Source: Alienimonas californiensis
GTDB taxonomy: Bacteria > Planctomycetota > Planctomycetia > Planctomycetales > Planctomycetaceae
Assembly (NCBI RefSeq): GCF_007743815.1
Contig: NZ_CP036265.1
Location: 2,348,323 to 2,412,322 of the forward strand
Reading direction: 5' to 3'
Length of the DNA stretch: 64,000 nucleotides
The translations under genes and the position numbers were made by a program. The notes under the pieces were generated by a model. That model saw only the letters and a list, made by a program, of their open reading frames with translations. It ran no database searches and was not told where the DNA came from. How positions within the stretch are numbered: the stretch's first letter is position 1; every line of letters starts with the position of its first letter. Of this stretch, positions 1 to 64,000 are shown piece after piece.

Positions 1-993
1 GGCCAAACCGCCCGCGGCGGCGAGGTCCTCGTAGATCGCCCGCACGGCGGGGTCGGCGGCGTTGAACCGGACGACGTGCGGCAACATCCGCCCCACGGCG
101 ACGCCGTGCGTCGTGCCGTATTGGGCCGTCAGCGGATTCGCCAACGCATGGGCGGCGCCGAGCATGCTCAGTTCGATCGCCGCCCCGGCCAGGTGGGAGC
201 CCAGCAGCATCGCGGCGCGGTCCTCCGCCGTCGCCGCCCCGGACAGATACGGCCGCACGCTGCGGGCCAGCAGGGAGAAGGCTTTGCGGGCGAACATGCC
301 GCTCAGTTCGCCCCGCACCCGGCAGGCGGCGGTTTCGACGGCGTGGGAGACGGCGTCGATCGCTACCGGGGCGGCGACCTTGGCGGGCACGGTGGCGATC
401 ACGTCCGGGTCCAGCAGCGCCGCCCGAAAGGCCGCCCGGCCGTCGCCGCAAGCCATCTTGATGTGCGTTTCGTCGTCGGCGATGAGGGCGAAGGACTGGG
501 CCTCGCTGCCGGTGCCGGCGGTGGTGGGCACGCCGACGCTCGGCAGGAACGTGCCGCGGCCCCTGTTTACGCCGTGGTAGTCCCGCATCGCCCCGCCGCC
601 GGCCAGCAGGAAGTTCGCCCCTTTCGCGACGTCCATCGAACTGCCGCCGCCCAGCCCGATCAGCAGGTCCGCCCGATGGTCGCGGGCCGCGGCGACCGCG
701 GCGGCGACGTCCGCGGTGGTCGGATTGGCCCGGACGTCTTCGAACACCGCCGCCTCGATGCCGACGGCCCGCAGGGCCTCGGCCCCCGCGGCGGCGTGTC
801 CGGCGGCGGCGACGCCGGGATCGGTCACCACCAGCGCCCGCGTGCCCAGCGGGGCCTCGCCGGCGGCGGCGGGCGGCACGACGAGTTCGCCCAACCGCGT
901 CAGCGTGCCGGGGCCGAACAGCACGCGGGTACGGGGGCGCCAGTCAAACCCCGGCCCCTCGGCGAAGCGGGCGTCGGACGCGGCGTGGGACAC
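1..993 (-). CDS. Iron-containing alcohol dehydrogenase, 3' end cut by window edge
   Basis: This is a group III (iron-type) NAD(P)-dependent alcohol dehydrogenase. The family interconverts alcohols and aldehydes/ketones, or reduces maleylacetate, in the cytoplasm. Visible features are the nucleotide-binding GGGSSMDVAKG (about 115-125), PTTAGTGSEA (156-165), and the divalent-metal ligands D213, H217 (DAVSHAVE), H282 and H296 (GTTHG) with the normal family spacing. The second His of the usual HxMxH segment is Asn here (HALAN), which is not a metal ligand. The GTG start at 993 gives a protein that reaches the Rossmann region directly; no Shine-Dalgarno is visible. 331 residues are in the window, whereas the family usually has about 380-400, so only the C-terminal tail is missing. 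The substrate cannot be told. Confidence 0.9.
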   Translation of the reverse strand, partial: MSHAASDARFAEGPGFDWRPRTRVLFGPGTLTRLGELVVPPAAAGEAPLGTRALVVTDPGVAAAGHAAAGAEALRAVGIEAAVFEDVRANPTTADVAAAVAAARDHRADLLIGLGGGSSMDVAKGANFLLAGGGAMRDYHGVNRGRGTFLPSVGVPTTAGTGSEAQSFALIADDETHIKMACGDGRAAFRAALLDPDVIATVPAKVAAPVAIDAVSHAVETAACRVRGELSGMFARKAFSLLARSVRPYLSGAATAEDRAAMLLGSHLAGAAIELSMLGAAHALANPLTAQYGTTHGVAVGRMLPHVVRFNAADPAVRAIYEDLAAAGGLA

Positions 994-1141
994 GGCGGGG
1001 GGCGCTCGGGGCGGGCGGGGCGGGGCGGGGCTCGTCCGCCGGGAGGGACCGGATCGTAGTCCGCCGGGAGGCGTCCTTCGACCGGGGGGCGTCCCCGATA
1101 CGCCGTTCCACGCCGCCCCGTGGGGCCGCGTCGCCGGTCCG

Positions 1142-3043
1142 TCACTTCCGTGAGCCGCCCTTCGACGTCTCGACGCCGGCGTACTCCTTCATCCGGTCCA
1201 CATAGCCGCCGTGGCTGTAATCACAGGCCGCGATTGCCTCGGCGTAGGGCTCGAAGCCCTCGCCGATCCAGTCGATCACGTTCAGGATCTTCAGCGAGGC
1301 GTAGCTGTCGTCCCGCAGCAGACCGGTCCAGCAGGCCTGGGCCGCGTCCCGTTCGCCAGCCCGGAAGAGGATCCACGCGGCCATCGTCCGAACGTGGTGG
1401 GATTCGTCGTCCAGCAGCGCCCGCACGGCCTCCAGGTCGACGGCCCCCGCGTCCTGCTCCTGAACCCGGAAGCAGCCCACCGTCGCCCAATACCGCTGGC
1501 CCAGGTCGTCGGACGACAGCCGCTCCGTCAGCGCCGCCCGATCCGCCGGCGTGGCGGCGAGGGCGGACGCCGACGCGGCTTGCAGCGCCCGCACGTCGTA
1601 GCGTTGCGGGTCGCGGACGTAGTCGTAAATGGTGACGCCGGCCTCGTCGGCGAGGCGGACGACCTCACTCTCCGGCAACAGGCCGGAGTCGAAGATCTCC
1701 CGTTGCCACTCGTCGAGCGCGGCGCTCAGCCGCTCCACATCGGCGGCGTACTGCGGATCCTCGGCAAGGTTGCGCACGTTGTCCGGGTCGGCCTCCGTGT
1801 CGTACAGCTCGTGCCGGGGCTTCGTGCCGAAGAAGCGGCCGGTGATCTCGTTCGTTTTGCCTGCTCGGTGGTGCTCCTCCCAAGCCCGGGTGGCCTTCAT
1901 GGTCCACAGATAAGAAAGACGCTGGCCCCAGGGGGCGTAGGGCATGTAGTTGCGAATATAGAGGAACTTCCGGTCCCGGATCGCGCGGACGTTGTCGCAG
2001 CGTTCGTCCATCCGCGCCCGGAAGCTGACGTGATAGTCCCGCGGTTCCTTGTCCGGCCCGAGGAAGGTTTTGCCCTGCAGATAATCCGGCGTCTCCGCCC
2101 CGCAGAGGGACAGCCAGGTCTTGGGCATATCGACAAAGGAGACGATGTCGTTCACCGGCTGCCCCGGTTCGCCCGGCCGCAGGTGTTTGTATTTCTCCGG
2201 GATGCGGACGATCAGCGGGCAGTGCGTGCCGCTGTCGAACAGGAACCGCTTGCTGCGGGCGATCACGCCGCCGTGGTCGGAGTTATAAACGACGATCGTG
2301 TTCTCCGCCAAACCGCTCTGCTCCAGTTGCTTCAGCGCCGCCCCGATGTCGGCGTCCATCTTCTTAATCTGGTCGTGGTAGTGGGCGTAGTTCTGGCGGA
2401 TGACGGGGACGTCCGGGTGATATTCCGCCAGCCGCACGTTCTCGGGGCTGTGGGTCGTCTGGCTGATGTCCCCGAACGCCTTGGATTCGTGCGACTTCGT
2501 GGTATTCAGCACCATGAAGAACGGCTGCTGCCGTTTGAGCGTTTTCCAGTCCGCTTTATTCGTGTCCCACGCCTCGTCGTCCGGCCGTCCGCCGATGTTG
2601 TAGTCGGTCTTTTTGGCGTTGCCGACGTAGTACCCGGCCTTCTTTAAGAGGTCGGGATAATAGGAGATGCGGTCGTGGGGAATCGGGTAGCGGCTCCGCA
2701 TGTTGTGCGTGCCCATCGAGATCGCGTTCACCCCGGTGATCCAGGTGCTGCGGGCCGGGGCGCAGACCGGGGCGTTGGCGAAGCAGTAGGGGTAGCGATG
2801 CCCCTCCGCCGCCAGCGCGTCGATATGCGGGGTGTCCGCGTGCGGATTGCCGTAGCAGCCGATCCAGTCGACGCTGTTGTCCTCGCTGGTGAGCCAGAGA
2901 ATGTTCGGTCGCTCGGCCGCCGCGGTGCCGTTCGCGGCCTCGGCGGCGACGGCCGGGCCGCCCAGTCCGAAGACGAACAGGGCGACGAGGGAGCCGATGC
3001 GGAACCTCCGGGCGGCGGGCGGTAGTGCGGGGGCGGACGTCAT
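1142..3043 (-). CDS. Secreted sulfatase with C-terminal HEAT-like region
   Basis: This is a type I formylglycine sulfatase that removes sulfate esters or N-sulfate, probably from sulfated polysaccharide outside the cytoplasm. A signal peptide is visible (hydrophobic 17-34, ending AVAAEA). The N-terminal metal site is in NILWLTSEDN (about 47-56), and the formylglycine motif is C94-A-P-A-R98 followed by STWITG. Later motifs include YNSDHGG and a K-containing segment (SRKRFLFDSG-like). After the catalytic domain (to about 480) come short alpha-helical repeats of HEAT type (for example ALLDDESHHVRTMAAWILF), so the 633 residues exceed many sulfatases. The overall look is closest to heparan N-sulfatase-like enzymes, but substrate class is inference. 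No maturase lies next to it. It ends about 150 bases before the dehydrogenase start. Confidence 0.92.
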   Translation of the reverse strand: MTSAPALPPAARRFRIGSLVALFVFGLGGPAVAAEAANGTAAAERPNILWLTSEDNSVDWIGCYGNPHADTPHIDALAAEGHRYPYCFANAPVCAPARSTWITGVNAISMGTHNMRSRYPIPHDRISYYPDLLKKAGYYVGNAKKTDYNIGGRPDDEAWDTNKADWKTLKRQQPFFMVLNTTKSHESKAFGDISQTTHSPENVRLAEYHPDVPVIRQNYAHYHDQIKKMDADIGAALKQLEQSGLAENTIVVYNSDHGGVIARSKRFLFDSGTHCPLIVRIPEKYKHLRPGEPGQPVNDIVSFVDMPKTWLSLCGAETPDYLQGKTFLGPDKEPRDYHVSFRARMDERCDNVRAIRDRKFLYIRNYMPYAPWGQRLSYLWTMKATRAWEEHHRAGKTNEITGRFFGTKPRHELYDTEADPDNVRNLAEDPQYAADVERLSAALDEWQREIFDSGLLPESEVVRLADEAGVTIYDYVRDPQRYDVRALQAASASALAATPADRAALTERLSSDDLGQRYWATVGCFRVQEQDAGAVDLEAVRALLDDESHHVRTMAAWILFRAGERDAAQACWTGLLRDDSYASLKILNVIDWIGEGFEPYAEAIAACDYSHGGYVDRMKEYAGVETSKGGSRK

Positions 3044-3152
3044 GGCGGCGCTGCGGGCGAGGCGGAAGGCGTGGCGTTCGTGGATGCGAACTTTACTCGA
3101 TCCCCCCGCAGCGTTCCCCCGTCCCGGCTGCCGTGCCGCTCAGGGCGGCCGG

Positions 3153-4145
3153 CTAACCGCGGGGGTGGTGCTTGGCGTGGACGGCCTTCAGTCGGGTGTG
3201 CTCCACATGGGTGTAGACCTGCGTGGTGCGGATGCTGGCGTGACCGAGTAGTTCCTGAAGCGCCCGCAGGTCGGCCCCGCCGGCGAGCATGTGCGTGGCG
3301 AAGCTGTGCCGCAGCGTGTGCGGGCTCACCTTCGAACTGCACCCGGCGAGGGCGGCGTACTTCTTCACCAAGTCCCAGACGGTCGCCCGGGTCAGCGGCC
3401 GGCCGGTGCGGGAGAGCAGCAGCGGGGCGCCCTCGCCGCTGACGCTGGGCCGGTCGCGGGCCAGCAGGGGGCGGGCGTCGGCGAGGTACGCCTCCAGCGC
3501 CGCCCGGCACCGCGGGTTCAGGCCGACGACCCGTTCCTTGTTCCCCTTGCCGAGGCACCGGGCCCAGCCGCCGCCCAGCCGCACGTCGGAGACCTTTAGG
3601 CCGACCACCTCGCTGGCCCGGCAGCCCGTGGCGTACAGCAGGGCCAGCGTCGCCCGGTCGCGAAGAATCAGCGCCTCGGTGACCTCGCCGGCCCCGCGTT
3701 CGGCCTGCGGGGCGTCGAGGAACGCCTCCACCTTCTGCGGACTCAGCACCGCCGGCAGACGGTCCCACAGCTTGGGGGAGTCCAGCAGTTCCGCGGGGTT
3801 CTCCGTCGCCGCCTCTTCCAGCACGAGGTAGCGGAAGAACTGCTTGAGCGAGACGAGGTGCCGCCCCACCGACGAGGGGGCGAGGCCGGCGTCCGACAGG
3901 TCGGCCTGATATTCGAGCAGGAACTCCAGGGTCACCGCGTTCGGCCCGACGTTTCGCGACGGTTGCCGGGCGACCCAGTCGAGAAACCGCCGCAGATCGC
4001 GGCTGTAGGCGGCGACGCTGTTCGCCGCCATCCCGCACTCGGCCTTCAAATAGCTGTGAAAGCCCGCCGCGTGCGCCGCCAGCCCCGGCGCCGGCTGGGC
4101 CGCGGCGAACCGACTGTCGGCCTTCGGTTTAAAACGCGGCGGCAT
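3153..4145 (-). CDS. xerD: Site-specific tyrosine recombinase XerC/XerD
   Basis: This tyrosine recombinase most likely resolves chromosome dimers at dif. It has an N-terminal SAM-like core-binding domain (about 22-115) and a C-terminal catalytic domain. All six catalytic residues are present with XerD-like spacing: R176 (GCRASE), K200 (GKGNKER), H276 and R279 (HTLRHSFATH), H302 (GHASI) and Y311 (QVYTH). At 330 residues it is slightly longer than E. coli XerD (298) because of an N-terminal extension. Its closeness to the XerC/D type and its housekeeping neighbours argue against an integrase of a mobile element. XerC versus XerD cannot be decided from one gene. Confidence 0.92.
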   Translation of the reverse strand: MPPRFKPKADSRFAAAQPAPGLAAHAAGFHSYLKAECGMAANSVAAYSRDLRRFLDWVARQPSRNVGPNAVTLEFLLEYQADLSDAGLAPSSVGRHLVSLKQFFRYLVLEEAATENPAELLDSPKLWDRLPAVLSPQKVEAFLDAPQAERGAGEVTEALILRDRATLALLYATGCRASEVVGLKVSDVRLGGGWARCLGKGNKERVVGLNPRCRAALEAYLADARPLLARDRPSVSGEGAPLLLSRTGRPLTRATVWDLVKKYAALAGCSSKVSPHTLRHSFATHMLAGGADLRALQELLGHASIRTTQVYTHVEHTRLKAVHAKHHPRG

Positions 4146-4160
4146 TTTGAAATGGAATGG

Positions 4161-4241
4161 GGGATGTCGGAGGGGGGATGTTGAAAGGATCGACTTCGGG
4201 CGGAGCGATCCGCCACATCCGACATCCCAAATCCGACATCC
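4161..4241. repeat. Inverted repeat between xerD and pcrA
   Basis: The 10-base arm GGGATGTCGG at 4161-4170 is matched by its reverse complement at 4219-4228, and a partial third copy (ATCCGACATCC) follows at 4231-4241. It lies in the roughly 100-base gap downstream of the helicase gene and upstream of the recombinase gene, which are both on the minus strand. It could fold in the helicase mRNA 3' region. There is no T-tract, so terminator function is not shown. Confidence 0.6.
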
Positions 4242-4245
4242 GCCA

Positions 4246-6663
4246 TCACCCGACCGGTTGCAGCGGGGCTTTACTGGCGACGAAGGTTTTGGGGTTCTCG
4301 GCGTCCTCGAACAGCACGCTGACGCGGCGGTTGCGGGCGCTGCCGTCGCTGTGCGTCACCGTGCCCAGGCCGTAGCGCGGATGGCGGACGGTCTGGCCGA
4401 CCTTGAACCCCAGCGGCCCTTCTTCCCGAACAGGAACGGCCGCCCCAGTCGTCTCGCCGTTGAGCAGACCCGCGGCGGTGGTGAGCCGCAGCTTATTTTG
4501 CGTGAGGGAGCCGACGCCCGCCGGGCGTTCGGTCGGCTCGGGCTCGTCGCTCTCCCCGGCTTGCGGGTGCTCCCACTCGGGGCTGTCATCGTAGTCCTGC
4601 GAAAAATCTTCGATGTCGTAGCCCGCGGAGCCCCAGGCGTCGCCGCCGCTGCGGTCGTCGAGGTCCAGCGTCATCTCCGTGAGGAAATCGCTGGGCACGC
4701 AGTGCTGCGGGCGGCCGCGGACCTCCCGCTTGCGGGTGTGGGTCACGGTGAGCTTTTTCATCGCCCGGGTCACGCCGACGAACAGCAGCCGGCGTTCCTC
4801 TTCAATTTCGCGGCCGTCGTGCGACCGCAGGCTGCGTTCGTGCGGCAATAAATTCTGCTCCACCCCGACGACGTACACGACCGGGAACTCCAGCCCCTTC
4901 GCCGCGTGCAGCGTCATCAGGGTGACGCGGCCGCTCTCCGGTTCGACGGTGTCCGAATCGGCGAGCAGGGCGGTCGTCTCCAGGAAGCCGTCGAGGCTGC
5001 CGGCGCCCTGTTGTTCGTGATCGTACTGGGCGGCGGCGGTGACGAGTTCGTCGGCGTTGGCGAGGCGCTGCATCTCCTCCTCGTCCCCCTCCGCCCAGGC
5101 TTTGGCGAGGCCGCTTTCGTCCAGCACGGCCCGCACCAGCGGGGCGACCGGGCCGTGGGCCTTCTCGCTGAGGGCGTCGATGACGGCCGCGAACCGGCCG
5201 ACCAGCGTGGCCGCCCGCTTGGAGACCCCGCTGGCCTCACCGGCCCGGCGGGCGGCTTCGAGCATGTCGAGGCCGTGGGCGTCGGCGAAGTTCAACACCC
5301 GGTGCTGAGTCGTATTGCCGACGCCCCGCTTCGGTTTATTGACGGCCCGGGCGAAGGCGACGCGGTCGTCCGGGTTCGCCAGCAATTTGAGATAGGCCAG
5401 CGTGTCCTTGACCTCCATCCGGTCGTAAAACGCCGTGCCCGCGGCGACCTGATAGGGCACGCCGCGGCGGCTCATCGCCAGTTCCAGCTCCCGGGAGAGC
5501 GAATTGACGCGATAGAAGACCGCCACGTCCGCCGGTTTGTACTTGCCGGCGTGGGCGGCGTCGTGGATTTCCTCGGCGATCAGATCCGCCTCGTGCCGGC
5601 CGTCGCGGCAATATAAACGTCGCGGGGCCTCGCCCTCCTCGCCCACGCCGATCAGCTTCTTGGCTTTGCGGTGGACGTTGTTGGCGATCAATTCGTCCGC
5701 CGCGAACAGAATCGCCCCGGTGCTGCGGAAGTTTTCCTCCAGGCGAATCGCTTTGGCACCCGGATAGTCCCGCTCGAACCGCAGAATATTTTCGATCTTC
5801 GCCCCTCGCCAGCCGTAGATGCTCTGGTCCGGGTCGCCGGTGGCGCACAGGTTCGGGTGATCCTGCGAGAGGGCCTTCACTAATTGATACTGGGCGAGGT
5901 TCGTGTCCTGATATTCGTCGACGAGAATAAAACGGTGCCGGTCGTCCAGGTGCTCACGGAGTTCCGGGCTGTCCTCCAGCAGCGTGACGGCGTGCAATAA
6001 AAGGTCGTCGAAGTCGACGGCGTTGCTGTCCAGCAGGGCCTTCTGATAGGCGGGATAGACCTTGGCGAGCACGGCTTCGATATGGTCGCCGACCTCGTGC
6101 TCGAACTTCAGGCGGAACCGTTCCGCGGTCAGCATTTCGTTCTTGGCCCGGCCGATGCGGTTCAATAACTGGCCGGGGGGATAGGCGGCGGCGTCGACGT
6201 CCTTTTCGCTGAGCACCCGCCGCAGCAGCGCCGTCTGGTCGGCGGTGTCGTAGATCGAAAAGTTTTCCTTCAAGCCCACGGCCTGCCCGTAGCGGCGGAG
6301 CAGCCGACTGCAGAACCGGTGGAAGGTGCTGACCCAGACCCGCGTGCCGGGCAGCAGGGCGGCGACGCGGTCGGCCATCTCGCCGGCCGCCTTGTTGGTG
6401 AAGGTGATCGCGAGGATCTGCCGCGGGTCCACGCCCCGCTCCACCAGCCGGGCGATGCGGCGGGTGATGACCCGCGTCTTGCCCGACCCCGGCCCGGCCA
6501 GCACCAACAGCGGCCCGCGGAAGTGCTCCACCGCCGCCCGCTGGGGGGGCGTGAGGTCGTCCGGCGTCTCCGGCCGATCCACCCCCGCGGCGGCTCGGGA
6601 GTGATCGACGGACAACTCTTCCGGAGACGGCTGCGGCGGTCGCGGTCGGGGGGGGCGGGACAT
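4246..6663 (-). CDS. pcrA: ATP-dependent DNA helicase PcrA/UvrD
   Basis: This is a superfamily 1A 3'-5' helicase for repair and removal of recombinase filaments. The Q motif (LTPPQRAAVEHFRG), Walker A (AGPGSGKTR, about 56-64), motif Ia (ITFTNKAAGEM), DEYQDTN (motif II), GDPDQSIYGWRGA (motif III), motif IV near LEENFRS, and VTLMTLHAAKGLEF (motif V) are all present in order. The C-terminus carries the UvrD/PcrA Tudor-like domain (GFKVGQTVRHPRYGLGTV). At 805 residues it has a little more than usual in the acidic linker before that domain (DDSPEWEHPQAGESDEPEPTE-like). Roughly 30 residues precede the Q motif; an internal start is possible. It is transcribed away from a long gene-free region. Confidence 0.96.
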   Translation of the reverse strand: MSRPPRPRPPQPSPEELSVDHSRAAAGVDRPETPDDLTPPQRAAVEHFRGPLLVLAGPGSGKTRVITRRIARLVERGVDPRQILAITFTNKAAGEMADRVAALLPGTRVWVSTFHRFCSRLLRRYGQAVGLKENFSIYDTADQTALLRRVLSEKDVDAAAYPPGQLLNRIGRAKNEMLTAERFRLKFEHEVGDHIEAVLAKVYPAYQKALLDSNAVDFDDLLLHAVTLLEDSPELREHLDDRHRFILVDEYQDTNLAQYQLVKALSQDHPNLCATGDPDQSIYGWRGAKIENILRFERDYPGAKAIRLEENFRSTGAILFAADELIANNVHRKAKKLIGVGEEGEAPRRLYCRDGRHEADLIAEEIHDAAHAGKYKPADVAVFYRVNSLSRELELAMSRRGVPYQVAAGTAFYDRMEVKDTLAYLKLLANPDDRVAFARAVNKPKRGVGNTTQHRVLNFADAHGLDMLEAARRAGEASGVSKRAATLVGRFAAVIDALSEKAHGPVAPLVRAVLDESGLAKAWAEGDEEEMQRLANADELVTAAAQYDHEQQGAGSLDGFLETTALLADSDTVEPESGRVTLMTLHAAKGLEFPVVYVVGVEQNLLPHERSLRSHDGREIEEERRLLFVGVTRAMKKLTVTHTRKREVRGRPQHCVPSDFLTEMTLDLDDRSGGDAWGSAGYDIEDFSQDYDDSPEWEHPQAGESDEPEPTERPAGVGSLTQNKLRLTTAAGLLNGETTGAAVPVREEGPLGFKVGQTVRHPRYGLGTVTHSDGSARNRRVSVLFEDAENPKTFVASKAPLQPVG

Positions 6664-7777
6664 GGGGGAGGCTCTCGCTGCTGAACGTCCGTGCGGGATG
6701 CGGATGGTACGGGAAAGCGGCGCAGCGGCGAACCCGGCCGCGGGGGGATCGCCCCCGCGGTCGGGTCGCCCGGTCGAAGTGTCGCCGTGGGTTCAGCATC
6801 ACGCACGTCGTTCGCCGCCCCGCCCGACGGATCGTCGGCCCGGCCGGTGTGCGCCGGGGCTGGAGTGGAGAAGGAGGATTCGGGCTCCGACGACCCCTGT
6901 TCCGCAGAGAAGAGGGGGCCGGGCTTCGGAAACGACCGCCCGCGGAACCCGGGGCCGGACGAACACGAGGCTCGTTGGCTCTCCCGGGGGAAGGCGGGGC
7001 GGGGTCGGCGTCCGTGCCGACGGGCGGGGGGCGGATCGCGCCGGTCGGCTGCGCGTGCCGACCGGCGCGGGGGCGGGCGAATGCGGCGTCCGTCACCAAC
7101 GTCGGCCGTTTCGCCCGCCCCGCGAGAATTCCGACGGCCGCCCGCGTCGATGCGGGGGAACGTCGGGGCCTCACCCTACGCGGGGTCGGGACCTGTTTTG
7201 TCGGAACGCCCGACCAGACCGGAGGTTGCGAGTACGAACTGCTCGGTGATCGCCAGCCTCGAGGCGCACGCCGAGGCGCGCCCGCGTGGCCGGCCCACCC
7301 GGCCTCGGCTCGCGCCTCGGGCTGCCGCGGCCTCGAACGACGCCGTGCGCCCTGCTCTCACGCCGGAGGCGGGTGAGCACGGAGAGCGATCCGGGCTCGC
7401 TCACGGGCGTCGGGCGTCGCTCGCACGATCGTCCCGCTCCGTTGACGCTTTCCGGTAAGAGCATGGCGCCCGGCCGCTCAAGGGCGTTTCGCTCGCTTCG
7501 CCGAGGCCGGCGCGACATGGACGCTCGGGCAGGGAGGAATGCCCGGGCAGGGGGCGACGTTCAGGGGCGGAGAAATCGAACAGGCGTCGTGGGCTCCGGG
7601 ACGCCCGACGATCCCCGCTTCGCTACCCTACGCTCTCCGCCGGCCGGCCGGCCGACGCAGCGCAAAACCACGTTCGCGAGTCGTCTTGCGCCGGCTCGGC
7701 GAGACCGTCGCTGCGGCAGAACCCGCGACTGGAGGAAACGCGGCGCCTCCCATCCTGATTGAGACTATGCCGATCCC
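6664..7777. other. 1.1-kb region without a supportable gene
   Basis: This stretch separates the helicase start (minus strand) from the antiporter start (plus strand). Every reading frame through it gives low-complexity Arg/Gly/Pro/Ala translations without domains, as expected of non-coding GC-rich DNA. It must contain promoters for both neighbours. Near its right end is one copy (7443-7471) of a short sequence repeated just after the antiporter. I see no tRNA, clear hairpin terminator or insertion-sequence ends. A structured RNA cannot be excluded by eye. Confidence 0.7.
7443..7471 (+). repeat. 29-base direct repeat, copy 1
   Basis: It begins TGACGCTTTCCGGT and ends GGCGCCC. It matches 9472-9500 at 25 of 29 positions, and the four differences are all transitions. 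The two copies flank the antiporter gene in the same orientation. Confidence 0.7.
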
Positions 7778-9265
7778 GTGGACGTGATTTACATCGTTGG
7801 GCCGATGCTCCTCATCGCCGTCGTGCTGGCGGCGGTGTGGCTGGACCGTTGGAGCGTCCCGGTCATTCTGATCGCGCTCGGCGCGGGGATCCTCTTTGGC
7901 AGCGACGTACTGAATTTGTGGAACTTCGACGATATCGTTCTGACCAAACAGGGCGCGAACCTGGCGCTGGTCTTTATATTGTTCCACGGAGGGTTTTCCA
8001 CAAAGCGAGCGGACCTGAAAGAGGTTGCGCTGCCGGCGGGAGGGCTGGCCACCTGGGGCGTCGCACTGACGGCGGCGGCGACGTTCGGCATCCTGCATTG
8101 GGCGTTCGGCTGGGACTTCGAGATCGCGCTGCTGCTCGCGGTCATTGTGTCGTCAACGGATGCGGCGGCGATCTTTTCGATCCTGCGACGGCAATCCTTG
8201 CCGAAGAGGCTGTCCTCCACGGTGGAGATCGAGAGCGGCGCGAACGATCCGATGGCGATCATGCTCACCGTAGCCGTCGTCGAGGCTCTCACCCTGGGGC
8301 ATCCGCCGTTTTCAATCATGGCTCTGACGTTTCTTTGGCAATTCGGTACGGCGCCGTTGCTGGGCTGGCTGATGGCTCGCGGCGCCCTGATGTTATTCAA
8401 CTCCCTCGCTCCGCAGGACCGCGCACACTATTACGTCCTCATGTTGGGGATCGTCATGCTGATCTACGGCCTCGCCCAACTGATCGGGTCCAGCGGGATG
8501 CTCGCGGTGTTCGTCGCGGGGTTTGTGATGGGCAATCGTCCGTTCGTCCACAAACAGGGCGTGTCGAACTTTTCCGCTGCGCTGTCGACGATCGCCAACA
8601 TCGGCATGTTCGTTCTGCTGGGGCTTCAGGTGTTTCCCCGCCAATGGGCAGGGATCTGGTTCGAAGGCATCTTGCTCTTTCTGGCGCTGGCCTTCGTGTC
8701 TCGTCCCCTGGCGGTCTGGATTTCCACGCTGGGGATGGGTTTGGCATGGAAACAGAAGCTATTTATCAGTTGGGCCGGGCTCCGCGGCGCCGTCCCCATC
8801 GTTCTGGCGACTTACCCCGTGGCCGCGGATATTCCCGTGGGGCAGGACGTCTTTAATCTGGTGTTCTTCGCGGTGCTGTTGTCAGTGGCCGTGCAGGGCG
8901 GGACGCTCGGGCTTCTGACGCGTTGGCTCAAGCTGACCGTTCCCGCTCGTCCGACCCCTCTGTTTAGCTTGGAGCTTGTCACGATGGCTGCAAGCGACCT
9001 GGACCTGATCGTCGTCGACCTCCCCGGCCCCGATGGAGCGATCGGACCGACCATCGCCGAGTTGACGCTGCCCCCCAAATCGGTCGTTACCTTAATCACG
9101 CGTGGAAGAGAGCTGGTGGTGCCGAAGGGTTCGACCCGACTCCACGGCTGGGATCAGGTGAGCGTTCTCGCCCCCGCCACCGAGGAAAGGGCAATTCGGA
9201 CCGCGTTACTGGACTCGATCTTTAACGAATCGGACTCGGGCGCTTTGAATGACGGCCACGACTAG
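7778..9265 (+). CDS. CPA1-type potassium/proton antiporter with TrkA-C domain
   Basis: This is an integral membrane monovalent cation/proton antiporter of the CPA1 (NhaP2/CvrA-like) family. Residues 1 to about 390 hold about 12 hydrophobic segments, including the signature regions VSSTDAAAIFSIL (about 127-139) and ESGANDPMAI with the Asn-Asp pair of electroneutral CPA1 exchangers. The cytoplasmic C-terminus (about 405-485, from MAASDLDLIVVDL to the RTALLDSIF helix) looks like an RCK_C/TrkA-C regulatory domain. The GTG start at 7778 fits the first membrane helix. It stands alone between two gene-poor stretches flanked by a direct repeat, and its base choice is less extreme in GC than the neighbouring housekeeping genes, which may hint at acquisition. 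K+ versus Na+ specificity is inference. Confidence 0.9.
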   Translation: MDVIYIVGPMLLIAVVLAAVWLDRWSVPVILIALGAGILFGSDVLNLWNFDDIVLTKQGANLALVFILFHGGFSTKRADLKEVALPAGGLATWGVALTAAATFGILHWAFGWDFEIALLLAVIVSSTDAAAIFSILRRQSLPKRLSSTVEIESGANDPMAIMLTVAVVEALTLGHPPFSIMALTFLWQFGTAPLLGWLMARGALMLFNSLAPQDRAHYYVLMLGIVMLIYGLAQLIGSSGMLAVFVAGFVMGNRPFVHKQGVSNFSAALSTIANIGMFVLLGLQVFPRQWAGIWFEGILLFLALAFVSRPLAVWISTLGMGLAWKQKLFISWAGLRGAVPIVLATYPVAADIPVGQDVFNLVFFAVLLSVAVQGGTLGLLTRWLKLTVPARPTPLFSLELVTMAASDLDLIVVDLPGPDGAIGPTIAELTLPPKSVVTLITRGRELVVPKGSTRLHGWDQVSVLAPATEERAIRTALLDSIFNESDSGALNDGHD

Positions 9266-9471
9266 CGTATCGAACGCGACGTCTGACCCGGGCGGGTGGC
9301 CGGCGTCGGCCCGCTGGGGCCTTGGCTCGTGGGGCCGGCGTGGTTCGGGCCGCCCCCGGAACGGGGGACGTTCGAGCGCTCCGTCCGCCAAGTCGTCCAC
9401 CCGGGGGCGGCCGGGCCACGTGTTCACGCTGGTCCGGCGCCGCTCGTCGGCCGACCCCGGCCACCCGCCGC

Positions 9472-9500
9472 TGACGCTTTCCGGTGAGGGTACGGCGCCC
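9472..9500 (+). repeat. 29-base direct repeat, copy 2
   Basis: Second copy of the sequence at 7443-7471, same orientation, 25 of 29 identical with only transition differences. It lies in the 288-base gap between the antiporter and the DUF2726 gene, which otherwise holds nothing I can identify. Confidence 0.7.
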
Positions 9501-9553
9501 AGCGTCGGTTAGGCTTCGCACGGACCGACATCATCTGCGATTAAACCTCCCAC

Positions 9554-10174
9554 GTGCCCACGGAATCTCCATCGCCGACGCTCTTCGGCCTGTTGGAACC
9601 GCTTTTCTGGCCGATCGTGCTGGGCGGTTTGAGCCTCGTGCTCCTCCCGGCGCTGTTCACGCTGGCCTCCCGCTGGACCGTCAACGCGATCCTACGCGAG
9701 GCCCGAGTGCGGATGTCCGCACGCCCGACGGAGCCGACGGACGAGCCGCCGCCCTACCGGCGTGTGGCCTTCCTGTTGTCGCCGGCAGAACGACGATTCT
9801 ACAGCGTCCTGAACGACGCGAAGGGAGAAGGTCAGACGGTCTTCTCGAAGGTCCGGCTCGCTGATTTGGTGGAGGTTCCTCGGGAAAACTCGAATTACAT
9901 CACGTACTTTCGCAAGGTGTCGCAGAAGCACGTCGACTTCGTGATCTGCGAGGATCGAACGATGCGTCCGCTCGCGGTTGTGGAACTCGACGACCGCTCC
10001 CACCGGACGGCGAAGGCCAGGAAGGCGGACGCTGTCAAAGACGAAGCGCTCACCGCTGCGGGAATCCCGATCGTTCGAATCCGTGCCGCGATGCAATACG
10101 ACAGGGCGACCGTCGCGGCGGAACTCGCCGCGGCCGGTCGACCGCCCATGATCTTCGAAGAAGCCGACGGCTGA
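9554..10174 (+). CDS. Membrane-anchored DUF2726 protein
   Basis: The GTG start gives 206 residues. One hydrophobic segment (about 14-37) is followed by a soluble domain (about 65-190) resembling DUF2726: LLSPAERRFYSVL, DFVICEDRTMRPLAVVELDDRSH, RKADAVKDEALTAAGIPIVRI. This domain belongs to the restriction-endonuclease-like (PD-D/ExK) fold class by published classification; the VVELDD and following Lys-rich segment are where such residues would be, but catalysis is not established. Its role is unknown. The gene ends 17 bases before a perfect palindrome and converges on ilvD. Confidence 0.8.
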   Translation: MPTESPSPTLFGLLEPLFWPIVLGGLSLVLLPALFTLASRWTVNAILREARVRMSARPTEPTDEPPPYRRVAFLLSPAERRFYSVLNDAKGEGQTVFSKVRLADLVEVPRENSNYITYFRKVSQKHVDFVICEDRTMRPLAVVELDDRSHRTAKARKADAVKDEALTAAGIPIVRIRAAMQYDRATVAAELAAAGRPPMIFEEADG

Positions 10175-10190
10175 TCGCCGGCCGCCCCCA

Positions 10191-10238
10191 TAGAACCGCG
10201 ACCGTCAGGGAGCCGGCTCCCTGACGGTCGCGGTTCTA
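10191..10238. repeat. Perfect 48-base palindrome between convergent genes
   Basis: The two 24-base halves are exact reverse complements with no spacer, the left arm starting TAGAACCGCGACCGTCAGGG. A near copy lies at 15269-15312. It sits between the stop of the DUF2726 gene (plus) and the stop of ilvD (minus), so it could act as a two-way terminator or mRNA 3' stabiliser. No T-tract follows. Confidence 0.9.
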
Positions 10239-10250
10239 CAGGAGGGCCGC

Positions 10251-12062
10251 TCACCCGTCCGTCACGCAGCCGGTGCTGGCGTCGGAGACGAGTTTGACGT
10301 ACTTGCCCAGGGTGCCGCGGGTGGCGCGGGGCGGGGGGAGCGGGAAGTCGGCCCGGCGGGTCTCTAATTCCTCGTCGGAGAGGTCGACAGAGAGGCTGTT
10401 CGTCTCGGCGTCGACGGTGACGGTTTCGCCGTCGCGGATCAGGCCGATGGGGCCGCCGACGTGGGCCTCGGGGGTCACGTGGCCGACGATGAAGCCGTGC
10501 GAGCCGCCCGAGAAGCGGCCGTCGGTGACCATCGCCACGTCGTTGCCCAGACCGGCGCCGACGATGGCGCTGGTGGGGGTCAGCATCTCCGGCATCCCCG
10601 GGCCGCCGACCGGGCCCTCGTGGCGGATCACCACCACGTCGCCCTTCTGAATTTTACCCGCCTCCAACCCGGCGAGCATGTCCTCTTCACTATTAAAACA
10701 GCGGGCCGGGCCGCTGAACTTCAGGCCCTCCTTCCCGGTGATCTTGGCGACGGCGCCGCCGGGGGCGAGGTTGCCCTTCAAGATGCGCAGGTGGCCGGTC
10801 GGTTTAATGGGATCGTCCACCGGGTGGATGATCTGCTGGCCCTCGATCAGGTCCGGCAGGTCGGCGACGTTTTCGGCGAGGGTTCGGCCGGTGACGGTGG
10901 GGCGGGAGCCGTCCATCAGGCCGGCGGCGATCAGCATCTTAATGACCGCCGGGGTGCCGCCGACGGCGTGCAGATCGCTCATCACGTATTTGCCGGACGG
11001 CTTCAGGTCGGCCAGGTACGGGGTGCGTTCGGAGACGGCGGCGATGTCGTCCAAGGTGAACTCCACGTTGGCGGCGTGGGCCATCGCCAACAGGTGCAGC
11101 ACCGCGTTCGTGCTGCCGCCCAGGGCCGTGACGAGGGCGACGGCGTTCTCGAAACTCGTTTTATCGAGCAGGTCGGACGGTTTGCGGTCCGCTTCGAGGC
11201 AGTCCTTCAACACCTCGCCCACGGCCCGGCACTCCTGCACCTTGCCGGGGTCGGTGGCGGGGATCGAACTGCTGTAGGGCAGGGAGAGGCCGAGAGCCTC
11301 GATCGCGCAGGCCATCGTGTTGGCGGTGTACATCCCGCCGCAGGCGCCGGCGCCGGGGCAACTGTTGGCGACGATCTCCTGCCGTTCGGCCTCGGTGATG
11401 CTGCCGGCGATCGCCTGGCCGTAGCTCTGGAAGGCGGAGACGATGTCCAGCTTGTCGCCTTCCTCGGTCGCGCCGTCGTTCTGTTGGGCGTCGGGGACGA
11501 GGTTCTCGTTCTTCATTCCCCCCGGGGCGGCGGGGGTGCGGCCGGGGCGGCAGCCGGGCTGGATCGTGCCGCCGTAGACCATGATGCTGGGCCGATCGAG
11601 CCGGCACATGGCGATCACGGCGCCGGGCATGTTCTTGTCGCAGCCGGGCAGGGTGACGAGGCCGTCGTACCACTGGGCGGCGACGATCGTTTCGATGCTG
11701 TCGGCGATCAGGTCGCGGGATTGGAGGGAGTAGCTCATCCCCTCGGTGCCCATCGAGATGCCGTCGGAGACGCCGACGGTGTTGAACCGCATCCCGACCA
11801 GCCCGGCGGCGGTGAGGCCGGTTTTGACCTCCGCGGCCAGATCGAGGAGGTGCATATTGCAGGTGTTCCCCTCGTACCAGACGCTGCCGACGCCCACCTG
11901 GGGCTTCTTCAGGTCGTTCAGCGACAGGCCGGTGCCGAGCAGCATCGCCTGAGAGGCCCCCTGGCTGGCGGGGGCGGTGATGCGCGCGGAATACCGGTTC
12001 GGTCCGCCGGCGGGGGCGGGCTCGGGACGGTGCGGGGGGAAGGAGGGGGCGGAATTGGACAT
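10251..12062 (-). CDS. ilvD: Dihydroxy-acid dehydratase
   Basis: IlvD dehydrates 2,3-dihydroxy-isovalerate and -methylvalerate to the 2-keto acids in valine and isoleucine synthesis. Family motifs are [44 protein letters not shown] and [16 protein letters not shown] (Fe-S cluster and Mg sites), and [12 protein letters not shown] near the C-terminus. I chose the ATG at 12062 (MSNSAPSF) over an upstream in-frame codon at 12143 because the extra 27 residues are Pro/Arg-rich and unlike the family. The resulting 603 residues are slightly above the usual 560-570, due to a proline-rich N-terminus. No other ilv gene is adjacent. Confidence 0.96.
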
Positions 12063-12431
12063 GCGCGGGAGTGTGGCCGGTGGCGGGGGTGGACGGCTAG
12101 TGTGCGTGCCCCGACACGTCGCCTCGCAGTCCGGTTCCCGCACCTCGCCTGCCGGATCCCCTGTCGCCGCCCCGCTGATTGCTCTGGGGGTGGGTTCGCC
12201 GGGGAGGCTTCAGTCACCCGCGAAACCGCAGGCGAACGCCGGCCCGGCCCCCGGGTTTCGGGGGAAGGCCGTGTGCCGCGCGAACGGGACGGACCCTACG
12301 GAGGGGCCCGAGCGCACGCCGGCGGTCGGCCCTGACCCCTTCCGCGACCCGATCACGCTCCCACCGTCGCGCGGGGGCGTTACACTCAGGGGCCGCGCGG
12401 GGTTCCCCGCATTCCTCTCACTGCGTCCGCC
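12063..12431. other. Divergent intergenic region, no gene seen
   Basis: It lies between the divergent ilvD and kinase genes and should carry both promoters. At 12217-12234 it contains a half copy of the CCCGCGAAACCGCA repeat whose full inverted form is at 27899-27950. Nothing else is recognised. Confidence 0.6.
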
Positions 12432-13994
12432 GTGGCCTGGTTCCTTCCTAAAAAGCCGTCCGGGCCGGCGAAGACCGTCAAGGAACTGGCCAAGCGGCTG
12501 ACCGACTGCGGGCTGATCGAGCAGAAGCAGTTCGACGTCGCCCTCTCCTCGGTGCCCGCCTCCAAGCGGACGCCGGAGGCGCTGATCGACGCCCTGGAGG
12601 AGGCCGGCACGCTAACCAACTTCCAGGCGGAGCTGGCACGCAACGGGGAGATCGAGACGCTGGTGATCGGCGGCTACAAGCTGATCTACCGCAACGCCGC
12701 CGGCGCCTTCGCCCGGGTCTACCGCGCCGAGGACAAGAACGGCCGCAGCGTGGCGTTGAAGGTGCTCCGCGGCCGGCACGCCTCGGACCCGCGGCAGGTG
12801 GCGGCTTTCGAGAAGGAGGCCCGCATGGCCGCCAAGCTCGATCACCCCAACGTCGTCCCCATCCGGGACGTCGGCGAGGACGACGGCCGGCACTACTTCG
12901 CCATGGACTTCATCGAGGGGGGGAACCTGCGGGACTTCCTCACGATCCGCGGGAAGCTCAGCCCGAAGGACGCCGTCGGCATCGCGCTGGACATCGCCGA
13001 GGGCCTCGCCCACGCGGCCCGCTACGGCATCACGCACCGGGACCTCAAACCCGGCAACGTGCTGTTCGACACCACCGGCAACGCCAAGCTGGTGGACTTC
13101 GGCCTGGGCGGGGAGGGGGACGAGGGCGCCGACCTGCGGGCCGTGGAGTACTCCACGCTGGAGAAGGCCACGCAGGCCCCCCGCGACGACCCCCGCAGCG
13201 ACCTCTTCTTCCTCGGGTCGATCCTGTACGAACTGCTGACCGGCGTCCCCCCCTGGCCGGCGACCGCCGTGCGCAGCGAGCGGAACGAGGTCGGCCGGTA
13301 TCGCGACGTCACCCCGATCGTGGACCTCGCCCCGGACCTGCCGCCGGCGGTGGTGTCGGTGGTGGGCAAGCTGATGGCCTGGCGGCCGACCGCCCGCTAC
13401 CAGACCGCCGCCGAGGCCGCCGGCGCCCTGCGGACGCTCGCCGCCTCGCTGGACGACGCCCCGGCCGCCGAGGAGCCGGACCTCGCCGACGACTCCAGCG
13501 ATCTGGGTCTGGAAGACGGCGGCGACCGCCCGTTGCCCAAGCTGTTGCTGGTCGAGAACCGCCCGTCGAAGCGGGGCATCGTCTCGGAGTATCTTTCCAA
13601 CCGGGGCTTCGAGGTCACCTCCTGCGACGGCGCCGACGACGCCCTCGCCCTGATCGAACTCGACCCCCCGGACGCCGTGCTGCTGATGGGCGACGCGCTG
13701 GGCGACGACCTGTTCGGCCTGTTCGGCACCCTCAAGGCCCAGGGCGTGAGCGGCGAACCCCTCGCGGTGGTGGCGCTGGTCACCGCCGCTCAGGCGAAGA
13801 AGAAGAACGCCCTGCACGCCAGCGGAACCTGCCGCGTGCTGGCCCAGCCGGCGAGTCTGCGGATGGTGCGGGCCGAACTGTTCCGGGCCCTCAAGCGGGT
13901 GCTCTCCGAAAGCCGGCTGATCCGCCTGCGGGACTACGCCCCGTCGTCCTCGTCGAAGTCGGCCTCGTCCTCCTCTCCGTCCGGCGACTCGTGA
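12432..13994 (+). CDS. Ser/Thr protein kinase fused to a degenerate receiver domain
   Basis: A soluble Hanks-type kinase of 520 residues with a GTG start. Residues 14-75 form the small N-terminal helical region seen before planctomycete kinases (ends LTNFQAELARNG). The kinase core (about 82-335) has K110, HRDLKPGN (H202-N209) and DFG (222-224). The glycine loop is reduced: A89-x-G91-x-x-A94 in place of GxGxxG, so nucleotide binding may differ. Residues 370-490 resemble a two-component receiver, but the acidic pair is E375-N376, the phospho-acceptor position is M419 instead of Asp, T451 is kept, and the conserved Lys is Q472; it is probably not phosphorylated on Asp. The tail is Ser-rich. There is no membrane segment. 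The target is unknown. An oxidoreductase gene follows after 16 bases. Confidence 0.88.
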   Translation: MAWFLPKKPSGPAKTVKELAKRLTDCGLIEQKQFDVALSSVPASKRTPEALIDALEEAGTLTNFQAELARNGEIETLVIGGYKLIYRNAAGAFARVYRAEDKNGRSVALKVLRGRHASDPRQVAAFEKEARMAAKLDHPNVVPIRDVGEDDGRHYFAMDFIEGGNLRDFLTIRGKLSPKDAVGIALDIAEGLAHAARYGITHRDLKPGNVLFDTTGNAKLVDFGLGGEGDEGADLRAVEYSTLEKATQAPRDDPRSDLFFLGSILYELLTGVPPWPATAVRSERNEVGRYRDVTPIVDLAPDLPPAVVSVVGKLMAWRPTARYQTAAEAAGALRTLAASLDDAPAAEEPDLADDSSDLGLEDGGDRPLPKLLLVENRPSKRGIVSEYLSNRGFEVTSCDGADDALALIELDPPDAVLLMGDALGDDLFGLFGTLKAQGVSGEPLAVVALVTAAQAKKKNALHASGTCRVLAQPASLRMVRAELFRALKRVLSESRLIRLRDYAPSSSSKSASSSSPSGDS

Positions 13995-14010
13995 CCAGTC
14001 CGTCGACGGC

Positions 14011-15012
14011 ATGAGCGACGCCCCCGCCCCCCTGCGGTTCGGCCTGCTGGGCGCCGGCCGGATCGCCGGCAAGCTCGCCGCGGCGATGGCCCGCACCCCG
14101 GGCGTGACGGCGGCGGCGATCGGCAGCCGCGGCGCCGTCCGGGCCGCCGCGTTCGCGGACCGGCACGAGATCCCGTTCGCCGGCGGTTACGAAGAGGTGG
14201 TGGCGAACCCGGCGGTGGACGCGGTCTACCTCGCCCTCCCGCCGCACCTCCATCTGCAATGGGGCCGGGCCGCCGCGGAGGCCGGCAAGGCGGTGCTGTG
14301 CGAGAAGCCCCTCGCCCCGAACGCCGACGAGGCCCGGGCCCTCGCGGACGCCTGCCGCCGGGCCAATGACGGGGCCGGCGTCGCGCTGATCGACGGCACC
14401 CAGTGGACCCGCACCCCCCGGGCCGACGCCTTTCGGGCCCTGCTGGACGCCGGGGAACTGGGCGAGTTGAAGCGGGTCACCGCCGCCTTCAGCTTTCACG
14501 CCGAGGGCTGGGACGCCGGGGAGCACCGCCTCGACCCGCACCGCGGCGGCGGCGTGCTGCGGGACCTCGGCTGGTACTGCGTGCACGCCGCCCTGTGGGC
14601 GTTCGGGGAGGACCCGACAGGCGTCTCCTGTCACCTCTCCGACGAGACGAACCACGCCGGCGAGAACGTGGACGTCGCCGCCAGCGGCGCCCTGACCTTC
14701 CCGGGCGACCGCACCGCCGGCTTCGACGTGAGCTACCGGACCGCCTGGCGGAACTGGATTGAGTTCGCCGGCGCCGAGGGCAGCCTGGTCTGCGACGACT
14801 TCACGAACCCCCGCGATCCCGACAAGGTGCGGCACTTCCGCCACGACCGCCGCGGCGACGCCTCCCGCGTCGAACTGCCGGCGTTCGACCCGCAGGTCGA
14901 GTTCCTCACCCGCGCCGCCGCCGCCATCCGGGCCGGCGGGGACGAGGCGGGGGTGAAGTTGGCCCTCCGCACGCAAACCGTGTTGGACCGCCTGCGGGAG
15001 GCGGCGGGGTGA
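14011..15012 (+). CDS. Gfo/Idh/MocA family oxidoreductase
   Basis: An NAD(P)-dependent sugar or polyol dehydrogenase-type enzyme. The N-terminal Rossmann domain begins with FGLLGAGRIAGKLA (residues 10-23), and the family EKP motif is E98-K99-P100. The C-terminal alpha/beta domain contains LRDLGWYCVHAALWAFG, where the family carries its catalytic His/Asp-type residues. Length (333) is normal. It begins 16 bases after the kinase gene, and its stop overlaps the next start by 4 bases (GTGA), so the three are probably one transcript. Substrate unknown. Confidence 0.9.
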   Translation: MSDAPAPLRFGLLGAGRIAGKLAAAMARTPGVTAAAIGSRGAVRAAAFADRHEIPFAGGYEEVVANPAVDAVYLALPPHLHLQWGRAAAEAGKAVLCEKPLAPNADEARALADACRRANDGAGVALIDGTQWTRTPRADAFRALLDAGELGELKRVTAAFSFHAEGWDAGEHRLDPHRGGGVLRDLGWYCVHAALWAFGEDPTGVSCHLSDETNHAGENVDVAASGALTFPGDRTAGFDVSYRTAWRNWIEFAGAEGSLVCDDFTNPRDPDKVRHFRHDRRGDASRVELPAFDPQVEFLTRAAAAIRAGGDEAGVKLALRTQTVLDRLREAAG

Positions 15013-15260
15013 ACAAACGCGGGTGGGCGGTGCTGCTGGCGATCGTCGCTCTGGCTCAGTTCGGAGCGGCGACCTACTGCGCTGAACAGTCGCAGTCTGA
15101 GTGGTCGTACTTAGCCCCCGTCAGAGTGCAGGGAGGAGAGCCGACGATTCACAATCGCCTGTGGTTGCCGTTCATGCTCGGAGGCGGCGCGGCTTTGATC
15201 GCCGCGGCCTTGCTGTGGTGGACCGGCCGGGCGGCGCCGCGGGACGACCGAGACGAGTGA
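15009..15260 (+). CDS. Small membrane protein, two TM segments
   Basis: An 83-residue protein coupled to the preceding gene by a GTGA overlap. It has hydrophobic segments at about 6-22 and 53-71, separated by a polar loop that would face outward (WSYLAPVRVQGG region), and a charged C-terminal tail (RAAPRDDRDE). I do not recognise it. The overlap and hydrophobic pattern support it as real. Confidence 0.65.
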   Translation: MNKRGWAVLLAIVALAQFGAATYCAEQSQSEWSYLAPVRVQGGEPTIHNRLWLPFMLGGGAALIAAALLWWTGRAAPRDDRDE

Positions 15261-15268
15261 GGCCTGAA

Positions 15269-15312
15269 GAACCGCGACCGTCAGGGGGCCGGCTCCCTGA
15301 CGGTCGCGGTTC
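15269..15312. repeat. 44-base palindrome, second copy of the 10191 element
   Basis: The arms (22 bases each, GAACCGCGACCGTCAGGG outward) pair with a single mismatch that would be a G-U pair in RNA. It lies just downstream of the oxidoreductase/small-protein operon and before tRNA-Gly, where it could serve as the operon's 3' hairpin. Confidence 0.85.
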
Positions 15313-15458
15313 CAGGGGGAATGGGGGCGGGCGGCGAACCTTCGCGGCGGTCGGCGTGTCCTTCGAAAGGATCGGTTGACGCCCCGCCCCCGGGGTCGAT
15401 ACTGTTCCCCCCGACGCGGCGAGTCGTCCGGTTTCGGACGGTTCGGCGGGTCACGCAG

Positions 15459-15531
15459 GCGGGTGTAGCTCAATTGGTAGAGCGTCAGCTTGCCATGCTG
15501 AAGGTCGCCGGTTCGAGCCCGGTCACCCGCT
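15459..15531 (+). tRNA. tRNA-Gly (anticodon GCC)
   Basis: A 73-base cloverleaf. Acceptor GCGGGTG pairs with CACCCGC (15524-15530), with discriminator U. The anticodon loop is TTGCCAT between TCAGC/GCTGA, giving GCC. The T-arm contains GGTTCGAGCCC. CCA is not encoded. An intrinsic terminator follows 20 bases later. Confidence 0.97.
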
Positions 15532-15551
15532 CTTAGCGCCTGCAAAACGTC

Positions 15552-15590
15552 GTCACGCCGAGGTCCCCCGGGACCTCGGCGTGACTTTTT
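15552..15590 (+). terminator. Intrinsic terminator after tRNA-Gly
   Basis: A perfect 15-base-pair stem (arms 15552-15566 and 15571-15585) with a 4-base loop is followed by five T residues. It is placed to end the tRNA transcript before the trigger factor gene. Confidence 0.92.
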
Positions 15591-15692
15591 GCGCTCCCCG
15601 TCCGGCCAGAACGCCCGGGCGACGTTGAGCAAATCTCCCACGCGGGTACGCTACCCGCCCGCATTTCGCTCCCGACCCGCACGTTCTGCCCG

Positions 15693-17216
15693 ATGTCGAC
15701 CGACGCCCCCGTTCTTGACGACCCCGCCGCCGGCGGCACGCTCGGCGACCCGGACCTGACCGGTGACGCCCTGTTCGGGGATGAACTGGCGGACGACCGC
15801 CGCAAGATGGACCTGTCCGTCGAGGTGCAGGACGCCGGCCCCTGCCTGAAGCACGTCAAGGTCACCGTCCCCCGGGCGGAGATCGACGCCGCCCTGGAAG
15901 AGGCCCTCGAAGAGTACGCCGATCAGGCCGCCGTCCCCGGCTTCCGCGTCGGCCGCGTGCCGGTCTCGCTGATCAAGAAGCGCTTCAAGGACGAACTGGC
16001 CGGCCAGGTCAAGCAGCGCGTGCTGATCGACAGCCTGGAGCAGGTCTCCGAGGAGCAGGACCTCGACCCGATCAACGAGCCGGACCTCGACGTCACCACC
16101 CTCGACCTGCCGGACGAGGGCGACTTCGAGTACGAGTTCGACGTCGAAGTCCGTCCCAAGTTCGACACCCCGGACCTCGCCGGCCTGAAGATCGAGCGTC
16201 CGGACGCGGAAGTGACCGACGCCGAGGTCGCCGCCTACCGTGAGGAGTTCCTCACCCAGTACGGCCGCCTCGAACCGCAGGAGCGGGCCGCCGAGGCGGG
16301 CGACACCGTCAAGCTGAAGGTGAAGTTCTCCCACGACGGCAAGGAACTGAACGTCGTTCCGGAGCTGAAGGCCAAGCTCAAGCCGGTCCTCCGCCTCCAG
16401 GACGCGGAGCTGGAAGGCTTCGACGAACTGATCGCCGGCGCCAAGGTCGGCGACGTGAAGGAAGCCACCCTGACCGTCTCCCCCGAGGCGGACCGCGTCG
16501 AACTCCGCGGCGAGGAAGTCACCGGCAAGTTCGAGGTGCTGGCGATCTCGACCCTCAAACTGCCGACCCTCACCCGCGAACTGCTGGACCGCATCGGCGT
16601 GGAGAGCGCCGAGGAGCTGGACACGCAGATCCGCGACTCGCTCACCCGTCAGCGGGAGTACCGCCAGCGGCAGAGCGCCCGGGAGCAGTTGCTCGCCGGC
16701 ATGACGGAGTCCGCCGACTGGGACCTGCCCGAGAAGCTCGTCCGCCGCCAGACCGAGAACGCCCTGCGGCGGGAACTGCTCGAAATGCAGCAGGCCGGCT
16801 TCACCACCGCCCAGATCCGGGCCCGCGAGAACGAACTGAAGCAGAACGCCCTCAGTTCGACCCGGCAGGCACTCAAGGAGCACTTCATCCTCGACCGCGT
16901 CGCCGAGGAGAACGACATCGAGCCGACCCCCGGCGAGATCGACCGCGAGATCACCTTGATGGCCCTCCAACAGGGCGAACCGGTCCGCCGCGTGCGGTCC
17001 CGCCTGGCCAAGAGCGGCATGATTGAGAACCTCGCCGCCCAGCTGCGTGAGCGGAAGGCGATCGACTTCCTGCTGGAGAAGGCCGAATACGTCGACGTGC
17101 CCTCCGAGGAACCGCCCGCCGACCGCGTCGAGGCCGTCAAGCAAAGCGTCTGCGGCATCGGTTCCGTCGCCGCCGTCGCCGACGAAGACGAGAACGGGGC
17201 CGGCGAGGAGGAGTGA
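15693..17216 (+). CDS. tig: Trigger factor, ribosome-associated chaperone
   Basis: Trigger factor docks at the ribosome exit tunnel and assists nascent-chain folding. The ribosome-binding signature GFRVGRVP is at 83-90, followed by the middle PPIase-like domain (from about 200, AGDTVKLKVKF) and a long helical C-terminal domain rich in Arg, Gln and Glu. At 507 residues it is longer than the usual 430: about 38 acidic residues precede MDLSVEV, and an acidic tail ends the protein. An ATG at 15807 would remove the N-terminal extension. In many bacteria tig precedes clpP and clpX; here two clpP genes lie about 28 kb away and a small membrane protein follows tig instead. Confidence 0.95.
   Translation: MSTDAPVLDDPAAGGTLGDPDLTGDALFGDELADDRRKMDLSVEVQDAGPCLKHVKVTVPRAEIDAALEEALEEYADQAAVPGFRVGRVPVSLIKKRFKDELAGQVKQRVLIDSLEQVSEEQDLDPINEPDLDVTTLDLPDEGDFEYEFDVEVRPKFDTPDLAGLKIERPDAEVTDAEVAAYREEFLTQYGRLEPQERAAEAGDTVKLKVKFSHDGKELNVVPELKAKLKPVLRLQDAELEGFDELIAGAKVGDVKEATLTVSPEADRVELRGEEVTGKFEVLAISTLKLPTLTRELLDRIGVESAEELDTQIRDSLTRQREYRQRQSAREQLLAGMTESADWDLPEKLVRRQTENALRRELLEMQQAGFTTAQIRARENELKQNALSSTRQALKEHFILDRVAEENDIEPTPGEIDREITLMALQQGEPVRRVRSRLAKSGMIENLAAQLRERKAIDFLLEKAEYVDVPSEEPPADRVEAVKQSVCGIGSVAAVADEDENGAGEEE
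17205..17213 (+). promoter_or_regulatory. Strong Shine-Dalgarno inside the end of tig
   Basis: The purine run GAGGAGGAG overlaps the last codons of tig, 7 bases before the GTG at 17221. Such sites are uncommon in this window, and it fixes the start of the following small gene. Confidence 0.75.
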
Positions 17217-17220
17217 ATCA

Positions 17221-17493
17221 GTGGGCTTGACCGGCGTTTTCTTCGTCGTCGGAGCTCTCGCGGCGGTCGTGGGACTCTTCGGCCTGTTCGAGGCAAACGT
17301 CGGCTCCCGGCTGATCGCGCTGTTGATGACCGCCCCGGGCCTGCTCATGTGGCTGGTGACCGGGGGCGGATTGATGATCTACGCCGCCGCTGAGCGGGAG
17401 TTTATGCACGCCCTCATGACCGGGGGCGTGTGTTCCATCCTGTTCAGCCCCAGCTTGGTCGGCTTCTACGTCGCGATGCGGAAGGCGCCGTGA
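17221..17493 (+). CDS. Small membrane protein, three TM segments
   Basis: A 90-residue hydrophobic protein. The GTG at 17221 was chosen because it follows a GAGGAGGAG site and lies 4 bases after the tig stop. It has three hydrophobic stretches at about 3-20, 28-50 and 61-84, with few charges. I do not recognise it. Its position suggests co-expression with tig. An upstream in-frame extension overlapping tig is rejected as a shadow. Confidence 0.7.
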   Translation: MGLTGVFFVVGALAAVVGLFGLFEANVGSRLIALLMTAPGLLMWLVTGGGLMIYAAAEREFMHALMTGGVCSILFSPSLVGFYVAMRKAP

Positions 17494-17565
17494 ATTCAAT
17501 CGTGGCGCCCGACGAACGCTTGCGTCCTCTGTCGGACTCAGGATGAATTTGAGCCGAGACCCCTG

Positions 17566-18036
17566 ATGGAAGAACTCACTCTCGGTGAGATCGTCGTCCG
17601 CATTCTCTCCGCGGCCGGCATCGCCGGCGTGCTGGGCTGGGAACGTGAAGTGCACGACAAGCCGGCGGGCTTGCGCACGAATATGATGGTCGCCATCGGG
17701 GCGGCCACGGTGACCCTCGTCACGATCGAGCTGTGCCTGTCGTTGTCGGTCTTCCCGAACGACGGCATCCGCGCCGACCCGGTCCGCGCCGTCTCCGGCG
17801 TGATCGGGGGGCTCGGGTTCTTAGGGGCCGGCGCGATCATCCAGTCGCGCGGCGACGTCCGGGGGATGACCACCGCGGCGACCATCTGGGTCGTCGGCGG
17901 ACTGGGCGTCGCCTGCGGGTTCGGCCACTATCGCGTCGCCGTGACGGCCGCGATCACCGCGTTGGGCGTGCTGTTGGCGGCCGGTCGACTCGAAAAGCGG
18001 AAGCCCGACGGGCAGGCCGCGGACGCCAAGTCGTGA
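17566..18036 (+). CDS. MgtC/SapB family membrane protein
   Basis: A 156-residue protein with the MgtC/SapB N-terminal membrane domain: GWEREVHDKPAGLRTNMMV, GGLGFLGAGAI and GMTTAATIWVVGGLGVACG are family signatures. About five TM segments are present. Related proteins modulate Mg2+ or phosphate homeostasis or the F-type ATPase, but the soluble C-terminal ACT-like domain of true MgtC is missing. Its stop codon is inside a hairpin shared with the convergent acetyltransferase. Confidence 0.92.
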   Translation: MEELTLGEIVVRILSAAGIAGVLGWEREVHDKPAGLRTNMMVAIGAATVTLVTIELCLSLSVFPNDGIRADPVRAVSGVIGGLGFLGAGAIIQSRGDVRGMTTAATIWVVGGLGVACGFGHYRVAVTAAITALGVLLAAGRLEKRKPDGQAADAKS

Positions 18037-18054
18037 CCGCTTCGGGGGCGGTCA
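18034..18054. terminator. Hairpin containing both stops of a convergent gene pair
   Basis: The 7-base arms TGACCGC (18034-18040) and GCGGTCA (18048-18054) pair across a 7-base loop. The TGA of MgtC (plus strand) and the TGA of the acetyltransferase (minus strand) are the outer bases of the stem. There is no T-tract, so termination is inference. Confidence 0.6.
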
Positions 18055-18549
18055 GGCGAGCGTCTTCTGCACGAACACCGCGTCCAGTCGGCGGTCCCAC
18101 TTCACGCCGACGCCGGGGAAGCGGCCGACCTCCTGGAAGCCGAACGACTCGTGCAGGGCGAGGCTGGCGACGTTGTCGGCGGAGATCACGCCGACGACCG
18201 CCCACAGCGGCATCGCCGAGGCCCGTACCAGCAGGGCCTCCAATAATTCCCGCCCGACGCCGCGACGGCGGGCGGCGGGGGAGACGTGAATACTGTGCTC
18301 CGCCGTCCGGCAAAACCCCGGCTGCGACCGAAACGCTCCCAGCGTGGCGAACCCCAGCACGGCGTCGCCGTCCGTCTCCACGGCCACCAGCGCCGGCCAG
18401 CCGCCCGCCTGTTTCTCCGCGAACCACGCCCGCTGCTCGGCGTCCGACCGCGTCGCCTCCGTCCAGACGGCGGTCGTCTTTTCCACGGAGTAATTATAGA
18501 TCGACCGCACGGCCTCCAGATCGGCGGCGGTCATGTCGCGAACGTCCAT
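18052..18549 (-). CDS. GNAT N-acetyltransferase, phosphinothricin acetyltransferase-like
   Basis: The 165-residue protein (ATG at 18549) follows the Pat/Bar/YncA pattern: IYNYSVEKTTAVWTE, AWFAEKQ, GFATLGAFR, EHSIHVSPAARRRGVGRELLEAL (acetyl-CoA pyrophosphate loop) and GVISADNVASLALHESFGFQEVG. Relatives acetylate phosphinothricin, methionine sulfoximine or other small amines; the natural substrate is not known. I preferred this start to one 36 bases upstream because the extra codons fall inside a repeat element. Confidence 0.9.
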   Translation of the reverse strand: MDVRDMTAADLEAVRSIYNYSVEKTTAVWTEATRSDAEQRAWFAEKQAGGWPALVAVETDGDAVLGFATLGAFRSQPGFCRTAEHSIHVSPAARRRGVGRELLEALLVRASAMPLWAVVGVISADNVASLALHESFGFQEVGRFPGVGVKWDRRLDAVFVQKTLA

Positions 18550-18551
18550 CC

Positions 18552-18628
18552 CCGTAGGGTCCGCTGTGCGGGCCGTCCGTGGCAAGCGTGGAGCTCACGG
18601 CCCGGTCCGCAGTGCGGGGACCCTACGG
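18552..18628. repeat. Complex inverted/direct repeat overlapping the M16 stop
   Basis: Outer 11-base arms CCGTAGGGTCC (18552-18562) and its complement (18618-18628) enclose two imperfect direct copies of GGTCCGC-(T/A)-GTGCGGG. The right arm contains the TAG stop codon of the minus-strand M16 peptidase gene, so the element marks that gene's 3' end. Confidence 0.7.
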
Positions 18629-19852
18629 AGCCAGCGCCTCCAACGGGCCGACCCCCACGGTGGTCACGATCTCCAACGGGAACTCCGTCAGCAGGTCGCG
18701 CAGATCGTGCACGGTCAGCCGCCGCAGATCGGCGAGGTCGTCCTCGACCGTTTTATATTCGCCGCGGTCCTGCCAGTTGCCGCCGAGGCTGCCCAGCCGG
18801 CCCATCGGGCGTTCGCTACGCAGGACGATCCGGCTGGCGACTTTATTCTTCGCCTGGGCTAATTCTTCCGCGGTGATCCCGCGGGCGTTGACGGCGTCGA
18901 ATACGCCCCGCACGGCCGCGACGTTCTCGGCGGCCCGGTCCGGGTCGCAGGAGAGATAGGTGAAGTACATGCCGGCCCCGGCGAAGTCCGTATAGCTCAG
19001 TTCGCAGGCCTCGCAGCGGCCCGGGTCGACCAGTTCCCAGAACAGGCGGCTGCCGGTGTCGTCGCCGACGATCACGCTCAATAACTCCGCCGCGTGCCGC
19101 AGCGGGGAGGCGTTGCCGGGGGCGTTCCCCGCCAGCATCACCGTCTGTTGGGCGTTCTCCGGTTTATAAATCGTCCGCAGCGCCCCCGGCGGGTGCGGCT
19201 CCGGCAGGGGGCGGTCGGTCTCGCCCTGCGGCGCCCGGCCGGCGTGCTCCTCGGCGAGTTTGAGGACGTCCTCCCACCGGGCATTACCGCAGACGGCGAG
19301 GATCAGGTTCGAGCCGACGTACCGGGAGGCGTGATAATCCCGCATCGCCTCGATCGACAGACCGCCGATGGACTCGTTCGAGCCCAGGATGCTGCCGGCG
19401 AGCGGGTGCCCGGCGAAGTGGGCCTCGTTGAGCGCGTCGTAGGCCACGCTGCCGGGCTGGTCCTCGTGCATGCCGATCTCCTCCAGGATGACCTGCTTTT
19501 CCAGGTCGAACTCCTCGTCCCGCAGGATCGGCCGGGTGAGGGTGGAGAGCAGATCGACCGCGACCGGCAGGTGCTCCGGCAGGACGGCGGCGTAGTAGAC
19601 GGTTTGTTCGTGGGAGGTGTAGGCGTTGTAGCGGGCGCCGATCTCGTCGAAGACGCGGTTCATATCCTCGGCGCTGTAGCGTTCGTCCCCCTTAAAGGCC
19701 ATGTGCTCCAGGAAATGGGAGACGCCGGCCAACTCGTCCGGTTCGTCCCGCCGACCGCACCGCACGAAGTAGCCGGCGGCGACGGAGTGGGCGTCGGCGT
19801 CCAGTTCCGCGAGAACGGTGACGCCGTTGGCGAGCGTGTGCTGATGAAACAT
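18623..19852 (-). CDS. M16 family zinc peptidase
   Basis: A 409-residue insulinase/processing-peptidase-like protein. The inverted zinc motif HFLEH (H46-H50, catalytic E49) is followed about 75 residues later by the third-ligand segment VILEEIGMHED (E124/E125). The C-terminal half has the second M16 domain fold without a metal site. No signal peptide is visible, so it probably acts in the cytoplasm. It is 9 bases downstream of ackA and likely co-transcribed with it. The physiological substrate is unknown. Confidence 0.93.
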   Translation of the reverse strand: MFHQHTLANGVTVLAELDADAHSVAAGYFVRCGRRDEPDELAGVSHFLEHMAFKGDERYSAEDMNRVFDEIGARYNAYTSHEQTVYYAAVLPEHLPVAVDLLSTLTRPILRDEEFDLEKQVILEEIGMHEDQPGSVAYDALNEAHFAGHPLAGSILGSNESIGGLSIEAMRDYHASRYVGSNLILAVCGNARWEDVLKLAEEHAGRAPQGETDRPLPEPHPPGALRTIYKPENAQQTVMLAGNAPGNASPLRHAAELLSVIVGDDTGSRLFWELVDPGRCEACELSYTDFAGAGMYFTYLSCDPDRAAENVAAVRGVFDAVNARGITAEELAQAKNKVASRIVLRSERPMGRLGSLGGNWQDRGEYKTVEDDLADLRRLTVHDLRDLLTEFPLEIVTTVGVGPLEALAP

Positions 19853-19861
19853 GGCGACAGT

Positions 19862-21016
19862 CTAGGCGTCGGCGGCCGCAAGGTCGCCGCCCGCGACCGA
19901 CCACGCCTGCCGGGCGATCTCCGTTTCCTCGTCGGTCGGCACGATCAGCACGGCGACGGGGCCGCCGGCGTCGATGCGGCGGACCTCGCCCGACCGCGCC
20001 GCGTTCGCCGCGGCGTCCAGCGTGACCCCGAACCCGGCCAGCGGTTCGCAGACCCGGCGGCGGATCTCCGCGGCGTTCTCCCCCACGCCCGCGGTGAAGA
20101 CCAGACCGTCCAACCGCCCCAGGACCGCCGCATAGGCCCCGACGTATTTGCGGATGCGGCGGCAATAAATGTCGAGGGCCAGTTCGGCGTCCGCGTCGCC
20201 GGCGGCGGCCCGCTGGAGCACGCGGCGGACGTCGTTCTCGCCGCACAGGCCCTTCAAACCGCTCTCGCGGTTCAGCAGGCGGTCGACCTCCTCCGCGGAC
20301 AGCCCCGCCGCACGTTGCAGGTAGGTCACGGCGGCCGGGTCGAGGTCCCCGCAGCGGGTCCCCATCACGAGGCCCTCCAGCGGCGTCAGACCCATGCTGG
20401 TGTCCACGCACACGCCCCCCGCCACCGCCGCGGCACTGCACCCGTTGCCCAGATGCAGGGTGACGAGATTTAACTCGACGGGATCGCGGCCGTCGGTTCG
20501 CTGCAAATAATCCCCGGCGACGCGGGAGACGTATTGATGCGAGGTGCCGTGGAAGCCGTAGCGGCGGACGCCGTGCTCCCGTTCGCACCACGCCGGCAGG
20601 GCGTAGCGGGCGGCGGCCTCCGGCATCGTCTGATGAAAGGCGGTGTCGAAGACGCCGACCTGCGGCACGTTCGGCAATCGCTCCGCGACGGCTCGAATCC
20701 CCGCTAGCGCCGGCGGATTGTGCAGGGGGGCCAGCGGGACGAGGCGTTCCACCTCGGCGATCGCCGCCTCATCTAACAGCGCCGGCCCGGTGAAGGTTCG
20801 CCCGCCGTGCACGATCCGATGCCCGACGACCGCCGGCCGGGCCTCGCCCAGTTCGTCCAGTACGGCGGCCAGCGCCGCGGCGTGATCGAGAGCGCCGCCC
20901 TTCTCGCCGATCCGCTCAATCATGCCGGATCGCAGCGACGAGAACGCCGGGGCGGCGAACAGGTCCCATTTCAGGGAACTGCTGCCGGCGTTGAGCACGA
21001 GTACGGAAGCCGTCAT
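19862..21016 (-). CDS. ackA: Acetate kinase
   Basis: AckA interconverts acetate plus ATP and acetyl phosphate. Family motifs are VLNAGSSSLKW at the N-terminus (ASKHA phosphate site), GHRIVHGG, FDTAFHQTMP, RRYGFHGTSHQYV, HLGNGCS, DTSMGLTPLEGLVMGTRCGDLDP and FTAGVGENAAEIR. The length of 384 is close to the usual 395-400. No phosphotransacetylase gene is adjacent; instead the M16 peptidase follows. Confidence 0.96.
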   Translation of the reverse strand: MTASVLVLNAGSSSLKWDLFAAPAFSSLRSGMIERIGEKGGALDHAAALAAVLDELGEARPAVVGHRIVHGGRTFTGPALLDEAAIAEVERLVPLAPLHNPPALAGIRAVAERLPNVPQVGVFDTAFHQTMPEAAARYALPAWCEREHGVRRYGFHGTSHQYVSRVAGDYLQRTDGRDPVELNLVTLHLGNGCSAAAVAGGVCVDTSMGLTPLEGLVMGTRCGDLDPAAVTYLQRAAGLSAEEVDRLLNRESGLKGLCGENDVRRVLQRAAAGDADAELALDIYCRRIRKYVGAYAAVLGRLDGLVFTAGVGENAAEIRRRVCEPLAGFGVTLDAAANAARSGEVRRIDAGGPVAVLIVPTDEETEIARQAWSVAGGDLAAADA

Positions 21017-21023
21017 CGCTCTT

Positions 21024-21096
21024 CACCAACCCGAAGCGTCAGCGAGGGCGAGCCCGGACACGCGACCGAAGCCCTCGCTGACGCTTCGGGTTGGTG
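21024..21096. repeat. Perfect 26-base inverted repeat upstream of ackA
   Basis: Arms at 21024-21049 (containing AACCCGAAGCGTCAGCGAGG) and 21071-21096 are exact complements around a 21-base loop. It lies between the radical SAM gene start side and the acetate kinase start, both minus strand: downstream of ackA's promoter region in DNA terms, just 5' of ackA. It resembles the clpP-linked repeat at 45642 in its CCGAAGCG-x-AAGCGAGG core. Confidence 0.9.
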
Positions 21097-21111
21097 CGGC
21101 GCGACGACCAT

Positions 21112-22443
21112 TTAGACCGTCAGTTGCACAAGGTTCGCCTCTTTGGCGGCGGGCTTCGGCAGCTCGCCGTCGGCCTCCGCCCGATCCAACAGGTACGGGG
21201 CCGCCTTATCGGTGTGATCGTGGCCGTCGTAGACGCCGAAGTCGGCGAACAGATATTTCTTCGCCAGTCGATAGGCCCAGCTCTTCTCCGGCACCTCGTC
21301 GCCGGGGTGAAATTGACTGGTGCGGACGGTCATCGCGGACAGTTCCGCCATCGCGGTGCGGCGGGCGGTGCTGTCCTCGGCGGAGTTCGCCTCCACCACG
21401 GTCTTTAAGAGGTCCGGCCGTTCCAGCACGATGCAGCCGCGGGTATTGGCGGCGGCGACGTCGCGGAAGTCCTTGAGGAACTTGCTCTCGAAGAACCGAT
21501 CCCGCAGGTGGCGGGGGTCGGCACCGGTGCGGCCGCCCTCCTGATGGATCGACTCCTTGCTGAACTGCACGATCGGGCAGGGTTCGATGTCGCCCCACGG
21601 ATTAATGTGGTGCGAAATCCCGGTCACGGCGGGGCAGAGGGCCTTGCCCTCGCCGTCGTAATAGGCGTCGATAATCGCGATCGGCTTGCTGGCCCGGCGG
21701 GTGACGACGAACTCTCGCAGGGCCTTCTGCTGGGCCCGGGAGAGGCAAAGATCCTCGCAGGCGTCCGGCCCCATCGGGCGGTAGACGTGGAACCAAGTAT
21801 AGAGCACGCCCATCTCGATCAATTTGTCGAGCCAGGCGTCGTTGACGAGGTCGTCGAAGTTCGACGCCGCCACGCTGGTGCACACGCCGGTGGGGACCTT
21901 GTGCTCCAGACAGTTTTTGATGCCGCGGAGCGTCTTGTTATACACGCCTTTCCGGCCGCGGCGTTCGTCGGAGACGGTTTCGTTCCCCTCCACGCTGATT
22001 AACGGCGTGACGTTACCCAGTCGCCGCATCTCCTTCGCCACGTCGGCGGTGATGAATTGGCCGTTGGTGAAGATCTGGAAGTAGCAGCCCGGGTGCCGCT
22101 TGGGGATCTCCAGCAGGTCCGGGTGCATGAACGGCTCGCCGCCGACGAGGCCGAAAAAGCGGTTTCCCATCTCCTTCGCCTCGTGGATGAGGCGGTCCAT
22201 CGTGGGTAGGTCGATCGTCTGCCGTTCGTGGGCCACGTCCACCCAGCAGCCCTGACAGCGCAGGTTGCAGGAATTAATAACGGAGACGTACAGGAACGGC
22301 GGGAAGAATTGGCCGGACTTCAGCCGCTTTTTGTGCAGCCGCACGCTGTTGGCCCCGCCGAGGCCGAGATTCCAGGCCATCTTCCAGATCGCCTTGGCGT
22401 CGGCGCGTTGGAGGAGGCGGCGGGCGAAGCGAACGGTCTGCAT
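21112..22443 (-). CDS. Radical SAM protein with C-terminal cysteine (SPASM-like) region
   Basis: The radical SAM cluster motif is C59-N-L-R-C63-Q-G-C66, followed by GLVGGEPFMHPDL (the GGE motif that contacts SAM), TNGQF and SVEGNE. Further cysteines (ALCPAVTG, DIEPCPIV, RGCIVLE) suggest additional Fe-S ligands as in SPASM or twitch domains. At 443 residues it carries extensions at both ends. The reaction is unknown; no peptide substrate gene or obvious pathway partner sits beside it. It is transcribed divergently from the small operon at 22541. Confidence 0.87.
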   Translation of the reverse strand: MQTVRFARRLLQRADAKAIWKMAWNLGLGGANSVRLHKKRLKSGQFFPPFLYVSVINSCNLRCQGCWVDVAHERQTIDLPTMDRLIHEAKEMGNRFFGLVGGEPFMHPDLLEIPKRHPGCYFQIFTNGQFITADVAKEMRRLGNVTPLISVEGNETVSDERRGRKGVYNKTLRGIKNCLEHKVPTGVCTSVAASNFDDLVNDAWLDKLIEMGVLYTWFHVYRPMGPDACEDLCLSRAQQKALREFVVTRRASKPIAIIDAYYDGEGKALCPAVTGISHHINPWGDIEPCPIVQFSKESIHQEGGRTGADPRHLRDRFFESKFLKDFRDVAAANTRGCIVLERPDLLKTVVEANSAEDSTARRTAMAELSAMTVRTSQFHPGDEVPEKSWAYRLAKKYLFADFGVYDGHDHTDKAAPYLLDRAEADGELPKPAAKEANLVQLTV

Positions 22444-22540
22444 CGGGGGGCGACCGGTGAAGGGGGAAGCGGAGCGGCAGTATCGCCGGGACCGCGGCCG
22501 GAACCAACCGGCGAACCGGCTTCGTCGCTAGAGTGGCCGC

Positions 22541-22915
22541 ATGAGCGTCCCGCTGACCCGCCGCCAACTGGGCGAAACCGTCGCCGCGAGCGTCGTCGCC
22601 GCGGCCGCCGGCGACGCCGTCCAGGCCGAGCCGCCCCGCCCCCCGCTGACGGCGCCCAAACCTCCCGTGCCGCGGGGGATCGGCGTGCAGGCGGCATTGC
22701 TGTACGAGGTGCTGCTCAGTCAGTTCCCCGAAAGCCGCGTCGAGGCGAAGCGGCCGGAGATCGCCCGGCAGATCGCCACGAACCTGTACTACGGCCAAAT
22801 CCTGGCCGAGACGAACCTCACCAACGCCGACGGCCCGGGGCCGCTGTGGGCGGCGTATCGGGCGGGCGACCTGATCGGCCGCGACCGCAACGCCGTTGAA
22901 GGAGAGGGCGGATGA
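22541..22915 (+). CDS. Exported protein with Tat-like signal
   Basis: A 124-residue protein. The N-terminus TRRQLGETVAASVVAAAAG has a twin-arginine and an alanine-rich hydrophobic stretch ending near AVQA, then a proline-rich linker, then a helical region (about 48-110) with LLYEVLLSQFPESR and IATNLYYGQILAETNLTN. It is not a family I recognise. It overlaps the next gene by 4 bases (ATGA), so all three small genes here are coupled. Confidence 0.65.
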   Translation: MSVPLTRRQLGETVAASVVAAAAGDAVQAEPPRPPLTAPKPPVPRGIGVQAALLYEVLLSQFPESRVEAKRPEIARQIATNLYYGQILAETNLTNADGPGPLWAAYRAGDLIGRDRNAVEGEGG

Positions 22916-23286
22916 TCGATTTGGTCCATGGTCCAGCGGTCCAACTGCTGTTACACAACATCGCGCCGGCGTTTCTTTACGCCGCCATCTGGTCAATGTG
23001 CTGTGCGATGGCCGTGCGGAGGTGCGGAATCGGCACGCCCGGCGCCCGACCGCTTGCGGCGGGGACGGGCTTGTTGGCGGTCACGCACGTGCTCCGCACC
23101 GTCTGGCCGTGGATCGTCATCCTGTGTCAGCCGGATGAACGGGCCGAAGTCTTCCAGCAGCCCTGGTACCATCTCGTCCAACTCGCCTCCTATCTCACAG
23201 CGTTCCTCGCCCCTCCGTTGATCGCGTGGGGCCTTTGGCTGACGTGGCGGGGCTACGATCGAGCCGGCGCGGAGGCGACGCCGTGA
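22912..23286 (+). CDS. Three-TM membrane protein with GTPGAR loop, relative of the 46488-51018 array
   Basis: A 124-residue protein preceded by a good Shine-Dalgarno (AAGGAGA, 22899-22905). Hydrophobic segments at about 17-35, 48-71 and 88-112 flank a basic loop RRCGIGTPGARP and an exposed loop (QPDERAEVFQQP). The order, spacing and the P-G-A-R loop match the plan of the eleven proteins encoded at 46488-51018, although sequence identity is low. It overlaps both neighbours by 4 bases. Function unknown. Confidence 0.75.
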   Translation: MIDLVHGPAVQLLLHNIAPAFLYAAIWSMCCAMAVRRCGIGTPGARPLAAGTGLLAVTHVLRTVWPWIVILCQPDERAEVFQQPWYHLVQLASYLTAFLAPPLIAWGLWLTWRGYDRAGAEATP

Positions 23287-23576
23287 GCCGCCCCCGTCGC
23301 GGCGAATCGCCGGCGGAGTTCGCGGCCCGGGAGGTGCGGCGGACGCACCGGCCGTCGTGGACGCGGTGGCTCGCGTTCCTTGCTGTATTGGCGTGGGTGG
23401 GGGCGGTCTGGTTCGCCTGGAATTCGCCGGACCCGTGGCCGCGGGACGGGTTATTGCAGGGTTCGGCGGCCTGCGGGGGGCTGGGGTTGCTGCTCTGCCG
23501 CGGCGGGGACCGGTTGATCGCCGGGCTGGCCCTGCTGGGGGCCGTGCTGTTGTGGTTGAAGCTGAACGGGATGTGA
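23283..23576 (+). CDS. Small membrane protein, two TM segments
   Basis: The GTG at 23283 overlaps the previous stop (GTGA) and gives 97 residues. A basic, soluble N-terminus (SRPRRGESPAEFAAREVRR) leads to hydrophobic segments at about 29-47 and 57-95, the latter probably two passes. I do not recognise it. It is the third gene of the coupled trio; a palindrome follows 5 bases after its stop. Confidence 0.65.
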   Translation: MSRPRRGESPAEFAAREVRRTHRPSWTRWLAFLAVLAWVGAVWFAWNSPDPWPRDGLLQGSAACGGLGLLLCRGGDRLIAGLALLGAVLLWLKLNGM

Positions 23577-23581
23577 GCACC

Positions 23582-23601
23582 GCCGGACGCATGCGTCCGG
23601 C
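23582..23601. repeat. GCCGGACGCATGCGTCCGGC palindrome, copy 1
   Basis: A perfect 20-base palindrome. Longer copies are at 37454-37477 and 43051-43072, and a variant is at 53460-53479. It separates the coupled trio from the amidase gene. Confidence 0.9.
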
Positions 23602-23625
23602 TTGGACGGCGAATACTTTGAAACG

Positions 23626-25068
23626 ATGCCGATCGACGCCTTCGCCGACCTTCCCACGCACGCCGCGGCCCTGCGGCGGGGGGAGTATTCGTCGGTCGCA
23701 CTAACGGAGTTCTGCCTGAACCGGCTCGAAACGCACGGGCCGACGTTGAACGCCTTGGTCGCCGTCACCCGGGAGCGGGCGTTGCGGGAGGCGGAGCGGG
23801 CGGACGCGGAGTTGGCGCTCGGCGTCGATCGCGGCCCGCTGCACGGCATCCCGTACGGGGTGAAGGATCTGCTCGCCGCGGCGGGCTACCCGACGACGTG
23901 GGGGGCGGAACCGCTGCGGAATCAGCGGTTCGAGCAGGACAGCGCCGCCGTCGCCAAGCTGACCGCGGCCGGGGCCGTGCTGTGCGCGAAGCTGGCGATG
24001 GCGGAGTGGGCCGGCGGGTTCGGCTACGAGCAGCCGGACGCCTCCTTCACCGGCCCCGCCGTCTGCGCCTGGGGCGAGGACCGTTGGGCCGGGGGGAGTT
24101 CGAGCGGCTCCGGCAGCGCGGTGGGGGCCGGGTTATTGCCGTTCGCCCTCGGCAGCGAGACGTGGGGCAGCATTCATTCCCCGGCCAACAACAACGGCGT
24201 GTGCGGGTTGCGGCCGACCTTCGGCCGCGTCGACCGGGCCGGCTGCATGACGCTGAGTTGGACGATGGACAAACTCGGCCCGCTGGCCCGCACGGCGCAC
24301 GACTGCGGGTTGGTGCTCAATGCGATCGCTGGGGGCGCGCCGCTTAACGACGACGGCGAAGCAGGGGGGGCTGGTGAGGCGTTCGCTCCTGACGAGATGG
24401 TCGCAGAGCGTGCCTACCGCTATCCGCCGGAGCGGGTGAGGACGCCGCCGTTCAAGCTGGCGGTCCTGCCCGGGGCGGCGGAGCGGGCGCAGGATGCGGT
24501 GCGGGAGAACTACGAAGCCAGCCTTGAAGCGCTGCGCTCGCTGGGCACGGTGGAGGAGATCGAACTGCCGGCGTTCCCGTACGAGGTGGCGGCGACGGTG
24601 ATCCTCAACGCGGAACTGGCCGCCGCGTCGGACGACTTCGTCTCCGCCGGGCTGTCGTGGGATCTGACCGCCCCGGAAGACCGCTACGGCGGACTCGCCG
24701 GGCGGATGATCCCGGCGGTCGACTACCTGAACGCCCTGCGGGTGCGGGCGAAGTTCGCCCGGGCACTGGACCGGCTGTTCGCCCCGTTCGACGCGATCGT
24801 CACCCCGGCCCGGGCGACGGTCGCCCAACCACTGGGGATGCCGTTCCGACGCTACGCCCCCGGGGCGACGGCGGAGACGCTGGGCGGCCCGGCGAACGCC
24901 GCCGGTTTGCCGGGGCTCTGCCTGCCCAACGGCTTCGACGCGGACGGCCTGCCGACAGGGCTGAACCTCGTCGGCCGGGCCTTCGGGGAGAATCGCGTGC
25001 TAGCCGTCGGGCGGGCGTATCAGGCGGTGACGGACTGGCACACCCGGCGGCCGGAGCGGTGGGCGTAG
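23626..25068 (+). CDS. Amidase signature family hydrolase
   Basis: An amidase of the GatA/AS superfamily. The catalytic Ser-cisSer-Lys triad is visible: Lys in LHGIPYGVKDLL, the cis-Ser in WAGGSSSGSGSAV, and the nucleophile Ser in GSETWGSIHSPAN, followed by GVCGLRPTFGRV. About 480 residues, normal for the family. I chose ATG 23626 because the upstream TTG at 23602 would start right at the palindrome. It is not linked to gatB/gatC, so it may be a stand-alone amidase rather than the tRNA amidotransferase subunit. Confidence 0.9.
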   Translation: MPIDAFADLPTHAAALRRGEYSSVALTEFCLNRLETHGPTLNALVAVTRERALREAERADAELALGVDRGPLHGIPYGVKDLLAAAGYPTTWGAEPLRNQRFEQDSAAVAKLTAAGAVLCAKLAMAEWAGGFGYEQPDASFTGPAVCAWGEDRWAGGSSSGSGSAVGAGLLPFALGSETWGSIHSPANNNGVCGLRPTFGRVDRAGCMTLSWTMDKLGPLARTAHDCGLVLNAIAGGAPLNDDGEAGGAGEAFAPDEMVAERAYRYPPERVRTPPFKLAVLPGAAERAQDAVRENYEASLEALRSLGTVEEIELPAFPYEVAATVILNAELAAASDDFVSAGLSWDLTAPEDRYGGLAGRMIPAVDYLNALRVRAKFARALDRLFAPFDAIVTPARATVAQPLGMPFRRYAPGATAETLGGPANAAGLPGLCLPNGFDADGLPTGLNLVGRAFGENRVLAVGRAYQAVTDWHTRRPERWA

Positions 25069-25081
25069 GACGAGGCCGCTT

Positions 25082-25131
25082 GGCCCCTGCTTCCCCCCTC
25101 TCCCTTGAGGGAGAGGGGGGAAGCAGGGGCC
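25082..25131. repeat. 50-base palindrome between convergent genes
   Basis: The 24-base arms (25082-25105 and 25108-25131) are exact complements around a TG loop. The inner part (CTCTCCCTTGAGGGAGAG) is shared with the larger elements at 32741 and 52270. It lies between the amidase stop and the stop of the 25137 gene. Confidence 0.92.
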
Positions 25132-25136
25132 GACGG

Positions 25137-25505
25137 TTACTTTTTCTGGCCGAACTTCCGGTCCATCTCCTCGGCGAAGTCCTGCGTGGAGAGCAGCATG
25201 TCGAAGCGGGCCTTCTCCTGGCCTTCGATGCGTTCGTCGCCGGGGCGGTCGGAGAGTTCGTTGAGGGCGCCGTCGACCTCGTCCATCTCTTTGTGAAGCC
25301 CGCGGGCGGCGCCGACGGCGGCGTCCAGGCCCTCGGTGTCCATATCCGCGTTGTGCGTGTGCAGGATGCCGTCGCCGGTGGAGCCCTTCAGGGACTCGTC
25401 GACGTGTTCGCGTTCGTCCGCGATCTGACGGGCGAGGCGGTCGTGCATCACCGTCAAACGGAGACGGTAATGCTCGACGGTGCCGGCGGGGGCGTCGTGC
25501 GCCAT
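25137..25505 (-). CDS. Small acidic helical protein, possibly a zinc-less DksA/TraR relative
   Basis: 122 residues from the ATG at 25505 (MAHDAPAG). It is strongly charged and mostly helical: a first helix VEHYRLRLTVMHDRLARQI, a central HNADMDTEG segment, a second helical part ending EVDGALNEL, and a Lys-rich tail. The order helix, H-x-A-D-x-x-T-E, helix recalls DksA/TraR proteins, but the four zinc cysteines are absent, so this is a weak suggestion. It lies downstream of the BON-SRPBCC gene and may share its transcript. Confidence 0.6.
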   Translation of the reverse strand: MAHDAPAGTVEHYRLRLTVMHDRLARQIADEREHVDESLKGSTGDGILHTHNADMDTEGLDAAVGAARGLHKEMDEVDGALNELSDRPGDERIEGQEKARFDMLLSTQDFAEEMDRKFGQKK

Positions 25506-25539
25506 AACTAAAAAACGGGGTGGGGAACGAAACAAGGGA

Positions 25540-26649
25540 CTAGGCGTGAACGGGACGCACGGCGTGCTCTTCGAGGTGCAGCTTGGAACGCTTCAGGCCT
25601 TCGTCGAGCATGCTCTTGGGGTCCATGCGGAAGGCACGGGCGGCGATCTCGCCAAGGCTGCCGCCGGGCGGCTGCCAGCTCAGGTGGACGCTGACGCGGG
25701 TGCCGTCGCCCTCGGGCTCGAAGCGGGCCTGCCCCTCGTATTGCACGAGGCTTTCGGGGGTGCTCTGCCAGGCGATCTTTTCGTTCTGGACCTGCTCGGT
25801 GACGACTTCCTCGCAGGTCAGCTGCGCCCCGGCGAAGGTGGTGCCCCAGCGGTGACGGCCGCCGCCCAGGTCCTCGACCTGCCAGTGTCCGGGGAAGAAC
25901 CGGCGGCTGGCCTCGGCGTCGAGCAGGAACTCGTACACCTGCTCGCGGGGGGCGTCGATGTGAACGGTTTTGTCCAGGTGAATCGGCTTGGGAGCCTGCG
26001 ACAGGCCCAGCAGATCCTCCACCCGCCCGCCGCGGCGGCCCTTCTGGAACAGGGCCGCCCCCGCCGCCGCCAGCGGCAACATCAGCGGGCCGCGACGCAG
26101 CACGGCCCGGGCCAGCAGCCCGACGCCCGCGGTCGCGAGGCCGAGGCGGGCGGCGTGGGTCAGCTCGCCGGTGGGGAGGTTCGCGGCCAGGCCGGTCTGC
26201 GGCCGGTGGGGGATCGGCTCCCCGGCGGTGGTGAGCAGGGCCTCGACGCTGCGGACGCCCCGCACCTTCTCCACGGCCGGGACCAGCAGGTCCGGCTCGC
26301 CGGGCCGCACGGTGCCGCCCAGCGTGACCACGCCGTCCCGGGCCTCGACCCGCAGACCGCCGGCGTCCGTCAGCAGGTGGCCGGCGGCGGCCCGGACGCG
26401 GTTTTCGATGGTGGCGTCGTCGGCGACCTCGCCGGTCAGCAGGCCCTTCGCTTCGAAGGCCTGCCCCTTGATCCGGTTCCCCAGGTCCTTCGTGCCTTTT
26501 TCCCACAGCGTGCCGTAGTCGGACCCGGCCCGGACGAACTGGTCCTTCAACTTGCTCCGCCGGGTCGACCCGAACTGCGGATCGAACATGTACATCGCCC
26601 CGGCGCCCAGGGCGAGCCCTTTGAGCAGGCCGCGGGTTTTCTCGAACAT
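25540..26649 (-). CDS. BON and SRPBCC (polyketide cyclase-like) domain protein
   Basis: 369 residues from the ATG at 26649. The N-terminus has a hydrophobic segment typical of YtxH-like anchors (LLKGLALGAGAMYMFDP), then a BON domain at about 77-142 (TIENRVRAAAGHLL, DGVVTLGGTVRPGEP), hydrophobic segments at about 165-202, and an SRPBCC lipid/ligand-binding domain at about 223-365 (VHIDAPREQVYEFLLDAEA, FFPGHW, SVHLSWQPPGG). Such proteins are usually annotated as envelope stress or lipid-related; actual role unknown. Longer in-frame upstream sequence overlaps the divergent exonuclease gene and is rejected. Confidence 0.85.
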   Translation of the reverse strand: MFEKTRGLLKGLALGAGAMYMFDPQFGSTRRSKLKDQFVRAGSDYGTLWEKGTKDLGNRIKGQAFEAKGLLTGEVADDATIENRVRAAAGHLLTDAGGLRVEARDGVVTLGGTVRPGEPDLLVPAVEKVRGVRSVEALLTTAGEPIPHRPQTGLAANLPTGELTHAARLGLATAGVGLLARAVLRRGPLMLPLAAAGAALFQKGRRGGRVEDLLGLSQAPKPIHLDKTVHIDAPREQVYEFLLDAEASRRFFPGHWQVEDLGGGRHRWGTTFAGAQLTCEEVVTEQVQNEKIAWQSTPESLVQYEGQARFEPEGDGTRVSVHLSWQPPGGSLGEIAARAFRMDPKSMLDEGLKRSKLHLEEHAVRPVHA

Positions 26650-26854
26650 CGTTGCTGTGCGGGCAGGGGAAGTAGGGCGAACGAGCCAGGAAAACTGTAC
26701 CCCCCGGCGGCGGATCGGGGCTCCGGGAGAACGTCTCGTCGCGTATCGGGAACGGCCCGGGGGCCCGTCCTGTTGCCTGGACCGATCGGACGGCGACAAT
26801 CCGTTCGCCGCTCCCGATTCTGACGCCTTTTCTTCCCCCCCAGACGCCTCACGG

Positions 26855-27853
26855 ATGAGCGAATCCGCGTCGACCAGTCCGCCCCGTCGTCCCCCGGCGG
26901 AGGGTCCCCCGGCGATGGGTCCCTCCGCGGCGGCACCCCCGGCGGTCCCGCCCGATCCCGACGCCGCGTTGGGCGACGTCTGCTTCGTCGCCTTCGATCT
27001 GGAGACGACCGGCTGCACCGCCGCGAGCGACCGGACGGTGGAGATCGGGGCCGTCCGCTTCGACCTCGCCGGGCGCGAGTTGGGGACGTTCGAGGAACTG
27101 GTGAACCCCGGCCGGCCGATCCCGGCGAACGTGATTCGGGTGCACGGCATCACGGACGCCCATGTCGTCGACGCGGCCCCGATGGCGGCGGTGCTGCCGC
27201 GGTTCCTCGACTGGATCGGGGAGAGCGGCGCCCCCCCGGTCCTGATGGCTCACAACGCCCGGTTCGACATGGGATTCGTCGGGGCCGGGCTGCATCGGGC
27301 CGGGCTGACGGCGCCGGCGGCGCCGGTGATCGACACCGTGCGGCTCTCCCGCCGGCGGATGCCCACCGAACGCAGCCATTCCCTCAAAAACTGCGCCGCC
27401 CGCTTCGGGGTGACGAACGACCGGGCTCACCGGGCGCTGTCCGACGCCCGCGCCCTGATGGCGGTGTTCCTGAACCTCGTCCAGCGCCCGCCGGCGGTGC
27501 GGACGGTCGGGCAACTCGACGCCCTGTGCGGCTGCGGCCCGCTGCGGGCGGAGATCGCCACGCCCCGCGGCGGCGTCACGACCGGCAGTTCCACGGGCGT
27601 CGGCTGGCCGCGACGGCGGCGGCGTTACGAACCCCCGCCGGGCGACCACGCGGCTCTCACCGCGGCGATCGCCACGCGGACGACAGTCCGCATCGTCTAC
27701 GACGGCGGCACGAAGGGCGTGGCCGCCCGCTCCGTCACCCCCCGCAGCCTGCGGCGGCGGGGCGGGGAGCTGTACCTGTTCGCCTGGTGCCACACCGACG
27801 CCAAGGAAAAACAGTACCGCGTCGACCGCATCCGCGAGGTCACGACCCGCTGA
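26855..27853 (+). CDS. DnaQ-like 3'-5' exonuclease fused to a WYL domain
   Basis: 332 residues from the ATG at 26855, after a proline-rich leader. The DEDDh exonuclease core has D48 and E50 (FDLETTG), D138 (HNARFD), H192 and D197 (HRALSDA), matching the DNA polymerase III epsilon/RNase T type. A basic linker (GWPRRRRRYEPP) leads to residues 264-332, which look like a WYL domain (RTTVRIVYDGG, SVTPRSLRRRGGELYLFAWC, YRVDRIREV). WYL domains sense nucleic-acid or nucleotide ligands in transcription regulators and defence systems. No HTH is present. The role, such as ligand-controlled processing of DNA ends, is inference. Confidence 0.88.
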   Translation: MSESASTSPPRRPPAEGPPAMGPSAAAPPAVPPDPDAALGDVCFVAFDLETTGCTAASDRTVEIGAVRFDLAGRELGTFEELVNPGRPIPANVIRVHGITDAHVVDAAPMAAVLPRFLDWIGESGAPPVLMAHNARFDMGFVGAGLHRAGLTAPAAPVIDTVRLSRRRMPTERSHSLKNCAARFGVTNDRAHRALSDARALMAVFLNLVQRPPAVRTVGQLDALCGCGPLRAEIATPRGGVTTGSSTGVGWPRRRRRYEPPPGDHAALTAAIATRTTVRIVYDGGTKGVAARSVTPRSLRRRGGELYLFAWCHTDAKEKQYRVDRIREVTTR

Positions 27854-27898
27854 GCCCGCTCGTCGACGGTCCGACGAATCCGTCCCTCCCGACAAGCA

Positions 27899-27950
27899 CT
27901 TGCGGTTTCGCGGGCGCCGAAGGGGTTGCGGGCGCCCGCGAAACCGCAAG
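27899..27950. repeat. 20-base inverted repeat between convergent genes
   Basis: Arms CTTGCGGTTTCGCGGGCGCC (27899-27918) and the exact complement (27931-27950) enclose a 12-base loop. A half copy is near 12217. It lies between the exonuclease stop and the stop of the 27968 gene. Confidence 0.9.
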
Positions 27951-27967
27951 CGGCGGATCAGCCCCAC

Positions 27968-28678
27968 TCACCGCGGCCGCGGGGCCGTCAGCGGTTGGCG
28001 GTTGTTGACGAGCCGCGTCGCCGGGGTCTTTTTGAGGCGGCGTTCGAGCTTCCAGATCGGCCCGTCGCCGGCCGGTTTCACGTACTCGGCGGTGCGGACG
28101 GGGGAGCGGCGGGCGTCGGGCGACTCCGGTTCGACGTTCTGGGCGCGAACGACGGCGTGGGCGTCTGCCTTAGCACGCAACGATGCGTTTGCGACGACGA
28201 GCGTGACCCCCGGGAGAAAGCTCTCCCACCTCGACTTTCCGTTGTCCGTCGGCGAGTAGACGGAACCGGGAGTGCCGTCTTCGGCCAAGAAGACCAGCAG
28301 CGACGGCGTGAACGCCTTCGCCAACGGATCACGCGGCGTCGCGCTCAAGCTCCGGTAGACGAACCTGTGACGGGGGAATCTCCGTTCCGACAGCGTCCAC
28401 TCGTACTGGGACGCGAGTTGGTCGGCGTCGATCGGCCCGCTGAGCGCGGCCGTCAGTCCAAGGTGCTCCACGGTCGCATTCGGAAACTGCAGGCGGTCGG
28501 CCGCCTTCTCCGCCTCGCTGACCGGCACGCGGTCCGCCGTCGCCGCTTCCCACCGGGCCAGGATCGCCGCGACGGCGGGGTCGGGGGCGATCAACGTGTC
28601 GGCACCCAAATCCGCGTCGCCCGCCTCCGGGCCGGCGGAGCAGAGCAGCAGGGCGAGCAGAACCGGGGGGGCCGACAT
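27968..28678 (-). CDS. Exported protein of unknown function
   Basis: 236 residues with a short signal peptide (APPVLLALLLCSAGPEAG). The mature part begins with a helical segment (PAVAAILARWEAATAD), then a beta-rich region (RFPRHRFVYRSLS, SLLVFLAEDGTPGSVYSP, FLPGVTLVVANASL) and a basic C-terminus. This resembles the layout of planctomycete periplasmic proteins of unassigned families. It is divergent from the large HEAT/TPR gene. Confidence 0.7.
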   Translation of the reverse strand: MSAPPVLLALLLCSAGPEAGDADLGADTLIAPDPAVAAILARWEAATADRVPVSEAEKAADRLQFPNATVEHLGLTAALSGPIDADQLASQYEWTLSERRFPRHRFVYRSLSATPRDPLAKAFTPSLLVFLAEDGTPGSVYSPTDNGKSRWESFLPGVTLVVANASLRAKADAHAVVRAQNVEPESPDARRSPVRTAEYVKPAGDGPIWKLERRLKKTPATRLVNNRQPLTAPRPR

Positions 28679-28930
28679 CGGGGTCCCGTCCGTGGGAGGC
28701 TGGGGCGAATTGCGAACGACGCTTCCTGCGCCGAACCCGCACCGTAGCGCGCCGCTGTCCGCGCGCGAACGGCGGTTCGCCCCCGGCCGATCCGTGCCCC
28801 GCCGCCCGGTCGCAGACAGGTCGCCCGCCGGGCCGACCCTTTCCCGCCCGGGGGCGGCGGCCCATCATGGCGCCGCCCCGACGGCTCCGGCCTGACGGCG
28901 TCGTCCCGCACCGGCTTCGCGAGTTCCCCC

Positions 28931-31900
28931 GTGTCTGACACGACCGCGTCTCCCAGGACCGCCGCCCGCACCGCGTTCGCGCTGCTCGCCGCCCTGCTAT
29001 TCGGACCGGGACTCGCCGTCGGGCAGGAGGAGTTCGGCGACCCGCCCGCCGCCCCGGCGACGAACCCCGCGGAAAACTTCGCCGAGGCCGCCGCGCCGGA
29101 CCCGATGGTCGCCCGGCTGGAGGCGGCCCGGGCGGTCCTGATCGCCGGGGGCGTCGTCGATCCGCTGCCGCAGGCCGGGCCGCTGCTGATCGCTTATGAA
29201 CGGGCCACGCTGCCCTACGTCCGCGATCGGCGGTCCCAGCCGGTGCGGACGCTCTCCGGCGTGGTGCGGGTGTTGAACGCCGGCACGGCGCCGGTGCACC
29301 TCGGCCCCGGGACGAGGCTCACCGCGGATCAGCAGGCGATCTCGCCCAACGTCGTGCCGGAGGGCCTGCGGTACACCTCCAACGACATCCGCGGCGACGG
29401 GTCGGAATGGGAGACCTACCGCACCGTCGCCCCGGGGGCGGTCGCGGAGTTCCCGGCGGCGTTCGTCGGCCTGCCCGGCGGCCGCAACGACATGCCGGAG
29501 GCGATGACGCTGACCGTGCCGTACGTCGTCGGCGGGACCCTCGCCCCGCCGGGCGCCGAGGGCGGGTCGGCGACGACGGTGGAGGGCGGCGTGCCGCAGA
29601 CCGCGGAGCTGGACCTCGTCGCCTACCACCGCGGTCTGGCGAACCTGCAGGTCCGCCGCACCGGCCCGCGGGACGTGCTGGCGGTGTTCGGGGTGCGGGG
29701 CGATCTGACCTACCTCGGCCGGTTCGCCCTGCTGGACCGCATGCGGGCGACGGCGAACGAGGGCGGCCGCCGGGGCGTGCTGCTCTGGGAGAACGCGGTC
29801 CGCAACGGGGAAGGCGTCTGGACGCCGACCGTCCCGGCGCTGCCCGCTCCGCCGCCGGGGCCGCTGGGGCAGCCGGGGTTCGATCCGAGCGGGTCGGCCC
29901 GGTTCGACGAGTTCGCCTCCTATCGCTCGACCGGCTGGCCGCCGTTGCAGGCGGGGTTTGCGGAGTTCGCCCGCGCCCCGGGGCTGCTCGGCGGGCCGGA
30001 CGACCCGCCGGTGGCGGAGATGCTCGTCGCGGCGAACGGGCTGCGGACGGCCCTGCGGGCGGGCGGGCTGGCGCTGGGCTCGCAGGGGCCGGTGGGGGAC
30101 TTCGGCAACTTCTATGAAGACCCGACCGACGCCGCCGCCGACGTGCTGGGCAGCGCCCTGCGGACGCTCCCCCCCGCGGAGGCCGAAGCCCTGATTCGCA
30201 ACGCCGATCCGCTGGTGCGGCCGGGGGTCGTCCGCTACGCCGGGCCGAACCTCCCGCCGGACCGCGTGCCGCTGCTGATCGAACTGACGACCGACGCGGC
30301 GTTCGCCGTCCGCAGCGCCGCCGCCGCGGCGTTGGGGACCTTCGACCGGGACGAGGCGCGGGCGGCGCTGACGGGACTGGTGCGGAACGCGGACGATCCG
30401 CAACTCGCCGCCGCCGCCGCCGAGAGTCTCGCCGTCTCCCGCTTCCCGAAGGGGCAAACCGCCCTCGCCGAGACGCTGGCCGACGGCGCCGAGGGGGTGC
30501 CCTCGGAGGTGTTCGCCACGCTGGCCCGGTACAGCGATCCGGCGTGGGAGAGCACGCTGGTGGCGCTGGCGGGGGACGACACGGCGGAGCCGGACGTTCG
30601 CGTCGCGGCGCTGCGGGCGGTGGTGGCGGGGCGGTCCCCGGCGGCGGATCGACTGCTCGCCGACGCGATCGCCGGGGCGGACCCGATCGCCGCCCGGGCC
30701 GCCTTCGGCGTGCTGGCGGAGCGGCCGGATCCCGCCTCCCGCCTGCTGGCCGAGGGCTACGCCCTGCGGGCGTTGGGCGACGCCGCCGAGGCCGGCGAGC
30801 CGCTGGAGGACGAGGTGGCGGACTTCCTCCGCGAGACCCGCCCGCCCTCCGCCGCCGAACCGCTGTGGGCGCTGTTCGACGCCGGCGAGGAGTCGCCCCA
30901 GGCGGAGACGATCGAACTGCTGGCCGCCATCGCCCCGACGGCGGGCGATCCGTCCTCCGCGCGGGCGGTGGGCGGACGGCTGGCGGACGCCTGGGACCGC
31001 ATGGACCGGGAGGCCCGCGCCGTCACGCTGGACGCCGTCGCCGACCTCGCCCCGGACCGCCTGCCCCCGCTGGCCGGCGACGCGCTCCAGAGCGGCGATT
31101 CCACCTTCGAGCAGGCCGCCCGGTCCGCCCTCAGCGACGCCCGCACCGACGAGGCGACCGTGGATCGGTTGCTGATCGAGGCCTTCCAGTCCGCCGACGA
31201 GAGCCTGGCCGCGATTCGGTTGGCGCTCACGCTGATCGCCCGCGCGACCCCCGCGACGCGGGCCGCCGTGCTGGAGGGCCGCTGGGACGAGAACGAAGCC
31301 CGCCGGGCCGCGGCGGACGCCGCCGTCAGCCGGCTCACGCAGTACGGCCCCGGTCAGGCCTTCTTCCTGAAGGGCGGTCTCCAGGCGATGGCCGACAACG
31401 ACAACGACACCCTGCCCGACGGCGGACCGGAGCCCCATCGGGCCAGCCTGAGGTATCTGGACATCGCCGTCCGCCTCGACCCGGAACTGGCCGCCGGCTG
31501 GAGCCAGCGGGCCTTCAGCCGCGGCCAAGCCGGCCAACTGGAAGGCGCCCGCGACGACTACCGCAGGGCCCTCGAACTGGACCCGTACGACAACCTCGCC
31601 ATGACCGGGCTGGCGATCCTGGAGATCGAACTCGGCGGCGACGTGGAGGCCGGCCTCGCCCGGGGCGAGGCCGGGCTGAAGAAGTATCCGGAGGACCGCC
31701 TGTTCGCCTACAACATGGCCTGTGTCTACGGCGTCGCCGCAAAGGCGTTGCGGCCGAAGATCGAGTCCGGCGAGGCCGACGCCGCGACCAGGGAGCGGTT
31801 CGAACGCTACCGCGACAAGTCCCGCGAGCACCTGGTCCGCTCCTACCGCCTCGGCTTGGGTCGGACCGGCGGGTCGGCCCTGCAGGAACAACACGCCGCC

Positions 31901-32083
31901 GAGCACCGGCACCACGCCGCCTCCGACCCGGACCTCGACGTGCTGCACGGCGACGAGACGTTCGAGCAGATCGTCACGGGAACCCTTCCGCCGGCCCCCG
32001 GTGAGGAAGGGGCCGCCCCCAAAGGTGCCCCGCAGGACGACGGCGGTCCCGGCCTGCTGCCCGACGACATCGAGTTCGAATAG
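28931..32083 (+). CDS. Large exported HEAT- and TPR-repeat protein
   Basis: 1050 residues from a GTG start. A signal peptide (about 10-31) is followed by a beta-rich N-terminal part (to about 390) with a segment like a surface domain (RTLSGVVRVLNAGTAPVHLGPG). Residues of about 420-800 are HEAT-type helical repeats (DEARAALTGLVRNADD, AAAAESLAVSRFPKG). From about 835 TPR units follow (RYLDIAVRLDPELAAGWSQ, DDYRRALELDPYDNLAM). A His-rich stretch (EQHAAEHRHHAAS) lies near the end. It is probably a periplasmic scaffold; no enzymatic motif is visible. The opposite strand has a long open frame, rejected as GC shadow. Confidence 0.85.
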   Translation: MSDTTASPRTAARTAFALLAALLFGPGLAVGQEEFGDPPAAPATNPAENFAEAAAPDPMVARLEAARAVLIAGGVVDPLPQAGPLLIAYERATLPYVRDRRSQPVRTLSGVVRVLNAGTAPVHLGPGTRLTADQQAISPNVVPEGLRYTSNDIRGDGSEWETYRTVAPGAVAEFPAAFVGLPGGRNDMPEAMTLTVPYVVGGTLAPPGAEGGSATTVEGGVPQTAELDLVAYHRGLANLQVRRTGPRDVLAVFGVRGDLTYLGRFALLDRMRATANEGGRRGVLLWENAVRNGEGVWTPTVPALPAPPPGPLGQPGFDPSGSARFDEFASYRSTGWPPLQAGFAEFARAPGLLGGPDDPPVAEMLVAANGLRTALRAGGLALGSQGPVGDFGNFYEDPTDAAADVLGSALRTLPPAEAEALIRNADPLVRPGVVRYAGPNLPPDRVPLLIELTTDAAFAVRSAAAAALGTFDRDEARAALTGLVRNADDPQLAAAAAESLAVSRFPKGQTALAETLADGAEGVPSEVFATLARYSDPAWESTLVALAGDDTAEPDVRVAALRAVVAGRSPAADRLLADAIAGADPIAARAAFGVLAERPDPASRLLAEGYALRALGDAAEAGEPLEDEVADFLRETRPPSAAEPLWALFDAGEESPQAETIELLAAIAPTAGDPSSARAVGGRLADAWDRMDREARAVTLDAVADLAPDRLPPLAGDALQSGDSTFEQAARSALSDARTDEATVDRLLIEAFQSADESLAAIRLALTLIARATPATRAAVLEGRWDENEARRAAADAAVSRLTQYGPGQAFFLKGGLQAMADNDNDTLPDGGPEPHRASLRYLDIAVRLDPELAAGWSQRAFSRGQAGQLEGARDDYRRALELDPYDNLAMTGLAILEIELGGDVEAGLARGEAGLKKYPEDRLFAYNMACVYGVAAKALRPKIESGEADAATRERFERYRDKSREHLVRSYRLGLGRTGGSALQEQHAAEHRHHAASDPDLDVLHGDETFEQIVTGTLPPAPGEEGAAPKGAPQDDGGPGLLPDDIEFE

Positions 32084-32136
32084 CTCCCCCCGTTTCGCCA
32101 TCGCCGACAGCGGCGCGTCTCCGGTTCAAATCATCT

Positions 32137-32727
32137 ATGCGCATCGATCAGGTCGTCACCGGCGGCGGAGACCGGGGGGAGACCTCCCTGGCGGACGGCT
32201 CCCGCGTGCCCAAAACGGACCCGCGGCTGGCGGCGCTGGGGGACGTGGACGAACTGAACGCCGCCGTGGGTCTCGCCCGCTGCGCCGCCGCCCGGGACGG
32301 GGCGATCGACGCGCCGCTCGCCGCCGTGCAGCAGGACCTGTTCGATCTGGGGGCGGACCTCGCCGTGCCGGTGATGGAGGGGGAGGACGACGCCGAGCGC
32401 CCGCCGCTGCGGATCACCGCCGGGCAGACGGAGCGGGTGACGGCCGCCGCCAAGGCCGCCGCGGCGCCGCAGCCGGCGCTGTCGAGCTTCGTGCTGCCCG
32501 GCGGCACGGAGCTGGCGGCCCGGTTGCACCTCGCCCGCACCGTCTGCCGGCGGGCGGAGCGGTCCGTCTGGGCCCTGCACGCCGCCGCGGGTTCCGACGG
32601 ACCGGGGGTCAATCCGCACGCGGCGGTCTACCTCAACCGGCTGAGCGACCTGCTGTTCTGCCTGAGCCGCACCGCCAACGAAAACGGCGCCGGCGACGTC
32701 CTGTGGGTCCCGGGGGCGAACCGCTGA
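32137..32727 (+). CDS. PduO-type cob(I)alamin adenosyltransferase
   Basis: Transfers the adenosyl group from ATP to cob(I)alamin, giving adenosylcobalamin. The N-terminal ATP motif GGGDRGETSLADGSRVPK, the DPRLAALGDVDELNAAVGLAR segment, RRAERSVWAL and the C-terminal YLNRLSDLLFCLSR all fit the PduO/MMAB family, and the 196-residue length is normal. No cobalamin synthesis gene or B12-dependent enzyme is adjacent in this window. It starts 53 bases after the HEAT/TPR gene. Confidence 0.94.
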   Translation: MRIDQVVTGGGDRGETSLADGSRVPKTDPRLAALGDVDELNAAVGLARCAAARDGAIDAPLAAVQQDLFDLGADLAVPVMEGEDDAERPPLRITAGQTERVTAAAKAAAAPQPALSSFVLPGGTELAARLHLARTVCRRAERSVWALHAAAGSDGPGVNPHAAVYLNRLSDLLFCLSRTANENGAGDVLWVPGANR

Positions 32728-32740
32728 GCAGCTCATTTGC

Positions 32741-32915
32741 CTCTCCCCTCGCCCCCCTTTTGGGGGAGAGGGGCCGGGGGTGAGGGGGCAGTGACTCCCG
32801 ACCGCCGTTCCACGTCCGATTGACTCGCCCGCCGAACTGTCACCGCAGAGAGCGGGGGCGTGTGAACCGTGCGTCACCCTCACCCCCGGCCCCTCTCCCT
32901 CAAGGGAGAGGGGAG
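32741..32915. repeat. About 175-base composite inverted-repeat element, copy 1
   Basis: The left end (CCCCCTTTTGGGGGAGAGG, then GGCCGGGGGTGAGGG and GTGACTC) is mirrored at the right end (GTCACCCTCACCCCCGGCCC, then CTCTCCCTCAAGGGAGAG). The interior holds GCAGAGAGCGGGGGCG. A second copy of similar length and shared interior is at 52270-52444. It sits between two convergent genes. Confidence 0.88.
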
Positions 32916-32921
32916 AACGGG

Positions 32922-33935
32922 TCACTGCACCGCGATCTCGAACCACGTCTCGAACCGGTCGCCCGGCGCGAGCGTGCGCCAACCGGCGTCGACGCCGCGG
33001 CCGGCGAGGTTCACGGCGTCCGTGGCGCAGGTGTAGGGCTCGATGCAGATGGAACCGGCGTCCCCCTCGCGGAACCACGGCGGGGTGAAGACGACCTGTT
33101 CCCGGAACGCCGCGTCACACCGCTGCACGATCCGCAGGCCGTTCGCGGGGTTCTCGATCACCGATTCGATCACGCCCGGCTCGTCCGCCTTCGCCGAGAC
33201 CTGCGTGTAGACGTCGTCCAGTTTCAGGCCGCCGAATGCCGGACCGTGTTGCAGGTCGTAGCCCTCGTCCAGCGCCACCACTTCGCCCGTCGGCACGCCC
33301 CCGATCAGTTCATAGCGGGCGGCGGCTGGCACCGTGACGGTGCAGTCGGCGGCCGTGCCGCTGTTTTCTCCGGAAGACGGGCCGACCGGCAGCTTGAAAT
33401 ACGGGTGCGTGCCGAGGCCGAAGGGCAGAGGTTCGTCGCCGAGGTTTTCGACCGTCAGGTCGCACCGCAGGCCGTCGCCGGTCAGTTCGTAGGCGACCGT
33501 CAGCCGGCCGTCGCCGGGCCAGAGGGAGGCCCGTTCCGGATCGTTCTCGGACAGGGTGAAGGTCGCGGTGGCGGAGCGTTCGTCCTGCGCCGTGACGGTC
33601 CAGGCGCGGTCGAAGGCGAAGCCGTGGATCGCGTTGCCGGCGCCGTCGGACTTCGCCTCGCCCGGCCCGTCGCCCAACGGCAGGAGGTGTTCGGACTGCT
33701 GGTCCGTCGTGAACTCCCCCGCCTTGATGCGATTGGGGAAGGGGAACAGCAGCGGGATCCCGCTGTGCGACGGCTTGCCGCCGGCGGGGAAGTCCGCCTC
33801 GGCGGCGAGCGCCTCGACGGGTTCGTCCTGCCCTTGCGCGGGCAGGGCGAGGCGGTACAGATTGAAGCCCCGCTGCGGGGCGATCTGCGCGGTCGCCCCG
33901 TTGGGGGCGGTGAGGGTGATCACGTCGGCGGTCAT
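32922..33935 (-). CDS. Aldose 1-epimerase (galactose mutarotase) family protein
   Basis: 337 residues. Family motifs are SGIPLLFPFPNRI, GNAIHGFAFDRAW (catalytic His region), GLGTHPYFKLP (second His), LDDVYT and SICIEPYTCATDAVNL (catalytic Glu region). It interconverts alpha and beta anomers of hexoses or acts on phosphorylated sugars like YeaD; the exact sugar is unknown. There is no signal peptide, so it is cytoplasmic. Confidence 0.92.
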   Translation of the reverse strand: MTADVITLTAPNGATAQIAPQRGFNLYRLALPAQGQDEPVEALAAEADFPAGGKPSHSGIPLLFPFPNRIKAGEFTTDQQSEHLLPLGDGPGEAKSDGAGNAIHGFAFDRAWTVTAQDERSATATFTLSENDPERASLWPGDGRLTVAYELTGDGLRCDLTVENLGDEPLPFGLGTHPYFKLPVGPSSGENSGTAADCTVTVPAAARYELIGGVPTGEVVALDEGYDLQHGPAFGGLKLDDVYTQVSAKADEPGVIESVIENPANGLRIVQRCDAAFREQVVFTPPWFREGDAGSICIEPYTCATDAVNLAGRGVDAGWRTLAPGDRFETWFEIAVQ

Positions 33936-33988
33936 CCGGGCAGGATAGCCGCCCGTTCGCTGCGCCTCACCTCAGGTTCGCGCAGCAA

Positions 33989-34021
33989 AGCGTCCCGGAC
34001 CCTGCGAGGGTCCGGGACGCT
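33989..34021 (-). terminator. Hairpin downstream of the DUF1573 gene
   Basis: Two perfect 15-base arms (33989-34003 and 34007-34021) surround a GCG loop. Read on the minus strand it follows the DUF1573 stop by 37 bases and is followed by TTTGCTG, a weak T-tract, so an intrinsic terminator is plausible. Confidence 0.7.
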
Positions 34022-34057
34022 GTGTTCCCGCCGGTTCGCCTCAATTCCACCGAAAGT

Positions 34058-35197
34058 TCAGCCGCCGAGGACCCGGCCGCGGGCGTAGAAGACGACCGGC
34101 TCTTCGCGGCCCTCGACGTCCACGGTGAAGGTTTCCTCGTAGGCACCGTTGCCGGCGGGGGCGGTGAACTCCATGGGGACGACGTGCACGGGGCGCTCGG
34201 CGTCCGGCAGTTTCATCCCGAAGTTGTCGCCGGCTTTGCCGTCGCAGACGATCCCGTTGATCTTGAACGGCTCCTTGCCCCGCAGGACGACGTTGAATCG
34301 CTTGGTCTGGCCGCTGACGACCGTGCCGAGGTCCACGTCGCGGACGGTGATGTCGTCCTCGACTTCGCCCTCGACCAGCACGGGCACCTTGGGGTTGTTG
34401 GCGTCGGAGGTGACGAGGGTCAGCCGCTCGCGGATCGGCCCCGGGGGGGCGTCCGGGGAGAGCCGCACCCGCAGGGCGTAGTCGGCGCCGGAGGCGGTGC
34501 GGCCGGTTTCGGTGACCTCGGCGTCCAGCAGCTTCCCGCCGCCCTCCACGCTGCGGATCTGCCAGCCGGCGAAGCCGGCGTAGGCGATCTGCACGGTCCG
34601 CTCCGCCCCGGCGCCCTTCTCGACGGCGCCGAAGTTCACCTCGCCGGGGGTCAGGACGACGTCCTTGCGGCAGTACATCTGCACGGGGATGCGCACCTCG
34701 GCGAACTGCGGGGCGTCGAACTGGACGATGACGTTGGAGTCTTTTTTCCCGTGGAACTGCCGGGTGTTCATCTCCAGCGTGAGGGTCGTGCTCTCGCCGG
34801 GGGCGAGGGTTTGGTTGTCGACCCTGCCGGAGGCGCAGGTGCAACTGGCGCCCACGCTGCTGATGTGGACCGTGCGGTCGGTCGTGTTCTCGATCGTGAC
34901 GGGGTGCTGCGTGAGGGCCCCGCGGGCGACGACGCCGAAGTCGTGCTCCGTTTCGCTGAACAGCCCTTTCGCCCAGGAGTCGTCCCGGGTGGTGGCGACC
35001 GCGACGGGGCCGCCCTGGAAGCTCCGCCCGCCGGCGATGGGCGTGCCGTAGTAGATCTGCGCCGCTCCGTCGGCCGGCAGGGCGAGCAGCCCGGCCAGTC
35101 CGGCGGCCACGCCGAGCAGCAACGGCCGGACCCGTCCGGGGATGAACGCCCGTTCGAGAATGCACGAACGAGGAGCGGGGCGAAGCATGGCGGGCAA
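34058..35197 (-). CDS. Exported DUF1573 domain protein
   Basis: 379 residues with a signal or anchor segment (RVRPLLLGVAAGLAGLLALP, about 22-41). The DUF1573 unit (about 80-180) shows SETEHDFGVVARGALTQHPVTI, VGASCTCASG and TLAPGES; a similar second Ig-like unit follows (VDLGTVVSGQTKRF). DUF1573 is an ASPM-SPD-2-Hydin-like fold common in Planctomycetes and Bacteroidetes envelopes; function unknown. A start 9 bases downstream (35188) is equally possible. Confidence 0.88.
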   Translation of the reverse strand: MPAMLRPAPRSCILERAFIPGRVRPLLLGVAAGLAGLLALPADGAAQIYYGTPIAGGRSFQGGPVAVATTRDDSWAKGLFSETEHDFGVVARGALTQHPVTIENTTDRTVHISSVGASCTCASGRVDNQTLAPGESTTLTLEMNTRQFHGKKDSNVIVQFDAPQFAEVRIPVQMYCRKDVVLTPGEVNFGAVEKGAGAERTVQIAYAGFAGWQIRSVEGGGKLLDAEVTETGRTASGADYALRVRLSPDAPPGPIRERLTLVTSDANNPKVPVLVEGEVEDDITVRDVDLGTVVSGQTKRFNVVLRGKEPFKINGIVCDGKAGDNFGMKLPDAERPVHVVPMEFTAPAGNGAYEETFTVDVEGREEPVVFYARGRVLGG

Positions 35198-35531
35198 CTC
35201 GGGCGGGGCGGGGGGGCGCCGGGCGGGAAACCGGCGGGGCGCGAACGGCGCCCGCTGCCGTCTTTCGGCCGCGAACCCTTCGCGGCAGTATTGGTCCGGC
35301 CGCGAATTCGGTCAATCCGCAGTTTGCGGGGCGCTGCGGCTGGAGAGCCGCCCCCATCCCCCCGGATTCGCCCACCGGCCCGGCGATCCCGCCGCCTCGC
35401 GCCGAATACGCGGGGCCAGCGAATCGGGCTCAAGTTCCCCCGCTTCGCCGTCGCCGTGACGCGGCGCGACCCCCGGTGCGACGCGCGCCGCCTCACGGCG
35501 ACGGCGAAGCGGGGGGAACGTAAGAGCGGGC
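35198..35531. other. Intergenic region upstream of the DUF1573 gene
   Basis: Contains the presumed promoter of the DUF1573 gene (minus strand) and, at its right end, the large inverted repeat at 35434-35519 that follows the EcsC gene. No gene is supported. Confidence 0.6.
35434..35519. repeat. Large imperfect inverted repeat after the EcsC gene
   Basis: Arms of about 33 bases (core CGCTTCGCCGTCGCCGTGAC) pair with one mismatch and one extra base. On the minus strand it begins 12 bases after the EcsC stop, so it is positioned as a 3' hairpin. Confidence 0.85.
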
Positions 35532-36398
35532 TCAGGCGTTGAGTTTCTTCGTCAGGCGCAGGTACTCCCGTTTGACCCGCTCCTTGCCGTGCTCCCGCTC
35601 CAGACGGCGGACGGAGAAGTGGGCCCGGGCGACGCTTTGGAAGTGACTGGTGAAGGCGATGTTGATCGCCGCCCCGGCCGCGGCGCCGAGGATCGGCACG
35701 GCCATCGCCGCCATCTTCTCGGAGACCACGATCCCGTAGCGGGCGGCGATCTTCGCGAGGAACCTGACCACCGGCTGGGCCGCGTCGTCCGAGAGGCCCT
35801 TCGCCGCGATGCTCTTCGTCGCCGCCCCGATCTCCTGACCCAGCAGCACGCGGGTGGCGAAGTAGGCGCTGTCGTAGCCGTCGTCGGCCTTCTGCTCCGC
35901 CCCGTCCTCCGGGACGCCGCCGCCCAGGGCGAACACGTTCAGGCACTCCAGGCGGGTTTCCAGCTTGGTGAGGTCCTCGCCGTTGGCCCGGGCGATATCC
36001 GCGACGCTGCGGAGCATCACCGTGGTGGACAGCGGCAACTCCACCAGCGCCGAGGGCAGCCCGAACGCGCCCCCGACCATCCCCACCGCGGCCCCGGCCA
36101 GCTTGTGGGAGAGGTCCCAACTGGCGGCCTCGGACTTCTTATCCATCGTTTTGACGGCCACGTTCAGCGCCGCCTTGAGCGAGGCGTTCGTCACCTCCTC
36201 CACCTTGCCCTGCGCGATGTCCGGCAGGAACTCGACGGCCCGCTCGAACCGGGCGCCCAGGGCGTCGGAGATCTGCCGCAGCATGCCGCGGTACTCAAGG
36301 ACCTCGACCGCATTCTCCAGATCCTCCAGCGCCTCCGCCGGGAGCGGTTCGGCCGGCAGGTCGGCGGCGGGAGAAGACGGATCGGACGCGTCGGACAC
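35532..36398 (-). CDS. EcsC family protein
   Basis: 288 residues. The central region matches the EcsC family: LVELPLSTTVMLRSVADIARANGEDL, LECLNVFALGGG, and a C-terminal AVPILGAAAGAAINIAFTSHFQSVA that would lie at a membrane. EcsC was named from an ABC transporter operon in Bacillus, but here no transporter gene is adjacent and the biochemical role is unknown. The first 25 residues are Pro/Glu-rich. Confidence 0.9.
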   Translation of the reverse strand: MSDASDPSSPAADLPAEPLPAEALEDLENAVEVLEYRGMLRQISDALGARFERAVEFLPDIAQGKVEEVTNASLKAALNVAVKTMDKKSEAASWDLSHKLAGAAVGMVGGAFGLPSALVELPLSTTVMLRSVADIARANGEDLTKLETRLECLNVFALGGGVPEDGAEQKADDGYDSAYFATRVLLGQEIGAATKSIAAKGLSDDAAQPVVRFLAKIAARYGIVVSEKMAAMAVPILGAAAGAAINIAFTSHFQSVARAHFSVRRLEREHGKERVKREYLRLTKKLNA

Positions 36399-36439
36399 GG
36401 CGGCGGCTCTCGGGGGGAGCCGTCACGATAGCCCGCCCC

Positions 36440-37372
36440 TCAGAGCTCCGCGAACGGGTCGTTCCCGGGGCCGAACGGGTCCACCGGGGCCTCGGCGATG
36501 CCGGGGGGCGTGGCGTCGGCGGACTCCTCCGCGGGCGGGGAAGTCACGGGGAACGGCTCCGGCGGAACCGGCTCCAGTGTGGCGGGCGGCGAGGCGAACG
36601 GGTCGTCGGGCGGGGCTCCCGTCGGGGCGGGCGCCGCGGCGGGGAGGGTCGCCGGGGGGACGTCCTCGGGGAAGGGGACCGGGGCCGGCGGGGGTTCAGC
36701 GGCACCAATCGAGCGGCGGCGATTGACGTGCAGCGGGTGGGTCAGGTCGAACTGGCGGCCGTCGGCGGCCTCGAACCGGGCGACCAGATGCAGTTCCTCG
36801 CCGCCCGTCGCGCCGGGCGGCCGCGGGGCGAGCGGCAGCCGGAAGCGGTAGCCGGTCCCGAGGGCGGTGCTCCGCCATTTCTCGGCGGCCTCGGCGGCGT
36901 CGAAGCTCCATTGACCCACCTGCCGCCGGTCGCGGGGGGCGGACAGGTCTAACAGTTCCAGGCTGACCGACCCGGCGACCTTCACCGGATCGCCGCCGGC
37001 GTCCGCGGGGGCAAGCACCACCGCCAGGGTTTCGTCCCCCGGCTCCCCGTCGTGATCCAGCCCGCCGGTCAGCAACCGGGAGACGGTCAGCTGGGTGATG
37101 CGGCCCATCGCCCGGGTCTGTTCCGGGGCCTCGGCGACGACGGGCCCGCCGACGTCGAGGCGGGCGCGGAGGGCGTCGGCGGAGCGCTCCGCGGCGGCGA
37201 GTTCCGCCCGGGCCTCCCGCAGTTCGATCTGCGTGCGGGCCAGCACGTCCTGCGTGCGGAGCAGATCGCCCCGCAGCGCCGCGGCGTTGTTCGACGCGCA
37301 GCCGCTCAGCCCCCCCGCGACGAGGCCGCCGGTCAACAGGGCGAGGGCGGCGGCGGGACGAAAGCGACGCAC
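36440..37372 (-). CDS. Lipoprotein with coiled coil and proline-rich DPF tail
   Basis: 310 residues. A lipobox (GGLSGC, Cys25) follows a hydrophobic leader. Residues of about 33-72 form a coiled coil (LLRTQDVLARTQIELREARAE). A beta-rich domain (about 85-220) follows, then a proline/alanine-rich tail with several DPF motifs (DDPFASPP, VDPFGPG, NDPFAEL). I do not recognise the family. It lies between EcsC and a membrane protein gene, all on the minus strand. Confidence 0.75.
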   Translation of the reverse strand: MRRFRPAAALALLTGGLVAGGLSGCASNNAAALRGDLLRTQDVLARTQIELREARAELAAAERSADALRARLDVGGPVVAEAPEQTRAMGRITQLTVSRLLTGGLDHDGEPGDETLAVVLAPADAGGDPVKVAGSVSLELLDLSAPRDRRQVGQWSFDAAEAAEKWRSTALGTGYRFRLPLAPRPPGATGGEELHLVARFEAADGRQFDLTHPLHVNRRRSIGAAEPPPAPVPFPEDVPPATLPAAAPAPTGAPPDDPFASPPATLEPVPPEPFPVTSPPAEESADATPPGIAEAPVDPFGPGNDPFAEL

Positions 37373-37453
37373 GCGGCGACCCTAGTTCGCCGCCCCCCGC
37401 GGGGGGAACCCGGTTTGGGACGAGGAGCTCCAACCCTGTTCTCCCTCTTGTCC

Positions 37454-37477
37454 AAGCCGGACGCATGCGTCCGGCTT
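37454..37477. repeat. GCCGGACGCATGCGTCCGGC palindrome, copy 2
   Basis: A perfect 24-base palindrome (AAG...CTT at its ends) in the gap between two minus-strand genes; related copies are at 23582, 43051 and, as a variant, 53460. Confidence 0.92.
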
Positions 37478-37489
37478 AGGGGGGGCCGT

Positions 37490-38488
37490 TCAAATCAACC
37501 AGCCGTTCTCCAGCAGGCCCCAGCCGCCGAGGAACAGCAGTTCGGTCGCCAGCGGGAAGGCCGGCAGGTGGCGGGCCAGGAAGCGGTTCACCGGATCGAG
37601 CGCGGACCCGCGGCGGGCGTCCCGCAGCCAGACGATCAGCATGCCCCCCTGAAGCACCGGCAGGAAGGCGAGCAGCAGCCGGCTGGGGGTGCCGCGGTCC
37701 CAGCTTTGGCCGTCCACCCAGAACCGCCCCGGGTGGTCCGGGTCGTATCGCACCCACACGCCAACGGCTCCCCCCGGCGGCGCCCCGTGCACACGGTTCC
37801 AGGCCCAGATCGCCACGGGCCGGGGCAGGCGATCCGGCCCGATCTCCTCGAATTTGGGGTGGTACGGCGGCCGCGGCAGGCGGACGGTGGTGACGCCCTC
37901 CTGCGAGCGGAAGAACGGCGGCTCATCGGCGGCGGGCAGGGGGAACCACACCCGCAGCCGCACGTCCACGCTGCCCCGCCGATCGGCCGGCACCCGCTCC
38001 GCGGCGACGGCTTGACCAAGGCTCCATTCCGCGTCCTCCCACGCCTGCCGATCCGCCCAGAACCCGCCCAAGGTGACGAACAGGTCCGCCGCCAGGCTCA
38101 GCAGCACCCCGGCGACGGCCAGCGTGCGGACGTTCTCCCCCGGCCGCTTCGAACCCCGCCCGCCGGACCAGGTCAGTCGGCCGGTCAGGATCGCCGCCGT
38201 CGTCCAGGCCAGGGTGGCGATCTCGCCCCACCAACTCAGCGCCGCCAGCCACGGCTCGGTCCGGCTGAAGTCGGCCTTCCACTGCGGCCACCACAGCCAG
38301 ACGACCGCCGCGCACAGACACCACAGCACGCCGACGGCGATCAGCCGGTTCAGGCAGGTCCGCAGGACGGGGAGAAACGCCAGCGGATCCGGCTCCTCCT
38401 CCGGCGGCGGAGCGGGGGCAAACGGGGTCGCCCGCCCGTCGCGGAAGTCCGGTTCGAACGGGTCGGCGGTTGCGTCAGGTCCGATCAC
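37490..38488 (-). CDS. Membrane protein of a local paralogous pair (with 43093-43968)
   Basis: 332 residues. After a Pro/Asp-rich N-terminus there are TM segments at about 50-70, 84-104 and 122-142. A soluble domain (about 155-265) ends in VRYDPDHPGRFWVDGQSWD, followed by two more TM segments. The order RTEPWLAALSWWGE, VLLSLAADLFVTLGGFWADR, VRYDPxxPGRFWVD is repeated in the protein at 43093-43968, so the two are paralogs. The layout resembles DUF3592-type proteins, but the assignment is uncertain. Function unknown. Confidence 0.75.
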   Translation of the reverse strand: MIGPDATADPFEPDFRDGRATPFAPAPPPEEEPDPLAFLPVLRTCLNRLIAVGVLWCLCAAVVWLWWPQWKADFSRTEPWLAALSWWGEIATLAWTTAAILTGRLTWSGGRGSKRPGENVRTLAVAGVLLSLAADLFVTLGGFWADRQAWEDAEWSLGQAVAAERVPADRRGSVDVRLRVWFPLPAADEPPFFRSQEGVTTVRLPRPPYHPKFEEIGPDRLPRPVAIWAWNRVHGAPPGGAVGVWVRYDPDHPGRFWVDGQSWDRGTPSRLLLAFLPVLQGGMLIVWLRDARRGSALDPVNRFLARHLPAFPLATELLFLGGWGLLENGWLI

Positions 38489-38595
38489 GGGGGAAGTGTA
38501 GGCTCTCAGTCCGAACCGTTCGGCGCCGTTCGCCTACTCACGCATCGCGCTTTGCCTCATCTCGCGCTCCTGCCTCGTCTCGTACGGCGTTCGCC

Positions 38596-39006
38596 ATGAC
38601 GATTGGCCCGGACGGGCGGCTTTGGCGGGAGCTGATCCAGGTCGCGGAAGCCTGCGGGATCGCGGCGCTGTTTCTCGTGGTCGTGTGCGGCGGGTATGCG
38701 TCCGTCATCGCCGGGCGGGAGGCCCGACGCGACGGACGGGAGATCGCCGCTCGGCGGTTCGCCCTGCTGGCAATTCTGCACGGAACCCTTTGGCAGTTCG
38801 CCCCGCTGTGGTGGACCTGGCCGGCGCTGATCACCGGAAGCCTGACGGCGGTGATTCTGCACGTGCTCGCGCTGTGCTTCCTCCCGCCGGCCCTGCTCGG
38901 CGGCCGGCTGCTCTACCAATTGATACAGGGTCCGGGCGGCCACTCGCTGGGCGGCGAGATCCTCGAACCCTCGGGGGAACGCCCACCCGACGACCCGCCG
39001 ATTTGA
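38596..39006 (+). CDS. Membrane protein, three TM segments
   Basis: 136 residues from the ATG at 38596, divergent from the 37490 gene. TM segments are at about 15-34, 55-78 and 83-110, with an Arg-rich loop REARRDGREIAARRF between the first two. The plan (TM, basic loop, TM, TM) is broadly like the small proteins at 46488-51018, but the loop lacks the P-G motif. Unrecognised. Confidence 0.6.
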   Translation: MTIGPDGRLWRELIQVAEACGIAALFLVVVCGGYASVIAGREARRDGREIAARRFALLAILHGTLWQFAPLWWTWPALITGSLTAVILHVLALCFLPPALLGGRLLYQLIQGPGGHSLGGEILEPSGERPPDDPPI

Positions 39007-39073
39007 GTCCTTGTAGACGACGAAACGCCCTCCGCACAGGGTCGGAACGGCGGGTAGAATCAGGGGTCCGTTC

Positions 39074-41659
39074 GTGCGTCTCCCCCCTCGTTCGCCCGTG
39101 ATTCGTCGCCGCTCGTTCGCCGTCGCTCTGACCTGCTGCGCCGTGCTCGGGGGGACGGCGCGCTCCGGGGCCGCCGCGGAAGGCGGGTCGGACCCGGCGG
39201 CGCTGCGGCCGCTGCTCGATAAGTTCTGCGTGGACTGCCATGGGGAGCTGTACGCCGAGAACGAATTCCGCCTCGACGCCGCCGCGTTGGAGTTGTCCGC
39301 CCAGGGGGGCCGGCTGGACGACGAGACGCTCGCGGCGCTGGTCAAGGTGCACGACCGGATGAAGAGCGGCGAGATGCCTCCGCAGGAAGCCCCCGCCGCC
39401 CCCAGCGAGACGCTCCGGGGCCACTCCGTCGCCGCGTTGGAGGCGATGCTGCACGAGGCCGACCGCCTGCGGCAGTGCGAAGAGGGCCGCACCCGCCTGC
39501 GGCGGATGACCCGCGGCGAGTACCAGCACGCGGTTCACGACCTATTGCACATCGACGTCCCGCTGGCCGGCATCCTGCCGGGCGACGGCGTCGCCCACGG
39601 GTTCGACCGCACCGTCGACGCGCTGGGCACCAGCTCTGTGCTGGTAGACGGCTACCTGGAGGCGGCCGGCGTCGCCGTGGACGCCGCCGGGATCATCCGC
39701 CCGCAGCCGGAGACCGTCACCGAACGGCACAGCTACCTCACGCACAAGAAGTACGAGAACATCCGCAAGCCGGGCAATCCGGTGCTGCTCGTCCTGCCGG
39801 ACGCCCTCGCCGCGTTCGAGCCCAACTACAGCCCCACGGAGCTGCACAGCTTCAAATGCGAATACCCCGGCCGCTACCGGGTGAAGATCAGCGCCTACGC
39901 CTTCAACCACGACCCGGCCCGGGCGGAGCCGGTGGTCTACCGAACCTTCAAAGGCGAGTTCAATCCGGCGGACCGGACGAAGACGCTGGTCGATCACTTC
40001 GCCGCCCTCCCCAAACCGCTCGATCCGCCGGCGGACTGGGAGCCGGCGCCGGTCGAGTTCGAAACGAGCTTCGCCGAGGGGGAGACGCTGAAGTTCGTCC
40101 CCTACGACATCGGCTACAAGATCCGGCAGGAGACCCCGCCGCACTCCACGGAGAACGCAGTCGCGATCCGGTGGGTCGAGATCACAGGCCCATTGATGGA
40201 GGAGACGCCCTCACCGGCCTACCGCGCCGTCTTCGGCGACAACCCGGTCGTCTGGACGAACCGGGCGGAGTCCGAGGGCAAGCACTGGATTAAAAAGACC
40301 TACGCCGTTCACTCCGACACGCCGCACGAGGACGTCCGCCGCCTGCTGAACCGACTGGCGACCGAGGCCTTCCGCCGGCCGCTCCGCGACGGGGAGCTGG
40401 ACGAATTATTCGGTCTGCTGGACGAACGGATCGACGCCGGGGTGACCTTCGGCGAGGTGATGAAGCTGGGGGTGACTGCGATCCTGTGCGACCCGGCGTT
40501 CCTGACGATCGGCGGCGAATCCGGCCGCGACACGGACTTCGTCCCCACCCCCGAAGGCGAAACCCCGGCCCCGCAACCGCTGGAGCCGCACGCGCTCGCC
40601 AGCCGGCTCAGCTTCATGCTGTGGGGTTCGATCCCCGACGCCGCGTTGCGGGCGAAGGCGGACGACGGCTCCCTCAGCGATCCGGCCGTCTACCGGGCCG
40701 AGGCGGAGCGGCTGCTGGCCGACCCGAAGCACGAGCGCTTCAACCGGGACTTCCTCGATCAGTGGCTCGATCTGGCCTGGATCGACGCCAGCGTGCCGGA
40801 CCCCGGCCTGGCGCCGGAGTACGACGAGGCGCTGCACCCCGCGATGGTCGAGGAGACCCGCCGCACCTTCGAATACATGCTGGACGAGAACCGCCCGGCC
40901 CGGGAGATCGCCGACGCCGACTGGGCGATCCTCAACGCCCGGCTGGCGACGCACTACGGCTTCGATCCGGCGGAGCTGGGGCTCGATCCGGTCGGGTTCC
41001 AGAAAGTCTCGCTGCCGGCGGACAGCGTGCGGGGGGGCTTCCTCACGCAGGCGGCGATCGCCAAGGTCACGGCGAACGGCACGCACACCAGCCCGGTGCT
41101 ACGGGGGCAGTTCGTGATGGACGCGATCCTCGGCCTGCCGATTCCGCCCCCGCCGCCGAACATCCCCGCCGTGGAGCCGGACATCCGCGGGGCGGAGACG
41201 ATCCGCGAGATCCTCGCCGCCCACCGGGCCGACCCCGCCTGTGCGACCTGCCACAAGAAGATGGACCCGGCCGGCTTCGCGATGGAGCAGATGGACGTGG
41301 TCGGCACCTACCGCGAACGCTACCGCCTGCCGCGGGGGCCGGGGGAGCGGATTGAATCGCAGGTGGGCAACCGCAAGATTCGCATCTTCGTTGCCCTCGA
41401 GGTGAACCCTGCGGACACCCTGCCGGACGGCCGGTCGTTCTTGAACCTGAAGGAGTTCAAGGCGCTGCTGGCCGAGGACGACCGACAGCTCGCCCGCAGC
41501 CTTGCGGAGAAATGGTTGATCTACGGCACCGGCGAGGGCTGCGGCTTCGCCGATCGCCGGGCCGTCGACACGATCCTCGACGAGGCCGCCCCGGACGACT
41601 ACGGCCTCCGCACCCTGCTGCTGGCGACGGTGTGCAGCGACGCTTTTAAACGTCGCTGA
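39074..41659 (+). CDS. DUF1592-family planctomycete cytochrome-like protein
   Basis: 861 residues. Behind a signal peptide is a PSCyt1-like heme motif C52-V-D-C-H56 (FCVDCHGELY). The DUF1587 segment (RRMTRGEYQHAVHDLLHID), DUF1592 (ALASRLSFMLWGSIPDAALRAKA), DUF1588 with a second CxxCH (CATCHKKMDPAGFAMEQMD), and DUF1585 at the C-terminus follow in the family's order. It should be exported and heme-bearing; redox partner and substrate are unknown. An alternative GTG start at 39098 would begin directly before RRRSFAVAL and is at least as likely. It is followed by the DUF1552 gene, its usual partner. Confidence 0.93.
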   Translation: MRLPPRSPVIRRRSFAVALTCCAVLGGTARSGAAAEGGSDPAALRPLLDKFCVDCHGELYAENEFRLDAAALELSAQGGRLDDETLAALVKVHDRMKSGEMPPQEAPAAPSETLRGHSVAALEAMLHEADRLRQCEEGRTRLRRMTRGEYQHAVHDLLHIDVPLAGILPGDGVAHGFDRTVDALGTSSVLVDGYLEAAGVAVDAAGIIRPQPETVTERHSYLTHKKYENIRKPGNPVLLVLPDALAAFEPNYSPTELHSFKCEYPGRYRVKISAYAFNHDPARAEPVVYRTFKGEFNPADRTKTLVDHFAALPKPLDPPADWEPAPVEFETSFAEGETLKFVPYDIGYKIRQETPPHSTENAVAIRWVEITGPLMEETPSPAYRAVFGDNPVVWTNRAESEGKHWIKKTYAVHSDTPHEDVRRLLNRLATEAFRRPLRDGELDELFGLLDERIDAGVTFGEVMKLGVTAILCDPAFLTIGGESGRDTDFVPTPEGETPAPQPLEPHALASRLSFMLWGSIPDAALRAKADDGSLSDPAVYRAEAERLLADPKHERFNRDFLDQWLDLAWIDASVPDPGLAPEYDEALHPAMVEETRRTFEYMLDENRPAREIADADWAILNARLATHYGFDPAELGLDPVGFQKVSLPADSVRGGFLTQAAIAKVTANGTHTSPVLRGQFVMDAILGLPIPPPPPNIPAVEPDIRGAETIREILAAHRADPACATCHKKMDPAGFAMEQMDVVGTYRERYRLPRGPGERIESQVGNRKIRIFVALEVNPADTLPDGRSFLNLKEFKALLAEDDRQLARSLAEKWLIYGTGEGCGFADRRAVDTILDEAAPDDYGLRTLLLATVCSDAFKRR

Positions 41660-41723
41660 CCGAACGCCGCCGACCCGGCCCCGCCGTTGTCTTCACCTCT
41701 TCTATACACCCCTGCGTCACTCC

Positions 41724-43040
41724 ATGTTCGCCCCCGTCGCCCGCCGCCCGCTGTCCCGACGTACGTTGTCCCGACGTACGCTGCTCCGCGGCGCCGGCGT
41801 GGCGATGGCGTTGCCGTTGCTCGAACGCTTCGCCCCGGGGGCGCTGCGGGCGTCGGACGGCCGCGGGCCGGGGCGGATGGTCTGCCTGTGCGCCACGCTG
41901 GGCCTGCACCAGCCGCTGTTCACCCCGGAGGGAACCGGCCGCGGCTACAAGATGTCGCCGTACCTGGAGCCGTTGGCCCGGCACCGGGACGACTTCACCG
42001 TGTTCAGCGGGCTGTCGCACCCGGAGGTCGACGGCGGGCACAGCAGCGAGGCCAGCTTCCTGACGGCCGCCCCGGACCCGGCCTCCAGCAATTTCCGGAA
42101 CAGCATCAGCCTGGACCAGTACGCGCTGGACTACCTGAACCCGGACACCCGCTTCCCGCACCTGACCCTCGGCATCGCCGGGCCGAGCCTCAGTTGGACG
42201 CGGGCCGGCGTGCAGATCCCTGCTCAGAACAGCCCGAGCAAACTGTTCGAGGCGCTGTTCCTCGACGGCTCCGAGGAGCAGAAACAGGCTCGCACCGCGG
42301 CCATCACCAACGGTCGCAGCGTGTTGGACGTCGTCGCCGCTCGCGCCAAACGGCTGCACGACCGCAGCCCGGCCGGCGACCGCCGGACGCTGGATCAGTA
42401 CTTCACCAGCGTCCGGGAACTCGAACAGCGGATGCAGGCCTCCGAGGCCTGGGTCACCAAGCCGAAGCCGCGGGTGGATTATAAACAGCCGGAGGACGTG
42501 AAGGACCGGGCGGACTTCGTCGCCAAGCAGACGTTGATGTACGACATGATGCGGCTGGCCCTGCAAACGGACAGCACGCGGGTGATCACGCTGATGCTCT
42601 CCGGCAACAACCTCGTCCCGCCGCTCGACGGCATCGACGTCGACTGGCACAACCTCTCCCACCACGGCAAGGACCCGGAGAAGATCGCCCAGCTCCGCCA
42701 TATCGAATTGGAGGAGATGCGGCTGCTGGCCGGCTTCCTGGACTCCCTCGCCGACACCCCGGAACTCGGCGGCGGGGTCGGCGGGCGACTGCTGGACTCC
42801 ACACTGGTGCTGTTCGGCTCGAACCTCGGCGACGCCTCGATGCACGACACCCGCAATATGCCGATGCTCCTCGCCGGCGGCTCGGCCCTCGGGGTGAAGC
42901 ACGCCGGGCACCTGGCCTTCGACAAGGAAGACCACCCGCCGCTGTGCAACTTGTACGTGACCATGTTGCAGGCCCTCGGCGTGGAGACCGACCGCTTCGC
43001 CACCGGCACGAGCACGTTGACCGGGCTGGAACTCGGGTGA
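41724..43040 (+). CDS. Tat-exported DUF1552 protein
   Basis: 438 residues, the standard downstream partner of DUF1592 proteins. The N-terminus has a Tat signal, SRRTLLRGAGVAMALPLLERF, and directly before it a tandem 15-base duplication (41752-41781) that repeats LSRRT. Family segments include VFSGLSHPEVDGGHSSEASFLT, SLDQYALDYL, and LVLFGSNLGDASMHDTRNMPMLLAGG. The fold is of the alkaline-phosphatase-like superfamily (as in DUF1501/1552). Function unknown. It starts 64 bases after the DUF1592 stop. Confidence 0.93.
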   Translation: MFAPVARRPLSRRTLSRRTLLRGAGVAMALPLLERFAPGALRASDGRGPGRMVCLCATLGLHQPLFTPEGTGRGYKMSPYLEPLARHRDDFTVFSGLSHPEVDGGHSSEASFLTAAPDPASSNFRNSISLDQYALDYLNPDTRFPHLTLGIAGPSLSWTRAGVQIPAQNSPSKLFEALFLDGSEEQKQARTAAITNGRSVLDVVAARAKRLHDRSPAGDRRTLDQYFTSVRELEQRMQASEAWVTKPKPRVDYKQPEDVKDRADFVAKQTLMYDMMRLALQTDSTRVITLMLSGNNLVPPLDGIDVDWHNLSHHGKDPEKIAQLRHIELEEMRLLAGFLDSLADTPELGGGVGGRLLDSTLVLFGSNLGDASMHDTRNMPMLLAGGSALGVKHAGHLAFDKEDHPPLCNLYVTMLQALGVETDRFATGTSTLTGLELG

Positions 43041-43050
43041 CCGGCGCCCA

Positions 43051-43072
43051 AGCCGGACGCATGCGTCCGGCT
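43051..43072. repeat. GCCGGACGCATGCGTCCGGC palindrome, copy 3
   Basis: A perfect 22-base palindrome between the DUF1552 stop and the convergent membrane protein stop. Confidence 0.92.
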
Positions 43073-43092
43073 GAGGGGCTCGCGTCGCCCGC

Positions 43093-43968
43093 TCACCACC
43101 CCATCCGTTGCAGCACGCCGCAGAAGATCAGCATCGGCAGGGTGACGATCGCCACCGCCCACGGTCCCATCGCGGAGAGGTCGGTGTCGTCCGGCACGCC
43201 GCGGAAGATGCCCGGGGCGTCCATCAGCAGCCAGAGGGCCTGCACGACGGGCAGGATCATCAGGAAGAACCGGGCGAAGGTCCAATCGTCCCACGTCGTG
43301 TCGTCGACCCAGAAGCGGCCGGGCCAACCCGGGTCGTAGCGCACCGCGACCGTCGGCGGATTGGGCGGAACGCGGCCCCCGTGGACCGCCCGCCGCAGCC
43401 AGCCGGTGAGCGCCGGCGAGAGGTCCGGGTTCGGCCCGGCGTCGAACCGGATGCCGATCGCCCCCGCCTGCGGCCCGTCCGGCGTGGGGAACCGCACCCG
43501 CAGCCGGACCTGCCGGACGCCGTGTTTGTCCGGCGGGCCGATCTCCGCGGAGAGGACTTCGCCCGCCACGGCGACACTTTGGGCCTCGCCCCGCCGATCC
43601 GCCCAGGCCTGACTGACGGTCACGCCGAGGTCCGCGGTCACGCTCAGCAGCATGCCGACCCACGCCCACCGAGCCGCCCGCCGCCGGTCCGCCAGCCTCC
43701 GCCAGTCAAAGGGCGTGGTCGGCGGACCGATGTTGCTCAGCGAGAGGTTCGCCCGCCCGCTCAGCAGGGCGAACAGACACCACAGCAGCGCCACCGCGTC
43801 GCCCCACCAGCCGAGAACCGCCCGCCACGGCTCGGTGCGATGACACTCCAAAACCCACCAGTCCCACCACAACCAGCAGGCGAGCACGACCCCGCCGACG
43901 AGGAGCGTCGCATTGACGGCCCGACGGGCGACGGAGGGCCGCTCGGTCGGCTGGAACGAAGGGCTCAC
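43093..43968 (-). CDS. Membrane protein, paralog of 37490-38488
   Basis: 291 residues from a GTG at 43968 that overlaps the Uma2 stop by 4 bases (GTGA). A longer upstream start is rejected because it would overlap Uma2 by about 148 bases. It repeats the landmarks of the 37490 protein: RTEPWRAVLGWWGD, GMLLSVTADLGVTVSQAWADRR, VRYDPGWPGRFWVDDTTWDD, then two C-terminal TM segments. The pair brackets the DUF1592/DUF1552 genes. Function unknown. Confidence 0.75.
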   Translation of the reverse strand: MSPSFQPTERPSVARRAVNATLLVGGVVLACWLWWDWWVLECHRTEPWRAVLGWWGDAVALLWCLFALLSGRANLSLSNIGPPTTPFDWRRLADRRRAARWAWVGMLLSVTADLGVTVSQAWADRRGEAQSVAVAGEVLSAEIGPPDKHGVRQVRLRVRFPTPDGPQAGAIGIRFDAGPNPDLSPALTGWLRRAVHGGRVPPNPPTVAVRYDPGWPGRFWVDDTTWDDWTFARFFLMILPVVQALWLLMDAPGIFRGVPDDTDLSAMGPWAVAIVTLPMLIFCGVLQRMGW

Positions 43969-44648
43969 CCCGCCGGGAAGAGGTCGGAGAGCTTCAACTG
44001 AAGGCCCGGCAACACCGGCTCCCCGGGCAGGGCGTCGCCGTGGCGGAACGTCGCCGAATCGTCCGGTCCCCGCCAGACGGTCGCGGTGCGCGTTTCCGGG
44101 TCCACCTCCCACACCCGGACCACGCCGGCGGCGAAGTAGACCGCCCGCTTCCGCCGCATCTCCTGCGCCGTATTGCCCGGGGACAGCACCTCAACCACCA
44201 ACGCCGGCGGCACGTCGCTGAAGCCCCGCGCCTGCAATCCGTCCGGCCGGTCCGCCGCGGGGGTGAAAGAGACGTCCGGCGCCCGCAGGCCGTCCGGCAG
44301 ATTGAAGAAGCCGTCGGCCCCGTGCAGGTGACCCAGGCGTCGCGGGGTCACGAAGTTCCACAGCAACGCCCCGATCGTGAGGCCGATGGAGGAGGACAGG
44401 TCGCTCACGGCCTTCTCGATTAAGGTGCCGTCAATCAGCTCGTACAGGCCTCGGCCGCGCCGGTTCGCCGCTTCCCAGTCCGCCACGGTCGCTTCGCCCG
44501 GGGGAGGGTCTCCCAGGATGCGCGACGCCGGGATCGGGCCGAACCGTTCGCTCAGGTCCGCGACGGTGAGCCCCGGCCGGTAGGGGCGGCGACGCGCGGG
44601 GGCGTCCCTCTCGGGCGGCGGGACGACGGGAACGGCGGGAGCGGACAT
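43965..44648 (-). CDS. Uma2 family endonuclease (PD-(D/E)xK)
   Basis: 227 residues. Uma2 proteins (DUF820) carry a restriction-endonuclease-like fold. The site residues are E78 (GTLIEKA), D125 (RAPDVSF), E153 (LVVEVLSPGN) and K167 (MRRKRAVYFAAGVVRVWEVD). An extra N-terminal 70 residues contain a Pro/Arg-rich leader. Uma2 genes are abundant in planctomycetes and cyanobacteria and their role is not settled. Translationally coupled to the following membrane protein. Confidence 0.9.
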   Translation of the reverse strand: MSAPAVPVVPPPERDAPARRRPYRPGLTVADLSERFGPIPASRILGDPPPGEATVADWEAANRRGRGLYELIDGTLIEKAVSDLSSSIGLTIGALLWNFVTPRRLGHLHGADGFFNLPDGLRAPDVSFTPAADRPDGLQARGFSDVPPALVVEVLSPGNTAQEMRRKRAVYFAAGVVRVWEVDPETRTATVWRGPDDSATFRHGDALPGEPVLPGLQLKLSDLFPAG

Positions 44649-44975
44649 CCCGCCAGTCTACCGCGGCGAGGGGGGCCGGAGGGAACGGAAGAGAACGGGG
44701 CGTCAGGTGGATGGCGGAACCCGGACCAACCCGTCCGCGTTCCACGTCTAACCGCGGCGCGCGCAGCACCCAGAGCCCGCGCCTTCCCCAGAGTGCCGCG
44801 TCGGCCCGTCCCCCGCGGGTCGCCGGCGTTTCCCGTGTTCCCCCCGCGCGCCGGGGGGCGTCGGGGCGGATTGCCGGTCGTGCGGATCGTGCGGCGCGTT
44901 GAGAACCCGGCGCCGCGGTCCTACAGTTCCCGCCCGACCGTCCGCCGCGGCGCCCCTCACAGAACGACACAGTCC
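44649..44975. other. Divergent intergenic region, no gene seen
   Basis: Lies between the Uma2 gene and the first clpP gene and should hold both promoters. An in-frame upstream extension of clpP is open, but its translation is Pro/Arg-rich and unlike ClpP. No repeat or hairpin stands out. Confidence 0.6.
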
Positions 44976-45632
44976 ATGCGCGACCCCCTTTCGAACCTTT
45001 CCGGAAACGGGCTCGGCGGGTTCGACCCGGTCCGGAGCCCGCAGTTGAACCGCGGCGGGCCGGCCCAGCAGCGGCAGATGACCATCGGGGACCTGCTCCT
45101 CGAGAACCGGATCATCTTCCTCGCCGGCCCGATCATGGACGAGTCGGCGAACCTCGCCGTGATGAAGCTGCTGTATCTCCAGAGCGAGAACCGCAAGCAG
45201 GACATCCACCTGTACGTCAACAGCCCCGGCGGCAGCGTGACCGCCACGATGGCGATCTACGACACGATGCGGTTCGTCGACTGCGACGTGTGCACCTACT
45301 GCGTCGGCCTGGCGGCCAGCGGCGGGGCGATCGTGCTGGCCGGCGGCACCAAGGGCAAACGCTACGCCCTGCCGCACGCCAAGATGATGATCCACCAGCC
45401 GCACGGCGAAGTCGGCGGGCAGGTGAGCGACATCGAGATCCAGGCGGAGGACATCATCGCCACCCGCCACACGCTGAACCAGATCCTCGCCAACCACACC
45501 GGCCAGGACATCGAGACGATCGCCCGGGACACCGAACGCGACCGCTACCTCACCGCCAAGGCCGCCGTCGAATACGGCCTGATCGACGAGGTCCTGCAAA
45601 AGCAGCACGATGCCGAGACCAGCCCCGGCTGA
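44976..45632 (+). CDS. clpP1: ATP-dependent Clp protease proteolytic subunit, first copy
   Basis: 218 residues. The catalytic triad is S115 (GLAASGGA), H140 (MMIHQPHG) and D189 (DTERDR), with exactly the spacing of E. coli ClpP (25 and 49). The substitution of Gly for Met right after the nucleophile (AASGG instead of AASMG) and the longer N-terminus with an Asn/Gly-rich leader set it apart from the second copy. It probably forms mixed tetradecamers with ClpP2 and works with ClpX or ClpA, not encoded here. Confidence 0.94.
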
Positions 45633-45641
45633 CCCCCCGCC

Positions 45642-45739
45642 GTGAGCCCGAAGCGCAAGCGAGGGGTTCGACGTTCGCTGATGTTCCACGCCGCCATTCG
45701 TTCACACGCCGCCCGGCCTCGCTTGCGCTTCGGGCTCAC
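45642..45739. repeat. Perfect 23-base inverted repeat between the two clpP genes
   Basis: Arms 45642-45664 (GTGAGCCCGAAGCGCAAGCG then AGG) and 45717-45739 are exact complements with a 52-base loop. The right arm ends 15 bases before the ATG of clpP2, so the structure could modulate read-through or translation of clpP2. Confidence 0.92.
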
Positions 45740-45754
45740 TTCAGGAAGCCGACC

Positions 45755-46369
45755 ATGACCACCCTCGTTCCCTACGTCATCGACAAGCAGGGCCGCGACG
45801 AGCGGGCGATGGACATCTACTCCCGGCTGCTCCGGGACCGGATCGTCATCATGGGCACCCAGGTCAACGACCAGGTCGCCAACAGCCTCGTCGCCCAGTT
45901 CCTCTACCTGCAGTTTGAGGATCCGAAGGCGGACATCCACTTCTACATCAACTCGCCCGGCGGGTCGGTGACGGCGGGGATGGCCATCTACGACACGATG
46001 CAGTTCATCTCCTGCGACGTGGCGACCTACTGCCTCGGCCAAGCCGCCAGCATGGGCGCCCTGCTCCTCACCGCCGGCGCAGCGGGCAAACGGTTCGCCC
46101 TGCCGAACAGCCGGATCATGATCCACCAGCCGCTCGCCGGGTTCCAGGGGACGGCGACGGACCTGGACATCCACGCCAAGGAGGTCATCCGCACGAAGCG
46201 CCGGATGAACGAGATCCTCCAGAAGCACACCGGCCGCGATCTGGAAGAGCTGGAGCGGGACACCGACCGCGACAAGTTCCTCTCCGCCGCCGAAGCCGCG
46301 GAGTACGGGCTGATCGACAAGGTCGTGGAAGACCTCTCCGGCGCCGGCGTGGCCCCCACCGGCGACTGA
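45755..46369 (+). CDS. clpP2: ATP-dependent Clp protease proteolytic subunit, second copy
   Basis: 204 residues from the ATG at 45755, a canonical ClpP: S99 (GQAASMGA), H124 (IMIHQPLAG), D173 (DTDRDKF), same spacing as E. coli. It is closer to the standard ClpP than the first copy. Two clpP genes in tandem suggest a heteromeric core. A terminator-like hairpin follows at 46411. Confidence 0.95.
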
Positions 46370-46410
46370 CCGGCGACGCCTGACCGCGAGCCGGTCCCGC
46401 CGTTAGACTC

Positions 46411-46450
46411 ACGCGACCCGGGCGCCGCGGCGTCCGGGTCGCGTTCTGTT
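46411..46450 (+). terminator. Terminator-like hairpin after clpP2
   Basis: Arms ACGCGACCCGG (46411-46421) and CCGGGTCGCGT (46434-46444) pair perfectly and are followed by TCTGTTT. It would separate the clpP transcript from the membrane-protein array starting at 46488. Confidence 0.7.
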
Positions 46451-46487
46451 TGGACGCCGCCACGATCCCGCCGAGGCCGCCGCCCGC

Positions 46488-47042
46488 ATGAGCCTGCCGG
46501 AACCGCTCCCGCTGTGGCTTGCCGTTCCGGCCGCGGCGCTGGTCGTGGGCGCGGCGTGGTGGACCTTCGGCCGCCCGGGGGCGCCGCGGCGGCGGCCCTG
46601 GGTCGTGTGGGGCGCCGGCGGGGCGGCCTGCCTGCTCGTCCTGTGGACGCAGGGGTTTGGCTACCTGCTCGAACGGGACGAGCTGATCTGGTGGCCGGTG
46701 GTGGCGGTCGGCCTGGCGTACGGCTGGTCCGCCGCCCGGGGACGATGGCGGAAGAAAGAACTGCCGCCTGGCGCCCGCCGGCTGCTCGCCGCGGCGGCGG
46801 CGCTGCTGTTCTCCGCCCCGCTGTTCTCCGTCACCGCGGAGGTTCTGCGGACCCGCCGGGAAACCCGCTGGGCGGTTCAGCGGAACCTGACCGGAACGAT
46901 GGGCGAGGTCTGGGCGACTGTCATCGAGGACGTGCCCGGCCGGGTGGCGATCGGCGGCGTGTGCGCACTCGTGGCGCTCGCCGCCCTGCGGACCGCCCGC
47001 GGCCGCGAGGCGCCCGCCCCGGCGCCGGAGGGGGCGCCATGA
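46488..47042 (+). CDS. Array membrane protein 1 (longest member)
   Basis: 184 residues with about five hydrophobic segments (8-27, 37-55, 66-82, 98-118, 152-169). A loop RWRKKELPPGARRL before the fourth segment carries the P-P-G-A-R-R version of the array motif. The long exposed segment (about 119-150, RRETRWAVQRNL) is unique. Its stop overlaps the next start (ATGA). First gene after the clpP2 hairpin, so the promoter is probably between 46450 and 46488. Unknown function. Confidence 0.75.
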   Translation: MSLPEPLPLWLAVPAAALVVGAAWWTFGRPGAPRRRPWVVWGAGGAACLLVLWTQGFGYLLERDELIWWPVVAVGLAYGWSAARGRWRKKELPPGARRLLAAAAALLFSAPLFSVTAEVLRTRRETRWAVQRNLTGTMGEVWATVIEDVPGRVAIGGVCALVALAALRTARGREAPAPAPEGAP

Positions 47043-47413
47043 GGTCCGACCCCTTTCCCACGGAACTGCTGATCCAGTTCGCGTTCGTGAATCTCCCGGT
47101 CGCGGCGGGCCTGGCGGCGTTGCTGTGGGCCGCCCTGCGGTTGTGGGCGACGGACCGGCTCGCCGCGGCGTTGCTGGGCGTCGCGGCCGGTCTGGTAACG
47201 GTCGAGTCCTCCGCCGACTTCGTCCGTGAACTCCTCTTCTGGCAGGACCCTGACTGGAGGATTACGCACTGGTCCTTCCACCTGCGGCATGGCGACTGGG
47301 TCGCGCCGCCCCGGCTGCTGGCCCTCGCCGCGGCCTGCGGGCTGGCGGCGGTGTGGCGGTGCGGGCGGCCGGCGCCGGCTCATCCCCCGCTTCGCAGCGA
47401 GGACGGATCATGA
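47039..47413 (+). CDS. Array membrane protein 2
   Basis: 124 residues, ATG overlapping the previous stop by 4 bases. Hydrophobic segments at about 9-36, 40-56 and 91-106. The exposed loop is unusually long and aromatic (FWQDPDWRITHWSFHLRHGDW). The motif after TM1 is reduced (WATDRL). Overlaps the next gene by 4 bases. Confidence 0.72.
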   Translation: MRSDPFPTELLIQFAFVNLPVAAGLAALLWAALRLWATDRLAAALLGVAAGLVTVESSADFVRELLFWQDPDWRITHWSFHLRHGDWVAPPRLLALAAACGLAAVWRCGRPAPAHPPLRSEDGS

Positions 47414-47769
47414 GCGGCGACGTCCTCAACTGGCTTGGGGCGCTGCTCGGCCTGCCGCTGGCGGCGGTGGGCGTCGGCGGGCTCGTCCTCGCCTGGCGGA
47501 ATCGGCGCACCAAGCCGACAGCGGCCCGGATGTTCGCCCTCGGCGTCGTCCTGCTGCTGGGCAACGCCGGTGTGGAACTCGTCATCTACACGCTCTTCCC
47601 CCTGCACGAGTGGATTGATTCGGCGATCTTGGACGCGCAGGTCGCCTACCTGCTGGCCGGGGCGGCGCGACAGGCGTTCGTCGTGACCGCGGCGCTGCTG
47701 ATCACCGCCGCGGTGTTCGTCACCGAGGACCCGACCGAACGTCCCGAGCCCGGCGGGACGGTCGAATGA
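47410..47769 (+). CDS. Array membrane protein 3
   Basis: 119 residues. TM segments at about 6-29, 40-63 and 86-104, basic loop RNRRTKPTAARM, acidic C-terminal tail (TEDPTERPEPGG). ATGA overlaps at both ends. Unrecognised. Confidence 0.72.
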   Translation: MSGDVLNWLGALLGLPLAAVGVGGLVLAWRNRRTKPTAARMFALGVVLLLGNAGVELVIYTLFPLHEWIDSAILDAQVAYLLAGAARQAFVVTAALLITAAVFVTEDPTERPEPGGTVE

Positions 47770-48143
47770 GTCTTTGGGAGGGCGAACTGACAACAGTCGG
47801 CATCTGGACGTGGTGGTTCGTCATCACCACGGCGACGGTCGTGTTCGGCATCCGCGGGTGGCGGCGGGGGGCGCCCGGCGGCCGGTGGGCGCTGCTGGCC
47901 GGCGTGCTGGGGCTCGGCACGGGGCTGGCGCCGTGGGCGACCGGGCTGGCGTACTTTTTGGCAGGCCGGGGCGAGCCGGCGCTGAGTGAGGCGATGACCG
48001 CCGCCGCCTACTTCGCCTCGCCCGTCCTGTGGGCGGCGTCGCAGCTGTCGGTGATCGCGGCGGTCGCGACGATGTGGCGGATGCTGGACCGCGAGCGCCC
48101 GCCGAGAATTCCTGCCCAAGGGGGAACCGATGCAGCCGGCTGA
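47766..48143 (+). CDS. Array membrane protein 4
   Basis: 125 residues. TM segments at about 11-29, 40-66 and 79-104. The loop GWRRGAPGGRWALLAG is the clearest form of the array motif. Overlaps the next gene by 14 bases, the largest overlap in the array. Unrecognised. Confidence 0.75.
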   Translation: MSLWEGELTTVGIWTWWFVITTATVVFGIRGWRRGAPGGRWALLAGVLGLGTGLAPWATGLAYFLAGRGEPALSEAMTAAAYFASPVLWAASQLSVIAAVATMWRMLDRERPPRIPAQGGTDAAG

Positions 48144-48558
48144 CGCGGTCACGTTGCGGTTCGCCGTCGGCATTGGGCTGGCCGCGGTTTGGGTCACCCC
48201 GCTGGTCGCGGCGGCGCGCCGTCGCGGAGGCGCGTTGTTCCGCCCGCCGGGGTGGAGCACGCTGATCGCGGCGGGGGCGTGCGGTCTCGCCGCGGCGGCG
48301 CTGACGATCGGGGCCGCCTCCTTTTGGTCGCCGTGGGTCACTAATGGGTGGGGGCACGCCGCCCGCCAGCAGGACGCCGCGGAACGCGGGGCCGCCCTGC
48401 TCGCCGCCGCGGCTCAAGGGCTCTGCCTGCTGGCGCTCGTCTTCGCCTGGCGGGGGTGGGAATCGACCGGCCCGACCGGAGCTCCCGCGGCGTCGGCCAC
48501 GGACGACGAGCCGAACCCGCTGGACGCTCCTTTCCCTCCGAGGGAGACGCCCTCGTGA
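48130..48558 (+). CDS. Array membrane protein 5, with LDAPF tail
   Basis: 142 residues. TM segments at about 9-28, 44-66 and 87-107; loop ARRRGGALFRPPGW. The soluble tail ends NPLDAPFPPRETPS, and the LDAPF motif recurs in array protein 9. Stop overlaps the next start (GTGA). Confidence 0.75.
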   Translation: MQPADAVTLRFAVGIGLAAVWVTPLVAAARRRGGALFRPPGWSTLIAAGACGLAAAALTIGAASFWSPWVTNGWGHAARQQDAAERGAALLAAAAQGLCLLALVFAWRGWESTGPTGAPAASATDDEPNPLDAPFPPRETPS

Positions 48559-48926
48559 ACGAACGGGTCCTGGCCGCGGTGATCGGCGGGTGGTGTTTGC
48601 TGTGGCTCGCAGCCACGGCGGCCCCCGGCTTCGCCGGCTGGCATCGCCGGGACGCCGGTTTGCCGGGCGGAAAGCGGGCGATCGCGGCGGCCCTGTGCGG
48701 GTCTGCCCTGCCCGCGTTCCTCGCCGGGCTGTGCCTGGTGCGGGCCGTCTGGGCGGACGACGCCCCGATCTGGCTGCACCCGACCTTCGCCCTGCGATTC
48801 AAAGTGGCGTCGATCGCGTTGCCGGCGCTCTGGATCGTGTCGCTCGGATTGACGGTGTCCGCGGGGGCCGCGGCGACGGCCGCCGCCGCGCCCGAGCCCC
48901 CAGGTCGCGGGAAGGGGCCGGGGTGA
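48555..48926 (+). CDS. Array membrane protein 6
   Basis: 123 residues from a GTG overlapping the previous stop. TM segments at about 6-28, 41-66 and 82-105; loop HRRDAGLPGGKRAIA with the P-G-G-K form of the motif. Its stop shares one base with the next start (TGATG). Confidence 0.74.
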   Translation: MNERVLAAVIGGWCLLWLAATAAPGFAGWHRRDAGLPGGKRAIAAALCGSALPAFLAGLCLVRAVWADDAPIWLHPTFALRFKVASIALPALWIVSLGLTVSAGAAATAAAAPEPPGRGKGPG

Positions 48927-49300
48927 TGAGCGACCGCTGGCTCAGTCCGCTGTCGGTGTCGGCGGCGGTGGCACTGATGGGGATCTGGACGGCCGGACTG
49001 GTCGTCGCCTACCTACAGGGGGAACGGTCGGGGGAGCGTCCCCCCGGTACGCGGCGGCGGATCGTGGGGGGAGCGCTCGGCCTGTCCTTTGCCTCGCTGC
49101 CGCTCCTCGCCCCGTTCCTGCGGGACAGTGCGGCACTGGTGTTGGCGGGAACCGTCGTGGTCACGCACCAACTCGCCGCGGGGCTGACGTTTAGCGGCAC
49201 GCTGGCGGCGTGGCGGGCCGCGGAGCGACGGGAACCGCCGGCCGTGGCGCCGCCGGCCGTGGCGTCGGGTTTGGAGGACGGCGGGGGTGCCGCCCGCTAG
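48926..49300 (+). CDS. Array membrane protein 7
   Basis: 124 residues. TM segments at about 8-30, 46-65 and 69-95; loop GERSGERPPGTRRRIVGG with P-P-G-T-R. The tail is Ala/Pro-rich. An 89-base gap follows, the only real gap in the array, and it contains a short possible leader frame. Confidence 0.74.
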   Translation: MSDRWLSPLSVSAAVALMGIWTAGLVVAYLQGERSGERPPGTRRRIVGGALGLSFASLPLLAPFLRDSAALVLAGTVVVTHQLAAGLTFSGTLAAWRAAERREPPAVAPPAVASGLEDGGGAAR

Positions 49301-49339
49301 GCTCACGTCGTCCCGCCCCGCTCCTTCGTCGGCCGCCGC

Positions 49340-49393
49340 ATGAACGCCGCCGCCCCGCCGCCGGACGCCGCCGCTCAGAGGGCGGAGCGATGA
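49340..49393 (+). CDS. Possible 17-codon leader frame coupled to array protein 8
   Basis: A short frame (ATG at 49340, MNAAAPPPDAAAQRAER) whose TGA overlaps the ATG of the next gene in ATGATGG. It lies in the only gap of the array. It could couple translation across the gap or be chance; no homology can be judged at this size. Confidence 0.3.
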   Translation: MNAAAPPPDAAAQRAER

Positions 49394-49797
49394 TGGCCGG
49401 GGGATTGCTTTTCGTCGTGCTCGGCGGGATGTGGGTCCTGAACTGGCTCGCCGTGGTCCTGCTGACCGGGGCGCTGGGCCTGCGTCGCCGCCGCTGGGGC
49501 ACCCCGGGCGGCGGCTGGGCGCTGGCCTCCGCCGCGCTGCACGTGGTCGCGGCGGTGGGGATCGTCCTCTGGGCGCTCGCCGGCACGTTCCTCGGGGGCT
49601 CGCTGAGCGGGGGCGGCGTGATCCTCGTCACCGCCATCATCGTGACGCTGCTGGCGACCTGGGTCGCCGCCCACGTCATGCTGGTCCGGGCTCTTTGGCT
49701 GGCGTGGTCCGCTGTCGACCTCGCCGTGGCGAGCCGGGCCGCTCACCCCGCCGACGGGAACCCGGCCGAAGCGCCCGCAGTCGGGGCGGCGCCGTGA
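49390..49797 (+). CDS. Array membrane protein 8
   Basis: 135 residues, ATG at 49390 with a purine-rich GGCGGAG just upstream. TM segments at about 4-31, 41-68 and 75-110; loop LRRRRWGTPGGGWALAS, a clear motif form closely resembling RRCGIGTPGARPLAAG of the 22912 protein. Stop overlaps the next start (GTGA). Confidence 0.75.
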   Translation: MMAGGLLFVVLGGMWVLNWLAVVLLTGALGLRRRRWGTPGGGWALASAALHVVAAVGIVLWALAGTFLGGSLSGGGVILVTAIIVTLLATWVAAHVMLVRALWLAWSAVDLAVASRAAHPADGNPAEAPAVGAAP

Positions 49798-50291
49798 CTG
49801 AGGATTGGATCTTCCTGATGTATCTGGCGACTATTCTGGCGGGGGGCGCGATCGCGGGGCTGTGGACGTTCGCGTTCGTCCGGGCGGCGGCTCGGCGGAA
49901 CTTTGGCGACGGCGGTCCGGCCCGGGCGCTCCGCCCCGACGCGACGGCCGGCACGGGGCGGGTGATGCTCGGCGCCGCATTCGGCGCGGCGATGGGCGCC
50001 GTGACAGCGTGCGGCGGACTGTTGGGAATTGCCGCCGCGGCCGGCGGGCGGGTCGAACTGCCGGAGGCCTTCCTCCTGTTCCTGCTGGCGATCCCGGTGG
50101 GGATCGTGGTCTGCCCCGGACTGGCGCTGTGGGGGCTCGTCGCGGCGTGGCGGGTCGCGGAGCAGGACCCGGACGGTCACGGCCCTGACCCCGCGGTCGC
50201 CGCCCCGCCCCCGCCGGGGGGCGGCGACGGGCTCGATGCGCTGGACGCCCCGTTCGCTCCGCCGCCGACCGGTCGGGGGGGCGACGGGTGA
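49794..50291 (+). CDS. Array membrane protein 9, with LDAPF tail
   Basis: 165 residues from a GTG overlapping the previous stop. TM segments at about 5-29, 56-82 and 91-119. The loop is longer than in its neighbours (RRNFGDGGPARALRPDATAG). The Pro/Gly-rich tail contains ALDAPFAPPP, the motif shared with array protein 5. GTGA overlap with the next gene. Confidence 0.75.
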   Translation: MTEDWIFLMYLATILAGGAIAGLWTFAFVRAAARRNFGDGGPARALRPDATAGTGRVMLGAAFGAAMGAVTACGGLLGIAAAAGGRVELPEAFLLFLLAIPVGIVVCPGLALWGLVAAWRVAEQDPDGHGPDPAVAAPPPPGGGDGLDALDAPFAPPPTGRGGDG

Positions 50292-50686
50292 ACGATCTCC
50301 CGATCGTCGTTGGGGTGGCGCTGCTCGCGGTGGGGTTCGCCACGATCCCCGGCTGGCTGGCGGTCGTCGGCGCCGGGCTGTGGCGGCGGGGCACGGCGGG
50401 CGGGCGGCTGGCGGTCGCCGCCGCGGGGCTGCTGGCGCCGTTCTCGCTGTGCCTGCTCGGCGTGGCGACGGTCATCGCCTGGCAGGAGTTGTTCCTGAGG
50501 AGGCCTGCACCGAGGCCTACACCGGAGTGGCTCGAGGCGATTCAGGAAGCGGTCGACGCGGCGCTCCCGTACGCCATCGTCCTGTTCCCGGCGGGGCTGG
50601 CGCTGGTCGCCCTGGCGGCGCGGGCGGCGCTGGTCGCGGCCTCCCGGCGGCTCGTCGAACCGTCTGAGGGAGGGGCGGGAGAATGA
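50288..50686 (+). CDS. Array membrane protein 10
   Basis: 132 residues. TM segments at about 5-32, 40-68 and 92-117; loop LWRRGTAGGRLAVAAAG, nearly the same as in array protein 4; exposed loop FLRRPAPRPTPEWLEAIQ. ATGA overlap with the last gene. Confidence 0.75.
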   Translation: MNDLPIVVGVALLAVGFATIPGWLAVVGAGLWRRGTAGGRLAVAAAGLLAPFSLCLLGVATVIAWQELFLRRPAPRPTPEWLEAIQEAVDAALPYAIVLFPAGLALVALAARAALVAASRRLVEPSEGGAGE

Positions 50687-51018
50687 GCAACGACGCCGTG
50701 ATCGTTCTGATGGCCGTCGCCGTCGTGGGGCTGGGGATGGCGTGGACCCTGCTGCTGTGCGGCTGCGTCCGCCGGCGGGGCGAGCCGATCGACGGCCGCC
50801 GCTGGCTGACTGCGGCCGGGCTCTGCGGGGCGATCGGTCCGGCCTGCGGGGTGGCGCTGATGTTCCTCGCCGGCTCTTCCAACCACACCATGGAGCGGGT
50901 GGGACTCGAGCAGGCTCTGGTTCTGCTGTTGGCCGTCTCGCAGCTGTTCGCGCTGCTGTTCGCTCTCTGGGGGCTGCGGAGCGTCTGGCGTCAGACGGAA
51001 GGGTGGGGCGAACGCTAA
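50683..51018 (+). CDS. Array membrane protein 11
   Basis: 111 residues with a good GAGGGAGG Shine-Dalgarno upstream. TM segments at about 4-28, 41-63 and 76-101; loop CVRRRGEPIDGRRWLTAAG. Last of the array; the enolase-superfamily gene starts 37 bases later and could be on the same transcript. Confidence 0.74.
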   Translation: MSNDAVIVLMAVAVVGLGMAWTLLLCGCVRRRGEPIDGRRWLTAAGLCGAIGPACGVALMFLAGSSNHTMERVGLEQALVLLLAVSQLFALLFALWGLRSVWRQTEGWGER

Positions 51019-51055
51019 GCTGGTTCGCCCCTTCCGCTCACCCCGCCCGTCGTTC

Positions 51056-52261
51056 ATGTCGTCGCCCTTTCGTCTCACCCGCCGCACCGCCCTCGCCGCG
51101 GGGGCCGCGGGACTGGCCGCCGCGGCGTGGCCGGGGCGGGCGACGGCCCATCCCAATCACGGCGGGATCGTGCCGGACCTGCGGATGCGGTTCGCCGAGC
51201 CGATCGAACTGACGCGGTTCGACGTGGTCGCGCTCGACGGCACGCCGGCGGTCCGCGTGACGGACGCCGAGGGCGGCGTGGGCGTCGTGCCGGCGCACGA
51301 CAAGCTGGCGGACGTCCGCTCGCTGTTCGACCGGCTCGCGGCGCCGTACTTCGTCGGGACCGACGCCCGCGATCTGCCGGAGCGGATCGATCACGTCGAC
51401 GTCTCGGAGCGGCATTACAAATACGTCGGCATGCCCTTCTGGAACGCCGTCGCCCACTGCGAGTTGGCCGTCTGGGACCTGCTCGGCCGGCGGGCCGGGG
51501 TGCGGTGTACGGACCTGCTCGACCGGCGCCGGCGGCGTCGGCTGAACGTGTACATCTCCCGGTTCGACCGGGACACGACCCCGCAGCAGGCCGTCGAGCA
51601 GGCCTCCGCGGACCTCGCCGCAACCGGGGCGACGGCGGTCAAGCTGAAGGTCGGCGGCCGGATGCGCACCACGCCGGAGCAGAACGCCCGCGACGTGGCG
51701 ATGGTCGCCCTCGCCCGGCAGACCTGGGGGGACGACGTGGAAATCCTGCTCGACGCCAACGGCAGCTACACCGCCGACGAGGCGGTGCGCGCCGCGACGC
51801 GGTTCGCCGGGTACCGCGTCGGCTTCCTGGAGGAGCCCTGCGACTGGCGGGACGTGGAGGCGACCTTGCGCGTCCATGAGCAGCTCGAGGCCAAGGGGAT
51901 CAAACTGGACCTCGCCGGCGGGGAGCAGGATTCGATGATGACCCGCTGGCGGCAGTTCGCGGAGACGGAGCTGTTCCGGCCGATGCAGCCGGACCTGTAC
52001 TACGTCGGCGGGGCGATCCGGCTGCTGACCGTCGCCCGCATCGCCGACTCCGCCAAGCTGCCCCTCACCCCGCACGCCCCGCGGGCCGGCCTGGCGGCGT
52101 ACCCGGACACGATGGTGCGGGCCACGATCCCGAACCTCGGTCGGTATCAGGAATACGTCCGCAGCCCCGAGGTGACGGACGGCACCGTCCCCGTCCCCGA
52201 CGCCCCCGGCTGGGGCCTGCCTTGGGACGACGCCGCGGTGAAGGCGGCAGTTGCGGGCTGA
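51056..52261 (+). CDS. Tat-exported enolase-superfamily protein (mandelate racemase/dipeptide epimerase-like)
   Basis: 401 residues with a Tat signal (TRRTALAAGAAGLAAAAWPG). The barrel has the family acid-base and metal residues: K196-x-K198 (VKLKVGG), D233 (LLDANGS), E259/E260 (FLEEPCD), E290 (AGGEQD) and the C-terminal D313/H340 pair region (QPDLYY, PLTPHAPR). Such enzymes abstract an alpha proton from carboxylates. Most are cytoplasmic, so export is unusual; the substrate is unknown. Confidence 0.9.
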   Translation: MSSPFRLTRRTALAAGAAGLAAAAWPGRATAHPNHGGIVPDLRMRFAEPIELTRFDVVALDGTPAVRVTDAEGGVGVVPAHDKLADVRSLFDRLAAPYFVGTDARDLPERIDHVDVSERHYKYVGMPFWNAVAHCELAVWDLLGRRAGVRCTDLLDRRRRRRLNVYISRFDRDTTPQQAVEQASADLAATGATAVKLKVGGRMRTTPEQNARDVAMVALARQTWGDDVEILLDANGSYTADEAVRAATRFAGYRVGFLEEPCDWRDVEATLRVHEQLEAKGIKLDLAGGEQDSMMTRWRQFAETELFRPMQPDLYYVGGAIRLLTVARIADSAKLPLTPHAPRAGLAAYPDTMVRATIPNLGRYQEYVRSPEVTDGTVPVPDAPGWGLPWDDAAVKAAVAG

Positions 52262-52269
52262 AGTTCGTC

Positions 52270-52444
52270 CTCCCCTCTCCCCCCTTTGGGGGAGAGGGGC
52301 CGGGGGTGAGGGGGCGGTGACTCACGATCGCCCCTCAACCTCCGCCCGCTCTCCCGTCGTCGGGTTCGTCATCGCGGAGAGCGGAGACGATTTAACCGTG
52401 CGTCACCCTCACCCCCGGCCCCTCTCCCTCGAGGGAGAGGGGAG
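52270..52444. repeat. About 175-base composite inverted-repeat element, copy 2
   Basis: Same ends as the element at 32741 (GGGGGAGAGGGGCCGGGGG, GTGACTC on the left; GTGCGTCACCCTCACCCCC, CTCTCCCTCGAGGGAGAG on the right) and a related interior (GCGGAGAGCGG, AACCGTGCGTCACC). Again between two convergent genes. Confidence 0.88.
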
Positions 52445-52454
52445 ATACGGGGGC

Positions 52455-53066
52455 CTACTCGTCCGGCGTCCAGACGCGGAGGGTCGGGCCGTTCGCTTCC
52501 TCTTCCCGCACGGTGTGGCGGCCGTGGCGGTGTTCCTGCCAGAGGATGAAGGCCAGCAGACCGAGGGCCGCCGGCAGCGGCCAGACGTCGTAGAACCCCG
52601 CCGCCCCCTTGCCCCTGCCCTCCAGGGTCATGGTGAGATCGATGGCGCCGGCCCGCAGGGTCAGGGCGGCGGCGGCTGCGGCGCACAGGACCGCGAACGG
52701 TCGGGCGCTCCAGGCGGGGGCCGTGTACACGACCAACCCGCACGCCGCGATCCCGGGCCAGAGGCAGAGCGTGATCGCTCGGGGGATCTCCGCCGTGAGC
52801 AACTCCGCCGGCGGCAGGCCGGACCGGACGAGGTTCGCCATCCCGGCGACGCTCAGCCCGAAGGCGGTTCCGCCGGCGACCAGCGGCAACAGCGCCGCGG
52901 TGACCATCCACCAGCGCCAGCCGAGCCGGTCGAGCGTCCGCAGCGCCCACTGCGGGGGCGGTTCGCGATCGCCGTGCGGGCCGCCGTGCGGTCCGGGGCC
53001 CTGACGGTCCGGAGGCTCGGTCGGCGGGGCCGGCCCCGGGTCGGGAGCGCTCGGGAACGCCGGCAC
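52455..53066 (-). CDS. Membrane protein, about five TM segments
   Basis: 203 residues. A Pro/Gly-rich N-terminus (about 1-40) precedes hydrophobic segments near 52-75, 88-112, 116-140 and 158-176. The C-terminus is charged (HGRHTVREEEANG). Unrecognised. It follows the TPR gene by only 3 bases, so the two are one transcript. Confidence 0.7.
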   Translation of the reverse strand: MPAFPSAPDPGPAPPTEPPDRQGPGPHGGPHGDREPPPQWALRTLDRLGWRWWMVTAALLPLVAGGTAFGLSVAGMANLVRSGLPPAELLTAEIPRAITLCLWPGIAACGLVVYTAPAWSARPFAVLCAAAAAALTLRAGAIDLTMTLEGRGKGAAGFYDVWPLPAALGLLAFILWQEHRHGRHTVREEEANGPTLRVWTPDE

Positions 53067-53069
53067 GGC

Positions 53070-53399
53070 TCAGCCGCGCATCTGGATCATGCGGGCCTTC
53101 GCCATCGCGTCCTCGGCCTCCGGGATCAGCCCGCACCGCTGACAGATCACCGACAGGTGCGTGTAGCTGAAGGCGTCGTTCGGTTCGAGTTCCGGCACCT
53201 TCTTGGCGTGCTCCAGCGCTTCCTCCTTGCGGCCCAGCCGTTCGAGGTAGGTGGAGAGGGCGACGTGGGCGGCGACGTGCGTCGGGACCTGCTCGACCAA
53301 CCGTTCGAGCGTGCCGACGGCGCCCTCCAGATCGCCCGCGGCCTTCTGCTTGTTCGCCTCGCGGAGAAGCAGGTTCGGATTGGCGGCGGCGTCGGCCAT
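53070..53399 (-). CDS. Small TPR protein
   Basis: 109 residues from the ATG at 53399. Two to three TPR-like units: QKAAGDLEGAVGTLERLVEQ, HVALSTYLERLGRKEEALEHAKK, LEPNDAFSYTHLSVICQRCG. A longer frame running antisense through parB is rejected. It is divergent from parB and probably cytoplasmic; partner unknown. Confidence 0.85.
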   Translation of the reverse strand: MADAAANPNLLLREANKQKAAGDLEGAVGTLERLVEQVPTHVAAHVALSTYLERLGRKEEALEHAKKVPELEPNDAFSYTHLSVICQRCGLIPEAEDAMAKARMIQMRG

Positions 53400-53459
53400 C
53401 GGGCGCAAAGCGGGAGTCGGGGAAACGAAGAACGTTCGGCATCCTAGACCCCCGCCCAA

Positions 53460-53479
53460 GCCGGAGCCATGCCTCCGGC
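53460..53479. repeat. Variant of the GCCGG-ATG-CCGGC palindrome
   Basis: Arms GCCGGAG and CTCCGGC around CCATGC. It is a diverged member of the family at 23582, 37454 and 43051, here in a divergent promoter region. Confidence 0.6.
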
Positions 53480-53675
53480 CGGGGCGCCGGCGTTTCGCGC
53501 GAGACCCCCGCGCCCGAACGACCGGCCCCCGGGCTGAACCGGCGCGACCCCGGCGACCGATGCGACCCCTACGTCTTCGCATTCGCTCCGCCCCGGTCCG
53601 CCCGGCTCTCCGCCGGCCGATCGGGCGCACGGAACGACGCCTCTTCCACACGTCGCCTCCGGGATCTCTGCCGTT

Positions 53676-54884
53676 ATGTCCGCTCAACCCGCCCGGCTGC
53701 ATCGCCCCGACGACGCCCCGCAGGGCTCCTCCCCCCACGGGGGCCAGCAGGGCGGTCGTCGCCTCGGCCGCGGATTGAACGCCCTGTTGGGCAGCCACCG
53801 TGAACCCGCTTCGACCCCCGTCGAAGCCCCGCCGAAGGACGCCGACGGCGGCGCCATCAGCGTGGAGCTGATCGAACGCAACCCCTTCCAGCCCCGGCAG
53901 GACTTCGCCGAGCCGGAGCTGAAGGAACTCGCCGAGAGCATCACCCGGCACGGCGTGCTCCAGCCGTTGCTCGTCCGGGAGGTGAACGGCGAATACCAGT
54001 TGATCGCCGGCGAACGCCGCCTGATGGCCGCCAAGCGCGCCGGGCTGGAGACCGTCCCCTGCCGGGTGCTGAAGCTCGACGACAAGCAGGTCTGCGAGGC
54101 GGCGATCGAGGAGAACATCAAGCGGAAGGACCTGCACCCGCTCGAGAAGGCGAAGGCGTTCCGCGACTACCTGGACCGCTTCGGCGGCACGGTCGAGGCG
54201 CTGGCCAAGAGCCTGTCCATCAGCCGGCCGGCGGTCTCCAACCTGCTCCGGCTGCTCGACCTGGAGCCGGTCGTCGCCGAGGCCCTGCGGTCCGACAAAA
54301 TCTCCGCCGGCCACGCCCGGGCGTTGCTGGCGCTCTCCGGCGCCGATCAGGTCGCCGCGTTGGAGCTGGTGATCGACGGCGGCCTGAGCGTGCGGGCCGC
54401 TGAGAAGATGTGCCGCGACCAAGCCTTCGACCGGGACAAGCAGACCGCCGTCGCCGAAGCCGAGGCCGCCGGCCTGACCGCCCCGGTGCACGTGGACGAC
54501 ACCGACTGGAACGACGAAGCCGGCCCCGAGGCGATCGCCGGCACGATCGCCCCCGCCGCGGATCAACCGGCCGACGAGCCGCCGGCCGAGGGCGAGAAGC
54601 TGTTCGTCGACATGCCGTCGCTGGAGGACGCCCCCACCGCCGGCGCCCCCGCCGAGCCCGGCCTGAAGGTGTTCGACGCCGACGCGGCAGAACAGTCCGA
54701 CGCGCCGAAAGCGGACGACAAGGCCCTCACGCCGCACCTCGAAAGCGTCCGCGACGGCCTGAAGGACCAGCTCGGCTGCCCCGTCGAGATCGTGTTGAAG
54801 GGCAAGGAGAGCGGCCAAATCCGCCTGAGCTTCGCCGACAACGACGCCTTCGAAGCCCTGCTCAAGCGCCTGCGGGCGGCCTGA
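53676..54884 (+). CDS. parB: Chromosome-partitioning protein ParB
   Basis: 402 residues. ParB/Spo0J binds parS and spreads as a CTP-dependent sliding clamp. A ParA-contacting GRGLNALLG is near 31-39, then VELIERNPFQPRQDF, the CTP-site motif AGERRLMAAKRAG (112-117 GERRLM), EENIKRKDL (second CTP motif, R150), a helix-turn-helix (about 172-195, LAKSLSISRPAVSNLLRLL), and a C-terminal dimer domain after a long acidic linker. The final residue of GERRxR is Met117 instead of Arg. No parA is next to it. An intrinsic terminator follows. Confidence 0.95.
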   Translation: MSAQPARLHRPDDAPQGSSPHGGQQGGRRLGRGLNALLGSHREPASTPVEAPPKDADGGAISVELIERNPFQPRQDFAEPELKELAESITRHGVLQPLLVREVNGEYQLIAGERRLMAAKRAGLETVPCRVLKLDDKQVCEAAIEENIKRKDLHPLEKAKAFRDYLDRFGGTVEALAKSLSISRPAVSNLLRLLDLEPVVAEALRSDKISAGHARALLALSGADQVAALELVIDGGLSVRAAEKMCRDQAFDRDKQTAVAEAEAAGLTAPVHVDDTDWNDEAGPEAIAGTIAPAADQPADEPPAEGEKLFVDMPSLEDAPTAGAPAEPGLKVFDADAAEQSDAPKADDKALTPHLESVRDGLKDQLGCPVEIVLKGKESGQIRLSFADNDAFEALLKRLRAA

Positions 54885-54915
54885 CCCGGCGGGCGGTTGC
54901 ACTGCTGACAGACGG

Positions 54916-54954
54916 GCTCCGGGGCGATCTCACCGATCGCCCCGGAGCTTTTTT
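54916..54954 (+). terminator. Intrinsic terminator after parB
   Basis: A perfect 14-base-pair stem (54916-54929 with 54935-54948) and 5-base loop, followed by six T residues. Confidence 0.93.
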
Positions 54955-55167
54955 GTTGTGGACGACCGCGTGCTGTTCCCCGTCTGCTGACCACCGCGGC
55001 CCGTCGCCCGGTCGCTCCGGATCGGGACGGCCGTGGCGGCCGTCCGTCAACCCACCACGTTCGGCCTGCTCGACGCTGAGGCGATCGGTCTGATGGACGC
55101 CCGCTGACCCCGAACCGACGACCCGATCGACGGGTCCGGCGTCCGGGGGTACGATCCCCCCGCGTCC

Positions 55168-55241
55168 CGGGACGTAGCTCAGCCTGGTAGAGTGCCTGCT
55201 TTGGGAGCAGGAGGCCGCAAGTTCGAATCTTGTCGTCCCGA
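55168..55241 (+). tRNA. tRNA-Pro (anticodon TGG)
   Basis: A 74-base cloverleaf. Acceptor CGGGACG pairs with CGTCCCG (55234-55240), discriminator A. The anticodon loop TTTGGGA within CCTGC/GCAGG gives TGG. The T-arm has AAGTTCGAATCTT. CCA is not encoded; a terminator follows immediately. Confidence 0.97.
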
Positions 55242-55244
55242 CTT

Positions 55245-55278
55245 CGCCCCGCCGGGCTTTCGCCCGGCGGGGCGTTTT
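55245..55278 (+). terminator. Intrinsic terminator after tRNA-Pro
   Basis: A 13-base-pair perfect stem (55245-55257 with 55262-55274), TTTC loop and four T residues. It lies 11 bases before the stop of the convergent XRE-SnoaL gene and may also serve that gene. Confidence 0.9.
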
Positions 55279-55289
55279 GCATGGGGGCT

Positions 55290-56474
55290 TCAGACTTTCG
55301 GCGGCGGGTCTTCGGTGAGTTGGCGGATCAGGTCGGCGACGTCCCAGTGATCGCGGGCCTCCGCGATGAGGCCGTCGTCGCGGAAGCGACCCCAGGAACT
55401 GCCCCGCACCCGGACCACCCGGCCGGTGGGCTCGATGTTCAGAAACCGGCCGGTGTGCGTTTTGATTACCGACCAGTGAACGAGGACCTCTTCCCCGTCG
55501 CACAGGATCCGGTCGACGGTGAGCCGCAGCGGATCGAAGCCGGCCAGCACGGCGGCGACGCGGTCCCGGACCGCGTCGCGGCCGGTGAGGGTCTCCCCCT
55601 CGGCGAAGAGGGTCACGTCCTCGGCCATGAACTCGTCCACGGCGTCGGGGTCGCGGCCGTTGTAGGCCCGCTCGAACCAGGCGCGGACCCGTTGCGCCCG
55701 GTCCGCGCTCCCGGCGGCGTCCGGCGGCGCCCCCCCGAGCGTCACCGGACGCCCCCCCGCCAGCGTGCGGAGCAGAGCCGGAACGTCCCAGTGGTCCCGG
55801 AACTCCGCCATCAGCCCGTTCTCAAAGCGGACCCAGGAGTAGCCGGAGACCGTCGCCCGACGCCCCTGCGCGGGTACGCCGTGGAACTCGCCGACGTGTC
55901 GCACCTCCGCGGTCCACTGCACCGCCACGGTCTGGCCGTCCGTGGTCAGCCGGTCGATCGACAGTTCGATCGGGTCGAAGGCGGCGTGCAGCCCGGCGTA
56001 GCGGGCGCGGATCGCCTCCCGCCCGCGATACGCCTCGCCCTCCGCTTGGCCGGCGATGTCCGGGGCGATCAGTTCGTCCACCACCGACAGGTCGCGGCCG
56101 GCGAACGCCCGGCGGCACCACTCCCGCATCCGCCGCGCCAACTCGTCCGGCGGCAAATCGAGGAGAAACCCGCCCGCCCCGCGGCTGGCGTCGGCGGCGC
56201 CGGCGTCGCTGAGCGCCGTGAGCACGTCCTCCAGCGTTTCCCGTCGCACCGGCCCGCCGCATTCCAGCTTGCGGACCGCCCGCTCCGTGTAGCCCGCCTT
56301 CTCCGCCAATCGCTGCTGCGTGAGCCCGACCGCCTTCCGCAACGCCCGCAGCCGCGCCCCGTCCACGCGGATGGACGCGTCGACGCGCCCCGCGGTGACG
56401 TCGGCCCGGGGTCCGGCCCTGTCGGTCCCGCCGTGCTGTTTGGCCCTGTCGGTCCGGCCGTGCTGTCCGACCAT
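55290..56474 (-). CDS. XRE-type HTH protein with two SnoaL-like domains
   Basis: 394 residues from the ATG at 56474 (starts at 56573 or 56648 are open). An XRE helix-turn-helix (about 38-83: LRALRKAVGLTQQRLAEKAGYTERAVRKLE) is followed by two SnoaL/NTF2-like units (about 110-235 and 258-385) that are similar to each other: EWCRRAFAGRDLSVVDELIAPD / AWFERAYNGRDPDAVDEFMAED, and FRDHWDVPALLRTL / ARDHWDVADLIRQL. The domain duplication beside a DNA-binding domain suggests a ligand-sensing regulator, an inference. Neighbours give no clue to the ligand. Confidence 0.85.
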   Translation of the reverse strand: MVGQHGRTDRAKQHGGTDRAGPRADVTAGRVDASIRVDGARLRALRKAVGLTQQRLAEKAGYTERAVRKLECGGPVRRETLEDVLTALSDAGAADASRGAGGFLLDLPPDELARRMREWCRRAFAGRDLSVVDELIAPDIAGQAEGEAYRGREAIRARYAGLHAAFDPIELSIDRLTTDGQTVAVQWTAEVRHVGEFHGVPAQGRRATVSGYSWVRFENGLMAEFRDHWDVPALLRTLAGGRPVTLGGAPPDAAGSADRAQRVRAWFERAYNGRDPDAVDEFMAEDVTLFAEGETLTGRDAVRDRVAAVLAGFDPLRLTVDRILCDGEEVLVHWSVIKTHTGRFLNIEPTGRVVRVRGSSWGRFRDDGLIAEARDHWDVADLIRQLTEDPPPKV

Positions 56475-56657
56475 CGAGCGTTCGGGGATCGGGGTGGGGG
56501 AGCGCCGCCCGTCCGCGTTCCGGTTGCGCTCCGGTTCTGGATACGCATGGAAACGTACCGTTCGGCGGCGCATCGCACCACGCCCTTCTCGACGGCCGTG
56601 CATCAGGTCGTCCCCCACTCCCTCCGCCCCCGTCGCTCCCTGTTCCAAAAACTGACG

Positions 56658-56909
56658 ATGCCGCCTTCACCCGCCCGATCCGGCGGGGTCCGCCGCCGCG
56701 GGGAGCCGGACCTCTCCGACCTGATCACCGACCTCGGCGATAAGGAAAGCACCATGCTGGAGGACGAGCCGGGCGGCGGGGGCCTCCGTCCCGGCCAGCG
56801 GACCGAATGCCTGCGCATCGCCGCCGAGGCGGTGCGGCGGTGGCTCGCCGACCAGGCGTCCGCTGACGGGATGCACCACGGCCCGCCGAAGCCGAAGCGG
56901 ACGGGCTGA
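56658..56909 (+). CDS. Small acidic/basic protein, hypothetical
   Basis: 83 residues from the ATG at 56658 with a plausible soluble composition: PDLSDLITDLGDKESTMLED, a Gly-rich turn, then a helix CLRIAAEAVRRWLADQ. It is divergent from the XRE-SnoaL gene and upstream of the sigma factor gene. No family recognised, and coding status is moderately supported. Confidence 0.45.
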   Translation: MPPSPARSGGVRRRGEPDLSDLITDLGDKESTMLEDEPGGGGLRPGQRTECLRIAAEAVRRWLADQASADGMHHGPPKPKRTG

Positions 56910-57023
56910 CCGGCGCTCCGCTCGGCGGGGCGGCCGTTGCGGGGCCGGCCGGGCGGGGATACGGTTCCTCGCTCCTCGGCGTCGCGGGGGACGTGGTTTC
57001 TGGTGCGAGAGACGAGGACGCGG

Positions 57024-57617
57024 GTGTCGGACGTGACGGCCGTGCTGCAACGGATCGAGTCGGGGGACGCGGCGGCGTCCGCGGACCTGTTGCCGCTGGT
57101 CTACGCCGAACTGCGGCGGCTCGCGGAAAGCCGGATGCGGTCCGAGGTCGCCGGGCACACCCTCCAGCCGACGGCGCTGGTGCACGAGGCCTACCTGCGG
57201 CTGGTCGGCCCGATCGATTCGGGCGACGCCCCGGACGCCGGCCGCTCGGGCTGGGACGGCCGCGGGCACTTCTTCGCCGCCGCCGCGGAGGCGATGCGGC
57301 GGATTCTCATCGAGAGCGCCCGCCGCCGCCGCAGCCTGAAGCGGGGCGGCGACCGGCAGCGGCGGGAACTGGGCGAGGTGCCCGTCGAACCGGACGACGC
57401 CGACCGCCTGCTGGACATGGACGCCGCCCTGCAGAAGCTCGCCGCCGAGGACCCGGATCTGGCCGAACTGGTCAAGCTGCGGTACTTCGCCGGGCTGAGC
57501 GTCGAGGATACCGCCGTCGCGATGGGCGTGTCGCCGCGGACGGTGAAGCGGCACTGGAGCTTCGCCCGGGCCTGGCTCGGCCGCGAACTCGGCCCTGACG
57601 CCTTCGATCCGCAGTGA
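57024..57617 (+). CDS. ECF sigma factor (planctomycete/acidobacterial type)
   Basis: 197 residues from a GTG at 57024 (57033 also possible). Region 2: LLPLVYAELRRLAESRM, GHTLQPTALVHEAYLRLV, GHFFAAAAEAMRRILIESARRRR; region 4: LVKLRYFAGLSVEDTAVAMGVSPRTVKRHWSFARAWL. This is the Sigma70_ECF family (PF07638/TIGR02999-like), whose genes are often beside Ser/Thr kinase genes, as here (104-base gap). No anti-sigma factor is adjacent, so control by the kinase is a reasonable inference. Confidence 0.95.
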   Translation: MSDVTAVLQRIESGDAAASADLLPLVYAELRRLAESRMRSEVAGHTLQPTALVHEAYLRLVGPIDSGDAPDAGRSGWDGRGHFFAAAAEAMRRILIESARRRRSLKRGGDRQRRELGEVPVEPDDADRLLDMDAALQKLAAEDPDLAELVKLRYFAGLSVEDTAVAMGVSPRTVKRHWSFARAWLGRELGPDAFDPQ

Positions 57618-57721
57618 GCCGGCGGGGCGACCCTTGACCCGTCCCGGTCGGGCGCGTCGCATGGGGGTCGCCCGCATCGGCGGCGCCTCGTTCCCCTGCC
57701 CCGCCCCCGACAGCCGACCCC

Positions 57722-60073
57722 GTGAAGCCGCCCGCGGCCGTCGATCCGCCGTCGTCCCGGCGGCAGTTCGCCCGCGAGCGCTCCCTCTTTCTGGAGGCGG
57801 TCGAACTCGACACGCCGGAGGAGCGGGCCGCCTTCGTCGCGGCCGCCTGCGGCGAGGAGGTCGAACTCCGCGAGGCCGTGCTTCGCCTGCTCCGCGAACA
57901 CGACCGCGACGACTGCCTGTGGGATCGCCCCGCGGCGGACCCGGCGCTGCCCCCGGCGTCGATCGTGGCGCAGCTCCGCGAGGAACTGGGCGAGCGGCCG
58001 CGGGGCGAGGCGGCGCTGATTCCCCGGGAACGGGGCGTCGGCGAGGCGGTCGGCCCGTACCGGCTGCGGGAGAAGATCGGCGAGGGCGGCTTCGGGTTGG
58101 TCTTCGTCGCCGACCAGCTGCGGCCGGTCCGGCGGCGGGTGGCGCTGAAGGTGATCCGGCCCGGCATGTTGACCGGCGAGATCGCCGCCCGCTTCGAGGC
58201 GGAGCGCCAGGCGCTGGCGATGATGGATCACCCCAACATCGCCCGGGTGTTCGACGCCGGCGTGACCGACGACGGCCTGCCCTACTTCGCCATGGAACTG
58301 GTCCGCGGCGTCTCGCTGACGGAGTTCTGCGACTGCCGCCGGCTCGATCTGCGGGGCCGGCTGGACCTGTTCGTCGCCATCTGTCAGGCGGTTCAGCACG
58401 CCCACCAGAAGGGGATCGTGCACCGGGACCTCAAGCCGTCCAACGTGCTCGTCACCCAGCAGGACGGCCGACCACTGCCGAAGGTGATCGACTTCGGCAT
58501 CGTGAAGGCGGTCAACCCGGACCCGACGGACCGGCTGACGGACCGCACGATCTACACCGGTTTCAAGGCGATGATGGGCACCCCCGCCTACATGAGCCCG
58601 GAGCAGGCGGAGATGACCAGCGGCGAGATCGACACCCGCAGCGACGTCTACTCGCTGGGCGTGCTGCTGTACGAACTGCTGACCGGCGCGACGCCCTTCG
58701 CCGGGGACACCTTGCGGGAGGCGGGGCTGATCGAGTTCCGCCGCATCCTGCTCGAGGAGGAGCCGCCCTCCCCCAGCAGCCGGCTCGGAACGCTGCGGGC
58801 CGACGAGGCGACGACCGTCGCCCGGAACCGCCGGCTGGAACCGACCCGGCTGACCTCCGCGCTTCGCGGCGACCTGGACTGGGTCGTGATGAAGGCGCTG
58901 GAGAAGGACCGCGGCCGCCGCTACCCCACGGCGATCGCCCTGGCGGACGATGTGACCCGGTTCGTGGAGGGCCTGCCGGTCGAGGCCCGGCCGCCGTCGA
59001 AGTGGTACCGGTTCTCCAAGTTCGCCCGGCGGCACGCGGTCGCGTTGACGACGGCGGCGGTCGTGGCGGCGGCGCTGATCGTCGGCACGGGGGTGAGCGT
59101 CTGGCAGGCGACCGTCGCCCGGGCCGCCCTCGCCCAGGCCCGCGTCGCCGAGGCGGAGGCCGGCCGGAGTCGGGACGAACTGGAGGGGTTCACCGAACGG
59201 CTCCGCCAGGCGACCGAACTGCTGGGCAAGGCCCGGGCGCTGGCGGAGGCCGGCGACCGGGCGGCGGCGCTGCGGACCTACGATCAGGCCGCCCGCGTGC
59301 AGCCGCGGTACTTCGCGGTCTGGGCGGAACGCGGCGCCTTCTTCGCCCGGCTGGGGCTGTGGGACCGGGCCGCCGCCGACTTCGCCCAAGCCCGCACGCT
59401 GGGGGCGCCGGCGACGGGGGCGGAGTTCCTGGGGGTGCCGCAGCTGTTCGTCCTCACCGGCCGCCACGCGGAGTACCGGGCGATCGCCGAGGCGATGGCC
59501 GCCAGCGAGGGGCCGAGCGGGGGCATCTACGAACAGACGGAACTCCGCGGCCGGCTGGCGGGGCCGCTGTCGCAACGGGAGGCCGCCGCCCTCGCCGCCG
59601 CCGCGGAGCGACTGGTGGAAGCCCCCCCGCCGACGGAGGCCGCCGTCGACTTCACCGACCGCGGCCGCATCCCGCGGGGCGTGAAGCTGTACATCGCCGG
59701 CTGGGCCCACCTGCGGGCCGGCAACCCGGAGCGGGCGATCGAACGTCTGGAGCAGGCCGGGGCGAGCCGCGGCTGGCGGGGGCACGGCATCGTCGCCCCG
59801 CTGCTGGCGCTGGCCCACAGCGCCCGCGGCCGCAGCGAGCAGACCCGCGCCGCCTTCGCCGCCTCGGAGCGGGTGATGGAGGACTACCTCGCCGAGGCCG
59901 CGGACCGGGCGGACGGCATGCCGTCCCTGTCCTGGTTCGACTGGGCGGAGTTCCTCCTCTTCCACCGGGCCGCCGCCGCCCGGGTCGGCGCCGACCTCTC
60001 CGAGCTGGACGAGCGGCTGGAGGCGTTGCGGCTGCGCACGCTCGACGGCCTGGAAACGGAGGGCCTCGACTAG
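57722..60073 (+). CDS. Membrane Ser/Thr protein kinase with C-terminal TPR-like sensor
   Basis: 783 residues, GTG start. An N-terminal helical region (LFLEAVELDTPEERAAFVAAAC, typical of the sigma-linked kinases) precedes the kinase core: GEGGFG (120-125), K143, HRDLKPSN (H234-N241), DFG (257-259), APE-equivalent SPEQA. A TM segment at about 437-461 is followed by a TPR-like outer part (about 480-780: AGDRAAALRTYDQAARVQP). All catalytic residues are intact. The neighbouring ECF sigma factor is the likely partner. The long antisense open frame is rejected. Confidence 0.94.
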   Translation: MKPPAAVDPPSSRRQFARERSLFLEAVELDTPEERAAFVAAACGEEVELREAVLRLLREHDRDDCLWDRPAADPALPPASIVAQLREELGERPRGEAALIPRERGVGEAVGPYRLREKIGEGGFGLVFVADQLRPVRRRVALKVIRPGMLTGEIAARFEAERQALAMMDHPNIARVFDAGVTDDGLPYFAMELVRGVSLTEFCDCRRLDLRGRLDLFVAICQAVQHAHQKGIVHRDLKPSNVLVTQQDGRPLPKVIDFGIVKAVNPDPTDRLTDRTIYTGFKAMMGTPAYMSPEQAEMTSGEIDTRSDVYSLGVLLYELLTGATPFAGDTLREAGLIEFRRILLEEEPPSPSSRLGTLRADEATTVARNRRLEPTRLTSALRGDLDWVVMKALEKDRGRRYPTAIALADDVTRFVEGLPVEARPPSKWYRFSKFARRHAVALTTAAVVAAALIVGTGVSVWQATVARAALAQARVAEAEAGRSRDELEGFTERLRQATELLGKARALAEAGDRAAALRTYDQAARVQPRYFAVWAERGAFFARLGLWDRAAADFAQARTLGAPATGAEFLGVPQLFVLTGRHAEYRAIAEAMAASEGPSGGIYEQTELRGRLAGPLSQREAAALAAAAERLVEAPPPTEAAVDFTDRGRIPRGVKLYIAGWAHLRAGNPERAIERLEQAGASRGWRGHGIVAPLLALAHSARGRSEQTRAAFAASERVMEDYLAEAADRADGMPSLSWFDWAEFLLFHRAAAARVGADLSELDERLEALRLRTLDGLETEGLD

Positions 60074-60196
60074 GCGGCGCCGGAATCGGCGGGCCCGACA
60101 TGCGGGGGAAAGCCGGATTCTCGCGGCGTCCCTGGCCCCGGCCGGGCCGGCGCGACGCATTGAGTTCCGTTGTCGGTTCCCCTGGAGACTCCCCCG

Positions 60197-61312
60197 ATGA
60201 AGCTCACGTCTTTCCTCATGGCCCTCGCCCTGACGGCGCCGCCGCTCGCCGTCGCCCAGGAGGCGTCGCAGAAACTCGGTCCGGACCCGGCGGCGCTGGC
60301 CGCCGCCCGCCAGAAGGGGGCGGCGTTCCTCAAGACCACGCAGGCCGACGACGGCAGCTGGTCCTCGCCGGATTCGATCGGCGTCACGGCGTTGGCCACG
60401 CAGGCGCTGATGTCCGCCGGGCTGCCGAAGGACGACCCTGCCGTCGCCGCCGGGCTGGCGAAGATCGCCGGCGCCGCCCGGGAGGACGGCCGCATCTCGA
60501 CCCCGAACAGCCGTATCTCCGGCTATGAAACGTCGGTCGCCGTGGTCGTGCTGTCGGGCGCGGACGCGGAGAAGTACGCCCCGATCGTCAAGAAGGCGGA
60601 GGGCTTTCTCCGCGGGATGCAGTTCGACGAGGACGACGGCGTGGAGTCCGGCGACGTGGCCTACGGCGGCGTCGCCTACGGCCCCGGCGGCGGGCGGCCG
60701 GACCTGTCCAACACCGCCTACCTGATCGAGGCGTTGCGGGCCGCCGGCGCCGGGGAGGACGACCCGGCCATTCAAAAGGCGCTGACGTTCGTCTCCCGCT
60801 GCCAGAACCTGGAGTCGGAATACAACCAGAGCGAGACCGCCTCCGCGGTGAACGACGGCGGCTTCTTCTATAACCCCGTCGCGGAGGTCTCCCCCGCCGG
60901 CCGCACCCCCCAGGGCGGCCTGCGGAGCTACGGCAGCATGACCTACGCCGGCTTGAAGAGCATGGTCTACGCCGGGCTGAACAAGGACGATCTGCGGGTG
61001 AGGGCCGCGATCGACTGGATCGGCAAGAACTACACCGTGCAGCAGAACCCCGGGATGGGCGACGCCGGGTTGTATTACTATTACCAATTGTTCGGCAAGG
61101 CGTTGGACGTGGCCGAGGTCGAGCGGCTCACGGACGAGTCCGGGACCGCCCACGACTGGCGGGGCAACCTGGCTGCCCGCCTGTTCGCCCTGCAGAAGCC
61201 GAACGGCAGCTGGGTGAACGACAACGAGCGTTGGATGGAGGGCGATCCGAGTTTGGCGACCGCGTTCGCCCTGCTGGCGCTGGACGACTGCGACCCGCCA
61301 CCGACCGAGTGA
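60197..61312 (+). CDS. Exported prenyltransferase/squalene-cyclase-repeat protein
   Basis: 371 residues from the ATG at 60197 (GGAG 9 bases upstream). A signal peptide (KLTSFLMALALTAPPLAVAQ) precedes an alpha/alpha-toroid of prenyltransferase/squalene oxidase repeats with QxxDGSW-like motifs: TTQADDGSWSSPDS, NDGGFFYNP, LQKPNGSWVNDNERW. The catalytic DxDD of squalene-hopene cyclase is not visible, so it is probably not a cyclase but a secreted toroid of unknown role, common in planctomycetes. Confidence 0.9.
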   Translation: MKLTSFLMALALTAPPLAVAQEASQKLGPDPAALAAARQKGAAFLKTTQADDGSWSSPDSIGVTALATQALMSAGLPKDDPAVAAGLAKIAGAAREDGRISTPNSRISGYETSVAVVVLSGADAEKYAPIVKKAEGFLRGMQFDEDDGVESGDVAYGGVAYGPGGGRPDLSNTAYLIEALRAAGAGEDDPAIQKALTFVSRCQNLESEYNQSETASAVNDGGFFYNPVAEVSPAGRTPQGGLRSYGSMTYAGLKSMVYAGLNKDDLRVRAAIDWIGKNYTVQQNPGMGDAGLYYYYQLFGKALDVAEVERLTDESGTAHDWRGNLAARLFALQKPNGSWVNDNERWMEGDPSLATAFALLALDDCDPPPTE

Positions 61313-61533
61313 ATGGGCCCGGGATCTGGACAGGCGCCGCTTGGGGCGGACAATGCCTGTGTCGCATGTTCGTGAGTTGATCGTTCGCCTCTGTGCATCG
61401 TTCAATGGACCGTGCCGGACGCGGGGCGTTCAGATCGCCCCCCGCCCGGCGCCGCGCGTCGCCCCGCCGCCCTGTCACGCCGACGCGCCGCGTCGCTGTC
61501 GGAGCGCCCCCGCCCGCCCGCCACGCCCGACCC

Positions 61534-62859
61534 GTGCCAATCGCCGCCCCCTTCCCGGCTGTCCGGCTGCTCCCGGCCGTCCTGCTGCTGACCGTCGGCG
61601 TCGTACCTTCGGCCTTCGCCCAGTCCGCGGCGCCGCCCGCCACGCTGGTGGACGTCGCCCCGGTCCGGCAGGCGCAGGTCGCCTCGGGCCGAGAGTTCGT
61701 CGGCACGGTGATGCCGCTGAAGTTGGCGACCGTCGGCAGCGCCGTGGACGGTCGGATCGTGGATTTCCCCGTCGAGCGGGGCGACCGCGTGGAGGCCGGC
61801 GACACGTTGGCCCAGGTGCTGACCGGCACGATTGATCTCGAACTGAAGGCGGCCGAGGCTCAACTCGACCTGTCCCGGCAGGAGCTGGCCGAGTTGGAGA
61901 ACGGCACCCGGCCGGAGGAGCTGCGTCAGGCGCAGGCCCGGGCGACCTCCGCCGACGCCACGCGGAAGTTCCTGGAGACCCGCCGCCGGCGGGTGGAATT
62001 ACTGTACGACCGCAGCTCCGCGATGACGCGGGACGACGTGGACGAAGCCGCCGCCGCGCAGATCGAGGCGGAGCAGACCTATCAGGAAGCGCTCGCCGCC
62101 CTCGAACTCGCCCAGGCCGGCCCGCGGCCGGAGCGGATCGCCCAGGCCCGGGCCCGGGTCGCGCTGCAGGAGGCGACCGTCGAGAAGCTTCAGGATCAGA
62201 TCAAGAAGTACCGCATTCAGTCCCGGTTCGCCGGCTACGTCATCGCGGAGCACACCGAGGAGGGCCAGTGGGTCAACAGCGGCGACCCGGTCGCCGCGGT
62301 CGCCGCGCTGGACGAGGTGGAAGTCGAAGCGTTCGTGCTGGAGGAATACGTCCCCTTCATCCGCCCCGGCATTTCCGCCCGGGTGGAGGTCCCGTCGCTG
62401 CCGGATCGGACCTTCGTGGGGGCGGTCTCCTCCGTGGTGCCGCAGGGCGACTCCCGCACCCGCACCTTTCCGGTCCGGGTGAGGGTGGAGAACGTGATCG
62501 GGGAGGACGGCCCGATGATGAAGTCCGGCATGCTGGCCCGGGTCGTGCTGCCGACCGGCGCCGAGACGGACGCCCTGCTGGTGCCGAAGGACGCGCTGGT
62601 GCTCGGCGGCCCGCAGCCGGTGGTCTGGGCGATCGCCCAGGCCGGCGTGAGCGGCTCCGAATCCGGCGGCGAGCGCCAGGGCGAGGCCCGGGCCGTGCCC
62701 GTCCGGCTGGGCGTCGCCCAGGGCGACGCGATTCAGGTGATCGGCGACCTGTCCGAGACGGACCTGGTGATCGTTCGCGGCAACGAACGCATCATCCCCC
62801 CGCGGACCGGCAACCCGACTGTCCGCTGGACGCCCCGCCCCCCCCGCGACGGCGCCTAA
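61534..62859 (+). CDS. RND efflux periplasmic adaptor (HlyD/MFP family)
   Basis: 441 residues from a GTG at 61534 that starts right before the signal peptide (FPAVRLLPAVLLLTVGVVPS); the open frame extends upstream with Pro/Arg-rich, unlikely codons. The lipoyl halves (GSAVDGRIVDFPVERGDRVEAGDTLAQV and RIQSRFAGYVIAEHTEEGQWV) flank a long helical hairpin (about 105-220), followed by beta-barrel and membrane-proximal domains. The pump gene follows 105 bases later. Confidence 0.94.
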   Translation: MPIAAPFPAVRLLPAVLLLTVGVVPSAFAQSAAPPATLVDVAPVRQAQVASGREFVGTVMPLKLATVGSAVDGRIVDFPVERGDRVEAGDTLAQVLTGTIDLELKAAEAQLDLSRQELAELENGTRPEELRQAQARATSADATRKFLETRRRRVELLYDRSSAMTRDDVDEAAAAQIEAEQTYQEALAALELAQAGPRPERIAQARARVALQEATVEKLQDQIKKYRIQSRFAGYVIAEHTEEGQWVNSGDPVAAVAALDEVEVEAFVLEEYVPFIRPGISARVEVPSLPDRTFVGAVSSVVPQGDSRTRTFPVRVRVENVIGEDGPMMKSGMLARVVLPTGAETDALLVPKDALVLGGPQPVVWAIAQAGVSGSESGGERQGEARAVPVRLGVAQGDAIQVIGDLSETDLVIVRGNERIIPPRTGNPTVRWTPRPPRDGA

Positions 62860-62964
62860 GCTCGATCCGCTTGCCCGCCACGCCCGGCGAGAACGGCCGG
62901 CGGGGCGGGGCCGCCTCTCTTTGATCCTCGACGCCGGTCCCGCGGGGGCCTTTTGGACACAGCA

Positions 62965-64000
62965 ATGAACTTCATCGCGGCGCTCGTTTCCAACCCCGTC
63001 AAAGTCGCGGTCGGGGTGCTGCTGACGATGATGTTCGGCCTCGTGGCCCTGGCCCGAATGCCGATGCAGCTCACCCCGGAGGTGCAGACGCCCACGATCA
63101 CCGTCGAGACCCGCTGGCCAGGCGCCAGCCCTCAGGAGATCGAGCGGGAGATCGTCGTCGAGCAGGAGGAGCAATTAAAGAGCGTGGAGAACGTCACCAA
63201 GCTCACCTCCGAGAGCACCGACTCCAGCGCCCGGATCACGATGGAGTTCCGCGTCGGCACGAAGATGGACCGGGCCGTCGTCGACGTGATCGGCCGTTTG
63301 GAACAGGTCCCGCAGTATCCCCGGGACGCCGACAAGCCGGTCATCAGCACCGCGAACTCCTCCGACCGCCCGATCGCCTGGTTCATCCTCGGCTCCCGGA
63401 TGCCGTTGCCGGAGGAACTGGACGCGCTGGAGGCGGACCATCCCGAGTTGGCCGAGGGGCTGGCGCAGGTCCGCAAGGCCCACAACGAGGGGCTGGCGAT
63501 GCTCCGGCTCCGGCTGCTCGCCGAAAAACACGAGGCGGTGCGGCCCCTCATGCCCCCGCCGGAATTGAACGTCTCCGAACTCAAGCGGTTCGCCGAGGAC
63601 GAAATTGAAGCCCGGCTGGAGCGGGTCTCCGGCGTCTCGCAGGCGAACGTGCGGGGCGGGCTGGAGGACGAATTGCAGGTGATCGTCGACCCGCAGAAGC
63701 TCGCCGCCCGCCGGCTGACGCTGCCGGACGTGCGGCGGGTCCTCCAGGGGCAGAACGCGGACGTCTCCGCCGGCGACTTCTGGGAGGGCAAGCGCCGCTA
63801 CGTCGTCCGCACGCTGGGGCAGTTCCGCTCCCCCCAGCAGGTGGCCGACCAGCCGCTCGCGGTGGTCGACGGGGCGCCGGTTTACGTCCGCGACGTGGCG
63901 GAAGTGAAACTGGGCTTTAAAAAGCCGGACGGCCTGGTGCGGCGGTTCGGCGAATCGAGCATCGCCGTCAACGCCCAGCGGGAGACCGGGGCGAACGTGC
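62965..64000 (+). CDS. RND efflux pump permease, truncated by the window edge
   Basis: The first 345 residues of an AcrB/MexB-like inner-membrane pump. The first TM helix (NPVKVAVGVLLTMMFGLVALARMPMQLTPE) and the first porter-domain segments (TITVETRWPGASPQEIEREIVVEQEEQLKSVENV) are characteristic. The segment LRLLAEKHEAVRPLMPPPELN, an insertion in the porter region, is unusual compared with AcrB. Drug or metal type cannot be told. With the adaptor it forms the usual pair; an outer-membrane channel may be beyond the edge. Confidence 0.95.
   Translation, partial: MNFIAALVSNPVKVAVGVLLTMMFGLVALARMPMQLTPEVQTPTITVETRWPGASPQEIEREIVVEQEEQLKSVENVTKLTSESTDSSARITMEFRVGTKMDRAVVDVIGRLEQVPQYPRDADKPVISTANSSDRPIAWFILGSRMPLPEELDALEADHPELAEGLAQVRKAHNEGLAMLRLRLLAEKHEAVRPLMPPPELNVSELKRFAEDEIEARLERVSGVSQANVRGGLEDELQVIVDPQKLAARRLTLPDVRRVLQGQNADVSAGDFWEGKRRYVVRTLGQFRSPQQVADQPLAVVDGAPVYVRDVAEVKLGFKKPDGLVRRFGESSIAVNAQRETGANV

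Follow-up and report, generated by a model that had tools for sequence, protein, structure and literature searches.

An array of two alternating, related subfamilies of small membrane proteins in Alienimonas californiensis

Introduction

In the paired forms of SMR transporters and Fluc (CrcB) channels, two homologous small membrane proteins that act together are encoded by neighboring genes. SMR proteins have four helices, the first with a conserved acidic residue, and in the paired form the partners lie in opposite orientations. The genes yidH and yidG, whose products belong to DUF202, also adjoin; the membrane parts of VTC are DUF202 domains as well.

Here, we analyze a run of eleven genes (g1–g11) in a 64,000-nucleotide stretch of the chromosome of the marine planctomycete Alienimonas californiensis (the window). 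An initial annotation had described these genes as eleven copies of one three-helix plan, which is right only in part. Sequence comparison places g4–g11 in a single family of three-helix membrane proteins, whose two subfamilies, named type I and type II, follow each other in strict alternation. No description of such an array was found in the literature searched by title and abstract start, a search that most subscription papers lay beyond.

Results

Layout of the gene run

The run occupies positions 46488–51018 of the plus strand and consists of eleven ORFs, each of 111–184 codons. From g1 to g11, successive junctions are spaced by −4, −4, −4, −14, −4, −1, +89, −4, −4, and −4 bases; the ORF coordinates thus bear out the initial count of eleven plus-strand genes with nine of ten junctions overlapping. 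The 89-base gap between g7 and g8 divides the run into seven plus four genes. The features of the region are as follows:

46411..46444, plus strand: candidate terminator-like hairpin of 15 pairs, between the clpP-like gene and g1
46488..47042, plus strand: g1, 184 aa, with probably five membrane helices; opens the g1–g2 cassette
47039..47413, plus strand: g2, 124 aa, three helices, helix 3 ending in AAVWR; weakly type II-like
47410..47769, plus strand: g3, 119 aa, three helices; weakly type II-like
47766..48143, plus strand: g4, type I, cassette 1; three helices in the AlphaFold2 model
48130..48558, plus strand: g5, type II, cassette 1, LDAPF tail
48555..48926, plus strand: g6, type I, cassette 2, GTG start
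48926..49300, plus strand: g7, type II, cassette 2
49340..49393, plus strand: 17-codon ORF in the g7–g8 gap, with an ATGA overlap with the g8 start; read by eye and possibly due to chance
49390..49797, plus strand: g8, type I, cassette 3
49794..50291, plus strand: g9, type II, cassette 3, GTG start, LDAPF tail
50288..50686, plus strand: g10, type I, cassette 4, GTG start
50683..51018, plus strand: g11, type II, cassette 4

At the place matching the 17-codon ORF, Alienimonas chondri has a 21-codon ORF with a TGATG junction (L012:141-206), likewise read by eye and perhaps fortuitous.

The eleven ORFs read as genes rather than as chance frames in a genome with 70% G+C, because the same order recurs in A. 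chondri and because codon position 2 differs less than position 3 in g3–g11 (all nine species pairs, at 43–65% amino-acid identity). For g1 and g2, where orthology is uncertain, these codon positions differ to about the same extent. The run is flanked by clpP genes, identified by reading of the ORFs, and by an enolase-superfamily gene. Extension of the clpP-like operon into the cluster is doubtful because the 15-pair hairpin lies between them; this hairpin is a candidate only, however, since such sites are no more numerous in the region (2) than in shuffled sequences (mean 2.2). A scan for sigma-70 promoters returned none.

Two subfamilies alternate in g4–g11

Type I comprises g4, g6, g8, and g10 and is marked by a basic loop rich in glycine, and type II comprises g5, g7, g9, and g11, which carry WRxx[ED] behind helix 3. 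Among all 35 possible four-plus-four splits of these proteins, the alternating grouping ranks first, with a score of 4.83 versus 2.03 for the runner-up. A tree of 20 proteins (g4–g11 and the additional pair s1–s2, described below, from both species) separates the types with support values of 94/95, and the split is found in 91% of the bootstrap trees. In leave-one-out HMM comparisons, every one of the 20 proteins scores higher with its own type, and none of 300 segment-preserving shuffles reaches the own-type score for any of them; these shuffles control composition per segment, not convergent membrane patterns. The splits, HMMs, and tree reuse the proteins in which the alternation was first noticed, and only the pair t1–t2 (see below) is out of sample. 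Type-specific profile scores exceed those of the shuffles in all 20 proteins and in t1 and t2. The two types are themselves homologous as judged by profile–profile alignment (hhalign probability 95.8; 0/100 shuffles as high).

Given the strict alternation, the block g4–g11 represents a two-gene cassette in four tandem copies. Branching within each type is largely unresolved in the 20-protein tree, and the similarity matrices of types I and II do not correlate across five cassettes (Mantel r 0.25; 38/120 permutations as high), so joint duplication of each I–II pair lacks independent support. All six I–II junctions of the A. californiensis genome overlap. Between-cassette junctions overlap in three of four cases as well (g3/g4, g5/g6, and g9/g10; the exception is g7/g8), so the coupling is not peculiar to I–II.

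Genes g1–g3 stand apart

Kyte–Doolittle scans detect three hydrophobic segments in nine of the eleven products, four windows in g8, the last two almost contiguous, and five segments in g1, which is probably a different protein with five helices. We rejected the claim that all eleven products have been shown to form one family, as the g1 profile is unsupported (49/100 and 12/100 shuffles as high) and its structure model is of low confidence (pLDDT 53.7). Taken alone, the A. californiensis g1 sequence is matched by 2/300 shuffles against type I and 6/300 against type II; the three A. chondri copies do not give such scores. For g2, profile–profile comparison yields 1/100 shuffles as high against type II and 8/100 against type I, and for g3, 1/100 and 59/100, respectively. 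Single-sequence type tests of g1, g2, and g3 had a mixed outcome; the type II-like signal of g2 and g3 is weak.

The initial annotation had attributed the set to repeated duplication and divergence and had proposed profile–profile comparison as a check. For g4–g11, duplication and divergence are upheld by the splits, HMMs, tree, and profile–profile alignment of the two types; for g2 and g3 they are weakly suggested through the match to type II, and for g1 the profiles give no support. The unit of duplication appears to be not the single gene but a cassette of two distinct subfamilies, which had been missed. The common three-helix plan holds for most products and not for g1.

Loop conservation and predicted topology

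The loop sequences quoted initially proved correct. In all ten three-helix products, net positive charge peaks in loop 1. A basic end behind the third helix, also claimed, is not general: the 15 residues that follow contain between 0 and 4 K/R. The LDAPF tail shared by g5 and g9 is real and recurs in A. chondri, there in two copies for g9. Over 11 pairs compared between the species, identity amounts to 131/200 positions for loop 1, 87/211 for loop 2, and 60/170 for the tails; no other region, the helices included, is as conserved as loop 1.

Since loop 1 is the most positive in both types, they are predicted to lie in the same orientation, not in opposite ones, and we infer an N-out, C-in topology for both. 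An opposite-topology pairing of I and II is accordingly doubtful. These predictions bear on the idea of a paired small transporter or channel, analogous to heterodimeric SMR or Fluc proteins from two adjoining genes. Cassettes that pair genes for homologous small membrane proteins are what it would lead one to expect, but with a predicted shared orientation, no invariant charged residue inside a helix in either the type I or the type II alignment, and no Pfam match above cut-off, such a function seems quite improbable.

Comparison with Alienimonas chondri

A. chondri, the one other genome of the genus compared, contains counterparts of all eleven genes, with g1–g7 in order on one contig and g8–g11 on another. 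The g1–g2 pair is present in three copies in order there versus one in A. californiensis; g1 and g2 form a cassette of their own, one that was probably amplified separately at this locus. Two extra A. chondri genes, x and y, are a possible further I–II cassette: y is II-like (0/300 shuffles), and x is perhaps I-like (1/100 in profile–profile comparison, but 13/300 and 35/400 in other shuffle tests).

Identity between the species is 43–65% for g3–g11, compared with 94–95% for ClpP-like and 80% for enolase-like proteins; g3–g11 evolve far faster than the neighboring genes. This divergence, together with the finding that g3–g11 have weak single matches at most outside the genus, would suit orphan membrane genes that are specific to the lineage, were multiplied by duplication, and have little or no selected function. 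We consider this fairly unlikely, since reading frames, gene order, types, and signature residues persist at such identities, codon position 2 changes more slowly than position 3, and loop 1 is conserved beyond the helices.

The arrangement as an array, the weak conservation of loop 2 and the tails, and the copy numbers that differ between species are also compatible with immunity or self-protection cassettes, in which each variable outer loop of an amplified small membrane protein would meet another outside partner. Against this reading, the ten proteins compared with PADLOC-DB and PHROGs (all but g11) had no match at E≤0.1, no toxin or secretion gene was recognized among the ORFs listed for 44000–53500, where the neighbors read as clpP and enolase-superfamily genes, and the paralogues are retained across both species rather than turned over. 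We therefore regard it as a poor candidate.

Lone cassettes and other relatives

Two more lone, overlapping I–II cassettes are located elsewhere in the A. californiensis chromosome. The first, s1–s2, has the order I–II and an overlap of 4 bases. The second, t1–t2, which was outside the training set, was found as adjoining matches to the type I (E 3.2e-4) and type II (E 2.9e-6) profiles; its genes also overlap by 4 bases, and 0/1000 shuffles reach the own-type score for either protein, with t1 deviating from the PGG motif. The window holds one further relative:

22912..23286, plus strand: u1, lone type II-like protein, 124 aa, three helices, RRCGIGTPGARPLAAG loop, TWRGYD end

This protein was matched with E 2.6e-4, and 0/1000 segment shuffles reach its type II score. 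Two lone three-helix proteins from other Planctomycetaceae genomes (G363 and G247) also score as type II (0/1000 shuffles), the sequence relation of G363 being weak (E 0.0012), and a third (G152) is matched by 24/1000 shuffles, or 2/1000 with an enlarged profile. No type I match was seen beside any of the three. Given the lone proteins u1, G363, and G247, type II is not dependent on type I in every case, and type I could be a derived form of type II.

Typed I–II pairs were found only in Alienimonas, with a few lone type II-like proteins in other genera. The g4 sequence alone matches in 2 of 59 relatives' genomes and g3 in 2 of 101 family genomes, in each case both Alienimonas; g1 was searched within the two genus genomes. 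Among 397 genomes of the class, E 0.001 was passed in seven, two of them Alienimonas, by weak matches; ten candidates were scored per genome, so this survey may have missed relatives. Viral contigs carrying the g4 pair were not found. Read by eye, the weak match L041 is a kinase-like protein's membrane part, and no small membrane protein is seen in L038. The match in L106/L004 (within L007), weaker than that of u1, was read as no relative; we take this protein to resemble a TM2-type protein. Inspection by eye of the small multi-helix ORFs of L068, L079, L080, L081, L082, L115, L116, L118, and L119 showed a comparable plan only in the G363/G247 and G152 proteins.

These additional loci weaken the initial view of a single assembly of eleven different subunits in fixed stoichiometry. 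The nine overlapping junctions and the eleven counterparts in A. chondri, ordered over two contigs, agree with it. The three g1–g2 pairs and the genes x and y of A. chondri, the lone cassettes, the gap that splits the run at g7/g8, and the unsupported kinship of g1 argue against it, and we hold it to be unlikely.

Discussion

A cassette model

We favor, with a probability of about 0.55, a reading in which g4–g11 are tandem cassettes whose products are made together and form parallel heteromers with a shared basic loop and variable outer loops. An ancestral two-gene cassette, encoding one type I and one type II three-helix inner-membrane protein that are ancient duplicates of one another, would have given rise to four tandem copies; g1–g2 would be a second cassette of the locus, amplified separately. 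The genes may be co-transcribed, and the overlap of I and II genes suggests synthesis of their products side by side and in matched amounts. The two products are probably working partners, and a hetero-oligomer, as initially envisaged, is plausible in the form of I–II pairs. Each pair would most likely assemble as a parallel heteromer, N-out and C-in, in which the conserved loop, basic and rich in glycine, would face the cytoplasm as a common assembly or docking surface, and the diverging external loop and C-terminal tails could lend each pair its own specificity.

A bolder version posits a genus-specific complex of interchangeable I–II heterodimers, in which up to six pairs per array would be mixed, sharing a common basic cytoplasmic face and differing in outer loops and tails. 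We give it a small chance; if true, the composition of the array would be variable through duplication of a two-gene unit. A two-gene unit of homologous partners has seemingly been copied at least five times in one chromosome, four in a row and two alone. If the partners are heterodimers, the locus offers a compact natural test of whether partner specificity is kept or lost when whole pairs are copied. It also adds a fast-evolving membrane protein family that is absent from the libraries searched.

Comparison with known systems

None of the eleven proteins has a Pfam match above cut-off, and the DUF202 and CrcB models are absent from their matches at E≤5. A confident structure model was obtained for g4 only. 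Foldseek found nothing in the PDB at E≤0.001 for this model (E 0.87 or more among the matches listed), and the best match of a 20-row profile to the sequences of solved structures (E 0.04) is unrelated. The best second-look match, by VIA-align, is a VTC chain (Z 8.4, rmsd 4.3, 96 residues, 8% identity), a Z value that is common for helical bundles according to the tool's note.

The g4 model resembles DUF202 (YidH/YidG and the VTC transmembrane part) in being a three-helix bundle and, judging by the VIA-align list, may have the DUF202 fold; it differs in the low identity to the VTC chain and in the missing Pfam match of g1–g11. The lone three-helix proteins of other Planctomycetaceae (G363, G247, and weakly G152) resemble type II by score and differ in having no type I match beside them. 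Paired SMR and Fluc proteins resemble the cassettes in that adjoining genes encode two homologous small membrane proteins. Types I and II differ from both paired systems in having three helices rather than four, in the absence of a conserved charged helix residue, and in the common orientation predicted for the two partners from charge counts, and from SMR proteins also in having no invariant acidic residue in helix 1.

The gene run and its counterpart in Alienimonas chondri

The window (G000:C1:2348323-2412322 of the A. californiensis genome) falls within one contig of 5,475,215 bp, and all eleven ORFs of the run, g1 to g11, are present with the junctions that the initial annotation had described. 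Nine of the ten junctions overlap; the only one that does not, g7|g8, has 89 bases between the genes. In A. chondri LzC2, g1-g7 are collinear on a single contig (C302, locus L011), which ends inside g7, and g8-g11 lie on another (C36, locus L012), with an enolase-superfamily gene downstream of g11. The two contigs probably adjoin. Read by eye, the start of C36 (L012:1-110) looks like a reverse-strand piece of g7 that is also found at the end of C302 (L011:1-340), a fold-back or an assembly artefact where the contigs break.

The genes g3-g11 encode real but fast-evolving proteins, because they are 43-65% identical between the species and differ less at codon position 2 (18-38%) than at position 3 (37-54%), while the flanking proteins of the same species pair are far closer (ClpP-like, 94-95%; enolase-like, 80%). 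For g1 and g2, whose orthologues are uncertain, codon-position differences are flat (47/44/54 and 44/44/45, respectively).

Two alternating protein types

Single-sequence comparisons among the eleven products were weak, and groups were therefore scored against groups and checked against shuffles that preserve membrane segments and loops in place. The products of g4-g11 divide into type I (g4, g6, g8, g10) and type II (g5, g7, g9, g11), and this alternating split ranks top of all 35 four-plus-four splits (4.83 versus 2.03 for the runner-up). Two lone type I-type II cassettes lie elsewhere in the chromosome:

G000:C1:2515081-2515811, s1-s2, lone pair in I-II order with an ATGA overlap
G000:C1:2033068-2033741, t1-t2, lone pair of ORFs overlapping by ATGA

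Leave-one-out HMMs assigned 20 of 20 proteins (g4-g11, s1 and s2 from the two species) to their own type, with the own-type score reached by 0/300 shuffles in each. A maximum-likelihood tree supported the type I/type II split at 94/95, with forks inside each type mostly unresolved. The best-split, HMM and tree results all use proteins in which the alternation was first seen; t1-t2 provide the out-of-sample test. They were matched at adjoining sites by the type I profile (E 3.2e-4) and, in a separate search, the type II profile (E 2.9e-6), and own-type scores were reached by 0/1000 shuffles for each. The t1 protein also scores high against type II (5/1000 shuffles as high) and deviates from the PGG motif.

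Type I proteins carry a basic loop RxxGxPGG after helix 1 (three glycines invariant in 10/10 rows, R in at least 90%), and type II proteins carry the motif WRxx[ED] following helix 3 (10/10 rows for W and R, at least 90% for E). The two types are homologous by hhalign (probability 95.8; score 53.9 versus 16.9 +/- 3.8 in column shuffles, 0/100 as high). A 22-base stretch at the helix 3 end is 95% identical between g7 (49205-49226) and g9 (50142-50163), which is unusual given their divergence elsewhere; gene conversion and strong constraint on AAWRxAE are candidate readings.

Cassettes, additional copies and lone genes

In A. californiensis, type I precedes type II with an overlap in six of six cassettes. 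The s1-s2 pair was also found in A. chondri; t1-t2 was not, in a search at E<=1. Divergent to s1-s2 lies a gene for a 1511-aa secretin-domain protein (L006:5182-9714, minus strand; Pfam Secretin, E 1.3e-21).

The proposal of repeated duplication and divergence is supported for g4-g11 but not for g1, which has five hydrophobic segments and a profile unrelated to either type in profile-profile comparison. The A. californiensis g1 sequence alone was matched by 2/300 shuffles against type I and 6/300 against type II; its three A. chondri copies gave no such signal in the same test. The g2 and g3 proteins lean towards type II (1/100 shuffles each, profile-profile), with mixed single-sequence results. 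The g1-g2 pair, present once in A. californiensis, occurs in three consecutive copies in A. chondri:

L011:4039-4590, 3698-4039, 3123-3698, 2758-3123, 2207-2758, 1850-2200, A. chondri g1-g2 cassettes

These repeats are direct evidence of copying at the locus in units of two genes. A. chondri also has two extra genes ahead of the array: y is type II-like (0/300 shuffles as high), and x is at most weakly type I-like (13/300, 35/400 and 1/100 in three shuffle tests).

The window contains a lone type II-like gene, u1, recognized by profile match and shuffle test, with no A. chondri match at E<=0.01. It sits in a second overlapping run of short genes (22541-23576), upstream of an amidase-like gene (named from reading):

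22541-22915, protein with a twin-arginine-like start (named from reading), overlapping u1
22912-23286, u1
23283-23576, u2, small membrane protein with a GTGA junction to u1, unrelated to type I or type II

Predicted topology and a possible mechanism

Across eleven orthologous pairs (g3-g11, s1, s2), loop 1, after helix 1, is most conserved (131/200 residues identical); the helices have 108/209, 107/209 and 127/219 identical residues, loop 2 has 87/211 and the tails have 60/170. In type I and type II alike, net positive charge is highest in loop 1, which is therefore predicted inside; with three helices this places the C-terminus inside too. The end itself, initially described as basic, is not uniformly so. 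The LDAPF tail common to g5 and g9 was confirmed in both species and found in no other protein (ORFs of at least 90 aa, window and five loci examined). It occurs twice in the tail of A. chondri g9 (L012:580-1128) and once in that of A. californiensis, and is possibly a short linear motif that multiplies.

A type pair with fixed order and overlap, several copies, a conserved basic loop 1 and a variable loop 2 are established. In the simplest mechanism, types I and II would be co-translated and form a heteromer in the inner membrane, with the basic conserved loop on the inner side and the variable loops on the outer side, and the pair would have been amplified as one unit. Here we infer I-II contact, topology, transcript structure and role. 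Two main points speak against this mechanism: types I and II show no co-divergence (Mantel r 0.25, 38/120 permutations as high), and type II-like genes also occur alone.

Distribution and comparison with known families

A combined profile, scoring 10 candidates per genome, matched 7 of 397 class genomes at E 0.001, strongly only in the two Alienimonas. Among 101 family genomes, 4 passed E 0.01 with the type I profile and 6 with the type II profile, again strongly only in Alienimonas, and g3 was matched in 2, both Alienimonas. Among weak matches, a G363 protein and its G247 relative score as type II (0/1000 shuffles); a G152 protein reached 24/1000, or 2/1000 with an enlarged profile.

No model scored above cut-off for any of the eleven proteins in Pfam or for ten (all except g8) in NCBIfam, and PHROGs and PADLOC gave no match at E<=0.1 for ten (all except g11). 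A predicted g4 structure (12 sequences; pLDDT 83.2, pTM 0.61) has three long helices and matched nothing in the PDB at E 0.001. In a second structural comparison, VTC chains scored Z 8.4 and 8.1; likeness at this level may reflect just a common arrangement.
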